A stretch of 52,695 nt of DNA from an uncultured Clostridia bacterium. Its GTDB lineage: Bacteria > Bacillota > Clostridia > Oscillospirales > Acutalibacteraceae. A program made the translations under genes and the position numbers. How positions within the stretch are numbered: the first letter of the stretch is position 1; every line of letters begins with the position of its first letter. Location: NCBI GenBank assembly GCA_946184925.1, contig CAMHHL010000008.1, forward strand, positions 1-52,695, read 5' to 3'. This document shows, piece by piece, positions 1 through 52,695 of this stretch. Below the pieces are notes generated by a model, which made no database searches, had not been told where the DNA came from, and saw only the letters and a program-made list of their open reading frames with translations.

Positions 1-6
1 TAATAT

Positions 7-43
7 AAGCCATGTTTCAACTTCCGCCGAAACATGGCTTTTT
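7..43 (+). terminator. Rho-independent terminator
   Basis: A 12-bp stem AAGCCATGTTTC / GAAACATGGCTT with a 10-nt loop is followed by a T run. It would end a plus-strand transcript entering from the left of the window. Confidence 0.7.
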
Positions 44-53
44 CTACAGACTG

Positions 54-87
54 AGACATAGCCAAACGGCTATGTCTGTTTCTTTTT
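54..87 (+). terminator. Second terminator-like hairpin
   Basis: AGACATAGCC / GGCTATGTCT with a 4-nt loop is followed by TGTTTCTTTTT. It lies directly after the first terminator, so the two form a tandem pair. On the minus strand it also follows the stop of a 21-codon ORF beginning MNRFSDDEV, which could be the tail of a lost gene. Confidence 0.55.
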
Positions 88-171
88 GATAAAAGACAAG
101 AGATTCGAAACCTCGTCGTCGCTGAATCTGTTCATCTGCGATTAAGGTATTTATCGCGTGATGAACGCCTT

Positions 172-231
172 CGCTCCTCCTCTTCCCAAAAAAGACAAGT
201 CTTTTTTGGGAGCCCTTTTTTGGGAGGAGCG
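172..231. repeat. Nested compound palindrome
   Basis: An outer arm CGCTCCTCC (172-180) pairs with GGAGGAGCG (223-231). Inside it lies a near-perfect palindrome TCCCAAAAAAGAC-AA-GTCTTTTTTGGGA (184-211), followed by a second partial copy of the arm (CCCTTTTTTGGG). The flanks CGTGATGAACGC and GCGTTGATGCACG extend the pairing imperfectly. ORF-track entries crossing it look like translations of the palindrome. No gene is supported in 1-352. Confidence 0.5.
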
Positions 232-303
232 TTGATGCACGTTTCTGCGAGTAATGGTACCCAACAAGCGGCGCAGAACATTTCTCAAAGTACATAGATA
301 TTG

Positions 304-335
304 AAAAAACTGCCACGATAATCGCGGCAGTTTTT
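304..335 (-). terminator. Terminator of the htrA-like gene
   Basis: AAAAACTGCC-CGAT / ATCG-GGCAGTTTTT forms a long near-perfect stem just past the minus-strand stop at 353. It ends in a T run on both strands, so it can work in either direction. Confidence 0.8.
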
Positions 336-352
336 CGTTTGTAGAATTATAA

Positions 353-2011
353 TTATCTCCCGAAGCCATCGAACGGATCAAAGGAGAATTCATCTTCGCT
401 CTCCTGATTGCTTTTACTGTCGGAAGAGAAGGTGTCCTTGTATTCCTCAAGCTTCATCGAAATCGTACCCTTCCTGCCGCTTCTTGTTACGGAGAAGGTT
501 GCGGTATCGCCTACCTTGAGCTTGTTGATGATGCTCTTGACATCCTTTGTGGATTCAACGGTCTCGCCGTTAATCTTGGTGATGATGTCACCGGCAGAGA
601 ATCCGGCTTCGTCAGCGTTGCTTCCGCGGTTAACTCCGGTTACATAAACGCCAGTGTCGCTTACTCCGTACATCCAGAGCTGAGCAGTTGAGGTGATGTC
701 CGTGAGCGACATACCGAGGTCAATCTGTCCCTTGACGTAGCCATACTCCTTGAGATCGGAGAGAACGTCCTGAACATCATTGATCGGAATAGCGAAGCCG
801 ATGCCCTCCGCCTCGCTCTCACTTGACTTGGCATTGACGATTCCGACGAGCTCGCCGTTGCCGTTAAAGAGACCGCCGCCGGAGTTGCCGGGGCTAATCT
901 CGGCGTTTGTCTGGAGAAGGTTCATGGTCACATCGTCGATTGTTACCTCGCGGTCAAGAGCGGAAACAATTCCGTCGGTAACGCTGCCGCCGAGCTGTCC
1001 GAGAGGATTGCCGATTACGACTGAATAATCGCCTACGGAAAGCTTTGATGAGTCACCGAAGGTCGCTGCGGTGAGCTGCTCCTTGGGTTTAATCTTTAGA
1101 AGAGCAATGTCACCGTCGGAATAAACTCCGACAACCTCAACATTGGTGTACTCGGTCTGATTTTTGAGCGTTACTGTAATGTTTGAAGCGCCCTCGATAA
1201 CGTGGTAGTTGGTAATGATGTAGCCATCGGTTGAGATAATAACGCCGGAACCTGCACCCTGCTGAATGTAGGACTGGTTGAAGGTGCCGGTTTTTACGGC
1301 TTCTGTTGTAATCTCAACTACAGAATCGGCAACCTTGTTGACTATTTCGGTGGTTGAAAGTGCCGAACCGTCAGCGTGGTAATCCGGGCTTTCTCCGTCT
1401 GACTTGGAGACAACGAGAGCTCCTGACTTTGATGTTGTTGTGTTTGCTGATGAAAGCTTTCCTGCCAGGAGACCGCCGCCTACGCCGAGAGCAGCCGAGG
1501 CTATCATACAAACCGCGATAACCGCGGCGATGGTTGAGCGTGTTACGGGTTTCTTTTCCTTCTTGGTAGTTTTTTTAGCGGTTCGAGCGTTGTAGCTGTC
1601 GCCGTAGGAAGAATAGGAACCGTATGGGTTCTGTGAATTATAAGAGCTTGCGTAAGGATTCTGCTGATAAGAATTGGAATAAACGTTGTTTCCGTATTGG
1701 TTCTGTGATGTTGTATTCTGTTCATATGACGAGCGTGAATATGGTTGATTTGCGGAATACGAGGTTTGCTCGGTTGTCTGTGCATTTTCCTGCACCGAGT
1801 CTTCGAGCGGTTCAGCTTTGGGCTCAGACGGATTAACCGTGCCGTTGAAGGCGTCCTCGCCGTAACGGGCGTAGTTATCAGCCTGATTTTCGGCGGACGG
1901 TGTCTCGCTGTAATATTCCTCCGGAGACGGAGCCTGCTGAGCATCCGGACGATAGGAATCGTTGCCGCCTGATGTAAAATCGCTTTCGTAAGGATTGTAA
2001 TGGTTATTCAT
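353..2011 (-). CDS. Membrane-anchored HtrA/DegP-family serine protease with PDZ domain
   Basis: Extracytoplasmic quality-control protease. The start at 2011 (MNNHYNPYES) is chosen because GGAGGT lies 5 nt upstream; the track ORF adds 27 residues with no ribosome site. In this 552-aa form, residues 1-150 are a Gln/Asn/Ser/Tyr-rich cytoplasmic tail, 159-185 a transmembrane helix, about 215-415 a trypsin-like domain with H270, D301 and S377 (GNSGGG), and about 430-525 one PDZ domain. The tail is long for the family, whose Gram-positive members usually carry a shorter one. It is monocistronic, ending at the hairpin at 304-335. I saw no clear promoter or CssR-type box. The family is certain; which paralogue (HtrA, HtrB or YyxA) is not. 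Confidence 0.93.
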   Translation of the reverse strand: MNNHYNPYESDFTSGGNDSYRPDAQQAPSPEEYYSETPSAENQADNYARYGEDAFNGTVNPSEPKAEPLEDSVQENAQTTEQTSYSANQPYSRSSYEQNTTSQNQYGNNVYSNSYQQNPYASSYNSQNPYGSYSSYGDSYNARTAKKTTKKEKKPVTRSTIAAVIAVCMIASAALGVGGGLLAGKLSSANTTTSKSGALVVSKSDGESPDYHADGSALSTTEIVNKVADSVVEITTEAVKTGTFNQSYIQQGAGSGVIISTDGYIITNYHVIEGASNITVTLKNQTEYTNVEVVGVYSDGDIALLKIKPKEQLTAATFGDSSKLSVGDYSVVIGNPLGQLGGSVTDGIVSALDREVTIDDVTMNLLQTNAEISPGNSGGGLFNGNGELVGIVNAKSSESEAEGIGFAIPINDVQDVLSDLKEYGYVKGQIDLGMSLTDITSTAQLWMYGVSDTGVYVTGVNRGSNADEAGFSAGDIITKINGETVESTKDVKSIINKLKVGDTATFSVTRSGRKGTISMKLEEYKDTFSSDSKSNQESEDEFSFDPFDGFGR

Positions 2012-2142
2012 AATGTTACCTCCAAACTTTTGATTTGATGATGTAATAATATTCCCCGAAAGTGAAAACTGTATGAAATAATACTGAAACAAATATGAAT
2101 AATGAGAAAAAAGTGAGAGAATTTAGTAAGCTCAATTAAACT

Positions 2143-2171
2143 TTGTCCGATTCGGGAATTCTGCATATTAT
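2143..2171 (+). promoter_or_regulatory. Possible promoter of the cotJ operon
   Basis: TTGTCC, a 17-nt spacer, then TATTAT. The overlapping CATATTAT resembles a sigma-E -10 element, expected for cotJ, but I see no good sigma-E -35. Which sigma factor is used is unresolved. Confidence 0.35.
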
Positions 2172-2210
2172 GAGATGAAGGAAACTTCAAATTCGAATAA
2201 GGAGACCTAT

Positions 2211-2414
2211 ATGGATATTGTTTTATCAGCTATGAAGGATTACGGAGTCTCTCCCCTGCCCTCTGAAACGGCAGTGGCGATGGCTTATGTTCCGTTCCAA
2301 CAGCTCGGCTCAAAACTCTACTCTCCTGCGCAGGCGCTTGAGTCAGGCACGGTGTATCCGATTTTAGACAAGCCGTTTTTTGGCAAGAAATGCTCGGGAG
2401 GAAAAGATGACTGA
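2211..2414 (+). CDS. cotJA: Spore coat-associated protein CotJA
   Basis: A 67-aa protein with the CotJA core PLPSETAVAMAYVPFQQLG...Y...AL..GT.YPILDKPFFG. The start at 2211 follows AAGGAG with a 6-nt gap; the track ORF begins 12 codons earlier without a ribosome site. It is the first gene of the cotJABC operon and overlaps cotJB by 8 nt. In Bacillus the CotJ proteins are spore coat components made in the mother cell; the same role is inferred here and marks the organism as a spore former. Confidence 0.88.
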   Translation: MDIVLSAMKDYGVSPLPSETAVAMAYVPFQQLGSKLYSPAQALESGTVYPILDKPFFGKKCSGGKDD

Positions 2415-2658
2415 GAGAGAAATAATGTGCAAAAAGCTGTCGTCATATCAGTTCGCGGTTGACGACATGCAGCTTTACCTCGACACTCACCCCTACGACG
2501 CGGATACAGTTGACAAAATGAATGACCTCAAAGCAAAGCTCGAAAGTGTACGCGTTGAATTCGAGAAAAAATACGGTCCGCTGACCGCCGACGCGAACAG
2601 CAAAAACCGCTGGAGCTGGGTCAAGGCACCATGGCCTTGGGAAACGGAGGATGACTGA
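2407..2658 (+). CDS. cotJB: Spore coat protein CotJB
   Basis: An 83-aa protein from the ATG at 2407, preceded by GGGAGG; the longer track start lacks a ribosome site. It shows the CotJB hallmarks LYLDTHPYDADTV in the middle and a C-terminal YGPL ... W.WVKAPWPWE. It overlaps cotJA (ATGACTGA) and cotJC (TGATG), so the three genes are translationally coupled. It is predicted to be needed for coat assembly of CotJC. Confidence 0.9.
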   Translation: MTEREIMCKKLSSYQFAVDDMQLYLDTHPYDADTVDKMNDLKAKLESVRVEFEKKYGPLTADANSKNRWSWVKAPWPWETEDD

Positions 2659-3284
2659 TGTTTGTATATGAAAAAAAGCTGCAATACCCGGTAAACATCA
2701 AAACGCCGAACCTAAAGCTTGCAAAAATCATAGCTAGCCAGTACGGAGGTCCCGACGGCGAATTGGGCGCGTCGCTCCGCTATCTGAGCCAGCGCTTCAC
2801 AATGCCGCTCCCCGAGCTAAAAGCAACGCTGACGGATATCGGTACCGAGGAGCTCGGACATCTCGAGATGATTGGCGCGATACTCTATCAGCTAACAAAG
2901 GGAGTTGACCGCAAGGAAATCGAGGCGGCAGGTTTTGAAAGCTACTTTGTTGACCACACAACAGGCGTGTACCCTGCATCCGCTGCCGGTGTTCCGTTCA
3001 CCGCGGCGTATATACAGTCTAAAGGCGATCCGATTACAGACCTTCACGAAAACCTTGCCGCAGAGCAGAAAGCGCGGACGACCTACGACAACATTCTCAG
3101 GTTTGCGGACGACCCCGATGTCAAGGACGCGATACGCTTCCTCAGACAGCGCGAGGTGGTACACTATCAGCGCTTTGGCGAGAACCTCAGAATCCTCACC
3201 GACAAGCTCGACGAAAAGAACTTCTATGCCTTCAACCCGAGCTTTGACAAGAAATGCTTTAAGAATCAGATGAAAAAGAAATAA
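2658..3284 (+). CDS. cotJC: Spore coat protein CotJC, manganese-catalase family
   Basis: A 208-aa four-helix-bundle protein. The dimetal ligand pattern of Mn catalases is visible twice: E35 with E65-x-x-H68, and E136 with E166-x-x-H169. This fits H2O2 disproportionation at a dimanganese centre in the spore coat, although catalysis by CotJC is inferred from the family. The start overlaps the cotJB stop. It ends at the hairpin at 3295-3332. Confidence 0.92.
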   Translation: MFVYEKKLQYPVNIKTPNLKLAKIIASQYGGPDGELGASLRYLSQRFTMPLPELKATLTDIGTEELGHLEMIGAILYQLTKGVDRKEIEAAGFESYFVDHTTGVYPASAAGVPFTAAYIQSKGDPITDLHENLAAEQKARTTYDNILRFADDPDVKDAIRFLRQREVVHYQRFGENLRILTDKLDEKNFYAFNPSFDKKCFKNQMKKK

Positions 3285-3294
3285 TTCTCAAGAA

Positions 3295-3332
3295 GAAAAA
3301 TCTCCGTCCTCGGAAAACCAAGGGCGGAGATA
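3295..3332. terminator. Bidirectional terminator between cotJC and aldC
   Basis: ATCTCCGTCCT / AGGGCGGAGAT stem with one G-T pair. It has TTTTT on the minus-strand side and an A/T-rich tail on the plus side, and sits between two convergent genes. Confidence 0.75.
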
Positions 3333-3350
3333 AATTTATATTATTGATAA

Positions 3351-4079
3351 TCAGCCTTTGCCCTGTTCTACTTCTTCTATTTCGTCCTGTGACGCTTCTT
3401 TGAGTGAATATGTATCAAAAGCGGCTTCTCTCGGCAACTGTATTTCAATTTTGTCCATTTTTTGAAGGAGACATTCTCCGGAGCTCATTTTTACCTTGAA
3501 TACGTGACCGCCGAACTTCCTGTCCTCGGAAAGAAAGTGCATATGCCAGCCCGAGGCGTTTATGCCGTCCATATAATCGGGATAATATACGCACACAAGT
3601 GTTCCCTGAATACCTTCAAAGCAAAAATCCTTCTGTGTTTTCGAGAGGATATCCTTCAAAGAAACATGCTGTGAGCGATACGGCGCTCCGGCACGGGCGT
3701 GTATTGAGTCGAAAAATCCGTCAATGCGAGCTATATGAATGCTGTTCAGTCCGAAGTCCTCTTCTATACGCAAGGTCAGTTCCAGTTTTATGGCGTCAAT
3801 ATCCGGCATGGCGTCAAATTTTATCTTCCTGCCGCTCTTCACCGAGCCTGCAACCGCAAACGGAACGCCTGCCGAATCATCGGAACGAACAATGCTGCCA
3901 TCCTGCTTTGCCTGGTAGCATATGTCGTCAAGGATAATCATCTCGCCGTCTACACTTTCAAAAGTTCCAAGTCCCGTATCACCGTGCTCCAAAAGCTCCT
4001 GAACGGTCACAACCGGTCTTGTATATCCGAGTGCCAAAGCCTGCAATGTGGAGACCTGATATATTTTGTTTGATTTCAT
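3351..4079 (-). CDS. budA: Alpha-acetolactate decarboxylase, cytosolic
   Basis: Converts 2-acetolactate to acetoin plus CO2. The 242-aa protein has the family signatures HGDTGLGTF, GEMIILD (E46) and the zinc motif GWHMHFL...GGH, giving H179, H181 and H192. There is no signal peptide. AAAGGAGG precedes the ATG. No acetolactate synthase or butanediol dehydrogenase is adjacent, so substrate must come from branched-chain amino acid synthesis or a distant synthase. A second copy with a lipoprotein signal lies at 48960-49787. Also known as alsD or aldC in other genera. Confidence 0.93.
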   Translation of the reverse strand: MKSNKIYQVSTLQALALGYTRPVVTVQELLEHGDTGLGTFESVDGEMIILDDICYQAKQDGSIVRSDDSAGVPFAVAGSVKSGRKIKFDAMPDIDAIKLELTLRIEEDFGLNSIHIARIDGFFDSIHARAGAPYRSQHVSLKDILSKTQKDFCFEGIQGTLVCVYYPDYMDGINASGWHMHFLSEDRKFGGHVFKVKMSSGECLLQKMDKIEIQLPREAAFDTYSLKEASQDEIEEVEQGKG

Positions 4080-4125
4080 ATGAGTTCCTCCTTTAGTTGT
4101 TATCTCAAATGTCTATGATACTGAT

Positions 4126-4154
4126 ATAATAGCATAACGAATAATGATGTTCAA
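4126..4154 (-). promoter_or_regulatory. Promoter of the cytosolic acetolactate decarboxylase
   Basis: On the minus strand TTGAAC, a 17-nt spacer and TATTAT, about 45 nt upstream of the start. Confidence 0.6.
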
Positions 4155-4201
4155 GAAAAATCAGAAGATATTTAATATACTTTTCTATTATAATAGGACA
4201 A

Positions 4202-4234
4202 AAAATCTCCGCCACTGAAATGGAGCGGAGATTA
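4202..4234 (-). terminator. Terminator after the small peptide gene
   Basis: AATCTCCG-CCA / TGG-AG-CGGAGATT stem followed on the minus strand by TTTTT. Confidence 0.75.
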
Positions 4235-4238
4235 TCTG

Positions 4239-4400
4239 TTATAAAATGTTCCTAAGCGAAGTTATGTCATTCCGTCCGTTGCCTTTATTGCCCGAAACAA
4301 CATTGTCAAAGCTATTGGGATCAACGCCGGAAGAGCAGAGAACGTCTTGCTTTTCGAGCTCTTCGATTTTGATTTCAGGCGCGGTGTAAATTATTCTCAT
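4239..4400 (-). CDS. Small 53-aa protein of unknown function
   Basis: The start MRIIYTAPEI at 4400 is chosen because GAGGTG lies just upstream; the track's earlier start has none. It begins with a Tyr-x-x-Pro-Glu-Ile type opening, followed by an acidic KIEELEKQDVLCSSG segment with one Cys and a polar Gly/Asn-rich tail. Short proteins with such openings are common in gut Clostridia and often look like small secreted or precursor peptides, but I cannot assign a function. It begins 16 nt after the stop of the giant repeat protein and shares its terminator. No RiPP maturase is nearby. Confidence 0.6.
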   Translation of the reverse strand: MRIIYTAPEIKIEELEKQDVLCSSGVDPNSFDNVVSGNKGNGRNDITSLRNIL

Positions 4401-4416
4401 ATTGTTCACCTCGTTA

Positions 4417-7400
4417 TCAGTTTCCGGAGAATGCGGCAAGCTTTCCGTAGCTTGTGCAGCAGCCTCTGTAATTGTTTTTGCCGGCGTCTGTATAGCGCGC
4501 GTAATACCTTATACCGTCGATTTCCACATAGAAACGAACAGCAATACCCTGATCATCGGGAATATCGGTTATCGCAAGCGTAACGTACTTGTAGCTTGTA
4601 GACAGGCTGTCGTTATCGCCGTAGCTCTTATCGCCGGTGATGTTGTTAGTTGTTCCTTTGCAGGAGATTGACTTGATGTTGTCGTCGTTCCTATCAATCA
4701 ATGTTTGCATTATATCAAAGCCGCCCGCGTCGTTAAAGGCTCCGGTGCTGTTCTTAGAGTTCTTTGCGACCTCAAAGCCGTAGTCGTCCGCATCAAGGAG
4801 CCTTGATGACAGCTCGGCAATAAAGCGCAAGCCTGTTCCCTCTGTATCGGTTTTTATGAGTTCCTTCTTTTGGACGCCGAGGAGCCTGCCCTCGGTATAA
4901 ACGAGCTCACCGGGCAAATCGAAACGGTTCCCGTCCTCAGAGAGAGCGGTTGCGGCGTTAATCTCGGGAATATAGCCATTGTCCAAAGGATTCGGAAGGG
5001 CAACAACATCGGTATATTCAGTGCCGTTAAATGTTGCCTTTGCCGTGAACTCGGGCGCTCCCTCAACATATTTTGAGGTCACATTCGCAGCTGTCTTCTC
5101 CTCGTAATCACATCGGGAATCAGTACATGTAAAAACGGCGTTTGCAGAGCGGTAGTTATCCGCCCACTCCCATTGGGCGTCGTCGTGCAGGTGGGCGTCG
5201 GTGAAGATATAGTTAATCTTCTTCTCCCATAAGTTACTTCCCGAGAAGGTTGTTATGTGTTTGAGCCGTGCGGTAACGTTCATATGGTTGAACATACCTG
5301 CGCCGGTAGTAATCTTCCCCGGATAATCAAGAGTAATGTCGAGCGTATAGCCGCCCGGGCTGTTAGCCCATGAGAAAGCATATTTACCGATTTTACTGAG
5401 ATTTGAGGTATCGCCCTGAACTTTCTTGACCCACATGGTGTAGAATGAGTAGGGCTTAATCTCAATTATGTTCTCGTTGAGTATCAAGTCAAATTGCGGC
5501 TTGGAACCGTCACCGACAACAAATACATCATAATCGTTGCCGCTGCCGAGCGAAGTGACCGGCTTGCCTTTGAAGGTTTTGGGGATAACGAGTTCCGTAA
5601 GATTATCCGTAGGTCCTGTATAGTGTGTGATTTGATAAGAAGTGCCCATATCCTCAAAGTCAAAGTATGAGACATCAACGTTATCAAGGGATTTATTTCC
5701 CGTTACACCGTTCTCAACTGCATAATAGAAGCCGTCATATTCGCAGTATTCAACGTTGCCGAGGTGATACACGCCGTTTTCGTCGATATACGGTTCCTTT
5801 GCCGGAACAATCGGAATGAACTCAGCGTATACGGTTACGGCAGTGTCGGGCATAATCAAATTGCCGTCGAGAATATTGGCGGAAACGCCCCCCTCGTCAT
5901 CCTCAGCGTAAATGTTAAAGAGCGCATATCCCTCAGCGGGTGTAATTGTCAGCGGAACCTCTTCATTAAACTTTCCGGTTTCAGCTCCGGAAACAGTACC
6001 GTTTCCGGTTATATCATATGTTATGTGTAAATCCTTTTTCTTAAATATTGCCTTTACGGTAACGTCGGAGAGAGGCATGGTGAATGAGGTGTTCTCATAT
6101 ACGGTAACGTCGTCGCCGTTGCTTCGTGTAACCTTCAAACAATCAAGCTCATATCCGGTCGCCGGAGTTACGGCAGGAGTAATATCATCTAAGTAATTTG
6201 CGGAACAAACACCGCTTACCCAGCCGCCTGCTGTGCTCTCGTAATTTATGTTATATTCCATTGCGTCAAACTCAACATATACATAAGCAAGTTTTGCCGG
6301 CATAATAAACTTGTTGTCGGTTACTTCAACAGGCGTACCGTTTTCGCCTCCGGCAGTTACTTTAAATGTCTTGAGCTTATATCCGGTGTCTGGTCTGATG
6401 GTAATTGTAACAGTCTCACCCTCATACGCGGTGGATTTATCGGACTCTACCGAACCATGTTGATCGTAGACTACACGAACCTCAGAGCTTACCTTGTTCT
6501 TTACTTGTTCATCTGTATATGTATTACCTTCAAACTCAGCAATTGCGGTGTAGACTGTCTTTTCTCTACTATCATTTACTGAAACAGTCGCGTCAACTGT
6601 TTCCTCGTGCCTACAGCGCTCATCATCGCAGGTGAACTTGGCTTTAGCCGAGCTGTAATCAGGCTCCCATGTCCACTCCGGCTTGTCAATGATATGACTG
6701 TCGGTGAAGACGTATTCAATCGACCTTTGGCTGAAAGTTGTTCTGCTGAGCTTTGTGGAGTGTTTCAACCGAGCGGTGATATCCATATGATTGAAGATTT
6801 CACTTCCGGCGATGATGATTCCGTCGTAATCAAGCTTGATGTCGAGGGTATAACCGCCGGGGCTGTTCGCCCATGAGAAGGCGTAACTACCGATTTTATT
6901 GAGCCCGGAGGTATCGCCCTTGACCTTTGTGACCCACATTGTATAGAAGGCGTAGCCCTTTATCTCACTTATGTTCTCATTGAGCTTGAGCTCGAACTGA
7001 GTTTTCAGCTTGTCGGTATAGTCGATAATCGGTTTCGAATCATCGTTACCGAGTACTGTAACCTTCTTGCCGTTGAAGGTCTTGGGGATAACAAGCTCTG
7101 TGAGAGTATCCGTGGGACCTGTGTAGTAGTTAATCTGATACTCGGCGTCGTCGTTAATGAGCTCAAAGTCGAAGTACGATACATACATCTCTTCTTCGGT
7201 GAGCTCGGCACCTAAGCTGCCGTCATCGTTGACGGCATAGTATTTGCCGTTCGTCTCATAATGCTCAACCGTACCTAATATATACTCACCGTCGGAATTG
7301 ATGAAGGGCTCGCTTGCGGGAATAAGAGTTGCAAAATCAACATTTACCGTAACATTGCACGCCGGCATTTTGAAGCTGTCGCCATCGACATTCACCTCAA

Positions 7401-10400
7401 GTGACGAATCACTTGGAACGGCGGTGATTGACTTGACCGCGTATCCCTCGTTTGGGATAACGTTTACATGAATCTTTGTGCCCGGAGCAGCCGGGTTTTC
7501 GCTGAACTCCATATCACCGTGTATGCAGGAGCCCTTGGAGATTTTCCAGCGGATACGAACTGTATGGTCGTCTGTGTAAGTGACTTTTTTGAATCTTACC
7601 GTTGCAGTTGAACACCTGTACTCGCCCTCGTCCGTATATGTGACGTCGGCATTAAGAGTCACGTTATAGGCGGAGTCGCTCAGGCACCTGAAGAAAGCCT
7701 CTGCCTTTGTGCCGTCATCCGACCATGTCCATTGCGGATTATTGCTGTATTTCAGATTGGTTGCAGGTACAAGGGTTGAGCCGGAAGCCTCGGCTATCTG
7801 AGCTTCGTTCAGCTGACCGGGGTTGAAAACCTTTCTGTCATTATCCTGAATCTGGAGCGGCTTTCCCTCCGTGATAATAACCTCCGGTCTGTTGCTGTCG
7901 CTGTAGCGTGAGAAATCTCCGGAACGGAAGGTGTCGTTCCATCTTGTCCAGCCGAGCTCTACCCGATTTGCACGCAGATGTTCCGTCTCAAAATTACCGC
8001 CGACAAAGTTAATATTATTCTTCGCCCAAACACGTGCGGCCTTTATTACGCCTCCGTACTGGGTAAAGTTGTAGAACTCGCCCAAAGTGTTTGGTCTCTC
8101 GACGTTCAGAAGGTCGATTGTACCGGTCTGTTCCTTCTGACCGTAGATGGCAAAATTATATTCGCGAGAACCGAAATTCATAAAATTGGCATTGGTGTTT
8201 GACCATGTTACACCGTCCGCAAGAATAAGATTAACGTCGCCGAGTATCAAATAGCGGATACTTTCCGTGTCCCCGGCAATTGAGTCGTAATCTATAACAT
8301 ACCATCCCGATTGCAGATTACAATCCGTTTTGGGCAGTCTTCTTGCGATAACAGTCTGCTGAATTCCCTCCTTGTCAATATAATTTGTTTCAACGTCTTC
8401 AAAATACACCGCGGTGTATGTTTCTTCCGAGACGTTCCTTTCCTCTCCGGGTTTTATAAAACTGCTGCTGCCGTTCGTCCAGTAATACATAGTGTAGCCG
8501 TCGGGGATGTTCTCGGGCTCCGGCATAACAAACCTGGAAAATCTCGGCTTTTCAATTGTTCTTGTTACCTCGCCGCTGTTGTTCCTTTCAACAAATGTAA
8601 TTGTAACCATCTCAGCAGAAGCGCCGCACTCAATGCATTTGTTGTCCGAGCCCCAGTGATGCTCCGAATAGTCAAAAGACGCTCCGCAATCCTTGCAGTA
8701 TTTAACGTGATACCATTCTGTCTCAGCGCACCAAACAGCGTTTTTGTGGTCACACGAATGAATGAGGGCGTATTTATTATTACAGCATGCGTTATAGCTG
8801 CTCGGTGAACTGAATCTGTTATATTCCGACGTATTGTCCTTGTCGGAGCCGGCGCTTACTATATAATTATTTGAGAAATAGATTGAGCCGTTGGACGGAT
8901 AATCCCCGGTTAACCCCGCCCCGAACGTATTGTAGTCGCCGTGACCTATGGCTACGCTATTGCCGTCGGAGCCGGCAATGGCTTCCACGCGGCTGTCTCC
9001 GTGTATTTCGATGGAGCTTAAGCCCTTGTTCTCGCCACCGCCTATGCCGGCGCCGTATTCTTTTCCCTGTGCGGTTACGTCGGAATTATCTATTACTATT
9101 TTTCCGCCCTTGCCGTCTTCTCCGCCGCCAATTCCGGCGCCGTCAACACCACCATAGGCTTTTACAACAGAATGGTTTTTTATGGTGATTGTTCCCTCGC
9201 AGTCGCCGTCGTCTCCGCCGCCGATACCGGCTCCGTAAGCGCCGCCCGTGGCGGTTACGGTAGAGTTATCAATGGTTATGTTGCCTGCATCTCCGCTCTC
9301 GCCCGAGCCGATTCCCGAGCCGTCTGTTTTGGTGTCGGCTGTGACTGTGGAATTTTTTATTATGATTGTACCGCTGTCAACTTCGTCACCGCCGCCGATT
9401 CCGGCTGCATACTCACCGCCGTGAGCTACAACTGTAGAGTCGGTTATAGTGATGTCGCACGTTTCGTCAACCTCGTTACCCGAGCCGATAGCCGCGGCGT
9501 CGGTTCCGGAGTTCGCTGTGACATTTGCTCCGTTTTTGATTATAATCTTTCCGCCGCCTTTGCCGTCGTCGCCCGAGCCGATAGCCGCGGAATAGGAACC
9601 GCTTTCGGCGTTTACTGTGCTGCCGTCAATCGTGATTGTTCCTGCGCGTCCTTTGTAGCCGCCGCCGATTCCGCAGCCTGAATCCTCGCCGCCGAACAGC
9701 TCAACGAGGCCTTTGATAAAGAGCATAGCGGTTGCATAGTACTTGTGAGCGTCGGAGTAAAAATTAGTATTATTTATTCCCGCATTCATCGCGTCAGACC
9801 ACGCCTGACCGTCCTTGTAGGTTTCGGAGGTTGCTTTAACCTTTGTATTTGAACCCGATATGTTAACGGTTCCGTTGTCGCCCTCGCAGCCGCCGCCGAT
9901 TCCGGCGCCGCCCATTGTAGCATTTGCGACAACATTGCCGCCCGTGATATTGATTACGGTTGCGTTACCTTCGTCTCCGCCGCCGATTCCGGCGCCCTCG
10001 GCTCCTGTAGCGAATACGGTACCGCCCGAGATGGTAATCGCGCCTCTCTGGTTTCCGAGCATACCTCCGCCTATTCCGGCGCCGCTGTCGTAGTCAGGTT
10101 CACCTACAGACATAGCGTTGACCGTACCGCCGTAGATATTAATCGGTCCGTTATATCCCAAATCATTACCACCGCCTATTCCGGCGCCCGTCCGTGAATA
10201 AGCCGTAACATCACCGCCGTATATCGCAATCGCGGCATCGCTGTTGAAAACATAGTCCGAGCGTCCCCTGCCTCCGGTTCCGATTCCTGCGCCTCCGTTT
10301 CCTTTGGCATAAACCTTACCGCCGAAGATGCGGACGCCTTCTCCGCTTTTATTACATGACACGGGAGCATTGTAGCCGCCGCCAATGGCCGCTGCGCGGA

Positions 10401-11028
10401 AATAATAGCTGGCTTCGGTGGTTTCATCGCGATGGCAAAAGATGTCTCCGTCCCAAATGGTTACACACTCCGGAGCCGCCTGATTGCCTCCGCCGATACA
10501 TGCTCCGTATGCGCCGTGATCAGCCGTAATGTCTATTTTTCCGCCGTGAATATTGATTGTTCCCGCGTTTTGGCGGTCATCAGAGCCAATCGCGGCGCAA
10601 TATAAATAATCCTTTGAACCCTTGTTCGTATCTACAATTAGTTTGCTGTTTGTATTTGTCGCAGCGTAGATATTAAGAGTTGCGCCCTTGTCAACGCGAA
10701 TTCCGCCGTAGCTGGTAAGTGTAGCGTTATTGCCGAGGTAGATACCTACCGTCCTTCCATTTGCTACGTGAAGCCTTTCTTTTACGGTTGTATTATTTTT
10801 CACCGTATAATAACCGCTTTCAAGCTCATCTGAGGTTCTGTTTAAAAGCTCGGTGTAATTTGTGATTTCAAAAGGGTCATTAATCACCTTTTTGTTCACA
10901 GTGTCCCAGTGGTGGCTGTAAATAGTAACACTCTGAGCGGCTTCCGCCTCAAAAGGAACTATTGTGAACAAACTGACTATCATCAATAATGACAGAAGTA
11001 TGCTCATAGGTTTTTTTAAAAGCTTCAT
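4417..11028 (-). CDS. Giant secreted repeat protein with GxGIGGG beta-helix repeats, InlB-like repeats and duplicated BspA-like modules
   Basis: 2,203 aa with a signal peptide (residues 1-31, cleavage near AEA-A). About residues 130-700 hold some 17 units with [GA]-x-[AG]-I-G-[GS]-G turns separated by short strands (xITIxxSTVTA), as in a right-handed beta-helix. Next come a cysteine-containing CxxC/H segment (about 760-810) and divergent InlB/Listeria-type repeats. Two long copies of a LRR_5/BspA-like module follow (each with LTELVIPKTF and YAFSWANSPGGYTLDI), separated by further InlB-like repeats. The C-terminal ~170-aa domain contains GLRFIAEL. There is no LPXTG, dockerin or transmembrane anchor, so the mode of surface attachment is unknown. 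Adhesin or carbohydrate-binding roles are guesses. GGAGGT precedes the ATG. Confidence 0.85.
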   Translation of the reverse strand: MKLLKKPMSILLSLLMIVSLFTIVPFEAEAAQSVTIYSHHWDTVNKKVINDPFEITNYTELLNRTSDELESGYYTVKNNTTVKERLHVANGRTVGIYLGNNATLTSYGGIRVDKGATLNIYAATNTNSKLIVDTNKGSKDYLYCAAIGSDDRQNAGTINIHGGKIDITADHGAYGACIGGGNQAAPECVTIWDGDIFCHRDETTEASYYFRAAAIGGGYNAPVSCNKSGEGVRIFGGKVYAKGNGGAGIGTGGRGRSDYVFNSDAAIAIYGGDVTAYSRTGAGIGGGNDLGYNGPINIYGGTVNAMSVGEPDYDSGAGIGGGMLGNQRGAITISGGTVFATGAEGAGIGGGDEGNATVINITGGNVVANATMGGAGIGGGCEGDNGTVNISGSNTKVKATSETYKDGQAWSDAMNAGINNTNFYSDAHKYYATAMLFIKGLVELFGGEDSGCGIGGGYKGRAGTITIDGSTVNAESGSYSAAIGSGDDGKGGGKIIIKNGANVTANSGTDAAAIGSGNEVDETCDITITDSTVVAHGGEYAAGIGGGDEVDSGTIIIKNSTVTADTKTDGSGIGSGESGDAGNITIDNSTVTATGGAYGAGIGGGDDGDCEGTITIKNHSVVKAYGGVDGAGIGGGEDGKGGKIVIDNSDVTAQGKEYGAGIGGGENKGLSSIEIHGDSRVEAIAGSDGNSVAIGHGDYNTFGAGLTGDYPSNGSIYFSNNYIVSAGSDKDNTSEYNRFSSPSSYNACCNNKYALIHSCDHKNAVWCAETEWYHVKYCKDCGASFDYSEHHWGSDNKCIECGASAEMVTITFVERNNSGEVTRTIEKPRFSRFVMPEPENIPDGYTMYYWTNGSSSFIKPGEERNVSEETYTAVYFEDVETNYIDKEGIQQTVIARRLPKTDCNLQSGWYVIDYDSIAGDTESIRYLILGDVNLILADGVTWSNTNANFMNFGSREYNFAIYGQKEQTGTIDLLNVERPNTLGEFYNFTQYGGVIKAARVWAKNNINFVGGNFETEHLRANRVELGWTRWNDTFRSGDFSRYSDSNRPEVIITEGKPLQIQDNDRKVFNPGQLNEAQIAEASGSTLVPATNLKYSNNPQWTWSDDGTKAEAFFRCLSDSAYNVTLNADVTYTDEGEYRCSTATVRFKKVTYTDDHTVRIRWKISKGSCIHGDMEFSENPAAPGTKIHVNVIPNEGYAVKSITAVPSDSSLEVNVDGDSFKMPACNVTVNVDFATLIPASEPFINSDGEYILGTVEHYETNGKYYAVNDDGSLGAELTEEEMYVSYFDFELINDDAEYQINYYTGPTDTLTELVIPKTFNGKKVTVLGNDDSKPIIDYTDKLKTQFELKLNENISEIKGYAFYTMWVTKVKGDTSGLNKIGSYAFSWANSPGGYTLDIKLDYDGIIIAGSEIFNHMDITARLKHSTKLSRTTFSQRSIEYVFTDSHIIDKPEWTWEPDYSSAKAKFTCDDERCRHEETVDATVSVNDSREKTVYTAIAEFEGNTYTDEQVKNKVSSEVRVVYDQHGSVESDKSTAYEGETVTITIRPDTGYKLKTFKVTAGGENGTPVEVTDNKFIMPAKLAYVYVEFDAMEYNINYESTAGGWVSGVCSANYLDDITPAVTPATGYELDCLKVTRSNGDDVTVYENTSFTMPLSDVTVKAIFKKKDLHITYDITGNGTVSGAETGKFNEEVPLTITPAEGYALFNIYAEDDEGGVSANILDGNLIMPDTAVTVYAEFIPIVPAKEPYIDENGVYHLGNVEYCEYDGFYYAVENGVTGNKSLDNVDVSYFDFEDMGTSYQITHYTGPTDNLTELVIPKTFKGKPVTSLGSGNDYDVFVVGDGSKPQFDLILNENIIEIKPYSFYTMWVKKVQGDTSNLSKIGKYAFSWANSPGGYTLDITLDYPGKITTGAGMFNHMNVTARLKHITTFSGSNLWEKKINYIFTDAHLHDDAQWEWADNYRSANAVFTCTDSRCDYEEKTAANVTSKYVEGAPEFTAKATFNGTEYTDVVALPNPLDNGYIPEINAATALSEDGNRFDLPGELVYTEGRLLGVQKKELIKTDTEGTGLRFIAELSSRLLDADDYGFEVAKNSKNSTGAFNDAGGFDIMQTLIDRNDDNIKSISCKGTTNNITGDKSYGDNDSLSTSYKYVTLAITDIPDDQGIAVRFYVEIDGIRYYARYTDAGKNNYRGCCTSYGKLAAFSGN

Positions 11029-11070
11029 GCAAATACCTCCTATAATTAGTCTGAAATATATATTTAATTT

Positions 11071-11099
11071 ATTTTAACATTATTTAGGTTATTTTACAA
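11071..11099 (-). promoter_or_regulatory. Promoter of the giant repeat protein
   Basis: Minus strand TTGTAA, 17-nt spacer, TAAAAT, about 45 nt upstream of the start codon. Confidence 0.6.
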
Positions 11100-11141
11100 A
11101 TAAAAATAGCGATAGGTTTTATAAAACTTTTTGTGAAAATA

Positions 11142-11172
11142 GCCCGAAGCGGCGAACCGCTCCGGGCATATA
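11142..11172 (-). terminator. Terminator of PP2C gene 1
   Basis: GCCCGaAGCGG / CCGCTcCGGGC stem with a CGAA loop, just past the stop at 11180. The T tract on the minus strand is short (TATTTT). Confidence 0.65.
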
Positions 11173-11179
11173 TGATATA

Positions 11180-12910
11180 TTAATTTTTGGACTTTCCCTT
11201 GTATTCAAGACAGAGCATTGTCAAATCGTCGAACTGTTCGGCGTCCTTGACGAACCCGTCAACGGACTCGCGAACGTTTTGCAGAGTTTGCTTTGCGTCC
11301 GCCTCGGGATGATTATTGAGGGCTTCGAGCATTCTGTCATTGGCGAAGAGCTCCTGATTTGCGTCAGTCGCCTCGGGAACACCGTCGGTATACAGGAACA
11401 GTTTGGTTCCGGGCTTGAGCTCGAGATTATACTCCCAGTACTTTACGCCGCTCATTCCGCCGATTACAAAGCCGTGCTTGTCCCTGAAAAGCTCGTAGTT
11501 TCCGTCGGGGGATTTCAGAGCCGGATATTCGTGACCTGCGTTAGCCGCAGTGAGCTTGCCGGTGGAAATTTCGAGAATACCGAGCCAGACGGTAACAAAC
11601 ATATCAAGCTGGTTGTTTGAGCAGATGGAATTGTTTGTATCCGTCAGAATCTGAGCAGGCGACTTGCCCATCATCGCGTTGTTCTGGAGAATAATCTTTG
11701 ACGCCATCATGAACAGCGCAGCCGGGATTCCCTTTCCCGAAACATCAGCCATCACAACGCAGAGGTGGTCGTCATCAATTAGGAAATAATCGTAGAAGTC
11801 GCCGCCTACCTCCTTTGCCGGATCCATCTTAGCGTAAACATCAAATTCATCGCGCTCCGGGAACGCCGGATAGATATTCGGAAGCATACTCTCCTGAATC
11901 TTCGTAGCCATATCAAGCTCGACGCTTACGCGTTCCTTCTCCGCTGTAACTCGCGTCAGGTTCTCAACATAGTCTGAAAGCTCACGCTCCATATCAGCCA
12001 TAACAAGACTGAGGTTCTCAACCTCGTCGCCGGTGTGAATGTCGAGTTTGGCAAAATGATTTGAGCTGATGATCCCGGCGCGCTTGTCGCTGACATAATT
12101 CATTGCGGCGTCGGCAATTTGGTTGATTGGTTTGACTATCTTCTTTTTCATTCTGCGCGCGAATATATACGCAAGCAGAACAGTCGATATTCCGATTCCG
12201 ATGAAATAAAGCAGAGCGAAGGTTTTCATGCCGTTGAAAACATTTCCGATTGTAACGTCTGTCAGCACAAAGGCTACAATCTCACCCTTATCATTGGTTA
12301 TCGGAACGCCCGAAGTACACATCCAGCCGTACTTCTCGGTATCGCCGATATCATAGAGCTTGCCTTCTCCGTTCCAGTTGAGGAAACGGTCAATCTCTTT
12401 TTTCTCAACAGTTTCCCAGTCGCCGGGCATACACATGTATTCGGGATCGTCATCCGGGTCGGCAATATATACAAGAGATGAGGTTTCGGCGTCGTACATA
12501 CCGAGGTATACGTCATACACGTCGCTTTTCTCGAGAAAAACCTTCAAAACTTCGATTGAGGTTTTATACTCGGGAAGCTTCTGAATCTCAGCAAAACGCG
12601 AACGGTAGGCATCCGTACCTGTACCGGCACGCTCTTCCTCCGACTGGGAATGATACAGCTCAAGCGTTCTTTCAGCCATAGGCGCAACGTCAACAACTCT
12701 GGACATAGCGGAAGCGACATTTCCCGAAAGCTGGAACGATTCAGTAATATACTGTCCCGCCAGAGCGTATGTATAAAGACCCAGCCCGATGATGAAGGCG
12801 ACCAGTCCGAGAACTACGCAGCTGTTAAACGCGGAGTGAAACACTCTGGCTTCGATGGAATAGTGCTTCCTTTCAAGTTTGTTCATTTCTCTGATTGATT
12901 TTTTCGGCAT
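11180..12910 (-). CDS. Sensor PP2C-type serine phosphatase (SpoIIE/RsbU family) with extracytoplasmic sensor and HAMP
   Basis: 576 aa. Transmembrane helices at about 33-52 and 231-250 flank an extracytoplasmic domain that resembles a single Cache sensor. A HAMP linker and a coiled coil ending in ELDMATKIQESMLPNIYPAFP follow, then the PP2C domain from about 350. Metal and catalytic motifs are EVGGDFYDYFLIDDDH, ADVSGKGIPAALFM, NAGHEYP, LYTDGVPEA and QFDDLTML. RsbU-type enzymes dephosphorylate STAS anti-anti-sigma proteins. None is adjacent here, so it may act on one of the three STAS proteins elsewhere in the window. GGAGGT sits before the ATG. Confidence 0.92.
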   Translation of the reverse strand: MPKKSIREMNKLERKHYSIEARVFHSAFNSCVVLGLVAFIIGLGLYTYALAGQYITESFQLSGNVASAMSRVVDVAPMAERTLELYHSQSEEERAGTGTDAYRSRFAEIQKLPEYKTSIEVLKVFLEKSDVYDVYLGMYDAETSSLVYIADPDDDPEYMCMPGDWETVEKKEIDRFLNWNGEGKLYDIGDTEKYGWMCTSGVPITNDKGEIVAFVLTDVTIGNVFNGMKTFALLYFIGIGISTVLLAYIFARRMKKKIVKPINQIADAAMNYVSDKRAGIISSNHFAKLDIHTGDEVENLSLVMADMERELSDYVENLTRVTAEKERVSVELDMATKIQESMLPNIYPAFPERDEFDVYAKMDPAKEVGGDFYDYFLIDDDHLCVVMADVSGKGIPAALFMMASKIILQNNAMMGKSPAQILTDTNNSICSNNQLDMFVTVWLGILEISTGKLTAANAGHEYPALKSPDGNYELFRDKHGFVIGGMSGVKYWEYNLELKPGTKLFLYTDGVPEATDANQELFANDRMLEALNNHPEADAKQTLQNVRESVDGFVKDAEQFDDLTMLCLEYKGKSKN

Positions 12911-12952
12911 ACAGACCTCCGATTTAATGGTTTTTAGCTAATTCCATTATTA

Positions 12953-12981
12953 ATTTTACCACAATAATTTTTCAGTTTCAA
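12953..12981 (-). promoter_or_regulatory. Promoter of PP2C gene 1
   Basis: Minus strand TTGAAA, 17-nt spacer, TAAAAT, 42 nt upstream of the start. Confidence 0.65.
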
Positions 12982-13060
12982 GAAAAAAGAATACCGTCCG
13001 CTAAATTCAGAAGGCAAAATTGAAAATAATACCGAAATTCAGTAAATTTATAATAATCGC

Positions 13061-13089
13061 TTGCTTATAATTTACATTTATAATATAAT
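13061..13089 (+). promoter_or_regulatory. Promoter of the 1,576-aa exported protein
   Basis: TTGCTT, 17-nt spacer, TATAAT. It lies back to back with the promoter of PP2C gene 1 in a 229-nt divergent intergenic region. Confidence 0.55.
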
Positions 13090-13139
13090 TGTATAAATAA
13101 TTCGCTATAAAACAGGCGTAAAAAGAAAGGAGCATATGC

Positions 13140-16100
13140 ATGAAAAGTAAACTCAGCCTTCGCGCAATTGCGTTAGTATTGTGCGCTCTGTTATTGGTTG
13201 CGTGCTTCCCGATTTCCGCTGCCGCGGAAGAAGCAAACGCAATCACAATGGAGGAAGGCGAAATCAAAACAGATTTCGTGCCTGCCGGTACGGAATGCAC
13301 ATCAACCGACAAAAGTGTCGCGTGGGTAGACGAAAACGGAAACCTCAACGCACTTAAGGAGGGCGAGGCGACAATTTCCGACGGCACAAGCGAATACAAA
13401 GTCACCGTTGAGGATTATACCGACGGTTCCGAAACAGTCGGCAACCTCAAAATTGTAACACGTTACAACGACTCAATGCAGTTTTATGACGGTCATGTTT
13501 ATCTTATCTTCACATCATATCAGGACGGTGTTGAATTTAAGGTTGACGATCTTTACGCGGGATATGAAATTTCGGACTCATATTATGAGGACATCGCAAA
13601 GGACATCTCCGCAGGCTCCAACCATACCGGCACCGAGTCAGATTACTTCAGTCTCGAATATGGTATGGAAGGTTGCACTCTGAACAGAGGTCAGGTCGTT
13701 ACCATCGGAATGTACCGCGGTTTTGAGCTCAGCACTACGCAGGCGGCTCTCGGAGCAATCACCAACAGCACCGCCTGGAACAAACTCAAAACCGAGGGCA
13801 AGACCGCTATAATCAAAAACATTTTCAGCGTACTCAAATCCGGCAAGACTTCGGTTGAAGAGGCTACCGCAAAACTCAAAGCTATCTTTGATGAGGTCGG
13901 CGTTGACTACACCAAGGCGCTCAACGGAACGGTTAACGGCGGAGTATGCTTCAACAGAGAGCTCTTTAACCAAAAGGCAGAATGGGATCAGTATGAAAAC
14001 GTTACATATGACCTTGACATCACTGCAAATGAGCTCGGTAGGCTAAAAACTTCGCTGAACGGAAATCTCAATAATTTCTCGCTGTTCAAGAACAGCTGCG
14101 CTACAGTTGCTCTCAGAGCATGGAACGCCGCAGTCGGAACAAGATACGGCATCGACACGGCATATAAGCTCAGCGCCGAGGGCAAGGGTATCTTCTCGAT
14201 AGTTGACGCTCCCAAGGGAGTCAGGGACAGCATCGTTAAGAGACTTCCGGGATATTATCTCAACAACGCTCAAGGTGTTGAAGAACCCGGCGCCGGATAT
14301 CAGGATGATACCGGATGGGTTTATGTCAGCGCTCCCAAGCAGGTGAGCCCCGTATCCTATAAATTCGCCGAAGGCTCGCTTGCTATCGACGAAGATATCA
14401 CCGATATGCCGCTGCTTATCGCTGCTGCCGCAAAAGGTGAGGATAAAATAGTTTATAACAAAGATAAGCAGGAAATCGACGTAAAGGTTAATTCTTCCGA
14501 GGACGGCGACTACACTGTAATTGAGAGCGTTGAGCTCACAGTAAACGAAAAAACATACACTATTGACAGTGAGAATATCGAGAATTGCGAATTCTGGGTA
14601 AATCTTCCGCTCGAGAACCCGGATAATCTCGATTTTTACGCTGTTAACGACGCAGGAGAACCGATTGCTTCAGCATACGGCGGAGGAAACCTCAGCGTTT
14701 GCGTTAATTATCTGCCGCTTAAAATCAAGCCGTGCAGCGAAGAAATCAAAGAGTTTAACACGCTCAGTGTAATGATTTCAAATCAGGACGAAGTCAAAGC
14801 GGAAACCGAAGTATATACCAAAGACGGTCCGGTTAAAGAGGACGAAGAGGTTGCCCCCGGCACCACCGTGTATGTTAAATCCACGATGTCTCCGGACGAA
14901 TATACTTATGTACTTGATGATCTTATCGTAAGCGGAGAATCAATTTTTAACAAAGAGCATTATGACGCCGATGAGGGTGCATATTTCTTCAGCAAGCCCG
15001 AGGGATACACCGATTTGTTCGTGAGTTATTCGGAAGCCGAAGTCAAAACCAAGGGACAGTCACCCGTTCAGTTAGGCGTCGGCGATGTTTTCAAAATCAC
15101 CGACTATGTTGATCTCGAAATATACGGAATGTCAAAGCCCGAAATGCTTGAATGGAGCGTAGTTGACGGAGCAGACGATTTGTTTGCCGAAAGCGGCGAC
15201 GATATTGAGGCAAAGAAGGAAGGCTCTGCTCACATCTGGGTTCACGCCAAGGGTAATGAAAACATCGGCGTTATGCTGATTGTTGAAGTTTTCGGCGATA
15301 AAAACGAAACAGCCGCAATTACATTCAGCGATGACATTAACGGTAAGCTTGAAATTGTTCAGGTCTCCGATGATAACAAAACAGCAATCCCCTACTCCGG
15401 ATATCTCGTAAAGAAGAACACCGTCCTCGACATTAAGAATGTTTCGGACGACGGCAAAGCTATACTCTCCCTCACCGCTAACGATAAAAAGGTTGCACCG
15501 GGCGAAAAGCTTACAGTAAGCGAAAACACAGAGATTAAGGCTTCGTTCGCTGACGCTGAGATTCAGGGCGTTCCGAGAACAATCAAGCTTGACGAGGATA
15601 CAAAGACATATCAGCTCAACGCAAAGATTGCTTACAAAGGTCTGAATTCACTCAAGCCGGTATATGACAGCAGCATAAGATACGAATCAGGCGACCCGCT
15701 CGTTACAGTTGATGAAAACGGTCTTATCACACTTGCCGGGGATATTCCCGAGGACGGAGCGGCTGTTATCGTAACCGCTTATGCAGGCTCAACAAATGAC
15801 AAGGTAAGCGCTCAGACAAAGGTTATCGTTGGCGACTACAAGGGTGCCAAAATTGTCGGAAAGATGACAATTCACGCCCGCAGGATTTATTCCGGTGAAT
15901 TGACGCCACACGGCTGCATAACCTTCACAACCTACGATGTTGTTGACTTGGATTCAAGCTACTATGAGTTCAACAAGCCAACGGAAAAATACACCGAGCT
16001 CATGCTCGATTATGAGAAGAATCCCGAAAAATATAAATCCGACCCTGCTCTCTATAATGATAACGAGCTGAACCTCGAGAACAGAGAAGAAACATACTTT

Positions 16101-17870
16101 GACACCGTTACAAAGAAACGCGAGTCCGAGCCTGAAACAATCAGCCTAAAAGCCGGAGAAAGCCTTTCGGTGTCTAACTACTGCTTCGCTCCCAACCACA
16201 TTTATACACTTCTCGGAACACTTGAAGAAAGCACACTCTCCCAGATTCCGTCAACACAAGCGCTTATTCGTCAGTTGAGAAAGTATGCCGAGAGCGATGA
16301 GCTTGACGGCGTAGAAGCGTTTGACAGCTTCGTGGCGACTTTGGTTCAGATGTTCTCATATCAAATCGCGACGGGCAAAAACCCTGCCGACGGTCGCACC
16401 GCAGACGGCGGTCTGACAATTGACAGAGAGCTCTTCAATCAATTCAGAAGAGATGACTCCCAGTATCCGAACAATTATTACTCGGTTGAGATTACCGCAG
16501 ACGAGCTTGCGGCATTCAAGTCTTATATCGCAAATCCCGAAAACAACTACTATTCGCTTTTCACAATGAACTGTGCGACAGGTGCTGTTGAAATCTGGAA
16601 CAAAACCTTAGCCGACCGTCCGGAGCTCACAGTCAAGGGCAATTATTCGGGACTGTTCGTTGATCCCGAATCACTGTACTTTGAGTTAGGAGCTATGGGA
16701 CTGAAAAAAGACATTGACGGCGAAGGCGGAAAAGACTTTTATCCCAGAAGCGTCCCCTACACCGACGAAGTCAGGAACGCGATTGCAAAAATAGATGGAA
16801 TCGGCAAGGTTGAATTCACCGACGAATTCAAGGCAAGACTTGACGAGGCGCTCGAGGCTTACAACGCGCTGAACGACGTTCAGAAAAACAGAGTTCACAA
16901 TTACAGCACACTGGAAAAAGCTGTTAAAGAATACAATAAGCCGGATGATTCCGAGAAAGCTGACTTTGATATTCAGAAAGTAATTGAAACAATCAAGGCG
17001 CTGTTCCCCAATTTGAAAGACGCCGGGAATTACGGTGAGCTTATTGAAGAAGCGTGGAAGAAAATCTCTGAGATTCAGTTTGACCCGAGCAGTATGATCG
17101 ACGGAGCCAAGAGTTCTATTGAAGGTATCATCAATAAGATAAAAGAAGCGATGGGTTCTCTGTTCCCGGATTATGAAGAAGAACCCGAGCCTGAACCGAC
17201 ACCGTCTCAGCCGACAATAATCGCTCCTTCAAAGGTTAACTTCAGCAAGAGCCCTGATGTTAAATCCGCCCTGAACGCGCTGAAGAAAATCAAGTCCGAC
17301 GCCGATCCCAAGGGCAGCAAGTTCAACAAGCTCAGAGCAAAGTCTACTAAGGTGACTGCAAAGACAGTAAAAGTAGTCTGGGGAAAGGTCAAGGGTGCAA
17401 AGAAATATATTGTTGTAGGCAATAAGTGCGGCAACAAGAACACTCTCAAGAAGCTCAAAACTACAACCGCAACAAGCTTCACACAAAAGAAGCTCAAAAA
17501 GAACACAAACTATAAGTATGTGGTTCTCGCTGTTAACTCCAAAAACAAAGTTATCACAGCTTCAAAGGTCGTTCATGTAGCCACAAAGGGCGGCAAGAAA
17601 ACAAACTACAAGGGTATTGCAATCAAGCCGTACAAGAACACGGTTATCAAGAAAGGCAAGACCTTGACGCTCAAAATCGCAAAAAAGGTTAAGGATAACA
17701 AAAAGGGCACTGTTACAATTCACCGCTATATCAAGTATGAATCCGCTAACACAAAGATTGCCACTGTAACATCAAAGGGCAAAATCAAAGCTGTAAAGAA
17801 AGGCTCAACCTACATTTACGCTTACGCTCAGAACGGTGTTTACAAGAAAATCAAGGTAACAGTTAAATAA
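13140..17870 (+). CDS. Exported multidomain protein with duplicated His/Cys (permuted papain-like?) domain, Big2 and FN3 modules
   Basis: 1,576 aa with an N-terminal signal sequence. LVAC at 19-22 would fit a lipobox, but ISAAAE also fits ordinary cleavage. A Big2-like module (about 35-92) precedes a domain repeated twice: about 100-375 and 905-1230. Each copy has an early His in a short strand (H119, GHVYLIF; about H924, PHGCITF), a RELFNQ segment, an ITA[ND]EL helix start, and a late Cys in FxxNSCATxAxRxWN form (C320; about C1145). His-before-Cys order and the NC motif recall permuted NlpC/P60 or DUF4105-like domains; this is inference. Between them lie Big-like modules. The basic C-terminus has an FN3 module and a Big2 module, which may bind wall polymers. 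AAAGGAG precedes the ATG. Confidence 0.8.
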   Translation: MKSKLSLRAIALVLCALLLVACFPISAAAEEANAITMEEGEIKTDFVPAGTECTSTDKSVAWVDENGNLNALKEGEATISDGTSEYKVTVEDYTDGSETVGNLKIVTRYNDSMQFYDGHVYLIFTSYQDGVEFKVDDLYAGYEISDSYYEDIAKDISAGSNHTGTESDYFSLEYGMEGCTLNRGQVVTIGMYRGFELSTTQAALGAITNSTAWNKLKTEGKTAIIKNIFSVLKSGKTSVEEATAKLKAIFDEVGVDYTKALNGTVNGGVCFNRELFNQKAEWDQYENVTYDLDITANELGRLKTSLNGNLNNFSLFKNSCATVALRAWNAAVGTRYGIDTAYKLSAEGKGIFSIVDAPKGVRDSIVKRLPGYYLNNAQGVEEPGAGYQDDTGWVYVSAPKQVSPVSYKFAEGSLAIDEDITDMPLLIAAAAKGEDKIVYNKDKQEIDVKVNSSEDGDYTVIESVELTVNEKTYTIDSENIENCEFWVNLPLENPDNLDFYAVNDAGEPIASAYGGGNLSVCVNYLPLKIKPCSEEIKEFNTLSVMISNQDEVKAETEVYTKDGPVKEDEEVAPGTTVYVKSTMSPDEYTYVLDDLIVSGESIFNKEHYDADEGAYFFSKPEGYTDLFVSYSEAEVKTKGQSPVQLGVGDVFKITDYVDLEIYGMSKPEMLEWSVVDGADDLFAESGDDIEAKKEGSAHIWVHAKGNENIGVMLIVEVFGDKNETAAITFSDDINGKLEIVQVSDDNKTAIPYSGYLVKKNTVLDIKNVSDDGKAILSLTANDKKVAPGEKLTVSENTEIKASFADAEIQGVPRTIKLDEDTKTYQLNAKIAYKGLNSLKPVYDSSIRYESGDPLVTVDENGLITLAGDIPEDGAAVIVTAYAGSTNDKVSAQTKVIVGDYKGAKIVGKMTIHARRIYSGELTPHGCITFTTYDVVDLDSSYYEFNKPTEKYTELMLDYEKNPEKYKSDPALYNDNELNLENREETYFDTVTKKRESEPETISLKAGESLSVSNYCFAPNHIYTLLGTLEESTLSQIPSTQALIRQLRKYAESDELDGVEAFDSFVATLVQMFSYQIATGKNPADGRTADGGLTIDRELFNQFRRDDSQYPNNYYSVEITADELAAFKSYIANPENNYYSLFTMNCATGAVEIWNKTLADRPELTVKGNYSGLFVDPESLYFELGAMGLKKDIDGEGGKDFYPRSVPYTDEVRNAIAKIDGIGKVEFTDEFKARLDEALEAYNALNDVQKNRVHNYSTLEKAVKEYNKPDDSEKADFDIQKVIETIKALFPNLKDAGNYGELIEEAWKKISEIQFDPSSMIDGAKSSIEGIINKIKEAMGSLFPDYEEEPEPEPTPSQPTIIAPSKVNFSKSPDVKSALNALKKIKSDADPKGSKFNKLRAKSTKVTAKTVKVVWGKVKGAKKYIVVGNKCGNKNTLKKLKTTTATSFTQKKLKKNTNYKYVVLAVNSKNKVITASKVVHVATKGGKKTNYKGIAIKPYKNTVIKKGKTLTLKIAKKVKDNKKGTVTIHRYIKYESANTKIATVTSKGKIKAVKKGSTYIYAYAQNGVYKKIKVTVK

Positions 17871-17879
17871 GAACATTTA

Positions 17880-17907
17880 AAAGGAGCCGTCAAGTGACGG
17901 CTCCTTT
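17880..17907. terminator. Bidirectional terminator
   Basis: A perfect 13-bp stem AAAGGAGCCGTCA-AG-TGACGGCTCCTTT between two convergent genes, with A/T tracts on both sides. Confidence 0.85.
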
Positions 17908-17923
17908 ACATTATTTAGTTTAG

Positions 17924-18895
17924 CTATTCTTCAAGAAGAGCAAAAAGCTTGTTCTTGAAGGTATCGCTTTCTGTTTCTGTCGCGATGTAGAAGTTATAAT
18001 TATCAAAAGTCACCTGAGTATCATAGGTAAAACTTTTTTTATAGAGTATAACCTCACCGTAGGCTTCATCGTTATTCGTAATTACGCTCGCGTGACATGA
18101 CTCGGTCTTTTTGAGATAACCATCCCACAAGGCGCACGCAACGGCAACACCGTCGGGGCAATCGGCAAAGCTGTTTCCGCTTTCATCTTTATTAAACTCA
18201 TACAGTGCTCTGAAGGATTTTGACACAAACTCGGAAAGTCCGCCTTTTTTCTCCAGAGCATCAAGGTCAGTCTTGGTGAATAGAGTGTTATTTGTCATCA
18301 TATCTAGCCCGATTGCCGTAATCTCCACACCGGATTCAGTCAAAACCTTGTATGCCTCAGCGTCATGATAGACATTGAACTCAGCCACCGGAGTTGCGTT
18401 TCCCGAGCCAAACCCTGTCGTCCCCATTGACCAATACTTCTTGACTTGTTTCATTGTCTCCGGATCCCTGTCGAACGCAAGCGCAAGGTTTGTCGCGGGT
18501 CCGAGCTCGATAATCTCAACCTCACCCGGGTTAGCCTTGACAGTCTCCAAGATAAAATCAACTGCACTTTGCTTTTCAGCTTTTCTCTTGGGGTGAATCA
18601 GACCGGCGTCCCCCATTCCGTCCTTGCCGAAAACGCTGAAGGTCTCGCGCTTTTTTCCTGTATATGTTGCGGTTGCGCCTTTATAAACCGGAGCATCGCA
18701 GCCTGAAAGCTCCAACGTCATGAGCGCGTTGTCAACCGCTTGATTAATACTGACGTTGCCGGCACAAACAGTTACTCCGAGAATATCAACATTCTCCGCT
18801 TTTGCTGCCATTATCAGTCCTACAGCGTCATCTCCTGCCGTATCGGTATCAATTATTATCTTTCTTTTTTCCGAAGCTGTCTTTGCTTCTGTCAC
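17924..18895 (-). CDS. Inosine/uridine-preferring nucleoside hydrolase family protein (lipoprotein leader interrupted)
   Basis: Hydrolyses the N-glycosidic bond of nucleosides to base and ribose. The calcium-binding signature DTDTAGDDAVG near the N-terminus and a TNNTLFT-containing core are intact across 323 aa. The track start is a GTG without a ribosome site. In-frame upstream codons continue through a lipobox (FSVGC) and a hydrophobic signal segment, but an in-frame TAA at 18959-18961 cuts that leader (next entry). The family normally has both cytosolic and exported members; this one was clearly exported. As sequenced, it is either a pseudogene, a cytosolic protein from an internal start, or a sequencing error. 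It shares the bidirectional terminator at 17880-17907. Confidence 0.8.
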   Translation of the reverse strand: MTEAKTASEKRKIIIDTDTAGDDAVGLIMAAKAENVDILGVTVCAGNVSINQAVDNALMTLELSGCDAPVYKGATATYTGKKRETFSVFGKDGMGDAGLIHPKRKAEKQSAVDFILETVKANPGEVEIIELGPATNLALAFDRDPETMKQVKKYWSMGTTGFGSGNATPVAEFNVYHDAEAYKVLTESGVEITAIGLDMMTNNTLFTKTDLDALEKKGGLSEFVSKSFRALYEFNKDESGNSFADCPDGVAVACALWDGYLKKTESCHASVITNNDEAYGEVILYKKSFTYDTQVTFDNYNFYIATETESDTFKNKLFALLEE

Positions 18896-18997
18896 TGACG
18901 TGTCGGTTGTTGTATTATTCTGAGATTTTGTATTTGTACAGCCGACCGAAAAAACACATTACAAAACCAGTGACGTTGCAATTATTTTTTTAAACAA
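18896..18997 (-). pseudogene. Interrupted lipoprotein signal peptide of the nucleoside hydrolase
   Basis: Reading in the hydrolase frame from a TTG at 18997, preceded by AAAGGGG with a 9-nt gap, gives LFKKIIATSLVL, then TAA, then CVFSVGCTNTKSQNN. Basic n-region, hydrophobic h-region, lipobox VGC and Thr/Asn/Ser-rich linker are all in place, and only one codon is wrong. A single-base change (for example TTA or CAA to TAA) would explain it. Confidence 0.65.
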
Positions 18998-19090
18998 TTC
19001 TTTTATCCCCTTTATGGTAAAATTACGTTAGCACCGAAACTATGGTTTATTCTATCACAAAAGCCACACAACTACAATACATTTTATGTA

Positions 19091-19118
19091 AAAAGGCTGT
19101 CGCAAACGCGACAGCCTT
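19091..19118 (-). terminator. Terminator of the 213-aa membrane protein gene
   Basis: AAGGCTGTCGC / GCGACAGCCTT stem with a 4-nt loop; the minus strand continues with TTTTTAC. Confidence 0.8.
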
Positions 19119-19143
19119 AACAGTGCTTTTAACCTTGCGGATA

Positions 19144-19785
19144 TTAAGCCAGCATAGCCTTTGTCTTGCTGAGGAATGAGAGATAAAGGAAATACTGAAC
19201 GATGCTGATGATACCTGAAATAATAGCGATGATTGCGGCAGCAACTGTAACACCGGTGTTGGTAAAGATCATTGAAAGGATTTTTGCAATAACAACAAGC
19301 GCATAAGAAACAATGATAAGCATGTAGAGTGTAGCACCCTTGTTCTGAACGTCAACGTTGCCAACCTTATTAGCGAGGTTGATGCATCCCTGAATGACGA
19401 AGATTGTGATGAAGAGGTTAACTACATCGGAAACAATTGTAACGATTGTCTGGAAGGTGTTGTTGTTTGAGAAGAAGCCGCCGATGAAAGAAAGCACAAT
19501 TCCTGCAATAATAAGGAAGAATGCGGTCTTGAATGAGGGCTCATCCTTTGAAGCCTTGTTAACACCGATAATCATGATGATAAAAGCGATGATAGCAAGA
19601 ACGCCTGCGGCGAGAGCGAATACGAGAAGTCCGCCGCCGGAAACAGCTAAACCTGCTCCGCTTTTAGACTTGATGACAAAAAAGCCGAAAACAATCATAA
19701 GCGTGCTGCAGATTGAAGCGATAAGCGCCAGAATCTCGGCAGTAAAGATTTTCTTTACGCCTTCATAAGCATTTGTTAATTTCAT
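19144..19785 (-). CDS. Multipass membrane protein of unknown function
   Basis: 213 aa with about five or six transmembrane segments (near 14-38, 52-73, 87-104, 110-133, 153-172, 178-205) and short loops. A Gly-rich stretch (SGGGLLVFALAAG) and the polar loop GVNKASKDEPS are the only distinctive parts. I do not recognise the family. AAAGGAG precedes the ATG, a consensus promoter lies upstream and a strong terminator downstream, so it is an independently expressed gene. Confidence 0.75.
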   Translation of the reverse strand: MKLTNAYEGVKKIFTAEILALIASICSTLMIVFGFFVIKSKSGAGLAVSGGGLLVFALAAGVLAIIAFIIMIIGVNKASKDEPSFKTAFFLIIAGIVLSFIGGFFSNNNTFQTIVTIVSDVVNLFITIFVIQGCINLANKVGNVDVQNKGATLYMLIIVSYALVVIAKILSMIFTNTGVTVAAAIIAIISGIISIVQYFLYLSFLSKTKAMLA

Positions 19786-19843
19786 TTCATTTTCTCCTTT
19801 AAAAAGATTTTTTAAACAACAAATTAATGCTGTTTTAAATGTG

Positions 19844-19878
19844 ATAAGATTATGCGAAAACCAATCGCATACTCTTAT
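19844..19878 (-). promoter_or_regulatory. Leader hairpin of the 213-aa membrane protein mRNA
   Basis: ATAAGA-x-TATGCGA pairs with TCGCATA-x-TCTTAT, 13 pairs with one mismatch and a short loop. It begins a few nucleotides after the predicted transcription start. It could stabilise the 5' end or be an operator read as DNA. Confidence 0.5.
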
Positions 19879-19887
19879 TCGTAAAGT

Positions 19888-19916
19888 ATTATAACAGATA
19901 TTTGCGACATTTTCAA
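19888..19916 (-). promoter_or_regulatory. Promoter of the 213-aa membrane protein
   Basis: Minus strand TTGAAA, 17-nt spacer, TATAAT. Near-consensus. Confidence 0.75.
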
Positions 19917-19953
19917 GTGTTTTATTGTATTAATATGTAAAAGCGCAAAAAGA

Positions 19954-20359
19954 TTATTCAGAACCTTTGAGATCTTCGACCATATCAATCTTTTTGTTTC
20001 GCCGAGCGACCATCAGGCTGACAAGCAGCGATACGCCGAAGGTAAGCATAACCGAAACGCCATAGGTGAGCAAGCCGAGCATAAGCCTTGTCGAGGTTTT
20101 CATCGAGCATATCATCGGTGATTAACATTTTGCGAAGGCTTTCGTCAAAAAACTCTTTTGGTACGGTGGTTTTTTTGAGCTCCTTAATATAGGTATACTC
20201 AATCCTGTTACGCATCACGCTTCTCAGCTTCTTCGGAGAAATATATGCGTATCCAAAGGTGGTATAGTCCGGCATCAGCTGGTTTTTGTCGGCAACGCAA
20301 ATCATATGCTCGCCGCTCGTGTATGTTCTTGTAACGTTTTCAAATTCTACAATAGCCAT
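19954..20359 (-). pseudogene. Relic of an ABC transporter: ATPase N-terminus fused to FtsX-type permease fragments
   Basis: The ATG at 20359 (GGAG upstream) opens with MAIVEFENVTRTYTSGEH, the typical first strand of a MacB/LolD-type ATPase. There is no Walker A. The text jumps to permease-like sequence (MPDYTTFGYAYIS ... EYTYIKEL ... ITDDMLDENLD). The track frame then ends in junk (ARLAHLWRFG...), while a neighbouring frame from about 20103 gives RLMLGLLTYGVSVMLTFGVSL ... VARRNKKIDMVEDLKGSE-stop, a textbook FtsX C-terminus, ending at 19954. The gene therefore has at least one large internal deletion (ATPase to permease) and a frameshift. It cannot make a working transporter. It may still be transcribed from the strong promoter upstream. 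Confidence 0.8.
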
Positions 20360-20375
20360 ATGATTCTCCAATTCG

Positions 20376-20455
20376 GTTAGCTAACGCTAACTAACGCTTT
20401 CGAAATAAACGCTTGCGCCTTGAGCAACGCAAGCGAGTGGTTAGCTTGACCTAAC
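20376..20455 (-). promoter_or_regulatory. GTTAG-repeat operator-like region and leader hairpin upstream of the ABC relic
   Basis: GTTAG-N6-CTAAC (20440-20455) sits at the likely transcription start. A perfect 10-bp palindrome GTTAGCTAAC lies at 20376-20385, with further CTAAC repeats next to it. Between them CGCTTGCG / CGCAAGCG (20410-20417 and 20428-20435) can form a hairpin. This looks like a repressor-controlled leader; the regulator is not in the window. Confidence 0.55.
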
Positions 20456-20458
20456 TAT

Positions 20459-20486
20459 ATTATACAACATCAGTTATTTTTGTCAA
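20459..20486 (-). promoter_or_regulatory. Consensus promoter in front of the ABC relic
   Basis: Minus strand TTGACA, 16-nt spacer, TATAAT. Both hexamers are perfect. Confidence 0.8.
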
Positions 20487-20528
20487 GAAAGAATTGAAAA
20501 CAATCAAAGCTGTTAAATATTTAAGAAA

Positions 20529-20553
20529 TTATAATTCTAATATAGAATTATAA
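20529..20553 (-). terminator. A/T-rich hairpin at the dinB 3' end
   Basis: TTATAATTCTA-ATA-TAGAATTATAA, an 11-bp perfect stem five bases past the dinB stop. It is A/T-rich and lacks a T run, so termination is uncertain. Sixteen bases of it recur at 49981. Confidence 0.4.
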
Positions 20554-20557
20554 CATG

Positions 20558-21775
20558 CTATCTTCGATGCTTTCTCATATATTCCGCAGTTCTGTGAAGA
20601 GTTTCGGCGTTATAAATCTGCTCAACATGACCTGCAAAGTCAAGTCCGTAGCGGTTTTGCATAGCGTCAAACTGAGCTTTTAGCTCCGCTTCACGGTTCA
20701 GGCGTGAGGTTTCGAGATAATCCTCGAGTGAAAGCTGACGTTCCGTTTCGTCAGAGAGATTGTATATACCTGCTCCGATGAGACGAATCGGGCGTTTTTC
20801 GACCTCGCGAAAAAGTAATGAAGCCTCGCGGAAGATGTCAAGCGCTGTATCGCACTGAACAGGACTTTTTGAGCGCGATATGCTTTTCATATCCGAAAAA
20901 GTGATTTTGAGCGAAACGCCGTTTCCATGAAGCCCATGACGCTTTGCTCTATGTTCAACGCAAAGTGAAATCAGAAACAACACATCCCCGAGCAGTACTT
21001 CGTCGAAAACATCCTGCTGAAAGGTCAGCTCGCGGCTGATTGATTTTGCATTCTGAGGCAAATACGGAGTGACCTTGCGGTTATCTATTCCGAAGGAGAG
21101 CTGAGCGAGCCACCTTCCCTGCTTGCCAAGCAGGCGAGCGACTTCGTCCTGCTTTTGTTGAATATCCCTGACGGTGTGAATCCCGGCAGCGTGAAGCTTT
21201 TCTGCGGTTTTTTCGCCGACGGTGTAAAGCTCGCGAACATCACGGTCAATCATCAATTCAACGAACGCTTTCTCGTCCGGAATCTCAAAATAACCGTCGG
21301 GCTTTTTCTCCTCACTGGCGGTTTTCGCGGCAGTTTTTGAATATGCGACACCAACGGAACAGGTCAGCCCGAGCTCAGCAAAAGTTCTGCGCTTGATTGT
21401 CCGGGCAATCTCACAAGCGCCGTCAAAGCTTCCTGCGCGTTCCGTAACATCGAGATATGCCTCATCAAGCGCTATCGCCTCGGACGCGGTTGCATAGGAA
21501 TCCCATATTTCATGAAGCGCGGCGGAGACAGCCCTGTATTTCTCAAAATTCGGATGCATATAAATTCCGCCGGGGCAGCGCATATACGCCTCTTTGATAT
21601 TCATTCCGGACCGAACACCGTATTTTCTGGCTTCGTAGCTGCATGTCGCGGCGACACCGCGCTCGTTCGGGAGCGAACCGATTATTAGCGGCTTTCCCCG
21701 CAGTGAGGGATTATCTCGTATCTCTACGGAAGCATAGAAAGCGTCCATATCAACGTGTATTATAATTTGATTCAT
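20558..21775 (-). CDS. dinB: DNA polymerase IV (Y-family translesion polymerase)
   Basis: 405 aa, the usual length of DinB. The catalytic carboxylates are visible as D9-x-D11 in HVDMDAFYASVE and D104-E105 in ALDEAYLDVT. SYEARKYGVRSGM is the palm/finger signature, a helix-hairpin-helix thumb (LYTVGEKTAEKLHAAGI) follows, and QLSLEDYLE near 330-340 resembles a sliding-clamp binding site. It copies past DNA lesions with low fidelity. GGAGGA lies before the ATG. It follows the alkD-like gene by 42 nt, so the two probably form a damage-tolerance operon. No LexA-like box was seen upstream. Confidence 0.93.
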   Translation of the reverse strand: MNQIIIHVDMDAFYASVEIRDNPSLRGKPLIIGSLPNERGVAATCSYEARKYGVRSGMNIKEAYMRCPGGIYMHPNFEKYRAVSAALHEIWDSYATASEAIALDEAYLDVTERAGSFDGACEIARTIKRRTFAELGLTCSVGVAYSKTAAKTASEEKKPDGYFEIPDEKAFVELMIDRDVRELYTVGEKTAEKLHAAGIHTVRDIQQKQDEVARLLGKQGRWLAQLSFGIDNRKVTPYLPQNAKSISRELTFQQDVFDEVLLGDVLFLISLCVEHRAKRHGLHGNGVSLKITFSDMKSISRSKSPVQCDTALDIFREASLLFREVEKRPIRLIGAGIYNLSDETERQLSLEDYLETSRLNREAELKAQFDAMQNRYGLDFAGHVEQIYNAETLHRTAEYMRKHRR

Positions 21776-21817
21776 ACTTTCTCCTCCGTAAAAAAATTTT
21801 GGAATTATACCGCTCCC

Positions 21818-22510
21818 CTATTTTCCGGAAATTTTCAGAGTTCTGAGATATTCCTTCTGTTCGGGAGAAATTCTAAAGCTCTCTATGCTCTTCTGAATTG
21901 TTTTATTATGTGTCCAAGTATCAAGTTTTTTCTCTTTGAGAAATATAACAGCACTGTCGTACTGTTTTGCCAGCGCTGTCGCAAAATACCAAGCTATCAT
22001 CATATTGATGTAGTATTCATCACTGCGGACGGATGCAACCATATTCAGATAGTCAGGGCTGAAAGCATCATCAAGGAAGTGTTCCATCAGCATTTTGATT
22101 CCGAAACGAACTGTATATGTATCGGGACTGTTTAACCAATCGCTGATGAACGGAAGCAGCTCTTCCGTATGCTTTTTGAACGCCTTTGGTGAAAGCTGAT
22201 CGCAGGTCGCCCAATTGTCTATATATGGCAGAAACTCGTTGAGCCCGGCAATCGCCGTATCAAAGTCCTTAATAAGCGATATTATAAACGCGTGGAGTTG
22301 ATTTTCATCAAAATACCGATGAGGAAGATCTGAAAGAAACGTATCAACATCATTCCTCTTTGACAGCTCCTTCGCAAAGGAACGCAGCTCAGGAGTGCGA
22401 ACTCCGACAAAAGACGATTTTTCAACAGTCGGAATAAGCTTGCTCTGGAATTCAAGATACTGCACATCACGCAGCGCAAAAAGGCGGTCTCTGATTTCAC
22501 TGATAATCAT
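21818..22510 (-). CDS. AlkD-like DNA alkylation repair protein
   Basis: 230 aa, all helical HEAT-like repeats as in AlkD DNA glycosylases, which remove N3- and N7-alkylated bases without base flipping. Family marks are VRTPELRSFAKEL near the start, DNWATCD in the middle, YTVRFGIKMLMEHFLD, YYINMMIAWYFATAL and THNKTIQKSIES at the end. The Trp and Asp of DNWATCD fit the DNA-binding cleft. GGAGGA precedes the ATG. It is upstream of dinB in the same transcript. Confidence 0.88.
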   Translation of the reverse strand: MIISEIRDRLFALRDVQYLEFQSKLIPTVEKSSFVGVRTPELRSFAKELSKRNDVDTFLSDLPHRYFDENQLHAFIISLIKDFDTAIAGLNEFLPYIDNWATCDQLSPKAFKKHTEELLPFISDWLNSPDTYTVRFGIKMLMEHFLDDAFSPDYLNMVASVRSDEYYINMMIAWYFATALAKQYDSAVIFLKEKKLDTWTHNKTIQKSIESFRISPEQKEYLRTLKISGK

Positions 22511-22589
22511 TTTATCCTCCGGTTATATTGATTTTTTTGACAGAATATATATAATTAGTGTATCAAAGAAACGAAAACAGGTGATGAAA

Positions 22590-23444
22590 ATGAGCATAAA
22601 CGAACATACCGGTCTCGCGGAGAGCTTCAAGTCTGCCGGCTTTTCAGCTCAGGAAACGACAGCCGTACTGACTGAAATCGCAAAAATGCGCGCCGAGGAA
22701 AAATCCTTCGCCGAAAAGCTGGAAAAGGACTGGTCGGCAGCTGTCCTAGCGTCGGAATGCTTCTATGCAATTCTCGGTCAGGTAAACGAAGTGTTCACAA
22801 AATATGTCAAAGCCATGTCAGACGAATCATTCGAACCAAAGCGTCACACATACACCGCCCTGAGCAGACTGCAAAGGCGTGCCGCTCAGCAATATATGGA
22901 GATAATCACGCTGGTCAAGAACGGTTTCTCCGACGGCGCGTTCGCAAGATGGCGCTCAATGTATGAGCTTTCGGTCATCAGCTCGTTTATACTGAAATAT
23001 GGCGAAGCTGTCGCCGAAAAATTCATCGAAGCGTCGGAATCGCAGGACAGATACGACTGGGCGATGGCATGCGGCGAGTTTCCGGAGACAAAACGTCACG
23101 TAACCTTCGGCGATATACTGAAGCTATGCGACATGGACACCGAAGTATGGAGAGATAATTACACCGTAGCAAACCAGACGGTTCACGCGTCACCGCAAGG
23201 GACCTTCGGACGGTTGGGCACTCCGGACGGAGAAAAGTTAAACTCCGGACGAAGCGAATACGGTATAGCCGCTCCGGCGATCCAGAGTGCAAACACACTC
23301 GCGCTTGTATCATCAATGTTATTCTCGGTTTTCCCCGAAGAGGACACAATGGAGAAAATGTCGCTTGCCGTAAAATGGCTTGAACAGCTGATAGACATAT
23401 ATTCCGATACTCACGATAAGCTTTTCCCTGATGACGATAACTAG
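22590..23444 (+). CDS. DUF5677-like protein of unknown function
   Basis: 284 aa from MSINEHTGL at 22590; the track start (22395) runs back through the alkD gene on the other strand and is rejected. An ATG two codons earlier is also possible. Mostly helical, with a central segment ARWRSMYELSVISSFI and RYDWAMACGEF, followed by VANQTVHASPQGTFGRLG, which resemble DUF5677 proteins. No catalytic function is known to me. No membrane segment. A weak promoter (TTGACA at 22536-22541) faces it. It stands alone between two minus-strand operons and ends at a hairpin. Confidence 0.7.
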   Translation: MSINEHTGLAESFKSAGFSAQETTAVLTEIAKMRAEEKSFAEKLEKDWSAAVLASECFYAILGQVNEVFTKYVKAMSDESFEPKRHTYTALSRLQRRAAQQYMEIITLVKNGFSDGAFARWRSMYELSVISSFILKYGEAVAEKFIEASESQDRYDWAMACGEFPETKRHVTFGDILKLCDMDTEVWRDNYTVANQTVHASPQGTFGRLGTPDGEKLNSGRSEYGIAAPAIQSANTLALVSSMLFSVFPEEDTMEKMSLAVKWLEQLIDIYSDTHDKLFPDDDN

Positions 23445-23451
23445 TTCAAAT

Positions 23452-23476
23452 GAGCCGTCGCGTAAAGCGGCGGCTC
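23452..23476. terminator. Hairpin between convergent genes
   Basis: GAGCCGTCGC / GCGGCGGCTC with a 5-nt loop. The T tracts are short on both sides, but its place between the DUF5677-like gene and the NRPS operon end suggests bidirectional termination. Confidence 0.6.
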
Positions 23477-23491
23477 GGTTGAATATATTGA

Positions 23492-24985
23492 CTAAGTGTT
23501 TTCCGAGGTTGCCGGTTCAGGCGACCTCTTTTTTCCGTTGTATTTTAGGCAGAGCATTGTAAGGTCGTCAAAGCGCTCTGCTTCGCCGACGAAATCCGAA
23601 ACGGAGTTCGCGACATTATTGATAATATCCTTGGGTGAAGCCGACGGGTTTATATTCAGCGCGGCAGTCATGCGCTCCGTTCCGAAGAGTTCTTCATTAT
23701 TATTGTGAGCTTCGGGAATTCCGTCGGTATATACGAACAGAGACTCGCCTTCGCGAAGTGTAAACTCATAGTCGGAAAACTTAACACCTGAAATTCCGCC
23801 GAGAACAAAGCCGTGCCTGTCCTTGAGAACCTCAAACTCACCGTCAATCTTGCGAACCGCAGGATATTCGTGACCTGCGTTCGCCGCGATCACCTTACCC
23901 GAATCAATCTCCAGAATTCCAAGCCAAACGGTGACAAACATATCGGCAACGTTATTTGAACAGATTCTCTCGTTGACGAAGCTGAGAATTTCAGAAGGAG
24001 TTCCACCCATCATAGCCCTGTCGCTGATGAGGATTTTCGACGCCATCATAAAAAGCGCGGCAGGAATTCCCTTTCCCGAGACGTCAGCTATAACCATAGC
24101 AAGGTGATTGTCGTCAATCAGGAAAAAGTCATAGAAATCTCCGCCAACCTCGCGCGCCGTGTGCATTGCGGCGTATATATCGAACTCGTCATTATCGGGA
24201 AAAGCCGGGAAAATTGTCGGAACCATGCCCTGCTGAATCTGCGTTGCAGTGTTGAGCTCGCTTTTGGCGCTTGCCGACGCACGGGATATTTCAGCCTGCT
24301 CTATTACCATTTTGTGACCGTGCTTTGCAATAAGCACGGATATCATCGAAATAATTCCAAACACGAGCAGTCTCGGCAAAAATCCGTGAACCATTACTCT
24401 GAACACTATCGTTGCAAAATCGGTGTCAATCGCGGTAACGGTTGAACGAAGATTGTCGTGAATAATGAGCAGCGAACCCTCCGCAGGATTCGGATAAAAA
24501 TTGAGGTCAATTACACCGTAGAATATTGTCGAAAACGACGCCAAAGCAAGCATGACAATCGAAATCAAGGCAATATTCAGCGTGAAGCCCTTGGAGAAAT
24601 ATCTGCTCGACAGGAGCACGGGCAGCACCATAATCAGGATTACGTTATGGTTAAGCACGCTGAAAAGCCGCGTGCACACCAGCAGGAACGCAATCACCAT
24701 AACATATTTTAACCAACGCTTTTTGCCGTTGAATATTTTGTACAGAATATATGTTACGATAAGCTCCGCAAGTCCCTGAATCGAGAGAATATTCATCCGC
24801 GTCTTGTCGATTGTAAAGATACCGAACAGATTGAGAACCCACGAAACAGCAAGCACAACAGCGCTCGCCAGCAGTACATAAGAAACCAAGTCGTTGGACT
24901 GGATTTCATTCTGCTCAAATATTTCTTTAGTATCATCTGAACCGTAAACCGAAAAGACAGAGCGGATTTTTTTAGCTACTGCCAT
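23492..24985 (-). CDS. Membrane PP2C-type serine phosphatase (SpoIIE/RsbU family), last gene of the NRPS-like operon
   Basis: 497 aa. The N-terminal ~230 residues hold about six transmembrane helices with no large outer domain. A linker NTATQIQQGMVPTIFPAFP leads into a PP2C domain with EVGGDFYDFFLIDDNH, ADVSGKGIPAALFM, NAGHEYP, VYTDGIPEA and RFDDLTML. Predicted to dephosphorylate a STAS protein, most simply the one at 30063-30359 in the same operon, in response to a membrane signal. It starts 3 nt after the RsbW-like gene; GGGGTGAG precedes the ATG. Confidence 0.92.
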   Translation of the reverse strand: MAVAKKIRSVFSVYGSDDTKEIFEQNEIQSNDLVSYVLLASAVVLAVSWVLNLFGIFTIDKTRMNILSIQGLAELIVTYILYKIFNGKKRWLKYVMVIAFLLVCTRLFSVLNHNVILIMVLPVLLSSRYFSKGFTLNIALISIVMLALASFSTIFYGVIDLNFYPNPAEGSLLIIHDNLRSTVTAIDTDFATIVFRVMVHGFLPRLLVFGIISMISVLIAKHGHKMVIEQAEISRASASAKSELNTATQIQQGMVPTIFPAFPDNDEFDIYAAMHTAREVGGDFYDFFLIDDNHLAMVIADVSGKGIPAALFMMASKILISDRAMMGGTPSEILSFVNERICSNNVADMFVTVWLGILEIDSGKVIAANAGHEYPAVRKIDGEFEVLKDRHGFVLGGISGVKFSDYEFTLREGESLFVYTDGIPEAHNNNEELFGTERMTAALNINPSASPKDIINNVANSVSDFVGEAERFDDLTMLCLKYNGKKRSPEPATSENT

Positions 24986-24988
24986 AAC

Positions 24989-25399
24989 TCACCCCAGATG
25001 TTTTTTAATCTTAAGGATATTGCTGCCGTCCTTATACTCATAGTCGACCATATTCATCGACTTCTTGACAAGAAAGATTCCGAGACCGCCGATTTGTCTC
25101 TCCTCTGCGGAGAGCGTCGTGTCAGGATCGGCTGTTTCAAGCGGATTGAACGGCTTGCCGTTGTCGATAAATGTGATTATCACGGCAAGGGGGTCATCCT
25201 CAAGCTCGAAACGAACAGTAGCGTCGCCCTTGTTGGGGTTATACGCATATCTCGCTATGTTGCCGAAGAGTTCGTCAATCGCGATATCAATCTGCATCTG
25301 AGCTTTCATGGGGCAGCCGAGAGCTTCAAGCTCATCGTTGATAAAATCTGTAACTGTTTCTATATTTTCTATTGCAGCTTCAATAGTCAGTTCTTTCAT
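24989..25399 (-). CDS. RsbW/SpoIIAB-like serine kinase (anti-sigma-type HATPase)
   Basis: 136 aa, a stand-alone GHKL ATPase domain. N box IDIAIDELFGNIARYAY, G1 box FIDNGKPFNP and G2 box IGGLGIFLVKKSM are complete. RsbW-type proteins bind a client and phosphorylate a serine on the matching STAS protein. It lies 8 nt after the carboxylesterase and 3 nt before the PP2C gene, so kinase and phosphatase are made together. 24 of its features recur in the homologue at 50081-50491 (same ending NILKIKK/NILTIKK type). No sigma factor is next to it, so its client is open. Confidence 0.92.
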   Translation of the reverse strand: MKELTIEAAIENIETVTDFINDELEALGCPMKAQMQIDIAIDELFGNIARYAYNPNKGDATVRFELEDDPLAVIITFIDNGKPFNPLETADPDTTLSAEERQIGGLGIFLVKKSMNMVDYEYKDGSNILKIKKHLG

Positions 25400-25407
25400 T
25401 GAATCAC

Positions 25408-27069
25408 CTAATCCTTTAAAAGCTTTCGCACAGCAATGACAGTCGCCGCTGTTGCCGCCGAAACAGCAAGCACATGGACAACCGCCTTTCGGACAAACGG
25501 AACATTGAAGTCAAGTCCCGAGGAAGAAGCATTAAGCATATGGCGCAGTATCGGCGAAAGATGCTTGCGGTGCACGCTGTGGACATCATCCACCATACGC
25601 AGCTTCATAGAAAGAATCATCGTTTTCCTATTCGAGCAGTCATATTCATCCCAGTTCAAATTCGGGAGCGACGGATTTCCGGTCTTGGCGAAATTAGCCC
25701 ACATACTCATAACGGCTGCCGAAAGATTTTTGTTGGCAGGTTTTCCGGTATAAATAGCCTCATTCGTGTTTCCGAAAACATAAGCAAGCTCGACCGCGTG
25801 ACAAGCTCCCCTGAACGGGATTGAGCTCGGCTCGGTCCAATAGTACATAAAGACCTTTCCGCCGTTTCTGCTGTGATACTCAGCCTGCTTGATGGCAGGG
25901 AGTCTGAACATAATCTCGTTATAAAATTCGGTTATCTTCCAGATGCTGTGCCCCTTGAGCCCCGACATAAAATGATGAACCCTGCGCCTGTCAATCTTAG
26001 TAAGGAGGCGAATGTCATTCTCATACTTCACCGGCATACTGAATCTGTACGGAACGATTCCGCCCAGTTCGCCTACCCAATAGTTAAGCTCGTTGGCATT
26101 TGTACCAATCAGCATATCAACATCGACGGTGTAGCCTTCTTCATACGGAGCATAGGGATCAAGCGGAATCAGCTTGCCGTCGCGCTGCGGGAAATTGTTA
26201 TCGAGGTTTAACTTCTTGTTCAGAGCGATTATTTCGTTGGTGCTGAGTTTCATCAAATCGTTGATGTGACGAACTCCTGTACCTTCAATCAGCTTTCTTG
26301 TATACTCGCGGCACTCAGCCTTTGATGAAGTGAGCGCGACGGAGCCGCTCTGCGCGATAACACGCCTGAACAGTCCTTTTGCCTCCGGGATAATCGGCAG
26401 AAGCGACACGCTGCCGCCGCCTGCCGACTCGCCGAAAATCGTTACGTTATCGGGATTTCCGCCGAAAGCTTGAATATTTTTCTTTATCCAGCGCAGAGCT
26501 TCAATCTGGTCGAGCAGACCGAGGTTGGGAGCGTCGGGATAGTCCTCGCCGCCGGGAATATAGCTCAAATCGACAAAGCCGAGAAGCCCGACACGATAAC
26601 CTACGGTAACAAGAATGATATCGGGATGCGCGCTGACAAAGTTGTGCCCGTTATACAGAGGGTCAGCGGTGCCGCCCCAACCGTAGGAACCGCCGTGAAA
26701 GAAAACCATGACGGTTTTGTCGGCGTCCGGACATGTCTCGTTTAGCCAAATGTTAAGATAAAGGCAATCCTCTCCCTGGGGATAATAAGAAGCCTTCTCG
26801 GACTCCCATTCTGTCTGAACAGGAGATTTACCGTTATAATACGCTTCAAAGACCTCATCGCAGTTATCCGGCGGAACCGGGCGCTTCCAGCGCAGGGAGC
26901 CTACCGGCTGTTTCGCAAAGGGAACGCCTCGAAAGGAAATGATATTATTCCTGCGCTTACCGACGAAAGTACCGTTGAGACATTTTGCGGAGAGCTCAGC
27001 CTCGTATTCGCCGGTAATTTTATTGTTGACGCCGTAGCTTTTTTGAATCTCTGTCTTTGATGTACTCAT
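25408..27069 (-). CDS. Type B carboxylesterase/lipase with C-terminal membrane segment
   Basis: 553 aa alpha/beta hydrolase. Oxyanion HGG at 125-127, nucleophile S215 in GESAGG, acid E327 in GTNANEL and base H424 in GACHAVELAYVFG form the expected triad. The family start FRGVPFAKQPVGSLRW is present and there is no signal peptide. Residues about 528-548 (HVLAVSAATAATVIAV) form a membrane helix ending in RKLLKD, so the enzyme should be a tail-anchored protein on the inner face of the membrane. Its ATG overlaps the NRPS stop by 4 nt. With no thioesterase domain in the NRPS-like partner, it may release or trim the product; this is inference. Confidence 0.9.
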   Translation of the reverse strand: MSTSKTEIQKSYGVNNKITGEYEAELSAKCLNGTFVGKRRNNIISFRGVPFAKQPVGSLRWKRPVPPDNCDEVFEAYYNGKSPVQTEWESEKASYYPQGEDCLYLNIWLNETCPDADKTVMVFFHGGSYGWGGTADPLYNGHNFVSAHPDIILVTVGYRVGLLGFVDLSYIPGGEDYPDAPNLGLLDQIEALRWIKKNIQAFGGNPDNVTIFGESAGGGSVSLLPIIPEAKGLFRRVIAQSGSVALTSSKAECREYTRKLIEGTGVRHINDLMKLSTNEIIALNKKLNLDNNFPQRDGKLIPLDPYAPYEEGYTVDVDMLIGTNANELNYWVGELGGIVPYRFSMPVKYENDIRLLTKIDRRRVHHFMSGLKGHSIWKITEFYNEIMFRLPAIKQAEYHSRNGGKVFMYYWTEPSSIPFRGACHAVELAYVFGNTNEAIYTGKPANKNLSAAVMSMWANFAKTGNPSLPNLNWDEYDCSNRKTMILSMKLRMVDDVHSVHRKHLSPILRHMLNASSSGLDFNVPFVRKAVVHVLAVSAATAATVIAVRKLLKD

Positions 27070-30053
27070 TTCTTTCTCCTGAAAATACCCTTTACCGTCT
27101 CGAAGAAGTTCTTCTTGTCGGTGAGCTTCTTTCTGAGCTCGCCGATTGTAACATCCTTCTGAGAGTTGTGAGTTACAAGAGACTGAGCGGTATTTACGAA
27201 GAGATCACGGAATTTCTCCATGCTTGAATCCTCATAGCGGCTTGCGGCATAGTCCATCATCAGGACGAGACCATCAGCGCCGTCGAGAATTTCCATATCA
27301 ATAATTGTCTGGGAAGCAGCCTGATTCTGCCTGATGTCGATTGTCTCAACACTGAGCTCCTCAAGTCCGCCCATATCACGGATATCCTGCTGATAGAGCA
27401 GATATGCGGTGTCGTCGTTGACAACCTCTCTGTCCTTCTCAACATAAGGATAACAGCTGTGCTCAATGCCCTTCTGAACCTGATTGTGAACATCGGCAAA
27501 AGCCTCGCGCAAGGTCATATCGTCTCTGAACCTGATACCGACAGGAAGGTCGCGGAAGAGAAGTCCTACCGACGACATGCTGAGCATATCCTCTCTGCCG
27601 TTATAAATCCAGGACAGCTTAATATCATTCTTATGGTTATATACAGCGATTGCAAGCGCAAGAGCGGTAATAAAGAACTCGTTACGGCTGATTCTGTACT
27701 GTTTTTCCATAGCCTTCATTTGGGGCTGTTCAATACCGATGGGCGCAAACACCTCGCCCATCTCATTCTCGCGAGACTCGTGGTCGGTTTTCGGATAGCT
27801 TGACCATTCGATTCCGTCGTAGGTTTCTTCGAAATACTTCTTGCTCTCCTCATAGAAGTCGCTGTGCTCAGCGTCCTCACGGTTTTGAAGCATAAGATAA
27901 TAGTAATCCGGGTCGGGGAGCATTCCCATATACAGCTTTCCGACGTTACCCATAAACAGCTTGAGCGATGTGCCGTCAAAGAGTGTGTGATGAATATCAA
28001 AGAAGATGTAGCCGTTCTTCTCTGTCTCGAACACACGACAGCGATAAAGGCTTCCGTCAATAATCTTAAACGGCTGAACAAGAGTATCCTTTATGCAGTC
28101 GAACTCGAATTCGGTCATCTTCTCAACATGTATATCACGGAGAGTTTCGGGAGAATACTTCTGAACGATATCGCCGTCATCATTGAATTTAAATGTAGTA
28201 AGAATCGCAGGATGATGCTTGATAGCGGTTTTCATTGCATCGGCGAGTTTTTCGAGATCAAAGGTTTCCTTATCAACCTTCATCATCGAGAAAAGATTAT
28301 ACATGGTGGACTTGGGAGTATAGAGCTGATAGTCAACCATATAAAGCTGCTCGGTTGTGAGCGGATGCTCGGACTTCATCGCGCGAGCATTCTTGATTTC
28401 GGGGGATTCACCGTCGTCATTTGCGTGAGCCTCTTCATAGAGCACTGCAATCTTGGCGGCAGTTCTGCCACGGAAAATCTCACCGGAATTGAGTCCGGGA
28501 AGCCCGCTTTCTACAATGAGCTGAATAGAGGTGAGCGAATCACCGCCGAGCTCATAGAAATCGTCGTTGATACCTACCTGTTCAAGCTTCAGAACCTTCT
28601 CCATTGCTAAGCAAAGCTTCTCCTCGGTCTCGTTGGTAGGAGCGGCGTACTCGGTTCTGAAATCCTTGGTGTCGGGCTCAGGCAGAGCCTTTCTGTCCAT
28701 TTTACCGTTGGGTTTCAGCGGAACCTTGTCAATCTTGATATAAAACGCCGGAATCATATAATACGGCAGACGCTTTGAGAGTTCTTCACGCATCCTGTCC
28801 GGATCAACATCAACATCGGCAGTATAGTAAGCGCAGAGATAGCTCTTGCCGTTGTTATCAAAGCCCTTTGCGGCAGCCCAGTCAATGCCGAGAACCTGCT
28901 TTACGGAGGCTTCAATCTCGGCAGGCTCAATACGGTTGCCGTTAATCTTTATCATATCGTTGGAGCGACCGAGGAGGAGATAATCTCCGTTCTCGTTCTT
29001 GCGCGCAAGGTCGCCGGTATGATAAATGCCGTCGGTGAACGCCTTCTCGGTTTCTTCGGGAAGGTTGATATATCCGCGGACGAAGGGATTCTCGAAGCAG
29101 AGTTCGCCTGTTTCGCCCTCATCGACCTCATTGCCGTCCTCATCAAGAAGGAGGATTCTGGTATCAATCTCCGGCTTACCTACCGGGCAGGTGTCATAAG
29201 CCTTATCAATCTTGAATACGCCGACAGCAAAACCGCTTTCAGACGCAGCGTAGATATTGATGAGGTCAAGATTCTTATTATAGATATTATTCGCAGGCTC
29301 ACTTCCGACGAAGAGCATTCTGAGGAAGGGGCCGGTCTGGTTGCCGAGCATACGTACATATGACGGCGTAAGGAATGTGATTGAAATACGCTTCTCAATA
29401 AAGAATTTCTTGAGAGCGAGCGGATTCTTGATTGTGGCATAGCCGACAACGAACATCTTACCGCCGCAGATACTGAGCATCTCAAGAATTACAATAACCG
29501 ACGCGACAAAGTTCATCGGAGCCAGAAGCGCAACTCTGTCCTTACCGTTGAACGGAATCTCTCCGTTAAGGCGGACAGATTCAATCGCCCTTGTGAGGTT
29601 GCCGTACTCATGAAGCACGCCCTTGGGGTTGCCTGTAGTACCTGAGGTGTAAATTGCATAAGCGGCGTCGTGCTCGTCAGCCTGCTCAAAGCCGGCAAGC
29701 GGCTCCGTCTGCATAACATCGTCCCAGTTTGCGCCGCAAATCTCAGCCTTGCAGCCGCAGTCCTTGCGAATAAACTCAATTCTCTCGGGGGCGTAGGTAT
29801 CCTCAACCAGCGCCCAAGCCGCTCCTGCCTTCCATACGCCAATCATAGCGATAATCGGCATAATGCCGCGCGGCAGGTTAATCAGCACAAAATCCTCTCT
29901 GCCGATTCCTTGATTTTTCAAATAAGCATATACGCGTCCGCTGAGGTCATCGAGCCTTGAATAAGTTATACCTTTGGTATGAGCCTCATCATAGAGCACG
30001 GTGGCGTTGGGCTTCTCATGCGTATACTGCTTAAGCATTTCCAATACTGTCAT
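27066..30053 (-). CDS. NRPS-like protein: adenylation, carrier and terminal condensation domains
   Basis: 995 aa in the order A (1-465), PCP (470-545), C (560-960). Adenylation motifs: A3 YTSGTTGNPKGV (135-146), A5 NIYAASESG, A7 YHTGDLA, A8 GRSNDMIKINGNRIEPAEIE and A10 lysine K451 in PNGKMDRKALP. Carrier serine S506 in LGGDSL. The condensation motif HHTLFDG (688-694) is intact. At A4 the aligned sequence is NFVASV, placing Val183 where amino-acid-activating domains keep the Asp that holds the alpha-amino group, so the substrate may not be a normal alpha-amino acid. There is no thioesterase, reductase or second module. The terminal C domain would join the bound acyl group to a free amine or alcohol. 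The C-terminal end is basic (IFRRKK). Confidence 0.92.
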   Translation of the reverse strand: MTVLEMLKQYTHEKPNATVLYDEAHTKGITYSRLDDLSGRVYAYLKNQGIGREDFVLINLPRGIMPIIAMIGVWKAGAAWALVEDTYAPERIEFIRKDCGCKAEICGANWDDVMQTEPLAGFEQADEHDAAYAIYTSGTTGNPKGVLHEYGNLTRAIESVRLNGEIPFNGKDRVALLAPMNFVASVIVILEMLSICGGKMFVVGYATIKNPLALKKFFIEKRISITFLTPSYVRMLGNQTGPFLRMLFVGSEPANNIYNKNLDLINIYAASESGFAVGVFKIDKAYDTCPVGKPEIDTRILLLDEDGNEVDEGETGELCFENPFVRGYINLPEETEKAFTDGIYHTGDLARKNENGDYLLLGRSNDMIKINGNRIEPAEIEASVKQVLGIDWAAAKGFDNNGKSYLCAYYTADVDVDPDRMREELSKRLPYYMIPAFYIKIDKVPLKPNGKMDRKALPEPDTKDFRTEYAAPTNETEEKLCLAMEKVLKLEQVGINDDFYELGGDSLTSIQLIVESGLPGLNSGEIFRGRTAAKIAVLYEEAHANDDGESPEIKNARAMKSEHPLTTEQLYMVDYQLYTPKSTMYNLFSMMKVDKETFDLEKLADAMKTAIKHHPAILTTFKFNDDGDIVQKYSPETLRDIHVEKMTEFEFDCIKDTLVQPFKIIDGSLYRCRVFETEKNGYIFFDIHHTLFDGTSLKLFMGNVGKLYMGMLPDPDYYYLMLQNREDAEHSDFYEESKKYFEETYDGIEWSSYPKTDHESRENEMGEVFAPIGIEQPQMKAMEKQYRISRNEFFITALALAIAVYNHKNDIKLSWIYNGREDMLSMSSVGLLFRDLPVGIRFRDDMTLREAFADVHNQVQKGIEHSCYPYVEKDREVVNDDTAYLLYQQDIRDMGGLEELSVETIDIRQNQAASQTIIDMEILDGADGLVLMMDYAASRYEDSSMEKFRDLFVNTAQSLVTHNSQKDVTIGELRKKLTDKKNFFETVKGIFRRKK

Positions 30054-30062
30054 GTTCGCTCC

Positions 30063-30359
30063 TTATTCTACTGTAAGAATGTCGGAAAAACCTGTAACTT
30101 CAAAGATGTCACGGACAGTCTCATTAACACCGATAAGCTTCATTGAACCCTGCTTGTTCATCGTCTTCTGGAGTGAAAGAAGTACTCTCAGACCTGCGGA
30201 AGAGATGTAATTGAGCTCAGAGAAATCGAGAACGAGTTCTGTTACTCCGTCGAGCTCCGCCTTTGTCTTCTGCTCAAATTCGGGAGCTGTCGCGGTGTCG
30301 ATTCTGCCCTCAACATTTACTGTGAGTTTTGTTGAGTCCTTGTGTGTTTTGATTGTCAT
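30063..30359 (-). CDS. STAS-domain anti-anti-sigma-type protein
   Basis: 98 aa, a full-length SpoIIAA/RsbV-like protein. The phosphorylation loop is ELNYISSAGLRVLLSL, with S53/S54 at the usual target position, and the C-terminus DIFEVTGFSDILTV matches the family. It should be phosphorylated by an RsbW-like kinase and dephosphorylated by a PP2C. It sits between the transporter-HATPase fusion gene (31 nt upstream) and the NRPS gene (9 nt downstream), with AAAGGAG before the ATG. The STAS homologues at 47811-48947 and 52112-52450 share the ISSAGLRVL loop. Confidence 0.93.
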   Translation of the reverse strand: MTIKTHKDSTKLTVNVEGRIDTATAPEFEQKTKAELDGVTELVLDFSELNYISSAGLRVLLSLQKTMNKQGSMKLIGVNETVRDIFEVTGFSDILTVE

Positions 30360-30390
30360 AATAATGTCTCCTTTTATTATATATTATTAT

Positions 30391-32160
30391 TTATAACTGA
30401 ATTGTAAGGTTATTGAGTTCCATGGTACTGAGATAACTGACCTTTTTCGCCATTCCGCAGACCATTCTGATTCCGATGTTGGAGGTCGGGTCGTCACTCT
30501 CATGGAGCTTTATCCATTCTGTAGGGTCAAACTGCTTGCAGTCGTCTCGGAAACGAATCGTCCAGCCGTCGGAAAGCTTCATTACACGAATGTCTATACT
30601 GTATTTTTTGCCGTCCTTAAAGCCGTATTCAACAATATTGTTGCTGAGTTCCTCGACAAACAAAGCAGTCAGAGTTGAAATCTTGTTGCCGGCATTATGT
30701 CTTAGGCAAAATTCGCTGACAGCCTCGGAAGCGGGAATAATATCGTTTTCTTCCGAAATGGTTGTTTCAAACAAATCCTCTTCAGGAACACCGAAGGGCT
30801 CCTTGAGGAAAAGAAAGTCTGAGAAACGGAACGGAAAACCCCGCTTTTGGATTGCCGCAAATACGATAATGCAAAGCAGCGTCGCAACCTCGGCAACTAT
30901 ATACGCAATCCATACAGCGTCGGCGTCCATAGCTCCCGAAAGTAAAAGCGCAGGGAGGACAAGGAACACAAAGCTCTGCAGGAAGCAGAAAATGTTTGAG
31001 ATCGTCATTCTTCTCATTCCCTGAGTATAGTTGACAAATACATTATTTAAGCCGTAGAGGACGATACTGAGCGCATAGAAACGCAGACCTCGGGAAGCAA
31101 GCTCGACCATCTGTTTTCCGTCAGCCGAGCCGAACACTCCGGCGATAAAGTCCGCGCAAACGAACACAATCACTGCGAGAATCAAGCCGACTACCAGGGC
31201 AGTTTTTACCGCGGTTTTCACGAGCGCTTCGGCAGCGCTTCTGTCCTGCTCGCCGAGTATCATCCCGGCAATCATCGCCGCCGTAAGCCCAACGCCAATC
31301 ATTGTTGACGAGGTGAAGTTATAAACAGTATTAAGTACTCCGAGAGCCGCGACAGCAGTTGCCGAAAGGACAGTTCCTGCCATAATATTGTTCAGAACGC
31401 CGTTGCGGAGCATTGCCGAAACTGAGCCCACCGCGGACGCAGAACCGATGGAAAGAATATCGCCGAGATCCCTGAGCTTCAGACCCTTGGGCGAAAATCT
31501 AAAGATGATATCCTTCTTTCTGAAATGAAGAAGCATAATCACGAGCGCAACGAAATAGCTGATTGAGGTAGCGAGCCCCATTCCGAGCATTCCGCCGTGG
31601 ATAACAAGAGCATTGAGCAAATCGCCGGCAACATCAAGAAGCGTCATAACAACAACAGCTACGATAACACGGTTGGGGTCGCCGTCGAGCCTCATTAGAG
31701 AATTAAACTCAAAGAGAAGCAAAACGGACGGGAACGCAAAAACCATTCCGAGCAGATAGTCTGACGCAAGCGGAAGAAGGTGAGCGGACTTTCCCCTTGC
31801 GCCGAGGAGCACGCAGATGTTACCTCTGAACAGGAGAATAACCGCCATCATAACAACAGCTATAATCGCCGTAATAACCATACACATCGAAAAAGCCCTT
31901 CTGGCTCTGTCGGCTTTTCCTGCGCCGAGATGCTGAGCACAAACAACCTGTGCGCCGGCGGCGAGAATACCGCTGAATGCGGTCGCCAGGTTAATAACGG
32001 GAGTGACAAGACCATACGCAGCCATGCTGTCTGTTCCGAGAAAACGACCGATAACTATTCCGTCGATGACTACGCCTATCATAGTCGCAACCGCTGCGGC
32101 GATAATACTTACTACCGATTTCTTGAAAAGCTTGCTGATAATCATGCCTTTACTTTTCAT
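30391..32160 (-). CDS. MATE-family transporter fused to a C-terminal RsbW-like ATPase domain
   Basis: 589 aa. Residues 1 to about 450 form twelve predicted helices with MATE/DinF-type features (GRFLGTDSMAAYGLVTPV at the start, LGAGKADRARRAF after helix 2). Residues about 470-589 are an RsbW-like HATPase: N box LFVEELSNNIVEYGF (500-514), G1 RDDCKQFDP (539-547) and G2 SNIGIRMVCGMAKKV. In G1 the usual glycine (DxG) is replaced by Cys541, so ATP binding may be altered. MATE proteins export drugs or metabolites using Na+ or H+. Here transport is likely gated by, or is the client of, the partner switch encoded downstream. First gene of the six-gene operon; only AAAGG is seen as a ribosome site. Confidence 0.9.
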   Translation of the reverse strand: MKSKGMIISKLFKKSVVSIIAAAVATMIGVVIDGIVIGRFLGTDSMAAYGLVTPVINLATAFSGILAAGAQVVCAQHLGAGKADRARRAFSMCMVITAIIAVVMMAVILLFRGNICVLLGARGKSAHLLPLASDYLLGMVFAFPSVLLLFEFNSLMRLDGDPNRVIVAVVVMTLLDVAGDLLNALVIHGGMLGMGLATSISYFVALVIMLLHFRKKDIIFRFSPKGLKLRDLGDILSIGSASAVGSVSAMLRNGVLNNIMAGTVLSATAVAALGVLNTVYNFTSSTMIGVGLTAAMIAGMILGEQDRSAAEALVKTAVKTALVVGLILAVIVFVCADFIAGVFGSADGKQMVELASRGLRFYALSIVLYGLNNVFVNYTQGMRRMTISNIFCFLQSFVFLVLPALLLSGAMDADAVWIAYIVAEVATLLCIIVFAAIQKRGFPFRFSDFLFLKEPFGVPEEDLFETTISEENDIIPASEAVSEFCLRHNAGNKISTLTALFVEELSNNIVEYGFKDGKKYSIDIRVMKLSDGWTIRFRDDCKQFDPTEWIKLHESDDPTSNIGIRMVCGMAKKVSYLSTMELNNLTIQL

Positions 32161-32227
32161 TTTTCCACTGCCTTTATTCTATAATATACTATTATAATAT
32201 ATCATTTTTCACCTAAAAACGCAAGGA

Positions 32228-32257
32228 AATATAATAAATAAAATAAAAAGTGAACAA
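32228..32257 (-). promoter_or_regulatory. Likely promoter of the NRPS-like operon
   Basis: Minus strand TTGTTC, 18-nt spacer, TATATT, about 60 nt upstream of the MATE fusion gene. The -35 lies inside one arm of the dyad at 32249-32276. Confidence 0.5.
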
Positions 32258-32276
32258 AAAGACGTATATGTTCACT
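32249..32276. promoter_or_regulatory. Operator-like dyad AGTGAACA-N12-TGTTCACT
   Basis: Perfect 8-bp arms separated by 12 nt, giving half-sites two helical turns apart. It overlaps the predicted -35 of the NRPS-like operon and lies about 45 nt upstream of the VanW promoter on the other strand. A dimeric repressor or activator would fit. Confidence 0.6.
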
Positions 32277-32322
32277 GCCCGAACGAGATGATATATGCTC
32301 TAATGTCGAATTTTGAATTTTT

Positions 32323-32351
32323 TTGACATTTCAGAATGACTTTTGTAATAT
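32323..32351 (+). promoter_or_regulatory. Promoter of the VanW gene
   Basis: TTGACA, 17-nt spacer, TAATAT, about 60 nt upstream of the start codon. Confidence 0.7.
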
Positions 32352-32412
32352 AATGTGTTATAATAAATGAAATATATTCTAAAACAGATTAAATTAAGGC
32401 ACGGGAAAGCCA

Positions 32413-34029
32413 TTGAACGATTATTACTCCAAAAAATATAACTTCGACGAAACTGAGTCCGAGAGACAATCCTCCGCCCAAAAGCGAGAGGATTTAAAAG
32501 TGCGTCGTGAAAGATATACCGCCGAACGCGCCAAGCGCCGCCAAAGGGCTGTATTTCTCAGGAGAACGGCAATAATCGCAGTATGCGCTGTAATAGTTCT
32601 TTCGGTAGTTTCTCTCGTTTGGTTTATTACGGCTCAGATTATAAGAGGAAGCGAGTTCAGATATTCGCGCGGCGTGAAAATCTCCGGAATGGATATCGGA
32701 GACAAAACGCATGACGAAGCCCTCGTATTCCTGAAAGAAAACGCCGAAAAAGCCGTAAGGGACTTTTCGCTTAAAGTGAACGCCGGCAGCGAAAACAGTT
32801 CCTACGGCAAGAAGGACTTCAAGTATGATTTTGACTTTGACGAAGCGCTCTCTCAGGCGCAGGCTTACAGCGAGCAGGAGCAGTCGGATAACCCCGAACC
32901 CGGCTTTGATAAAAATGCGTCCGAGTTTAAGCTTGCCTACAATGTCAACTCCGCTTCACTGAGAGAGAACGTCGTAATGCTTGCAAAAAAGGTACGCAAG
33001 GAACCGGTCAACGCGAAAATATCCAAATTCGAGCCTTTCGCGTATGAACGTTTCACATATCAAGACGGAAAGAACGGCGTGAGCCTTGACGAAAAGCTGT
33101 TCACTAAAGAGCTGAGAGCATTTTTGAATTCAGATAAATCCGAAGGCACAATCAAGGCTGAAACAAACACACTTGAACCGGATATCACAACCGAAAAGCT
33201 GAGAAATGAAATCGTCGGACTGTCAACGTTCACCTCGGTTTCAAATAATACCGATGACGGAAACACGAACATGCGGCTTGCGATGGAAGCCTGCAACGGT
33301 TCAATAATTGAGCCGGGCGCCGTATGGTCGTTTAACGAATGCACCGGAGACACAACCAAGGAAGAAAACGGATATAAAATCGCAACCGTAATCTCAAATC
33401 AGCGGCTGGAGCAGGGCGTCGGCGGCGGAATTTGTCAGGCGAGCACTACAATATTCAACGCCGCAATGTTAGCGAATATGGCGGTTATGGTGAGATACAA
33501 CCATTATTGGACTGCGTCGTATGCCTACCCGGGAGAGGACGCGACCGTTGATTATCCCGGACTTGACCTGAAACTCAAGAACACGACGGATTATCAGATG
33601 TTTATGGAATGTAAGATGGAGGGCGTTACACTCACCGTCAACATTTACGGATATCAGGATCCGAGTTACGACAATATCAAAATCGCGACCGAAAACTACG
33701 ATATTGTCGAAGGGCAACAGTACAGCACACGAACGACGAGAGTGCTTTATCTTAACCATGAGATTGTTAGAAGCGAGGAAATTTGCACATCAACCTACAG
33801 TCTCACCGACGACTACAGCGTAAAGCCTGCCGACAGCGGAACATTCAGAATGACAACGGACGGTTATGTTCAATATGAGGTTGACGAAACCGAGCCCGAA
33901 CAATATGACGCAACCGAAAGTACGGACAGCTACGAGGAATATACAGAAAGCGCTGATGAAACAATAGGGTTTGAAGAGACTGAACCCGAACCGATATATG
34001 AAGAAGAAACATATCAGCAATCAGAATAA
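32413..34029 (+). CDS. VanW-family envelope protein
   Basis: 538 aa from a TTG start (no better ATG in frame; ribosome site weak). A charged cytoplasmic tail (1-50) and one transmembrane helix (51-76) lead to an outer part. Residues about 85-245 resemble the peptidoglycan-binding PG_binding_4 module (SGMDIGDKTHDEALVFL). VanW spans about 265-415: AMEACNGSIIEPGAVWSFNE, GVGGGICQASTTIFNAAML and the WTASYAYPGEDATVDYPGLDL end. The last ~50 residues are Glu/Thr/Tyr-rich and disordered. VanW proteins occur in glycopeptide-resistance clusters and widely in Firmicutes, with function unsettled. Nothing here suggests a van cluster. Confidence 0.9.
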   Translation: MNDYYSKKYNFDETESERQSSAQKREDLKVRRERYTAERAKRRQRAVFLRRTAIIAVCAVIVLSVVSLVWFITAQIIRGSEFRYSRGVKISGMDIGDKTHDEALVFLKENAEKAVRDFSLKVNAGSENSSYGKKDFKYDFDFDEALSQAQAYSEQEQSDNPEPGFDKNASEFKLAYNVNSASLRENVVMLAKKVRKEPVNAKISKFEPFAYERFTYQDGKNGVSLDEKLFTKELRAFLNSDKSEGTIKAETNTLEPDITTEKLRNEIVGLSTFTSVSNNTDDGNTNMRLAMEACNGSIIEPGAVWSFNECTGDTTKEENGYKIATVISNQRLEQGVGGGICQASTTIFNAAMLANMAVMVRYNHYWTASYAYPGEDATVDYPGLDLKLKNTTDYQMFMECKMEGVTLTVNIYGYQDPSYDNIKIATENYDIVEGQQYSTRTTRVLYLNHEIVRSEEICTSTYSLTDDYSVKPADSGTFRMTTDGYVQYEVDETEPEQYDATESTDSYEEYTESADETIGFEETEPEPIYEEETYQQSE

Positions 34030-34077
34030 CAAGAAATGCACGCTTTGCGCGCATACAGTTTCCTATAGAGTAAACAA

Positions 34078-34105
34078 AGGAGCATTTCCGTGCGGAAATG
34101 CTCCT
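34078..34105. terminator. Bidirectional terminator
   Basis: Perfect 12-bp stem AGGAGCATTTCC-GTGC-GGAAATGCTCCT between convergent genes, with T-rich tails on both strands. Confidence 0.85.
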
Positions 34106-34117
34106 ATTTAATGCTTT

Positions 34118-34561
34118 TTAATGCTTTTCGGGTTTTGTATACTTAGCTGATCCAAAGCCAAGAATTAAAGAGAACAAGCCGGGAATGAAGAACAATCCGA
34201 TTTTGAAGCCTGTTCCCTTGCCGAAACAATTGCCCAGATGATGAACACGAAGAACCAGTCCGATGAAAGTAATAACAGCTATTATCACTGCTACAACAAA
34301 CTTAACGTTCTCATCAAAACCGTCCTCAAACAAATCGAGGACAAATTCTGTCGCTATAGCGCAAAGGTCAAGAATCAGCCAGATGTGACGCATTCCAATC
34401 ACGCGGTGCTCCACAAAAAGACTGTAAATCGGAATCAGAGATTTCCAGCCCTTCTCCCCCGCCTTTTTGAAAATTCGCCAATCACCTATAATAGTCAAAA
34501 TATAATTATCTGCCGCTAAAAACAAACAGATGATAAATAAAACCAGATAAAAAATATCCAT
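34118..34561 (-). CDS. DUF5684-like small membrane protein
   Basis: 147 aa with four predicted transmembrane helices. The pattern WRIFKKAGEKGWKSLIPIYSLF near the start and LGNCFGKGTGFKIGLFFIPGLFSLILGFG near the end fits DUF5684-type proteins, which often sit near signal peptidases. Function unknown. It follows the C39 peptidase gene by 14 nt and probably shares its transcript. Confidence 0.75.
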   Translation of the reverse strand: MDIFYLVLFIICLFLAADNYILTIIGDWRIFKKAGEKGWKSLIPIYSLFVEHRVIGMRHIWLILDLCAIATEFVLDLFEDGFDENVKFVVAVIIAVITFIGLVLRVHHLGNCFGKGTGFKIGLFFIPGLFSLILGFGSAKYTKPEKH

Positions 34562-34575
34562 CTCTATTATCTTCC

Positions 34576-35403
34576 TTATTCTTTCTCAAATACTATTGCC
34601 TGCATACCCATATCCTCGTAGCAGCTCTCGGAATCCTCTCTCGAGAAATGTCCGATATTGCCTGCTACGGAATCGGTGAAGATGAAATCCTTCTTATCAT
34701 AGCCTATAAGACCGAGACAGTGCTCGTTCTTAGGCCAGCTGAAGGTGTCGCCGATTTTATGAGTTGCGTTTTCATCGACATAATCGACAATCCATGTGAC
34801 ATATTCTTCGGGCTTCTCCATATATGCGTTGCCCCAAATCATTACCGGGTTGTCTTTTGAAACGTATTTTTTGCAGAGTTCATCGAGCGTCATACCGTCG
34901 ACGCGCTTTGCTCTGAGTTTAATATTTTTTGCTTTGAGATATTTGTTGATTGAGGTCTCCATAGCGGTGGAATATATGCCGTAGCCTTCCTTTATATCAC
35001 CGGCAAACGCGGAGCGGAGATCGGGACCGTGGCGAGCCCAGTCCTCGCCGTAATAGGAAATCGGTTGTTTTATGAGATAGTTCTCGGCAAAATCGACCTC
35101 GTCAAAATTCACTCCGTAATGAGTGAGAACCGACTTGCACGCGAAGGTCTCGCAGCCTGCCCAAAGGTCGGTCATACCCTGTGCCGTAACAGTCATACCC
35201 TTAATCTCATATGACTCGGGGTATTTTGAAGTTGTGATTTTTTTAATTTTGGTTGAGCCGGGCTGACACGCGCACCCTCTTATCAACAATATTATGCATA
35301 ACAACAAAAGTGCCGGAACACTGAGTATAACGCCTCGCCGGATATAGAGACGGATTTTACGCCGGCGGAGATACTCCTCGCGGCTCATTCTTCTTCCTGA
35401 CAT
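34576..35403 (-). CDS. Membrane-anchored C39-family (papain-like) cysteine peptidase
   Basis: 275 aa from MSGRRMSREEYL at 35403, chosen because AAAGAGG lies 5 nt upstream; the track ORF adds 11 residues. A basic tail and one transmembrane helix (about 22-42) precede a Peptidase_C39_2-type domain. C84 sits in AGCETFACKS, His in NEHCLGLIGYD and the following Asp in FTDSVAG complete the expected triad. Substrates of such exported proteins are unknown; peptide or wall cross-bridge cleavage is possible. It lies between an L,D-transpeptidase and a DUF5684-like gene, so an envelope role is likely. Confidence 0.85.
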   Translation of the reverse strand: MSGRRMSREEYLRRRKIRLYIRRGVILSVPALLLLCIILLIRGCACQPGSTKIKKITTSKYPESYEIKGMTVTAQGMTDLWAGCETFACKSVLTHYGVNFDEVDFAENYLIKQPISYYGEDWARHGPDLRSAFAGDIKEGYGIYSTAMETSINKYLKAKNIKLRAKRVDGMTLDELCKKYVSKDNPVMIWGNAYMEKPEEYVTWIVDYVDENATHKIGDTFSWPKNEHCLGLIGYDKKDFIFTDSVAGNIGHFSREDSESCYEDMGMQAIVFEKE

Positions 35404-35435
35404 AAGAACCTCTTTAAACGAATTAGGACAATACA

Positions 35436-35460
35436 AATAGGGCGGTAGCTCCGCCCTATT
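35436..35460 (-). terminator. Hairpin between the L,D-transpeptidase and C39 peptidase genes
   Basis: AATAGGGCGG / CCGCCCTATT with a 5-nt loop, two bases after the transpeptidase stop. The T tract is interrupted (ATTTGTATTG), and no promoter is visible before the C39 gene, so it may act as a partial terminator inside an operon. Confidence 0.6.
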
Positions 35461-35461
35461 A

Positions 35462-36946
35462 TTAATATACTATTACGGGCATTCCGACATAGCCCTTGGC
35501 GTAAACCTTCTTAACAGCATCAATCGGAGTGTTGACGCAGCCGTGAGAGCCGTTACCTCTATAGATTGTGCCGCCGTAGTTGGAGCGCCATGTGCTGTCG
35601 TGGATTCCCTGACCGTCGCTCGTAAATCCGAGCCAATAATTAACGGTAACATCCCACGAATCACCTCTGAGCCTTGCGGGCGAGGATCTGCTGATAACCT
35701 TGTGATGACCTTTTGTAGTGTCATGACCGCCGGGATTGCCGGTAACTACAGAAGTCTTAACATAAAGCTTGTTATCGACATACATCATCAAAGTCTGCTT
35801 TTCGATGCAAATCTGAACCCAAGTACCTCTCAGACCGCCGGGGACGGTCGGAACCTTCACGGTTGTGTATCCCTTGACGCTCTTAAACGGGCTTTTGTAG
35901 GTCTTGCCGTTGGTTTCTCTGATTGCTCTGACAGAGTAGACATATTCGCTTCCTGTCTTGAGCTTTTTGTCGGAGAACTTGTTTTTCTCTACGGTTTTGA
36001 TGAGCTTTTTGTTTCTGTAAACCTCATATTTATCGACAAACTTGTTCTCCTTCCACGAAATACGGAGGGAATTAAGAAGCGATTTGCTGTTTACAAGCTT
36101 TTCCGGAGCGGAAAGCTTTGTCATACCGCGAGCGGCAACGCCGTCGCCCACCTGAGTGATGGTCTGACCATCGCGCTTAGCGGAGACAAGATATCTGTAA
36201 ATTGCGCCTGATGAAAGCTTTTTGTCAACATATTCATCTACGAGATTGTTGACCTCGGAAACGGTTTTATACTCGCTGAATGTACCGTCGGGCTGTTCGT
36301 CGGAGCGCTGAATAACATATCCTGTCGCTCTCGGATTTTGAGTCCAGTTAAGCTTGAGCGAATGTGTTTTCCTCTCGGAGAGCGCAAACTCATCAACTTG
36401 CTCGGGCTTAGTCATGGCTGATGTTGTAACCTCCGGACTGCGAACGGAATAATCATCGAGAATACCGCAGGCATAAATCTTATAGTTATAGGCTGTAGCC
36501 TGACTGAGACCCTTGTCTGTAAAGCTGTTAACAGAAACAGTAGCACGCTTTTTATAAGCGGACATTGTGCCGTCGGGCTTTTCATCGGAACGATAAATAG
36601 CAAACTCTGTTGTTGATTCATCCTTATCCCATGAGAGCGAGATTGTATTGGTGCCGGATGACGCCACCTTAAAGCCGGAAACCGGGTCTACCTTGTAGGG
36701 CTTAACCGAAACAGGCTTTCCGAAGGTTACTCCGGCAGCCGCAATTCCGACAAATGAAGCTATCATCAAAAGAACTACAACAAGAAAAGAAATCTTGCCG
36801 AATTTATGTACACCGCGTTCCGCGGAGCCCTTACGCTCTTCGACCTTGACCTGACGGACATTTTCGGAATGAGCGGCGTGAGCAAGTGCGGAAGAATATG
36901 TATTATTAGCGGATTTAAAATGTTTCGCGTTCTGTGCGTGTTTCAT
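35462..36946 (-). CDS. Membrane-anchored L,D-transpeptidase with FN3 repeats
   Basis: 494 aa. Basic N-terminus, one transmembrane helix (53-73), then three fibronectin type III modules (about 85-185, 186-280, 281-370), and a C-terminal YkuD domain (about 378-494). The active-site pattern is IHDSTWR ... GNGSHGCVNTP with C470 as nucleophile. L,D-transpeptidases make 3-3 cross-links in peptidoglycan or attach proteins to it, and resist most beta-lactams. The FN3 stalk would hold the enzyme away from the membrane. GGGGAAG precedes the ATG. Confidence 0.92.
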   Translation of the reverse strand: MKHAQNAKHFKSANNTYSSALAHAAHSENVRQVKVEERKGSAERGVHKFGKISFLVVVLLMIASFVGIAAAGVTFGKPVSVKPYKVDPVSGFKVASSGTNTISLSWDKDESTTEFAIYRSDEKPDGTMSAYKKRATVSVNSFTDKGLSQATAYNYKIYACGILDDYSVRSPEVTTSAMTKPEQVDEFALSERKTHSLKLNWTQNPRATGYVIQRSDEQPDGTFSEYKTVSEVNNLVDEYVDKKLSSGAIYRYLVSAKRDGQTITQVGDGVAARGMTKLSAPEKLVNSKSLLNSLRISWKENKFVDKYEVYRNKKLIKTVEKNKFSDKKLKTGSEYVYSVRAIRETNGKTYKSPFKSVKGYTTVKVPTVPGGLRGTWVQICIEKQTLMMYVDNKLYVKTSVVTGNPGGHDTTKGHHKVISRSSPARLRGDSWDVTVNYWLGFTSDGQGIHDSTWRSNYGGTIYRGNGSHGCVNTPIDAVKKVYAKGYVGMPVIVY

Positions 36947-36981
36947 ATATCCACTTCCCCTATTTACATTATTGCTCTATA

Positions 36982-37010
36982 ATTTTAAATAATCGGAGTT
37001 CTTTTGTCAA
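36982..37010 (-). promoter_or_regulatory. Promoter of the L,D-transpeptidase operon
   Basis: Minus strand TTGACA, 17-nt spacer, TAAAAT. Near-consensus. The rest of 36947-37169 is A/T-rich with nothing else I can support. Confidence 0.75.
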
Positions 37011-37169
37011 TATGAAAAACCAAAAAGCAAATTTTATAAAACGCAGTTTTTTTGTGACAATTGACAGAGGTTTTAAAAATTTTTTGGCATTTTCACCAAA
37101 AAACAACCTGTAGTGGATAAAGCTGCATAAAAGCACAAGATATTTGAACTTCAAAAGCTAAAGGTAAAA

Positions 37170-37198
37170 GAAAAGGTGCCGCGATTGCAGCACCTTTT
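37170..37198 (-). terminator. Terminator of the 167-aa lipoprotein gene
   Basis: AAAAGGTGC-x-GC / GC-x-GCACCTTTT stem; the minus strand continues TTTTCTTTTAC. Confidence 0.8.
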
Positions 37199-37207
37199 AC
37201 GATTTAA

Positions 37208-37711
37208 TTATTCAGCTTCCTTTACGACTTCAACCTTGTCGGCAGGAACCATAAGCTTGCGTGCTCCGATATCGTCAACCTTGAGGATACCTGTCAAGGT
37301 AACCTTTGCGTCATCGGCGGGATAATCATCAGGGAAGTTGCCCCCGATAAGCTCCCATGAACAGCCTCTGCCGTTACCGTCCTTATCCTCTTCAAGAATA
37401 GTGCAGTTGCTATTTCTGTGCTCGCTTTTGCCGGTAATCTTGATGATTTTGTCATCATATTTGTTCTCGCCCCAGCCTTCAAGGAATTCAACCATAGCGT
37501 CAAAGTCGCCGTCCTCGATTGTGAGGTCAACCTTTGAAAAATCAACGTTGCTGAAATCGGAAGAATCCGCAGCAGCTGTTGTCTCTTCAACCTTGCTTGA
37601 AGTTGAAGCGGTGTCGTCAGCTTTCTTCTCTCCGCCGCCGCAGGAAGCGAAAAGACTAACGCTGAGCGCGAGCACCATTGCAAGCGCCAATACTGATAAT
37701 AATTTTTTCAT
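37208..37711 (-). CDS. Lipoprotein of unknown function with possible OB-fold domain
   Basis: 167 aa. A lipoprotein signal peptide ends in LFASC (Cys24), followed by a Ser/Thr/Glu-rich linker to about residue 58. The C-terminal ~100 residues alternate strands (IIKITGKSEH, CSWELIGGNF, KVTLTGILKVDD, KLMVPADKVEVV) in the manner of small OB-fold or tRNA_anti-like periplasmic domains; that fold call is a guess. Two cysteines (NCTILEE and GCSWEL) could form a disulphide. AGGAGG precedes the ATG. It lies 42 nt after the ttcA-like gene and may share its transcript. Confidence 0.75.
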   Translation of the reverse strand: MKKLLSVLALAMVLALSVSLFASCGGGEKKADDTASTSSKVEETTAAADSSDFSNVDFSKVDLTIEDGDFDAMVEFLEGWGENKYDDKIIKITGKSEHRNSNCTILEEDKDGNGRGCSWELIGGNFPDDYPADDAKVTLTGILKVDDIGARKLMVPADKVEVVKEAE

Positions 37712-37753
37712 AATAGTCCTCCTATAAAAATATATTTACGGCATAGCCGCAGT

Positions 37754-38605
37754 TTACGTATTTTTGCCGTAGCTCTCGAGGAACGAACGGGTTTCTCCGC
37801 CGGTTTTGATTCCGGGGAATGTGTCAACATGTACATTATGCAGACTGTTGAAAATACTCTTTTCGATGTTAGGATTGGATTTTTTGAGCTCTTTAATCAA
37901 GAGCTTAATCTCCTGACGCTTGCTCTCGCCTATTCCGTTCGGGTCGGCGGCGCTGCGCTCGGTCACGCGGCAGGCGCAGTTGAGGAACTCGAGATTGTTA
38001 TAGTTCTTCCACGCAATGATGTCGTCCTCGCGGATTTTGTACATCGGGCGAATGAGCTCCATTCCCTCGTAGTTCTTGCTTCTGAGCTTTGGAATCATAC
38101 CTTGGAGCTGAGCGCCGTAGAACATCGACATTACAGTGGTTTCAATAACATCGGAGAAGTGATGACCGAGAGCGATTTTGTTGCAGCCTAAAGCAGAAGC
38201 ATTCTTGTAGAGGTAGCCGCGGCGCATACGCGCGCAGAGATAGCAGGGGTATTTTTCGGCGTTATCAGCAATCTCAAAAATATCGGTCTCGAAGATATTG
38301 AGCGGTATGCCGAGCAGCGAAGCGTTATTCTCAATCTTGGCTCGGTTTTCGGGAGTATAGCCGGGATCCATCGCGAGAAATACAACCTCAAACGGAAAGT
38401 CGGAATGGCGCTGCAAAAGCTGCATTAGCTTTGCGAGGAGCATACTGTCCTTTCCGCCGGAAATGCAGACGGCAATCCTGTCGCCTTCCGCAATGAGCTC
38501 ATATTCCTTGACCGCTGAGATGAACTTTGTCCAAATTCTCTTGCGATATGTTTTTGTGATACTTCGCTCAACCTGAGCGGCAAAATCCGTCGAAGCGTTA
38601 TCCAT
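37754..38605 (-). CDS. TtcA-family PP-loop ATPase, tRNA thiolation-type enzyme
   Basis: 283 aa from MDNASTDFAA at 38605, with GGGGG just upstream; the track start adds 21 residues. The PP-loop SGGKDS (49-54) activates the substrate by adenylation. C121-x-x-C124 in CYLCARMRR and C210/C212 in LNCAC are the cysteines that in TtcA hold an iron-sulfur cluster. GHHFSDVIET is the second family motif. TtcA makes 2-thiocytidine at tRNA position 32, but Firmicute members can serve other reactions, so the exact substrate is open. Confidence 0.82.
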   Translation of the reverse strand: MDNASTDFAAQVERSITKTYRKRIWTKFISAVKEYELIAEGDRIAVCISGGKDSMLLAKLMQLLQRHSDFPFEVVFLAMDPGYTPENRAKIENNASLLGIPLNIFETDIFEIADNAEKYPCYLCARMRRGYLYKNASALGCNKIALGHHFSDVIETTVMSMFYGAQLQGMIPKLRSKNYEGMELIRPMYKIREDDIIAWKNYNNLEFLNCACRVTERSAADPNGIGESKRQEIKLLIKELKKSNPNIEKSIFNSLHNVHVDTFPGIKTGGETRSFLESYGKNT

Positions 38606-38625
38606 ATTATCCCCCTGTCTCGTAT

Positions 38626-38654
38626 ATTTTAGCAGAACAGAGTGTATATTGCAA
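38626..38654 (-). promoter_or_regulatory. Promoter of the ttcA-like gene
   Basis: Minus strand TTGCAA, 17-nt spacer, TAAAAT. Confidence 0.65.
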
Positions 38655-38686
38655 TAATAATTATGCATTAAAATCCAATATTTGTC

Positions 38687-38704
38687 ACTGTCATTTGTGA
38701 CAGT
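38687..38704. promoter_or_regulatory. Operator-like palindrome ACTGTCA-TTTG-TGACAGT
   Basis: Perfect 7-bp arms with a 4-nt centre, about 32 nt upstream of the -35 of the ttcA-like gene. An overlapping TGTCAC / GTGACA pair gives it a TGTCACTGTCA repeat character. Confidence 0.5.
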
Positions 38705-38730
38705 AATGAGAATATATTTCTAATACGGAA

Positions 38731-38756
38731 AAAAGCCAACCCGACCGGATTGGCTT
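38731..38756 (-). terminator. Terminator of the 76-aa membrane protein gene
   Basis: AAGCCAA-x-CCG / CGG-x-TTGGCTT stem followed on the minus strand by TTTTTT. Confidence 0.7.
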
Positions 38757-38779
38757 AACTATCTGCAAACAAGATGTCA

Positions 38780-39010
38780 TTATTTGGTGCATTTGCCGGC
38801 AAGCTTCATGAGCTTGTCGCGATTTATGTAGGCAATGCAGCCTGCTGCCGCGACAGTACCGATAACCGCAACACGTCTCACTTTTTTAATTGCGCGGCGT
38901 CTAAGCTCCTTTTTGACTTCTCTTCTGACGGTTTCCTTGATTGACTCGGCAATGGCGTGTTTTACCTCGGAAGCCTCAGACTTTACGACATTCTTTACTG
39001 CTTCGTTCAT
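38780..39010 (-). CDS. Small single-pass membrane protein, strongly basic
   Basis: 76 aa. Residues 1-45 form a Lys/Arg/Glu-rich amphipathic helix (KETVRREVKKELRRRAIKKVRR), followed by one short membrane helix (VAVIGTVAAAGCIAYI) and a basic end. Unknown family. GGAAAGGT precedes the ATG. It lies 80 nt after the GntR-type regulator gene, in the position where YtrA-like operons usually encode the regulated membrane genes, so it may be a target of that regulator. Confidence 0.65.
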   Translation of the reverse strand: MNEAVKNVVKSEASEVKHAIAESIKETVRREVKKELRRRAIKKVRRVAVIGTVAAAGCIAYINRDKLMKLAGKCTK

Positions 39011-39046
39011 AATTCAATACCTTTCCGCCCACAACGGGTAATTTTA

Positions 39047-39083
39047 TCAATCATTCCCGCAGTGGGCAACACTGAATGATTGA
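39047..39083 (-). promoter_or_regulatory. Intergenic hairpin between gntR and the small membrane gene
   Basis: TCAATCATT ... AATGATTGA arms with an inner CAGTG / CACTG stem. There is no T run, so it is more likely an mRNA processing or stability element than a full terminator. Confidence 0.45.
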
Positions 39084-39090
39084 GAGAAGA

Positions 39091-39465
39091 TTATTTTTCG
39101 TTAGGTTTATAATACTCAGCAACCATCTTTTGAAGGTCTTCAACAGTATATCTGAGGCGTCGCGCCTCCTCAAGAGCCGCCTTGATGTAACGTTCCTTAT
39201 AGGTACTGCGGCGCTCCTTGATGAGCTTATCGACTGCACCCTCTGCAACGAACATTCCGATTCCGCGCTTTTTGAAAACAATCCCCTCGGAAACAAGCAC
39301 GTTTATTCCCTTGTTGACAGTGGCTATGTTTATGTCGTTATCCTTGGCAATCTGGGTTGTTGAGGCAATCTGCTCGCCTTCCCTGACATCGCCGGAAAGA
39401 ATATGATCCTTTATCCCCTCGGCAATGCGGGCAAAAATCGGAATATTTTCATTTATAACGTTCAT
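39091..39465 (-). CDS. GntR-family transcriptional regulator, YtrA subfamily
   Basis: 124 aa: an N-terminal winged helix (about 8-76, IFARIAEGIKDHILSG ... TTQIAKDNDINIATVNKGINVLVSEGIVFKKRGIGMFV) and a short C-terminal dimerisation helix region, as in YtrA proteins. YtrA regulators usually repress an adjacent transporter or membrane operon and themselves. A perfect 9-bp dyad covers its own promoter. AGGAGG precedes the ATG. Confidence 0.9.
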   Translation of the reverse strand: MNVINENIPIFARIAEGIKDHILSGDVREGEQIASTTQIAKDNDINIATVNKGINVLVSEGIVFKKRGIGMFVAEGAVDKLIKERRSTYKERYIKAALEEARRLRYTVEDLQKMVAEYYKPNEK

Positions 39466-39488
39466 GGGCTCCTCCTGAAAATCGGTTA

Positions 39489-39515
39489 AATAGTTAAATG
39501 CTTAACTTAACTATT
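39489..39515. promoter_or_regulatory. Operator dyad AATAGTTAA-N9-TTAACTATT
   Basis: Perfect 9-bp arms directly downstream of the gntR -10 box, over the expected transcription start. It is a strong candidate for autorepression by the GntR protein. Confidence 0.7.
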
Positions 39516-39544
39516 ATTATATTACTAAAGCAATGAAAAGTCAA
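39516..39544 (-). promoter_or_regulatory. Promoter of the gntR operon
   Basis: Minus strand TTGACT, 17-nt spacer, TATAAT. Confidence 0.8.
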
Positions 39545-39581
39545 GCAATACCGAATAATCATCAGGTGAAATAAAATAACC

Positions 39582-41414
39582 TCAGCCCTTATAATAAATC
39601 GCGAGAACAGTCAGGTCATCCGACTGCGGAGCGGAGCCGGTGAACTTGAGAACATCCTTCTTGACTGCGGTGCACATTTCCTCCGAGTTTTTAAAATTAC
39701 CGCGCGAAACAGCCTTGAGAAGTCTGTCTTCGCCATAGAGCTCCTCAGCGGTGTTTTGCGCCTCGGTGACGCCGTCGGTATAGAGGAAAACAGCGTCTCC
39801 TTTGTCGAGCTTGAGCTCGTGCTTGCGATACTGCATACCCTCCATCGCGCCGAGCGAAAGATTAGGCTTGCAAACAGCGTAGGAACAATCGCCGTCGCTC
39901 TTGCGGATAATGGGATGGCAGTGACCTGCGTTCGAGAAGTCGATCTCGCCTGTGTCCGTGTTGAGAATACCAAGCCAGAGTGTGACGAACATATCCTCAT
40001 TGTTACCCTCGCAGAGTATGCTGTTCGCAATGTTCATAACCTCATTTACCTCTCTGCGCGACTGGGCAAGAGATTTGACAACAGCCTTTGCCTTCATCAT
40101 AAACAGCGCGGCAGGAATCCCCTTGTCGGAAACATCAGCCATTATAAAAGCGAGCTTGTTTTCGTCTATGAAGAAGAAATCGTAGAAATCTCCGCCGACC
40201 ATTTTTGCGGTTGTCATTGAGGCAAAGATGTCGATATCTGTTCTGTCGGGGAACGCTGGGAATTCATTCGGAAGCGCGGAAAGCTGAATTGAGCTTGCAA
40301 ACTTGAGTTCTCTGTCAAGGCGTGCAGCCTCGCGCGCGATATATTCCTTCAATGTGTCGACTGTTGAATTTATGTCGTCGGAAAGCTGTGAGAACTCTAT
40401 GTTGCCTCGGACATCTATGACGGTGTCAAGGTTTCCGGCGGTAATTTCGGCAAGCCCGTCGTTCACCTTGCGTATATTATCAACGATAAGCTTTCTGCTT
40501 AGATCATTTACTCGGAAGAACATCACAACAAGCAGCAAAAGAACAAGCACGCTGATGATGCTCAGAATGATATACCATCTTGAAAAGCTCTCTGACGTTG
40601 GAACAGCGCTGAAGAAATATATTTCCTCGGAAATGACGCACATCATATAATACTCTTCGCCGTTAATCGTTGCGGTAAACACCTTGTCGGGTTCTACCTC
40701 CGATAATGAGGCAACTCCGAAATCCTCAGTGGTTTTATAGTTTGAGTTGTGAGGTGCGCTGAGGATTTTTCCTTTGTTGTCACAAACAATGCAAAAGCCG
40801 CTCTCACCCACCAGCGTAAATTTTGTACTGTCGGTAACGAACATTACAAGAGATTGATAGTATGATTCAAAGCTGACGCCGACAACAACAAAATCGCCGT
40901 TTTCAAGCGGAATTCCGGCATAGCTATACAAATCGTCTCCGAGAAGCTTATCTTTGAAGAAATCTGTTTTCACATAATCCTTCTCCTTATTCAGAAGCTT
41001 GCCGAACACGGATGTGTTTTCATTACCGAGAATATTTAAGCCGATGCATTTTTTCTCGCTCGAGCAAACAACCTTGCCGTTTGAATCGACAACATCGACA
41101 ACAGCGGTGGAAAGATTTTTAGTCGCTTCCTTCAGGGACGAAACTGTAATTTGGTCGGCGGTATTGATATCTTCGGCAATAATCTCAGCTCTTATTCGCA
41201 TGACAGAATCAATATTATAGCTGATTCCGTCGGTGATGCGATTGATTTGCTTTTTGAGCATTGACTCGTTCGCTCGTCTGACAAAAAATGTCAGCGAAAC
41301 GATAACTATGAAAAATGCAACAAGAAAAATTATTATTGTAGTTTTGAGAAGGCGAAGCCGAAAGACCGTAGAAATTTTCCTTAGCTTTTTCCCTTGTTTT
41401 AATGAAGCGCTCAT
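39582..41414 (-). CDS. Sensor PP2C-type serine phosphatase with large double-Cache-like outer domain and HAMP
   Basis: 610 aa. Transmembrane helices at about 27-47 and 281-303 bracket a ~230-residue outer region that looks like a dCache sensor (SSEKKCIGLNILGNE, SYAGIPLENGDFVVVGVSF, IVCDNKGKILSAP). HAMP and a coiled coil follow, then PP2C with MVGGDFYDFFFIDENK, ADVSDKGIPAALFM, NAGHCHP, LYTDGVTEAQ and QSDDLTVL. The usual Gly of DVSGKG is Asp here. It is the most divergent of the four phosphatases in the window and has no kinase or STAS gene beside it. GGGAGG precedes the ATG. Confidence 0.92.
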   Translation of the reverse strand: MSASLKQGKKLRKISTVFRLRLLKTTIIIFLVAFFIVIVSLTFFVRRANESMLKKQINRITDGISYNIDSVMRIRAEIIAEDINTADQITVSSLKEATKNLSTAVVDVVDSNGKVVCSSEKKCIGLNILGNENTSVFGKLLNKEKDYVKTDFFKDKLLGDDLYSYAGIPLENGDFVVVGVSFESYYQSLVMFVTDSTKFTLVGESGFCIVCDNKGKILSAPHNSNYKTTEDFGVASLSEVEPDKVFTATINGEEYYMMCVISEEIYFFSAVPTSESFSRWYIILSIISVLVLLLLVVMFFRVNDLSRKLIVDNIRKVNDGLAEITAGNLDTVIDVRGNIEFSQLSDDINSTVDTLKEYIAREAARLDRELKFASSIQLSALPNEFPAFPDRTDIDIFASMTTAKMVGGDFYDFFFIDENKLAFIMADVSDKGIPAALFMMKAKAVVKSLAQSRREVNEVMNIANSILCEGNNEDMFVTLWLGILNTDTGEIDFSNAGHCHPIIRKSDGDCSYAVCKPNLSLGAMEGMQYRKHELKLDKGDAVFLYTDGVTEAQNTAEELYGEDRLLKAVSRGNFKNSEEMCTAVKKDVLKFTGSAPQSDDLTVLAIYYKG

Positions 41415-41442
41415 GCTCTAACCTCCCGGTCAGTATGACAAC

Positions 41443-41471
41443 ATTATACTTGATGATATGAATTATTTCAA
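41443..41471 (-). promoter_or_regulatory. Promoter of the dCache PP2C gene
   Basis: Minus strand TTGAAA, 17-nt spacer, TATAAT. Confidence 0.75.
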
Positions 41472-41510
41472 GTCTTTTAAAGCCTTTCGAGACAGGAATA
41501 CGCAACGAAT

Positions 41511-41541
41511 AAGCCTGCCCGGATTATTTTCGGACAGGCTT
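41511..41541 (-). terminator. Terminator of the 295-aa membrane protein gene
   Basis: AAGCCTG-x-CCG / CGG-x-CAGGCTT stem just past the stop at 41554. The T tract is short. Confidence 0.65.
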
Positions 41542-41553
41542 TGAATATTAATA

Positions 41554-42441
41554 CTATTTTATTTCCTCAAGCTTGATTTCAGTCTCCTGAATATCCAGAT
41601 TATAACGGTATTCCTTTTTGCCGTCTTTGATGACAAGCTCGGTTTTGCCGTATTTGTTGGCATTGATAACCATAACCGGATCGTCGCCATGATTCTGAAA
41701 ATCAATCGTTGCGAGAGAATCGTCCTTCAGCTCGACAACAGCCGCGGAACTGAGCTTCGGAAGCTCATCGGAAACAATGCGTGAGATATTGGCTTGCATC
41801 AGTGTCTGCGACATAATGAACAATACTATAACAACAACTACCGGAACGGCAATTCCGACGAGACGCTTTTTCCAATCGTCAAAGAAGGCGTAAATATAGA
41901 GCAGAATCTGCGCAAAGCAGAAAATCATAGCGATAATCATCTTCGGCGGATTTTTGAGCGTCGCGGTGAAAAAACCGAACCCCATAGACGCAAGTGCGGC
42001 AAAAACAGGGGCAAAAATAAGCAGACTGAGCCAGTTTTTCTTCTTAATAAACCATCCGACAAACGCCATGGGGAAAGTGAACAGCGTCCAGATGAACCAG
42101 TAGTAATAGTAATTGAAAAGTCCCCAGCCCAAATCGGCGAAGGGCACCTGAAAAAGATAAATCAGCGGTTGGCTAATCAGAAAAAACACAAAGGTTTTCA
42201 GAGCTGATTCGAGGGGCTTTTTACAATTAGACATTATAATAACGGCAAAGAGTATCCACGCTTCAAAGGTGGCGCCTATATTGCGGATTGAAGTATCCTT
42301 GAACACCGGAATCACCATAACCGCTGCGGTGACTGCCGCTGACGCTACCGCAAAGATAATAACCGCAAGCCAGCTCATGTTAATTCCGCCGAACAGCTTA
42401 TCGCATGCTCTGCGGAAAATATTTTTGTTAGTTGTTTCCAT
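41554..42441 (-). CDS. Multipass membrane protein with outer C-terminal domain, unknown function
   Basis: 295 aa. About seven transmembrane helices in residues 20-210 (loops contain SNCKKPLES and FIKKKNWLS) are followed by a ~85-residue soluble domain of alternating strands (AAVVELKDDSLATIDFQNH, PVMVINANKYGKTELVIKDG) that resembles a small Ig-like or BIG-like fold. Unrecognised family. GGAGGTAAAG precedes the ATG, a consensus promoter is upstream and a hairpin downstream, so it is a stand-alone gene. Confidence 0.75.
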   Translation of the reverse strand: METTNKNIFRRACDKLFGGINMSWLAVIIFAVASAAVTAAVMVIPVFKDTSIRNIGATFEAWILFAVIIMSNCKKPLESALKTFVFFLISQPLIYLFQVPFADLGWGLFNYYYYWFIWTLFTFPMAFVGWFIKKKNWLSLLIFAPVFAALASMGFGFFTATLKNPPKMIIAMIFCFAQILLYIYAFFDDWKKRLVGIAVPVVVVIVLFIMSQTLMQANISRIVSDELPKLSSAAVVELKDDSLATIDFQNHGDDPVMVINANKYGKTELVIKDGKKEYRYNLDIQETEIKLEEIK

Positions 42442-42466
42442 TTCTTTACCTCCGTTATTTTGCTGT

Positions 42467-42495
42467 ATTATAGCATATCATTCACTATATTTCAA
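42467..42495 (-). promoter_or_regulatory. Promoter of the 295-aa membrane protein
   Basis: Minus strand TTGAAA, 17-nt spacer, TATAAT. Confidence 0.75.
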
Positions 42496-42525
42496 CTAAG
42501 CAATCGATGATTACATAAAGGAAAC

Positions 42526-42550
42526 CGCAGCCGGAACACTACCGGTTGCG
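42526..42550 (-). terminator. Terminator after the FF-repeat membrane protein gene
   Basis: CGCAGCCGG / CCGGTTGCG with a 7-nt loop; the minus strand continues TTTCCTTT. Confidence 0.65.
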
Positions 42551-42565
42551 ATTGTTTTTCATAAT

Positions 42566-43363
42566 TCAGCCGAAGAAGAAATCGTCATCAGGAGCGTTCG
42601 CAGGCTCAGGCTGATTATCATCGGCTTTCGCAAAGAAGAAATCGTTGTCAACGGGCGCAGGGCGTTCCTCGTCAGCTGTATCGTTCTTCACAAAGAGGAA
42701 TTCGTCGTCGGCTGCAACAGACGGCGCTGTGTCAATATCGTCGTTTTTCGCATAGAAAACATCATCGGAAACGGCAACATGAACTCCGTCCTCGCCGGGA
42801 GCAGGCTCGTCCTCAGTCTTGGTGAAGAAAACATCCTCCCCTGTTTTGCGGACGACGCGTCCGCTCTCGTCACGTTCTATGTGGTTCTTTGCGTCGTCAG
42901 CAAAGGCACGCATACGTATTATCTTGAACACAAGAAAAACGAGCTTCACAAGCAGGAAAAGCATCATTCCAATCAGAACGCTGTAGCCCAGAATATTGTT
43001 GAAAAGATGCTCGCGGAACGCTATAAACAAGTATGCCGCGCCAATCAAAAACTCAGCAATAGTCGCAATCCTAGGTGTGAAGATTGTGAGAGCGAGAAAC
43101 ACCGCCATAGAAATTATCCATGTAACCAGCAGGAATGTGCCGTTGAGATGCGCGCCCGGTATAAAATGCGCCTCGACATACGTATAAATGGTTTCAAGAA
43201 CGACGTTAATCGGAATTATGAATAACATAAACGGTATAACCCTGAGTGCAAACAGAGAATACCATAGTCCCATCGACTGCTTGATATCGTCAAGCTTGAT
43301 TATAAACCGCTCGGTCGGGTCGGTTATAACCTCATTGTTTTCAGATTTTACATAATCCGTCAT
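42566..43363 (-). CDS. Membrane protein with five acidic-aromatic tail repeats
   Basis: 265 aa from the ATG at 43363 (GGCGGTG upstream). Four predicted membrane helices (about 32-55, 78-97, 101-118, 124-150) precede a ~110-residue acidic tail. The tail repeats one short motif five times: GEDVFFTKTED, SDDVFYAKNDD, ADDEFLFVKND, VDNDFFFAKADD and a final PDDDFFFG at the C-terminus. Spacers are Pro/Ala/Glu-rich. The motif is regular and looks like a multivalent docking site on the cytoplasmic face. I do not know a named family. It lies 31 nt downstream of the protein phosphatase gene, in the same transcript. Confidence 0.75.
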   Translation of the reverse strand: MTDYVKSENNEVITDPTERFIIKLDDIKQSMGLWYSLFALRVIPFMLFIIPINVVLETIYTYVEAHFIPGAHLNGTFLLVTWIISMAVFLALTIFTPRIATIAEFLIGAAYLFIAFREHLFNNILGYSVLIGMMLFLLVKLVFLVFKIIRMRAFADDAKNHIERDESGRVVRKTGEDVFFTKTEDEPAPGEDGVHVAVSDDVFYAKNDDIDTAPSVAADDEFLFVKNDTADEERPAPVDNDFFFAKADDNQPEPANAPDDDFFFG

Positions 43364-43394
43364 CAAATCACCGCCTTATATTGTACTGCTGTTT

Positions 43395-44207
43395 TCAGAC
43401 AAGATATTTTGCCTTCAATATCTCGATTTCATCCGCAGTAACATTGAGCTCACTTAAAATATAGTTTTTTACTGAGCCGTACTTATCCTTTAGGTAGTCT
43501 ATCGCGTTCTGCATAAAGCTTTTATCAACCGCGTCAAAAACAAGAGTTCCTCTTTTGACATATTCATCATCGCAGCCCTTTGCTCTGAGGAGCTGTTCGG
43601 TCATGGCAATTTCTTTTGAATAAAACTTGTTTGTGAGTGTATAATCATCGAGGATTATTTCTTCATCAACCCCGAGAGCCGAGAGCAGAAGCATAGCACC
43701 AAGACCGGTTCTGTCCTTTCCGCTTGTGCAGTGCCAAAGAACCGCACGGTCGGAATCCGCGTCAAGAAGAATGCGGAAAAATTTCGAATAGGCTTTCTTA
43801 CCCTTTTCGTCAGATAGAAAGGTAATGTACATCTTGCTGCCCATCATTCCGGATTGAACAGTGAGTTCAACAATCTGAATCAAATCGAGACTGCTGATAT
43901 CAACCGCACTCATCTCATCAGTCATATTAAAGGACGATAAATCAATGACATCAAGGATATTGTAGCGCACGCCGTTAATCTCCGGGTCATCTGCGCCCAA
44001 AAGCTCCATATCCATACGGAAATCAACAATATCCTGCAAACGATACTTTTCGGTAAGAACCTGAACGTCTTCATCGGAGATGCCGCATAGCTTTGCCGTG
44101 CGCAGGAGCACGCCGCTTTTTACTCTTCGTCCGTCCAACGTTGGGTATCCGCCGAGCTCACGTGCGTTTTTTATGCTTTTCAGCGGAATGGACTGTACTA
44201 ATTCCAC
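43395..44207 (-). CDS. Tyrosine/lipid phosphatase of the Y_phosphatase3 family
   Basis: 270 aa, DSP-like fold. The active-site loop HCTSGKDRTGLG gives C160 as nucleophile and R166 as phosphate-binding residue; the Asp/Lys pattern (GKDRT) matches bacterial LipA/Iph-type enzymes that act on phosphotyrosine, phosphoserine or phosphoinositides. NARELGGYPTLDGRRVKSGVLLRTAKL at the start is the family N-terminal mark. Start is GTG at 44207 with AGAGGTG upstream. It is co-transcribed with the FF-repeat membrane protein, which may anchor or regulate it; that link is inference. Confidence 0.9.
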   Translation of the reverse strand: MELVQSIPLKSIKNARELGGYPTLDGRRVKSGVLLRTAKLCGISDEDVQVLTEKYRLQDIVDFRMDMELLGADDPEINGVRYNILDVIDLSSFNMTDEMSAVDISSLDLIQIVELTVQSGMMGSKMYITFLSDEKGKKAYSKFFRILLDADSDRAVLWHCTSGKDRTGLGAMLLLSALGVDEEIILDDYTLTNKFYSKEIAMTEQLLRAKGCDDEYVKRGTLVFDAVDKSFMQNAIDYLKDKYGSVKNYILSELNVTADEIEILKAKYLV

Positions 44208-44276
44208 AAGAATTCACCTCTCATGATTGAATAAAAAAGACTCAAAAAGACTCAAATATATTTAATTTGTATTCTA

Positions 44277-44306
44277 ATGATAGCACAATTGAATATCCCA
44301 TGTCAA
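44277..44306 (-). promoter_or_regulatory. Promoter of the phosphatase operon
   Basis: Minus strand TTGACA, 18-nt spacer, TATCAT. A short direct repeat (AAAAAGACTC twice, about 44235-44254) lies in the leader. Confidence 0.6.
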
Positions 44307-44365
44307 TTTTTATATCTCTGTTTCAAGACAAAAATACAAAAGTATGATTGTTTCAGAAAGCTATA

Positions 44366-44392
44366 AAAACCGCCGGGGATTTCCCCGACGGT
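44366..44392 (-). terminator. Terminator of the VanY-type lipoprotein gene
   Basis: ACCG-x-CGGGGA / TCCCCG-x-CGGT stem followed on the minus strand by TTTTT. Confidence 0.8.
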
Positions 44393-44459
44393 CATTTCCA
44401 AAAATTGATTGATGATTAGTTCAAAGCAAGGCGTGCGCCGTAAATTGTGCGGTGTTGCC

Positions 44460-45509
44460 TTAATATCCGAAATCAACAATCTCCCAGCCGTCATCTTTGC
44501 TGAGTGAAAGCCACCACTGATAGTCAACATAATCGTGATTAGGCGTAAATGTTGTTCCGCTTGTGTCCTCGGGTGTAGTGAAATCCATCAGGAACTCGGC
44601 GATTTGAGTGTAGTTTGCGTCCGGATTCTTCTTATTTAACCGGTTGAGATTCTTCTCTGTCGCGGCTTCGTCTCCGGCGTAGCGAATGCTCTTGAGTTCA
44701 AGACCTTTGTAGAACGCGAACTGACACTTTATCTGAATAACAGCGTCCTTGAGTTCTTCCTCGCTGTAAAGCTTTGATGTGCCATAGTCAATGTCGACCT
44801 TATTTCCGCTTGCGGTCCCGAGATACTCCTCAAAGGTAATACCCTTGTCCATAATCTCCTTGGCAGCTTCGACATTGTCGATATAACGAATATGCCAGGG
44901 CTCGTAGCCGTAACCGGTTATATGCTCGCTTCCGTCGAGATATCTGAGGATAAAGCCATAATCGGCAAGCTTCTCGTGAATTTTCGCCCAAATTTCGGGA
45001 TACTGTATCATATCCTCGTTCTCAACAACATCCTTGCCGTCGATAATGAGATACAAATCAAGAGCAAGACCGGTATGATGTTCGGAATATCCGGGCTTAG
45101 CGACTGTTTTTGCCGCGTAATCCGCGCCGTATTCCTCAGTGAACTCATCCATAATTCTCTGCTGGTCGGCAACGCTTCTGCGCGCAGAGTCAAGGTCAAC
45201 AAAGATGTCTTCCTTCTCCAAATCTGCTTTGAGCTTCAGATAAGCATCATAGGCTTTCTTCTCGACCTCAACATTATCTTTGATTGAATTGGTCATGTGG
45301 ATTGTCTCGAGCTCCTTCTCCCAATCATCGGGAAGAGCGTTTGTTTTATTGACAAGAGCCATATAGTCAATCCCGTCGGATTTTGCCGCTTCGGTTGTCG
45401 GCTGTGTTTCTTTTGAATCCGACGATTTCTGACCTGAGCAGCCGGCAAAAACGCCGAGAGCCATAACAGCAATCATAAGCAAGGCTATAATTTTTCTTGA
45501 AGGTTTCAT
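44460..45509 (-). CDS. Lipoprotein VanY/DacY-type D-alanyl-D-alanine carboxypeptidase family protein
   Basis: 349 aa. Lipobox FAGC (Cys24) and a Ser/Thr linker precede a LAS-type zinc peptidase domain (about 95-225). The metal motif SxHxxGxAxD reads S143-E-H145-H-T-G148-L-A-L-D152, and EPWH (204-207) supplies the catalytic Glu and third ligand. It should trim terminal D-Ala from peptidoglycan stems. The last ~110 residues (from about 235) form an extra domain with a Trp-rich end (YQWWLSLSKDDGWEIVDFGY), unusual for the family. GAGG precedes the ATG. No van genes are nearby. Confidence 0.9.
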   Translation of the reverse strand: MKPSRKIIALLMIAVMALGVFAGCSGQKSSDSKETQPTTEAAKSDGIDYMALVNKTNALPDDWEKELETIHMTNSIKDNVEVEKKAYDAYLKLKADLEKEDIFVDLDSARRSVADQQRIMDEFTEEYGADYAAKTVAKPGYSEHHTGLALDLYLIIDGKDVVENEDMIQYPEIWAKIHEKLADYGFILRYLDGSEHITGYGYEPWHIRYIDNVEAAKEIMDKGITFEEYLGTASGNKVDIDYGTSKLYSEEELKDAVIQIKCQFAFYKGLELKSIRYAGDEAATEKNLNRLNKKNPDANYTQIAEFLMDFTTPEDTSGTTFTPNHDYVDYQWWLSLSKDDGWEIVDFGY

Positions 45510-45542
45510 GTTTATTCCTCTTTTCTTGAATTATTTTTCAGC

Positions 45543-45571
45543 ATTATATCATCTTTGCGCGTAATTGGCAA
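45543..45571 (-). promoter_or_regulatory. Promoter of the VanY-type gene
   Basis: Minus strand TTGCCA, 17-nt spacer, TATAAT. Confidence 0.7.
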
Positions 45572-45601
45572 TATGTATACATATTTTTACAAATGAAGAA
45601 A

Positions 45602-45626
45602 ACGCACGAACAATTAATGTGCGTGC
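45602..45626 (-). terminator. Terminator of the HdeD-like gene
   Basis: ACGCAC / GTGCGT stem (or overlapping GCACG / CGTGC), with TTTTCTTC after it on the minus strand. Confidence 0.55.
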
Positions 45627-45681
45627 GCCTTCATATAGTGTTTTATTCTGTTTGGTTATGGTTGAAAAATGCAAGCGTTGA

Positions 45682-46191
45682 TTAGTTGTCCGCTACGGCT
45701 GCTGAGAAAATCATTGTAAAGCCTGTATCTATAAAGAATATTCCGATGAGTATTCCGAATGAAAGAGGCACAATTATAGGCTGGAAGAAAGTAAAGCAAC
45801 CGAGAATCAGCGTAAGAATACCGATAATAAGCTGGAAAACCCACATTTTGCCGCCAACCGCGTTTTTTGCAACTATTGAGTTATAAATGGAAACAACGCC
45901 CTGTAACACAAACCAGCCTGCGACAAAATAGAACAGCAAGCCGTTCGCGAATACGAATATATTCGGGAAGCACAAAACCAAAATACCTAAAATTGTACTG
46001 AGAATGCTGAAAACGAATCCCACGCCGAATCTTTTTTCGACAATGTTCTTGATAATACCGAAAACACCGAACACCATAACAAGGATTACGATGAAGTATT
46101 CTAAGTTCAGATAAGTCCAAAGCGGTGTGAACATACAGGAAAATCCGCAGATAACCATCAGAACTCCGAGAATAATGAATAAAATTGTCAT
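45682..46191 (-). CDS. HdeD/DUF308-family membrane protein
   Basis: 169 aa from MTILFIILGV at 46191, with AAAGGTGA upstream; the track ORF adds five residues. Six predicted membrane helices, the typical HdeD layout of three helix pairs (MVICGFSCMFTPLWTY, ILSTILGILVLCFPNIF, LIIGILTLILGCFTFFQPI). In E. coli HdeD protects against acid at high cell density; in Firmicutes the role is unknown. Confidence 0.82.
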   Translation of the reverse strand: MTILFIILGVLMVICGFSCMFTPLWTYLNLEYFIVILVMVFGVFGIIKNIVEKRFGVGFVFSILSTILGILVLCFPNIFVFANGLLFYFVAGWFVLQGVVSIYNSIVAKNAVGGKMWVFQLIIGILTLILGCFTFFQPIIVPLSFGILIGIFFIDTGFTMIFSAAVADN

Positions 46192-46303
46192 AATATCACC
46201 TTTCAAAATAATTTACAGCTGAAACAACTATATTGTCTCAGTGATTTACAAAACTCATACATCAACCTTAACCATACTTTTGACAAACATATTTATAACT
46301 GTT

Positions 46304-46879
46304 TCATGAGGACGCCTTCTTCATCTTTACAGGCACAAATCCGAGCTCCTCCTGCATCAGTATCATCAAAGGAATACCGAGGAAAAGCGGGAACACAAAG
46401 CCGTTGAGAAGTATTGTCACGAATAAAAGGATAACATCTATCTCCGGATAGGTCAGTTTCACAAAAGGCGCTATTATTGCCGCTTCCAAAACCGACGAAA
46501 TGGCAATAACTGCGATTTGCCTGAGAAGATTACCTCCGGTTCTGAGCGAAAACGGTGCTTTTGAGATATGTCTCCAATAAAGATAGAATACGAACGGACC
46601 TATAAAATTCGCCGCGAACCCGGCAATTGACGACCATCTGAGGCTGTCGCTGATAATGTCGCCGATTAAATTACCGACAGCAAAGGCAAAACAACCGGGA
46701 ATTCCGAAAAACACACCAAAAACAGGTTTTAACAGCATGACCGGACGGATATCCGTAAACCCCGGAATAACGCTCATAACCTTAAAAGGTACAGCGATAA
46801 TCAGATAAACCGCAATCAGAATCGCAGTCAGACAAATCATTCGTACAGTCTTGGGAAACCTTGAGATATTAAGAGCCAT
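46304..46879 (-). CDS. ECF-type S-component-like membrane protein (QueT-like)
   Basis: 191 aa from MALNISRFPK at 46879, with GAGGAGG upstream; it overlaps the EamA gene end by 11 nt. Five or six membrane helices. The segment FTDIRPVMLLKPVFGVFFGIPGCFAFAVGNLIGDIISD has the Pro/Gly-rich loop and GNLxGD turn of ECF transporter S components such as QueT. S components bind a vitamin or base and share an ECF ATPase module encoded elsewhere. The substrate cannot be told; no preQ1 or other riboswitch was seen upstream. Confidence 0.65.
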   Translation of the reverse strand: MALNISRFPKTVRMICLTAILIAVYLIIAVPFKVMSVIPGFTDIRPVMLLKPVFGVFFGIPGCFAFAVGNLIGDIISDSLRWSSIAGFAANFIGPFVFYLYWRHISKAPFSLRTGGNLLRQIAVIAISSVLEAAIIAPFVKLTYPEIDVILLFVTILLNGFVFPLFLGIPLMILMQEELGFVPVKMKKASS

Positions 46880-47780
46880 TTTGAAGCCTCCTCTTCCCTT
46901 TGAACTCGATGATTTCCACCAAACTGCCCGACACAATCAGCAAGGCTCCGATAATCTGAAACGGAGTGGGGATAGCACGGTCTATCAAATTTTCCGGCAA
47001 AATCGCACCCCAAAGCAGAGAAAATACAATCTCCAGCGCATATATTATTGTCGCCTCTGTAGCTGTCGCGCGTTTCTGAGCGAAAATGTTCAGCGTTTGC
47101 GCGAACACGATTATGAAATATGCGTGGATAAACATGCCGGCGATTATCGTGTCTGACCATGGAACAGCTCCGAAGGTCGCAGGCTGCATCACAAACCATA
47201 TTGCAAAGCTGATTACGGCGACAAAGCCGGAAATAAACGCCGATAGAGAAACCGGATCGTGCTCCTTGGCGAAATCGTTCAGTTTGACGATAAATACAGC
47301 CCTGACTATACAGCCGAGCAACATAAACAAAAAGCCAAGGGGCGAAATACCCGCTATGTTACCGCCGAGAGCAATTAGTATTCCCACAAGTACAAGCGCT
47401 ACGGAAATCCACGTCCTGACACCGACTGTTTTCCTCATTGTAATCAGTACTACAGGAAGCACAACAACTGTCATTGAAAAAGTAAAAGCGCCCGTAGACA
47501 CATCAAAGAAATTCAGACCATAAAGGTAAAGTACGTTATAGCCGCAATTGAGCACGCCCAAGAAAAAGCAGCGCAGCACAATCCTCTTTCCGGTTCTGCG
47601 AAGTTCAGCCTTTATGCGCTTGAAAAAGCACGCAAACAGAACCAGTGTGGCGATAGCGTTACAAATACAGGTTGTGGCAAACGGTAAAATATCATCGGGG
47701 ATGCAAGCAAAAATGATTACCTCCGTTGACCAGCATAAGGTCACGCAGATAAGACAGAGATTAGCCTGTAATCTATTCAT
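46869..47780 (-). CDS. EamA/DMT-superfamily transporter
   Basis: 303 aa from MNRLQANL at 47780 (AAAAGGGG seven bases upstream); the track start uses a GTG too near the ribosome site. Ten predicted helices in two EamA halves: LCLICVTLCWSTEVIIFAC at the start, then FSMTVVVLPVVLITMRKTVGVRTWISVALVLVGI closing the first half, and ATIIYALEIVFSLLWGAILPENL near the end. Members export amino acids or metabolites. It is 30 nt downstream of the STAS-kinase gene, so it may share the transcript starting at 49787. Confidence 0.88.
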   Translation of the reverse strand: MNRLQANLCLICVTLCWSTEVIIFACIPDDILPFATTCICNAIATLVLFACFFKRIKAELRRTGKRIVLRCFFLGVLNCGYNVLYLYGLNFFDVSTGAFTFSMTVVVLPVVLITMRKTVGVRTWISVALVLVGILIALGGNIAGISPLGFLFMLLGCIVRAVFIVKLNDFAKEHDPVSLSAFISGFVAVISFAIWFVMQPATFGAVPWSDTIIAGMFIHAYFIIVFAQTLNIFAQKRATATEATIIYALEIVFSLLWGAILPENLIDRAIPTPFQIIGALLIVSGSLVEIIEFKGKRRLQNGS

Positions 47781-47810
47781 ACTCACACCCCTTTTATGTA
47801 TATATCCGGA

Positions 47811-48947
47811 TTATAGTGTTTTAAACAGATATTTAATAGTCTGCTCGTTGGGAATTACAACACCTCTGAGCAATTTGTCCATCAAAATCGGAGCCAGCTC
47901 ACGCGCCTTTGGCGAGCCGCCGCCGACAGTCAATATTACATTGAAAGCAATCAGCAAGCCGAGTTTCTGAAAATATTCCTTGAGCTGTTCGGAATCTGTG
48001 ATACCGGTGTACTTCATAAAGAACATATTGCCGACCTTGATACACAAATCAGCAGGCATACCGGTGCTGCGCTCGATACTTCCCTTTTCCGCACCTGCCG
48101 GAGCGCTGACCATATCGCGAAAGGTCGCGACAAGGTCGCATATCGGCGGTCCCATAGAAATCCCGGGCATATCAATCAGCACAAGCTCGTCGTTATGAAT
48201 CATAATATTACCCGGGTGAAAATCGCCGTGGACTACCGTGTTAACCTTGGGGATTTCGTCCGTAATACTGTGCATTATCGCGATTTCCTCATCGGAGCAC
48301 CACTGTGTAAGATTATCTATATGGCGATGATACACATCCTGCACACGCTCTATGCTGCCGTCGGGCATCTCCGTTGAATGAAGTGTTTTCGCAAGATCAA
48401 CATATTGGTCGGTATATTCGACGAGCTTTTCCGGATTGTTCTTCATAGCGTGACCTAATGTATCGGAGTTGAGCAATTCAAATACAACGCCGTAGCTATC
48501 CCCTACCTTGACCATATCATAAGCTATAACAGACGGAATGCCGCTCATAAACGCCGAACGCGCGTACTCACGCTCGCGGTCAATTCCTTCAATGCCGATT
48601 TTTGACTTATAGACCTTAACAATAGTTTCGTTATCGAGACGATAAACGGCACCGTTGCCGCCTTCTCCGATAAGCTCGCAGCCGTCCACTGAGATTTCAC
48701 GCAAGGCTTTTTTGACATTCAGGATTGTTGTAAAGCCTGTGACATCAAAAATCTCGTAAACCTCGGGGCTGACGTTGAAGATTGTTACATCATCAACCTG
48801 TTTTCTGAGCTTCATCAGCACGCGAAGTCCTGCACTCGAAATATACTGAAGCCCGGAAGCGTCAATCTCGGTAGGCTTTGCCGCTAAAATCTCTTCTTCA
48901 AACTGAGGAGCGTTGGTTGAGTCAATTTTTCCTTTTATTTGATACAT
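47811..48947 (-). CDS. STAS domain fused to an aminoglycoside-phosphotransferase-like kinase (TIGR02172-like)
   Basis: 378 aa. Residues 1-85 are a complete STAS domain with the phospho-loop LQYISSAGLRVLMKLRKQ (S37/S38) and the end YEIFDVTGFTTIL. Residues 88-378 are a protein-kinase-like fold: Gly-rich loop IGEGGNGAVYRL (93-104), Lys111 in IVKVYK, catalytic loop VVHGDFHPGNIMI with D242 and N247, and metal Asp259 in VLIDM. The kinase part resembles the TIGR02172 family first noted in Fibrobacter. A kinase joined to its likely substrate suggests self-phosphorylation of the switch, which is inference. It follows the lipoprotein acetolactate decarboxylase gene by 12 nt and precedes the EamA gene. 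Confidence 0.88.
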   Translation of the reverse strand: MYQIKGKIDSTNAPQFEEEILAAKPTEIDASGLQYISSAGLRVLMKLRKQVDDVTIFNVSPEVYEIFDVTGFTTILNVKKALREISVDGCELIGEGGNGAVYRLDNETIVKVYKSKIGIEGIDREREYARSAFMSGIPSVIAYDMVKVGDSYGVVFELLNSDTLGHAMKNNPEKLVEYTDQYVDLAKTLHSTEMPDGSIERVQDVYHRHIDNLTQWCSDEEIAIMHSITDEIPKVNTVVHGDFHPGNIMIHNDELVLIDMPGISMGPPICDLVATFRDMVSAPAGAEKGSIERSTGMPADLCIKVGNMFFMKYTGITDSEQLKEYFQKLGLLIAFNVILTVGGGSPKARELAPILMDKLLRGVVIPNEQTIKYLFKTL

Positions 48948-48959
48948 TTACTTCCCTCG

Positions 48960-49787
48960 TTATTCCTCGTTTGTTTCAACCTTCTTTATCGCGCTGCTCA
49001 CGTCCTTTGAGAGCTCCATCTTCTGGAAATCATCCGTATCGGACAAACACATCTCAAATTCAGGAGTGATATCAAGCTCAGCCTCAGCCGAATCAAACGC
49101 AAGCTCAAGGATATGTCCGCCCTTTGTTTTGTCGTCGGAAACAAAGTGGAAATGCCAGCCCGGAGTATTGAGTCCGCCCATATAATCAGGGCAATAAAGG
49201 GCTACTACAGTTCCCTTGATATTTTCGTAGTTAAACTCGCGCTGGTCTGTCGCGAGAGCCTTGTCGAGAGATTTGTAAGGCTTGTTCTGCTTCAACTCAC
49301 TGCGCACGTTCATCTTCGCGAACTCTCCGCCGACCTTTACAAAGTAAAACAGGTTTTTGCCGTTCTTCTCAACTATTTTATCGAGAGAAGCTTTGAGCTC
49401 GTTTATGTCCTTGATGTTGCTGAGCTTTTCGGTAACATCACTGTCAAAAAATGTGACGTTTGAGAAAGGAACAGTCTCGTCGTCCGAAGCTTCCTGAACA
49501 GAACCGTCACCGAGAGCCTGATAAACCTTGCCGTCGAGAACAATCATCTCGCCGTTGACGCCTTCAAAGGTGCCGATACCGATGTCGCCGTGCTCCTTGA
49601 GCTCGCTGACCTTGATGATACCGTCGTAATAGCCTTGAGTCAAAGACTGGAGCAGAGCAACCTGATAGACAGTTTCTCTGTCGCCGTTTGTTTTTTCAGC
49701 AGCTTTGCCGGTATCCTGCTGAGCTGAGCAGGCTGTAAACGAGAGCAATGCTACCACCGATAAAACGATTGCAACTATTTTCTTCAT
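48960..49787 (-). CDS. Alpha-acetolactate decarboxylase, predicted lipoprotein
   Basis: 275 aa. Signal peptide with lipobox FTAC (Cys20) and a short polar linker, then the full decarboxylase: HGDIGIGTF, GEMIVLDGKVYQ (E80), and GWHFHFVSDDKTKGGH with zinc ligands H212, H214 and H225. It should sit on the outer face of the membrane and turn exported acetolactate into acetoin. Exported forms are known from some Brevibacillus and Lactobacillales, but a lipid anchor is less common. It is the first gene of a transcript with the STAS-kinase, EamA and ECF-like genes. GGAGG precedes the ATG. It differs clearly from the cytosolic copy at 3351-4079. Confidence 0.92.
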   Translation of the reverse strand: MKKIVAIVLSVVALLSFTACSAQQDTGKAAEKTNGDRETVYQVALLQSLTQGYYDGIIKVSELKEHGDIGIGTFEGVNGEMIVLDGKVYQALGDGSVQEASDDETVPFSNVTFFDSDVTEKLSNIKDINELKASLDKIVEKNGKNLFYFVKVGGEFAKMNVRSELKQNKPYKSLDKALATDQREFNYENIKGTVVALYCPDYMGGLNTPGWHFHFVSDDKTKGGHILELAFDSAEAELDITPEFEMCLSDTDDFQKMELSKDVSSAIKKVETNEE

Positions 49788-49859
49788 CGTACTAATCCTC
49801 CGTTTTTCATATTGATGAAATAAAATTTGGTTTTCAGAGAAAATTAAAAACTAACATAT

Positions 49860-49889
49860 ATTTTATCATATATTATGTGTTCAACACAA
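49860..49889 (-). promoter_or_regulatory. Likely promoter of the lipoprotein acetolactate decarboxylase operon
   Basis: Minus strand TTGTGT, 18-nt spacer, TAAAAT, about 70 nt upstream of the start. The -35 overlaps the dyad at 49876-49888. Confidence 0.55.
49876..49888. promoter_or_regulatory. Palindrome TGTGTT-C-AACACA
   Basis: Perfect 6-bp arms around one base, over the predicted -35 box, so a repressor bound here would block the promoter. The remaining part of 49788-50018 is A/T-rich with only the short repeat at 49981. Confidence 0.45.
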
Positions 49890-49980
49890 TATGAAATAAG
49901 AAAATACTTTTGAATTTTTAAGAAAGCAATCAAAATAACGCCGAGTTTTTTCTCCAAAATGAATGATTGATTTGTTTTTG

Positions 49981-49996
49981 TTCTAATATAGAATTA
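49981..49996. repeat. Second copy of TTCTAATATAGAATTA
   Basis: Identical over 16 nt to 20535-20550 at the dinB 3' end. Here it is in an A/T-rich gap and only the core palindrome is kept. Confidence 0.4.
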
Positions 49997-50018
49997 AAAC
50001 GCCTGACAATTTCAAAGG

Positions 50019-50058
50019 AAAAACAGCAGGCCGCGCCTTTATGCGCAAACTGCTGTTT
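50019..50058 (-). terminator. Terminator of the third partner-switching operon
   Basis: AAAACAGCAG / CTGCTGTTTT arms with an inner GCGC / GCGC stem, just past the stop at 50081; TTTTT follows on the minus strand. Confidence 0.8.
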
Positions 50059-50080
50059 TATACGTCAAAAGTCGTGTTTT

Positions 50081-50491
50081 TTAATTCAGATTTTTCTTTA
50101 TGGTGAGAATATTCTGTCCATCCTTATATTCGTAATTGACTTGATCCATAGATTCCTTAACCATAAAGATACCCAAGCCGCCGATTTTGCGTTGCTTTGC
50201 GGAGAGAGTTGTGTCGGGATCCGTCCGTTCAAGCGGATTGTACTGTCTGCCGCCGTCGATGAAAGTTATCTCGACGGAGAGCGGTTCATCATGCATGGAA
50301 ATCTGAACAACAGCGTTTCCGGTTTCCGGACTGTAGGCATAGTTTGCGATATTGACGAACAACTCCTCAACAGCTACGTCAATCGCTATCTGCGTTAACA
50401 TAGGACAATCTGCACTTTCGAGTTCCCCGTCGATGAAAGCCTGAACCTCGGGCAGATTATTTCTGTCAGCTTCAATTACAAGTTCCTTCAT
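50081..50491 (-). CDS. RsbW/SpoIIAB-like serine kinase (anti-sigma-type HATPase)
   Basis: 136 aa, the same length as the copy at 24989-25399 and close to it in sequence. N box VEELFVNIANYAY, G1 FIDGGRQYNPLERTDPDTTLSA and G2 IGGLGIFMVKESM are complete. It starts 2 nt after the PP2C stop, with GGAGGA before the ATG. Together with the STAS and PP2C genes upstream it forms a textbook RsbV-RsbU-RsbW set, except that no sigma factor follows. Confidence 0.93.
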   Translation of the reverse strand: MKELVIEADRNNLPEVQAFIDGELESADCPMLTQIAIDVAVEELFVNIANYAYSPETGNAVVQISMHDEPLSVEITFIDGGRQYNPLERTDPDTTLSAKQRKIGGLGIFMVKESMDQVNYEYKDGQNILTIKKNLN

Positions 50492-50493
50492 TG

Positions 50494-52011
50494 TTATTCC
50501 TCCGCCGCAGGACCTTTGTATTTCAAGCCGAGCATTGTCAAATCGTCAAACTGCGGAGCTTCTTTTACAAAAGCGTCAACAGCAACGCGGACGCACCTCA
50601 GCACTTCCTTCTGCGATGAGCCCTCAGGAACAGCGTTGAGAGCTTCGAGAGTGCGGTCTGTACCGAACAGCTGATTTTCAGCATCGGTAGCTTCGGCAAC
50701 ACCGTCGGTATAGACAAATATGCTGTCACCCTTTTTGAGCGTGACTTCGGTATTTCTGTACTTGGATATCGGCATCGCACCTATAGCCAGACCGTGCACG
50801 TCCTTCAAAATCTCGTATTTTCCGTTTGTGTTAATCATCGGGTATTCGTGGCCTGCACTTGCGCTTGTGAGCTTTCCGGTGCTGATTTCGAGTATTCCGA
50901 GCCACACGGTGACAAACATATTGGCGTCGTTGTTCTCATAAACCAGCTTATTTACTCTCTCTAGTATCTCTGCCGGTGTGCCGCCGATGATCGCGTGGTC
51001 GTTGATTAGAATCTTCGAGGACATCATGAACAGCGCCGCCGGGACGCCCTTTCCCGAAACATCCGCTATAACCATTCCGAGGTGGTCGTCGTCAATCATA
51101 AAGAAATCGTAGAAATCTCCGCCGACCTCTTTTGCAGGATCCATGGAAGCGTAAATATCAAACTCACTGCGATTCGGAAAAGGCGGAAAGATTGAAGGGA
51201 GCATACTCGTCTGTATTTCCGTAGCCATATTGAGCTCAGTCTGGGTTGCGGCAAGTTTTCTGCTCCTGTCATTGAATATGACGCAGTACATAATAACCAG
51301 CGACATAAGCACAATTCCGTACTGGCTGCCTTCACCGAAGGTCGCGCCGAGCAAGATGTATTCAATAATGGGCAGGAAAATGAACGTTAGTATTGCAGCT
51401 TTCTGGTTTATGGAGATTCGGACCATAATAACCTTTATCGTCGTAAGCACAGCGGTTACGGCAAGAAAAACTTGCTCTATCATGAAAATTTCCGTATCCT
51501 GATACACACCATCGGAATTAACCGAGAATGTGACAGGAAAGAAAATATTGGATAACAAAATCAGCGTTTGGATTGCTAACACTATGGGGATGATTATGTC
51601 AGCAATTTTTGTATACTTTCCATCAAAGCCGAGTACTGCTCTTACATAAAGGTAAAAAACAAGTATCATCGCAAGGTCAATAAGCTTGCTCACAAAGCAA
51701 AGTATAAAAAATATTGTTCTGCTCTGAGGCACGCCACCTGTATAGCGCACAACCTCATTGACAGCAAAGCAAGCGCTGACCATAATGATTAGTATTCTGA
51801 ATGATCTTGACCCGTCGCCATCTTGGTTCATACAGCCGTAAAACAGCGCAGCGCAGATAAGCGAGCCCAATGAGTCTACACCGGCGTCAAATAAGTAAGG
51901 CTGCAGCCTTTGCTCCATGAAAAACGGTGTGCTGAGCAACATTATAAAAGCGGTTGATGCAATGGTAAAAATCAATCCGTATAATCTGAAATCTTTTAGT
52001 TTCTTAACCAT
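50494..52011 (-). CDS. Membrane PP2C-type serine phosphatase (SpoIIE/RsbU family)
   Basis: 505 aa from MVKKLKDFRL at 52011, chosen because GGGAG lies 8 nt upstream; the track start at 52026 has no ribosome site. Seven or eight membrane helices (about 10-245) resemble a 7TM sensory region. The linker ELNMATEIQTSMLPSIFPPFP and the PP2C domain follow: EVGGDFYDFFMIDDDH, ADVSGKGVPAALFM, SAGHEYP, VYTDGVAEA and QFDDLTML. Predicted to reactivate the STAS protein encoded just upstream. Confidence 0.92.
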   Translation of the reverse strand: MVKKLKDFRLYGLIFTIASTAFIMLLSTPFFMEQRLQPYLFDAGVDSLGSLICAALFYGCMNQDGDGSRSFRILIIMVSACFAVNEVVRYTGGVPQSRTIFFILCFVSKLIDLAMILVFYLYVRAVLGFDGKYTKIADIIIPIVLAIQTLILLSNIFFPVTFSVNSDGVYQDTEIFMIEQVFLAVTAVLTTIKVIMVRISINQKAAILTFIFLPIIEYILLGATFGEGSQYGIVLMSLVIMYCVIFNDRSRKLAATQTELNMATEIQTSMLPSIFPPFPNRSEFDIYASMDPAKEVGGDFYDFFMIDDDHLGMVIADVSGKGVPAALFMMSSKILINDHAIIGGTPAEILERVNKLVYENNDANMFVTVWLGILEISTGKLTSASAGHEYPMINTNGKYEILKDVHGLAIGAMPISKYRNTEVTLKKGDSIFVYTDGVAEATDAENQLFGTDRTLEALNAVPEGSSQKEVLRCVRVAVDAFVKEAPQFDDLTMLGLKYKGPAAEE

Positions 52012-52034
52012 TTTGTTTTCTCCCATATAACAGC

Positions 52035-52091
52035 ACCCGATATCATAACCGATATGCGCATATTATGCGACATTCACGGGCATTATCGGGT
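52035..52091 (-). promoter_or_regulatory. Intergenic inverted repeats between the STAS and PP2C genes
   Basis: Outer arms ACCCGATA (52035-52042) and TATCGGGT (52084-52091) enclose a perfect palindrome ATATGCGCATAT (52052-52063). It may adjust the ratio of STAS to PP2C mRNA or be an operator for the downstream genes. Confidence 0.45.
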
Positions 52092-52111
52092 CTGTTTCAT
52101 ATTAATTTGTC

Positions 52112-52450
52112 TTATTCGATGGTAAACATCAGGCTAAAGCCGGTAAGGTCAAAAACGTCGCGCACAGCCTGCGAAAGATTGCGAACGACCATGTCACCTC
52201 TGCCATCTATTCCCTGCACAGCACCGAGCAGGACACGAAGTCCGGCGCTGGAGATGTAATCGAGCTTTGCGAGGTCAAAAATCATCCTCTCGGCTTTGTC
52301 AATCACGTTCTTGACCTCAGCATCAAGGTCAGGGGATGTCAGCGTATCAAGCCTTCCGTTAAGCAGAAATGTGTATTCCGCTCCGTTCTTTTTAACAGAA
52401 ATATTCAGACCGGAAGCAGTGTTTGAATTATTTTTTCTTCTCAGAGCCAT
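52112..52450 (-). CDS. STAS-domain anti-anti-sigma-type protein
   Basis: 112 aa. A short basic N-terminal extension (RRKNNS) precedes the STAS fold. The phospho-loop is KLDYISSAGLRVLLG with S67/S68, and the end is VFDLTGFSLMFTI. AGGAG precedes the ATG. First gene of the STAS-PP2C-RsbW set, 100 nt before the PP2C start used here. Confidence 0.92.
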   Translation of the reverse strand: MALRRKNNSNTASGLNISVKKNGAEYTFLLNGRLDTLTSPDLDAEVKNVIDKAERMIFDLAKLDYISSAGLRVLLGAVQGIDGRGDMVVRNLSQAVRDVFDLTGFSLMFTIE

Positions 52451-52540
52451 ATCTGTATTCTCCTGTTCAAATAATCATTTCCGCGCCTGTAGATAATATG
52501 CGGGCTTGGTCATTAATATAGCACCGGAATTATCCGTGAA

Positions 52541-52580
52541 TTCATGTTGCTGTCGGATTCTATTCCGACAACAGCATGAA
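52541..52580. terminator. Long terminator-like hairpin
   Basis: TTCATGTTGCTGTCGGA / TCCGACAACAGCATGAA, 17 pairs with G-T pairs and a 6-nt loop, just past the stop of the partial gene at 52604. The T run (TTTTT) is on the plus side, so it may act both ways. Confidence 0.7.
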
Positions 52581-52603
52581 TTTTTGAAGAATAAAACCGA
52601 TTG

Positions 52604-52695
52604 TTATGCGACATTATCTCTTTTCTTTTTAAGCTTGGGGAGCATTATGAAGGTAGTGCCGAGAATACCAAGCACCAAGCCGCCGATTCCGGCAA
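52604..52695 (-). CDS. C-terminal fragment of a membrane-anchored protein (cut by window end)
   Basis: The last 29 codons are visible: AGIGGLVLGILGTTFIMLPK followed by LKKKRDNVA and a stop. A hydrophobic helix and basic tail in this arrangement fit a sortase sorting signal or a simple C-terminal membrane anchor. The LPXTG-type motif, if any, lies outside the window. It is too short for the ORF track. Confidence 0.6.
   Translation of the reverse strand, partial: AGIGGLVLGILGTTFIMLPKLKKKRDNVA

What the first reader, a model, noticed from the sequence alone, without database searches (positions are those of the whole stretch)
27066..30053. Stand-alone A-PCP-C enzyme with a terminal condensation domain and altered substrate pocket
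Seen: the order A, PCP, C with intact HHxxxDG and no release domain. At A4 the residue aligned with the amino-group-binding Asp is Val183. Inferred: it loads a carboxylic acid without a free alpha-amine and passes it to a free amine or alcohol acceptor, giving an amide or ester.
Basis: partly seen in the sequence, partly recalled or inferred. Interest (0 to 1): 0.7.

Follow-up and report, generated by a model that had tools for sequence, protein, structure and literature searches.

The report
Single-protein acyl-coupling enzyme in rumen bacteria
Rumen and gut bacteria carry a conserved one-protein enzyme that appears to activate a carboxylic acid without an alpha-amino group and join it to a free acceptor molecule, and in this genome it sits in an operon with an exporter and a signalling switch; the chemistry is of a known kind, the protein family is not described under any curated model I searched, and its product is unknown.

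Summary
The 995-aa minus-strand ORF is A-PCP-C with intact PCP serine, HHTLFDG and A10 lysine and no release domain. The position of the alpha-amine-binding Asp235 is Val183, and it is V, I, L or N in all 72 relatives aligned (38-85% identity). Among 48 other A domains of this genus the two marks travel together without exception (36 with both; 12 with neither: ten N-terminal A domains, two acyl-CoA ligases). In 11 of 31 genomes that carry it this protein holds the only condensation domain, so no second NRPS is needed as acceptor. Best reading: a self-contained synthase that loads an amine-free acid and passes it to a free nucleophile, probably an amine. The gene lies in a six-gene operon with a MATE-HATPase exporter, STAS protein, carboxylesterase, RsbW-type kinase and PP2C phosphatase; similar regulator/MATE neighbours of NRPSs were already reported in Methanobrevibacter ruminantium. 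It works like fatty-acid-amide (Oaa) pathways, but its C domain is a separate clade. New variant of a known kind; substrate, acceptor and product unknown.

The parts
27066..30053 (-). A-PCP-C protein, 995 aa
28674..30053 (-). Adenylation domain (about residues 1-460); pocket code read as V A I S L V I F A K
29505..29507 (-). Val183, position of GrsA Asp235
29244..29246 (-). Ala270, position of the A5 proline (LgrA P483 / StsA M415)
   Evidence: PMC11253843
28419..28646 (-). PCP domain with GGDSL; Ser506 invariant in 38 relatives
27129..28388 (-). Terminal condensation domain (about residues 556-975)
27972..27992 (-). HHTLFDG catalytic motif; second His, Asp and Gly invariant in 38 relatives
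30391..32160 (-). MATE exporter with C-terminal RsbW-type HATPase domain, 589 aa; in this lineage the G1 box reads D[DN]C instead of DxG
30063..30359 (-). STAS-domain protein, 98 aa, SSAGL phosphorylation-type motif; 9 bp upstream of A-PCP-C
25408..27069 (-). Type-B carboxylesterase (para-nitrobenzyl esterase family), GESAG nucleophile, hydrophobic C-terminal segment; overlaps A-PCP-C by 4 bp
24989..25399 (-). RsbW-type kinase (HATPase_c_2), 136 aa
23492..24985 (-). PP2C/SpoIIE-type phosphatase with a hydrophobic, probably membrane-embedded N-terminal half, 497 aa

Best explanation
A self-contained acyl-transfer synthase. The A domain adenylates a carboxylic acid that has no free alpha-amine and loads it on the protein's own PCP; the terminal C domain then transfers the acyl group to a freely diffusing nucleophile, most likely an amine (amide product), releasing product without a thioesterase or reductase. 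The small product is probably exported by the neighbouring MATE protein. Synthesis and/or export is probably tuned by the STAS / RsbW-kinase / PP2C partner-switching genes of the same operon, and the carboxylesterase probably hydrolyses a precursor or the product. Shown by sequence: domain order, catalytic residues, pocket marks, family conservation, operon, absence of any other condensation domain in 11 genomes. Inferred: the chemistry, the acceptor, export, regulation and the esterase's role.
For: Intact A, PCP and C catalytic residues, invariant across 38 diverse relatives. Val/Ile/Leu/Asn at 235 and a non-Pro A5 residue in 72/72 relatives; in 48 control A domains the two marks co-occur in 36 elongation domains and are both absent in 12 N-terminal A domains or acyl-CoA ligases, never one alone. 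Aliphatic residues at 235 and loss of the A5 Pro are published marks of alpha-keto acid A domains, and a small aliphatic residue at 235 of alpha-hydroxy acid ones (PMC10949194; PMC11253843); two Oaa-like fatty acid ligases found here show the same pattern (A/V at 235, YGM[ST]E). Closest A domains are loading A domains of A-T-C-A-T-R synthetases (37-38% identity against about 30% for amino-acid ones). In 11 of 31 A-PCP-C genomes, seven of them at least 95% complete, the only Condensation domain is that of A-PCP-C. A Sfp-type PPTase is present in this genome, and a 175-aa ORF that looks like one by eye sits beside the gene in Erysipelotrichaceae (no Pfam match). Same-strand operon with MATE, STAS, RsbW, PP2C and esterase; the regulators are scarce in the genome (10 STAS, 8 HATPase_c_2, 6 SpoIIE), with about 0.02-0.04 of each expected by chance in 8.7 kb.
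Against: No substrate, product or expression data. McyG shows Val at 235 in a domain described as activating L-Phe. The pocket was read by sequence alignment, not by structure. The C domain is not especially close to C domains known to use free amines. The regulator/MATE genes lie next to only about a third of A-PCP-C genes with enough flank, so they are not obligatory; the esterase is more constant in the window's lineage but absent in others.
Confidence: 0.6

Rival explanations
1. The A domain loads a hydrophobic alpha-amino acid despite lacking Asp235, and the product is an aminoacyl amide or a dipeptide-like conjugate.
For: McyG has Val at this position and is described as L-Phe activating (PMC11253843); the pocket is hydrophobic.
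Against: The A5 proline is also missing, and in 48 control A domains of the genus the two marks never separate; nearest A domains are N-terminal loading ones.
Confidence: 0.15
2. The product is an ester: the A domain loads an alpha-keto, alpha-hydroxy or other acid and the C domain acylates an alcohol (lipid headgroup, sugar or hydroxy acid); in the lineage with Lys at position 239 the acid may be a dicarboxylate.
For: Aliphatic residue at 235 plus non-Pro A5 matches StsA-type alpha-keto-acid domains; a carboxylesterase directly follows the gene in 31 of 64 testable loci; Lys at 239 in 12 distant relatives.
Against: No ketoreductase insert, which depsipeptide modules of this kind carry; nothing identifies an alcohol acceptor.
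Confidence: 0.15
3. A detached loading module that passes its acyl group in trans to another NRPS in the cell (here the C-A-T-C-A-T-reductase on contig C53).
For: The domain order equals the loading module of A-T-C-A-T-R synthetases of the same genus, whose A domains are the closest relatives; the own genome has an NRPS with an N-terminal C domain.
Against: 11 of 31 carrier genomes have no other condensation domain at all; the two loci lie on different contigs; A-PCP-C already has its own C domain.
Confidence: 0.06

Closest known systems
Oaa fatty-acid-amide pathway of gut Clostridia (OaaA ligase + ACP + free-standing C domain OaaC; PMC13142362)
   Same: Acid activation, loading on a carrier and C-domain transfer to a free small acceptor; no release domain; residues at 235 and A5 in Oaa-like ligases found here (L158, L159) are also non-Asp and non-Pro.
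   Different: Here one polypeptide, not three; HHxxxDG instead of (D/H)HxxxD(S/A); C domain in another clade (100/100 split) and A domain only 24-25% identical. Genomes G046 and G113 carry both systems.
Loading modules (A-T-C) of A-T-C-A-T-R NRPSs of the same genus
   Same: Domain order; A domain 37-38% identical, also without Asp235 and A5 Pro.
   Different: Stand-alone with no downstream module; the C domains do not form one clade with it (AU test p 0.0007).
LgrA (linear gramicidin synthetase; 6MFZ and others)
   Same: Best solved-structure match over A-PCP-C by sequence and fold.
   Different: LgrA activates valine with Asp235 and GPTE and continues into a second module.
NRPS loci of Methanobrevibacter ruminantium with serine phosphatase, anti-sigma-factor antagonist and MatE genes (PMC2812497)
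   Same: Same kinds of regulator and exporter genes beside an NRPS; prior report of the association.
   Different: Those NRPSs are multimodular; here the biosynthetic gene is a lone A-PCP-C followed by a carboxylesterase, and the MATE carries an RsbW-type domain.
McyG and StsA adenylation domains
   Same: Val or Ile at the 235 position (PMC11253843).
   Different: Parts of large assembly lines. Their remaining pocket residues were not compared here.

Membership tests
Canonical alpha-amino-acid NRPS module | Asp at position 235 of the A domain | tested here: not met
   Val183; V/I/L/N in 72/72 relatives
Canonical alpha-amino-acid NRPS module | A5 motif GPTE with conserved Pro | tested here: not met
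   AASE here; A/M/C/S/Q in 72/72; P in 36/36 elongation A domains of the genus
NRPS condensation domain superfamily (PF00668) | Pfam match and HHxxxDG with conserved second His | tested here: met
   E 6.7e-37; H689 D693 G694 invariant; fold match to TycC and LgrA C domains
Fatty-acid-amide (Oaa-type) pathway | C domain belongs to the FAA clade with (D/H)HxxxD(S/A) | tested here: not met
   HHTLFDG; separate from two Oaa-like C domains with 100/100 support. Gly occurs in 17% of FAA domains (PMC13142362), so the motif alone is weak evidence
Fatty-acid-amide (Oaa-type) pathway | Separate ligase, ACP and C proteins | tested here: not met
   All three domains in one ORF
alpha-keto/alpha-hydroxy acid depsipeptide module (StsA/CesA type) | Aliphatic residue at 235 and non-Pro in A5 | tested here: met
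   published marks
alpha-keto/alpha-hydroxy acid depsipeptide module (StsA/CesA type) | Embedded ketoreductase domain | tested here: not met
   No further Pfam domain in 995 aa
alpha-keto/alpha-hydroxy acid depsipeptide module (StsA/CesA type) | Remaining pocket code like that of the matching amino acid | tested here: inconclusive
   Code VAISLVIFAK; no table of codes was on hand to compare it with
Aryl-acid A domain (DhbE/EntE type) | Asn235 and A5 motif QQVxFMAEG | tested here: not met
   Val183 and NIYAASESG; motif as given in PMC11253843
SigB-type partner-switching module | STAS antagonist with Ser, RsbW-type kinase and PP2C phosphatase encoded together | tested here: met
   STAS 30063-30359 (SSAGL), HATPase_c_2 24989-25399, SpoIIE 23492-24985
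SigB-type partner-switching module | A sigma factor as the switched target | not tested
   No sigma factor among the operon's six ORFs; elsewhere in the genome not searched

The most novel reading that the evidence does not exclude
A widespread single-protein acyl-amide synthase of herbivore gut bacteria makes a small signal or effector whose export is gated directly by a STAS/RsbW/PP2C switch acting on the HATPase domain of the MATE transporter, that is, partner switching that controls a transporter rather than a sigma factor.
Probability: 0.2. Interest if true: 0.75.

Novelty: new variant of a known kind. Interest (0 to 1): 0.45.

Why it matters
If the reading is right, many rumen Ruminococcus species and some Lachnospiraceae, Erysipelotrichaceae and one Coriobacteriaceae MAG make a small acyl conjugate with one enzyme that can be expressed and assayed on its own. 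Gut bacterial acyl amides of the Oaa kind act on host receptors (PMC13142362), so a second, separate route to such molecules would be worth knowing. The perfect coupling of two pocket marks in 48 control domains also suggests a simple sequence rule for spotting amine-free loading domains in this group.

Tried and rejected
Handing over to the genome's other NRPS (C53): rejected as necessary because 11 carrier genomes have no other condensation domain. Membership in the Oaa/FAA clade: rejected by tree and motif. C domain in one clade with the loading-module C domains: rejected by AU test. NCBIfam equivalogs: all far below curated cut-offs. A fourth condensation hit in the genome (C169, 23.3 bits, below cut-off) lies on a small contig with a transposase-like ORF and was dropped. 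AlphaFold coordinates are not readable here, so no pocket superposition was made. The regulator/MATE association is not new: it was missed by three paper searches and then found in PMC2812497. The GrsA numbering of the ten pocket positions rests on the LgrA alignment plus the review's residue list; the GrsA sequence itself was recalled, not fetched.

Full report
What is there. The ORF at 27066-30053 on the minus strand encodes 995 residues. Pfam finds AMP-binding, PP-binding and Condensation in that order and nothing after the condensation domain. The PCP core GGDSL and the condensation motif HHTLFDG read straight from the DNA. In 38 diverse relatives the PCP serine, the A10 lysine (K451) and the second His, Asp and Gly of the condensation motif are invariant. 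The closest solved structures over the whole length are those of LgrA, by sequence and by fold. The separate model of the C domain (pLDDT 87, pTM 0.84) matches ordinary condensation domains such as TycC and LgrA.

The pocket. phmmer and MAFFT both place Val183 where LgrA and the genome's own amino-acid A domains have Asp. The ten-residue code reads V A I S L V I F A K. Across 72 full-length family members at 38-85% identity position 235 is V (56), I (14), L (1) or N (1), 236 is always Ala, 278 always Ser, 517 always Lys. [quoted passage not shown] As an internal control I read 48 A domains from other proteins of the same genus: 36 have both Asp235 and the proline, 12 have neither, and none has only one. 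The 12 are ten A domains at the very N-terminus of their proteins and two acyl-CoA ligases. Two ligases of Oaa-like fatty-acid-amide clusters that I came across also have A/V at 235 and Met at the A5 position. A domains with an aliphatic residue at 235 are described for keto acids (PMC10949194). A caution: McyG has Val there and is described as activating L-Phe.

Relatives. In the genus of this genome 26 of 59 relatives carry the protein (25 at 72-85% identity, one at 51%). Species genomes of GTDB gave 79 loci, mostly MAGs from rumen and gut of herbivores, labelled Ruminococcus, Lachnospiraceae, Erysipelotrichaceae, Bacillales and one Coriobacteriaceae. In an even draw of 291 genomes of the class it is rare and patchy. 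The A domain tree puts the family with N-terminal loading A domains (94/91) and away from elongation domains and LgrA (97/91), with long branches that call for care. BLAST agrees: 37-38% identity to the nearest loading A domains, about 30% to amino-acid ones, 24-25% to Oaa-like ligases. The C domains form one clade (100/99) that is not joined with the C domains of loading modules (AU p 0.0007) or with N-terminal C domains, and they stand apart from two Oaa-like C domains with DHxxxDS/HHxxxDS (100/100). The C domain diverges faster than the rest: distant members keep 38-44% overall but only 26-31% in the C domain, which would fit a conserved acid and varying acceptors (inference).

Does it need a partner NRPS? 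Of 31 genomes with the protein, 11 (G005, G006, G007, G018, G035, G039, G055, G057, G059, G200, G208) have exactly one Condensation domain, the one in this protein; seven of these genomes are at least 95% complete. The window's own genome does hold a second NRPS, C-A-T-C-A-T followed by what looks like a thioester reductase, on contig C53, but such a partner is evidently not required.

The operon. On the minus strand, from 32160 down to 23492, run a MATE exporter with a C-terminal RsbW-type HATPase domain, a 98-aa STAS protein, A-PCP-C, a type-B carboxylesterase (4-bp overlap), an RsbW-type kinase and a PP2C phosphatase. The genome has only 10 STAS, 8 HATPase_c_2 above cut-off and 6 SpoIIE matches. 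Among 33 relatives with at least 5 kb on both sides, same-strand neighbours within 5 kb are esterase 20, STAS 13, PP2C 12, MATE 11, RsbW 6; these loci are not independent of one another. Some Erysipelotrichaceae and Lachnospiraceae keep PP2C, A-PCP-C, MATE and STAS in another order and lack the esterase; most of their MATEs have no HATPase domain. A distant group, mostly from rabbit gut, instead has GH3-family proteins and paired ABC exporters. The esterase has GESAG in 39 of 39 and a hydrophobic C-terminal segment in 34 of 39; its best solved relative is para-nitrobenzyl esterase. Of 20 other NRPS loci taken from the genus, 19 have a MATE homologue next door and most also STAS or PP2C genes. 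That kind of association was reported in 2010 for Methanobrevibacter ruminantium (PMC2812497), so it is not new.

Most likely mechanism. The A domain adenylates an acid without a free alpha-amine and loads the PCP; the C domain moves the acyl group to a free nucleophile, probably an amine; the product leaves through the MATE. The partner-switching genes probably tune expression, synthesis or export, and the esterase probably cleaves a precursor or the product. The residues and gene order are shown; the chemistry and the roles of the neighbours are inferred. It works like the Oaa pathway but is not a member of it. No NCBIfam equivalog fits, so I rate it a new variant of a known kind.

Limits. 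No structure superposition, no expression or chemical data, MAG contigs that often end near the gene, relatives drawn by a peptide-pattern search that favours close ones, and a paper library that lacks most subscription journals.

Noticed in passing
L014 (own genome contig C53) 1325-12819: Second NRPS of the genome, C-A-T-C-A-T with a reductase-like C-terminus, with a STAS gene just upstream and followed by its own MATE-HATPase fusion and a PP2C-HATPase protein.
   Followed up: partly
L158 6340-9510 and L159 6-3209: Oaa-like fatty-acid-amide clusters (C domain with DHxxxDS or HHxxxDS, small ACP, ligase) in genomes G113 and G046, which also carry A-PCP-C. L159 has STAS and PP2C-like genes nearby.
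   Followed up: partly
30391-32160 and homologous loci: MATE transporters fused to an RsbW-type HATPase domain; in the A-PCP-C lineage the ATP-binding G1 box is consistently D[DN]C instead of DxG, hinting at a binding rather than kinase role.
   Followed up: partly
47811-48947: STAS domain at the N-terminus of what looks like an aminoglycoside-phosphotransferase-like kinase; unusual fusion, kinase part read by eye only.
   Followed up: no
50081-52450: A second partner-switching trio (STAS 52112-52450, PP2C 50494-52026, RsbW 50081-50491) without a biosynthetic gene.
   Followed up: no
L109 6755-8443, also L111-L115 and L126: GH3-family proteins (plant-type acyl amido synthetase family) beside distant A-PCP-C genes, in most loci together with paired ABC exporters.
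   Followed up: partly
L156/L161 (G277 contig 1, around 434-437 kb): An NRPS open frame of 15,413 codons, with one stretch resembling A-PCP-C.
   Followed up: no
L055 and L061: Two contigs of the same goat-ileum MAG carry near-identical A-PCP-C loci; real duplication or redundant assembly is not decided.
   Followed up: no
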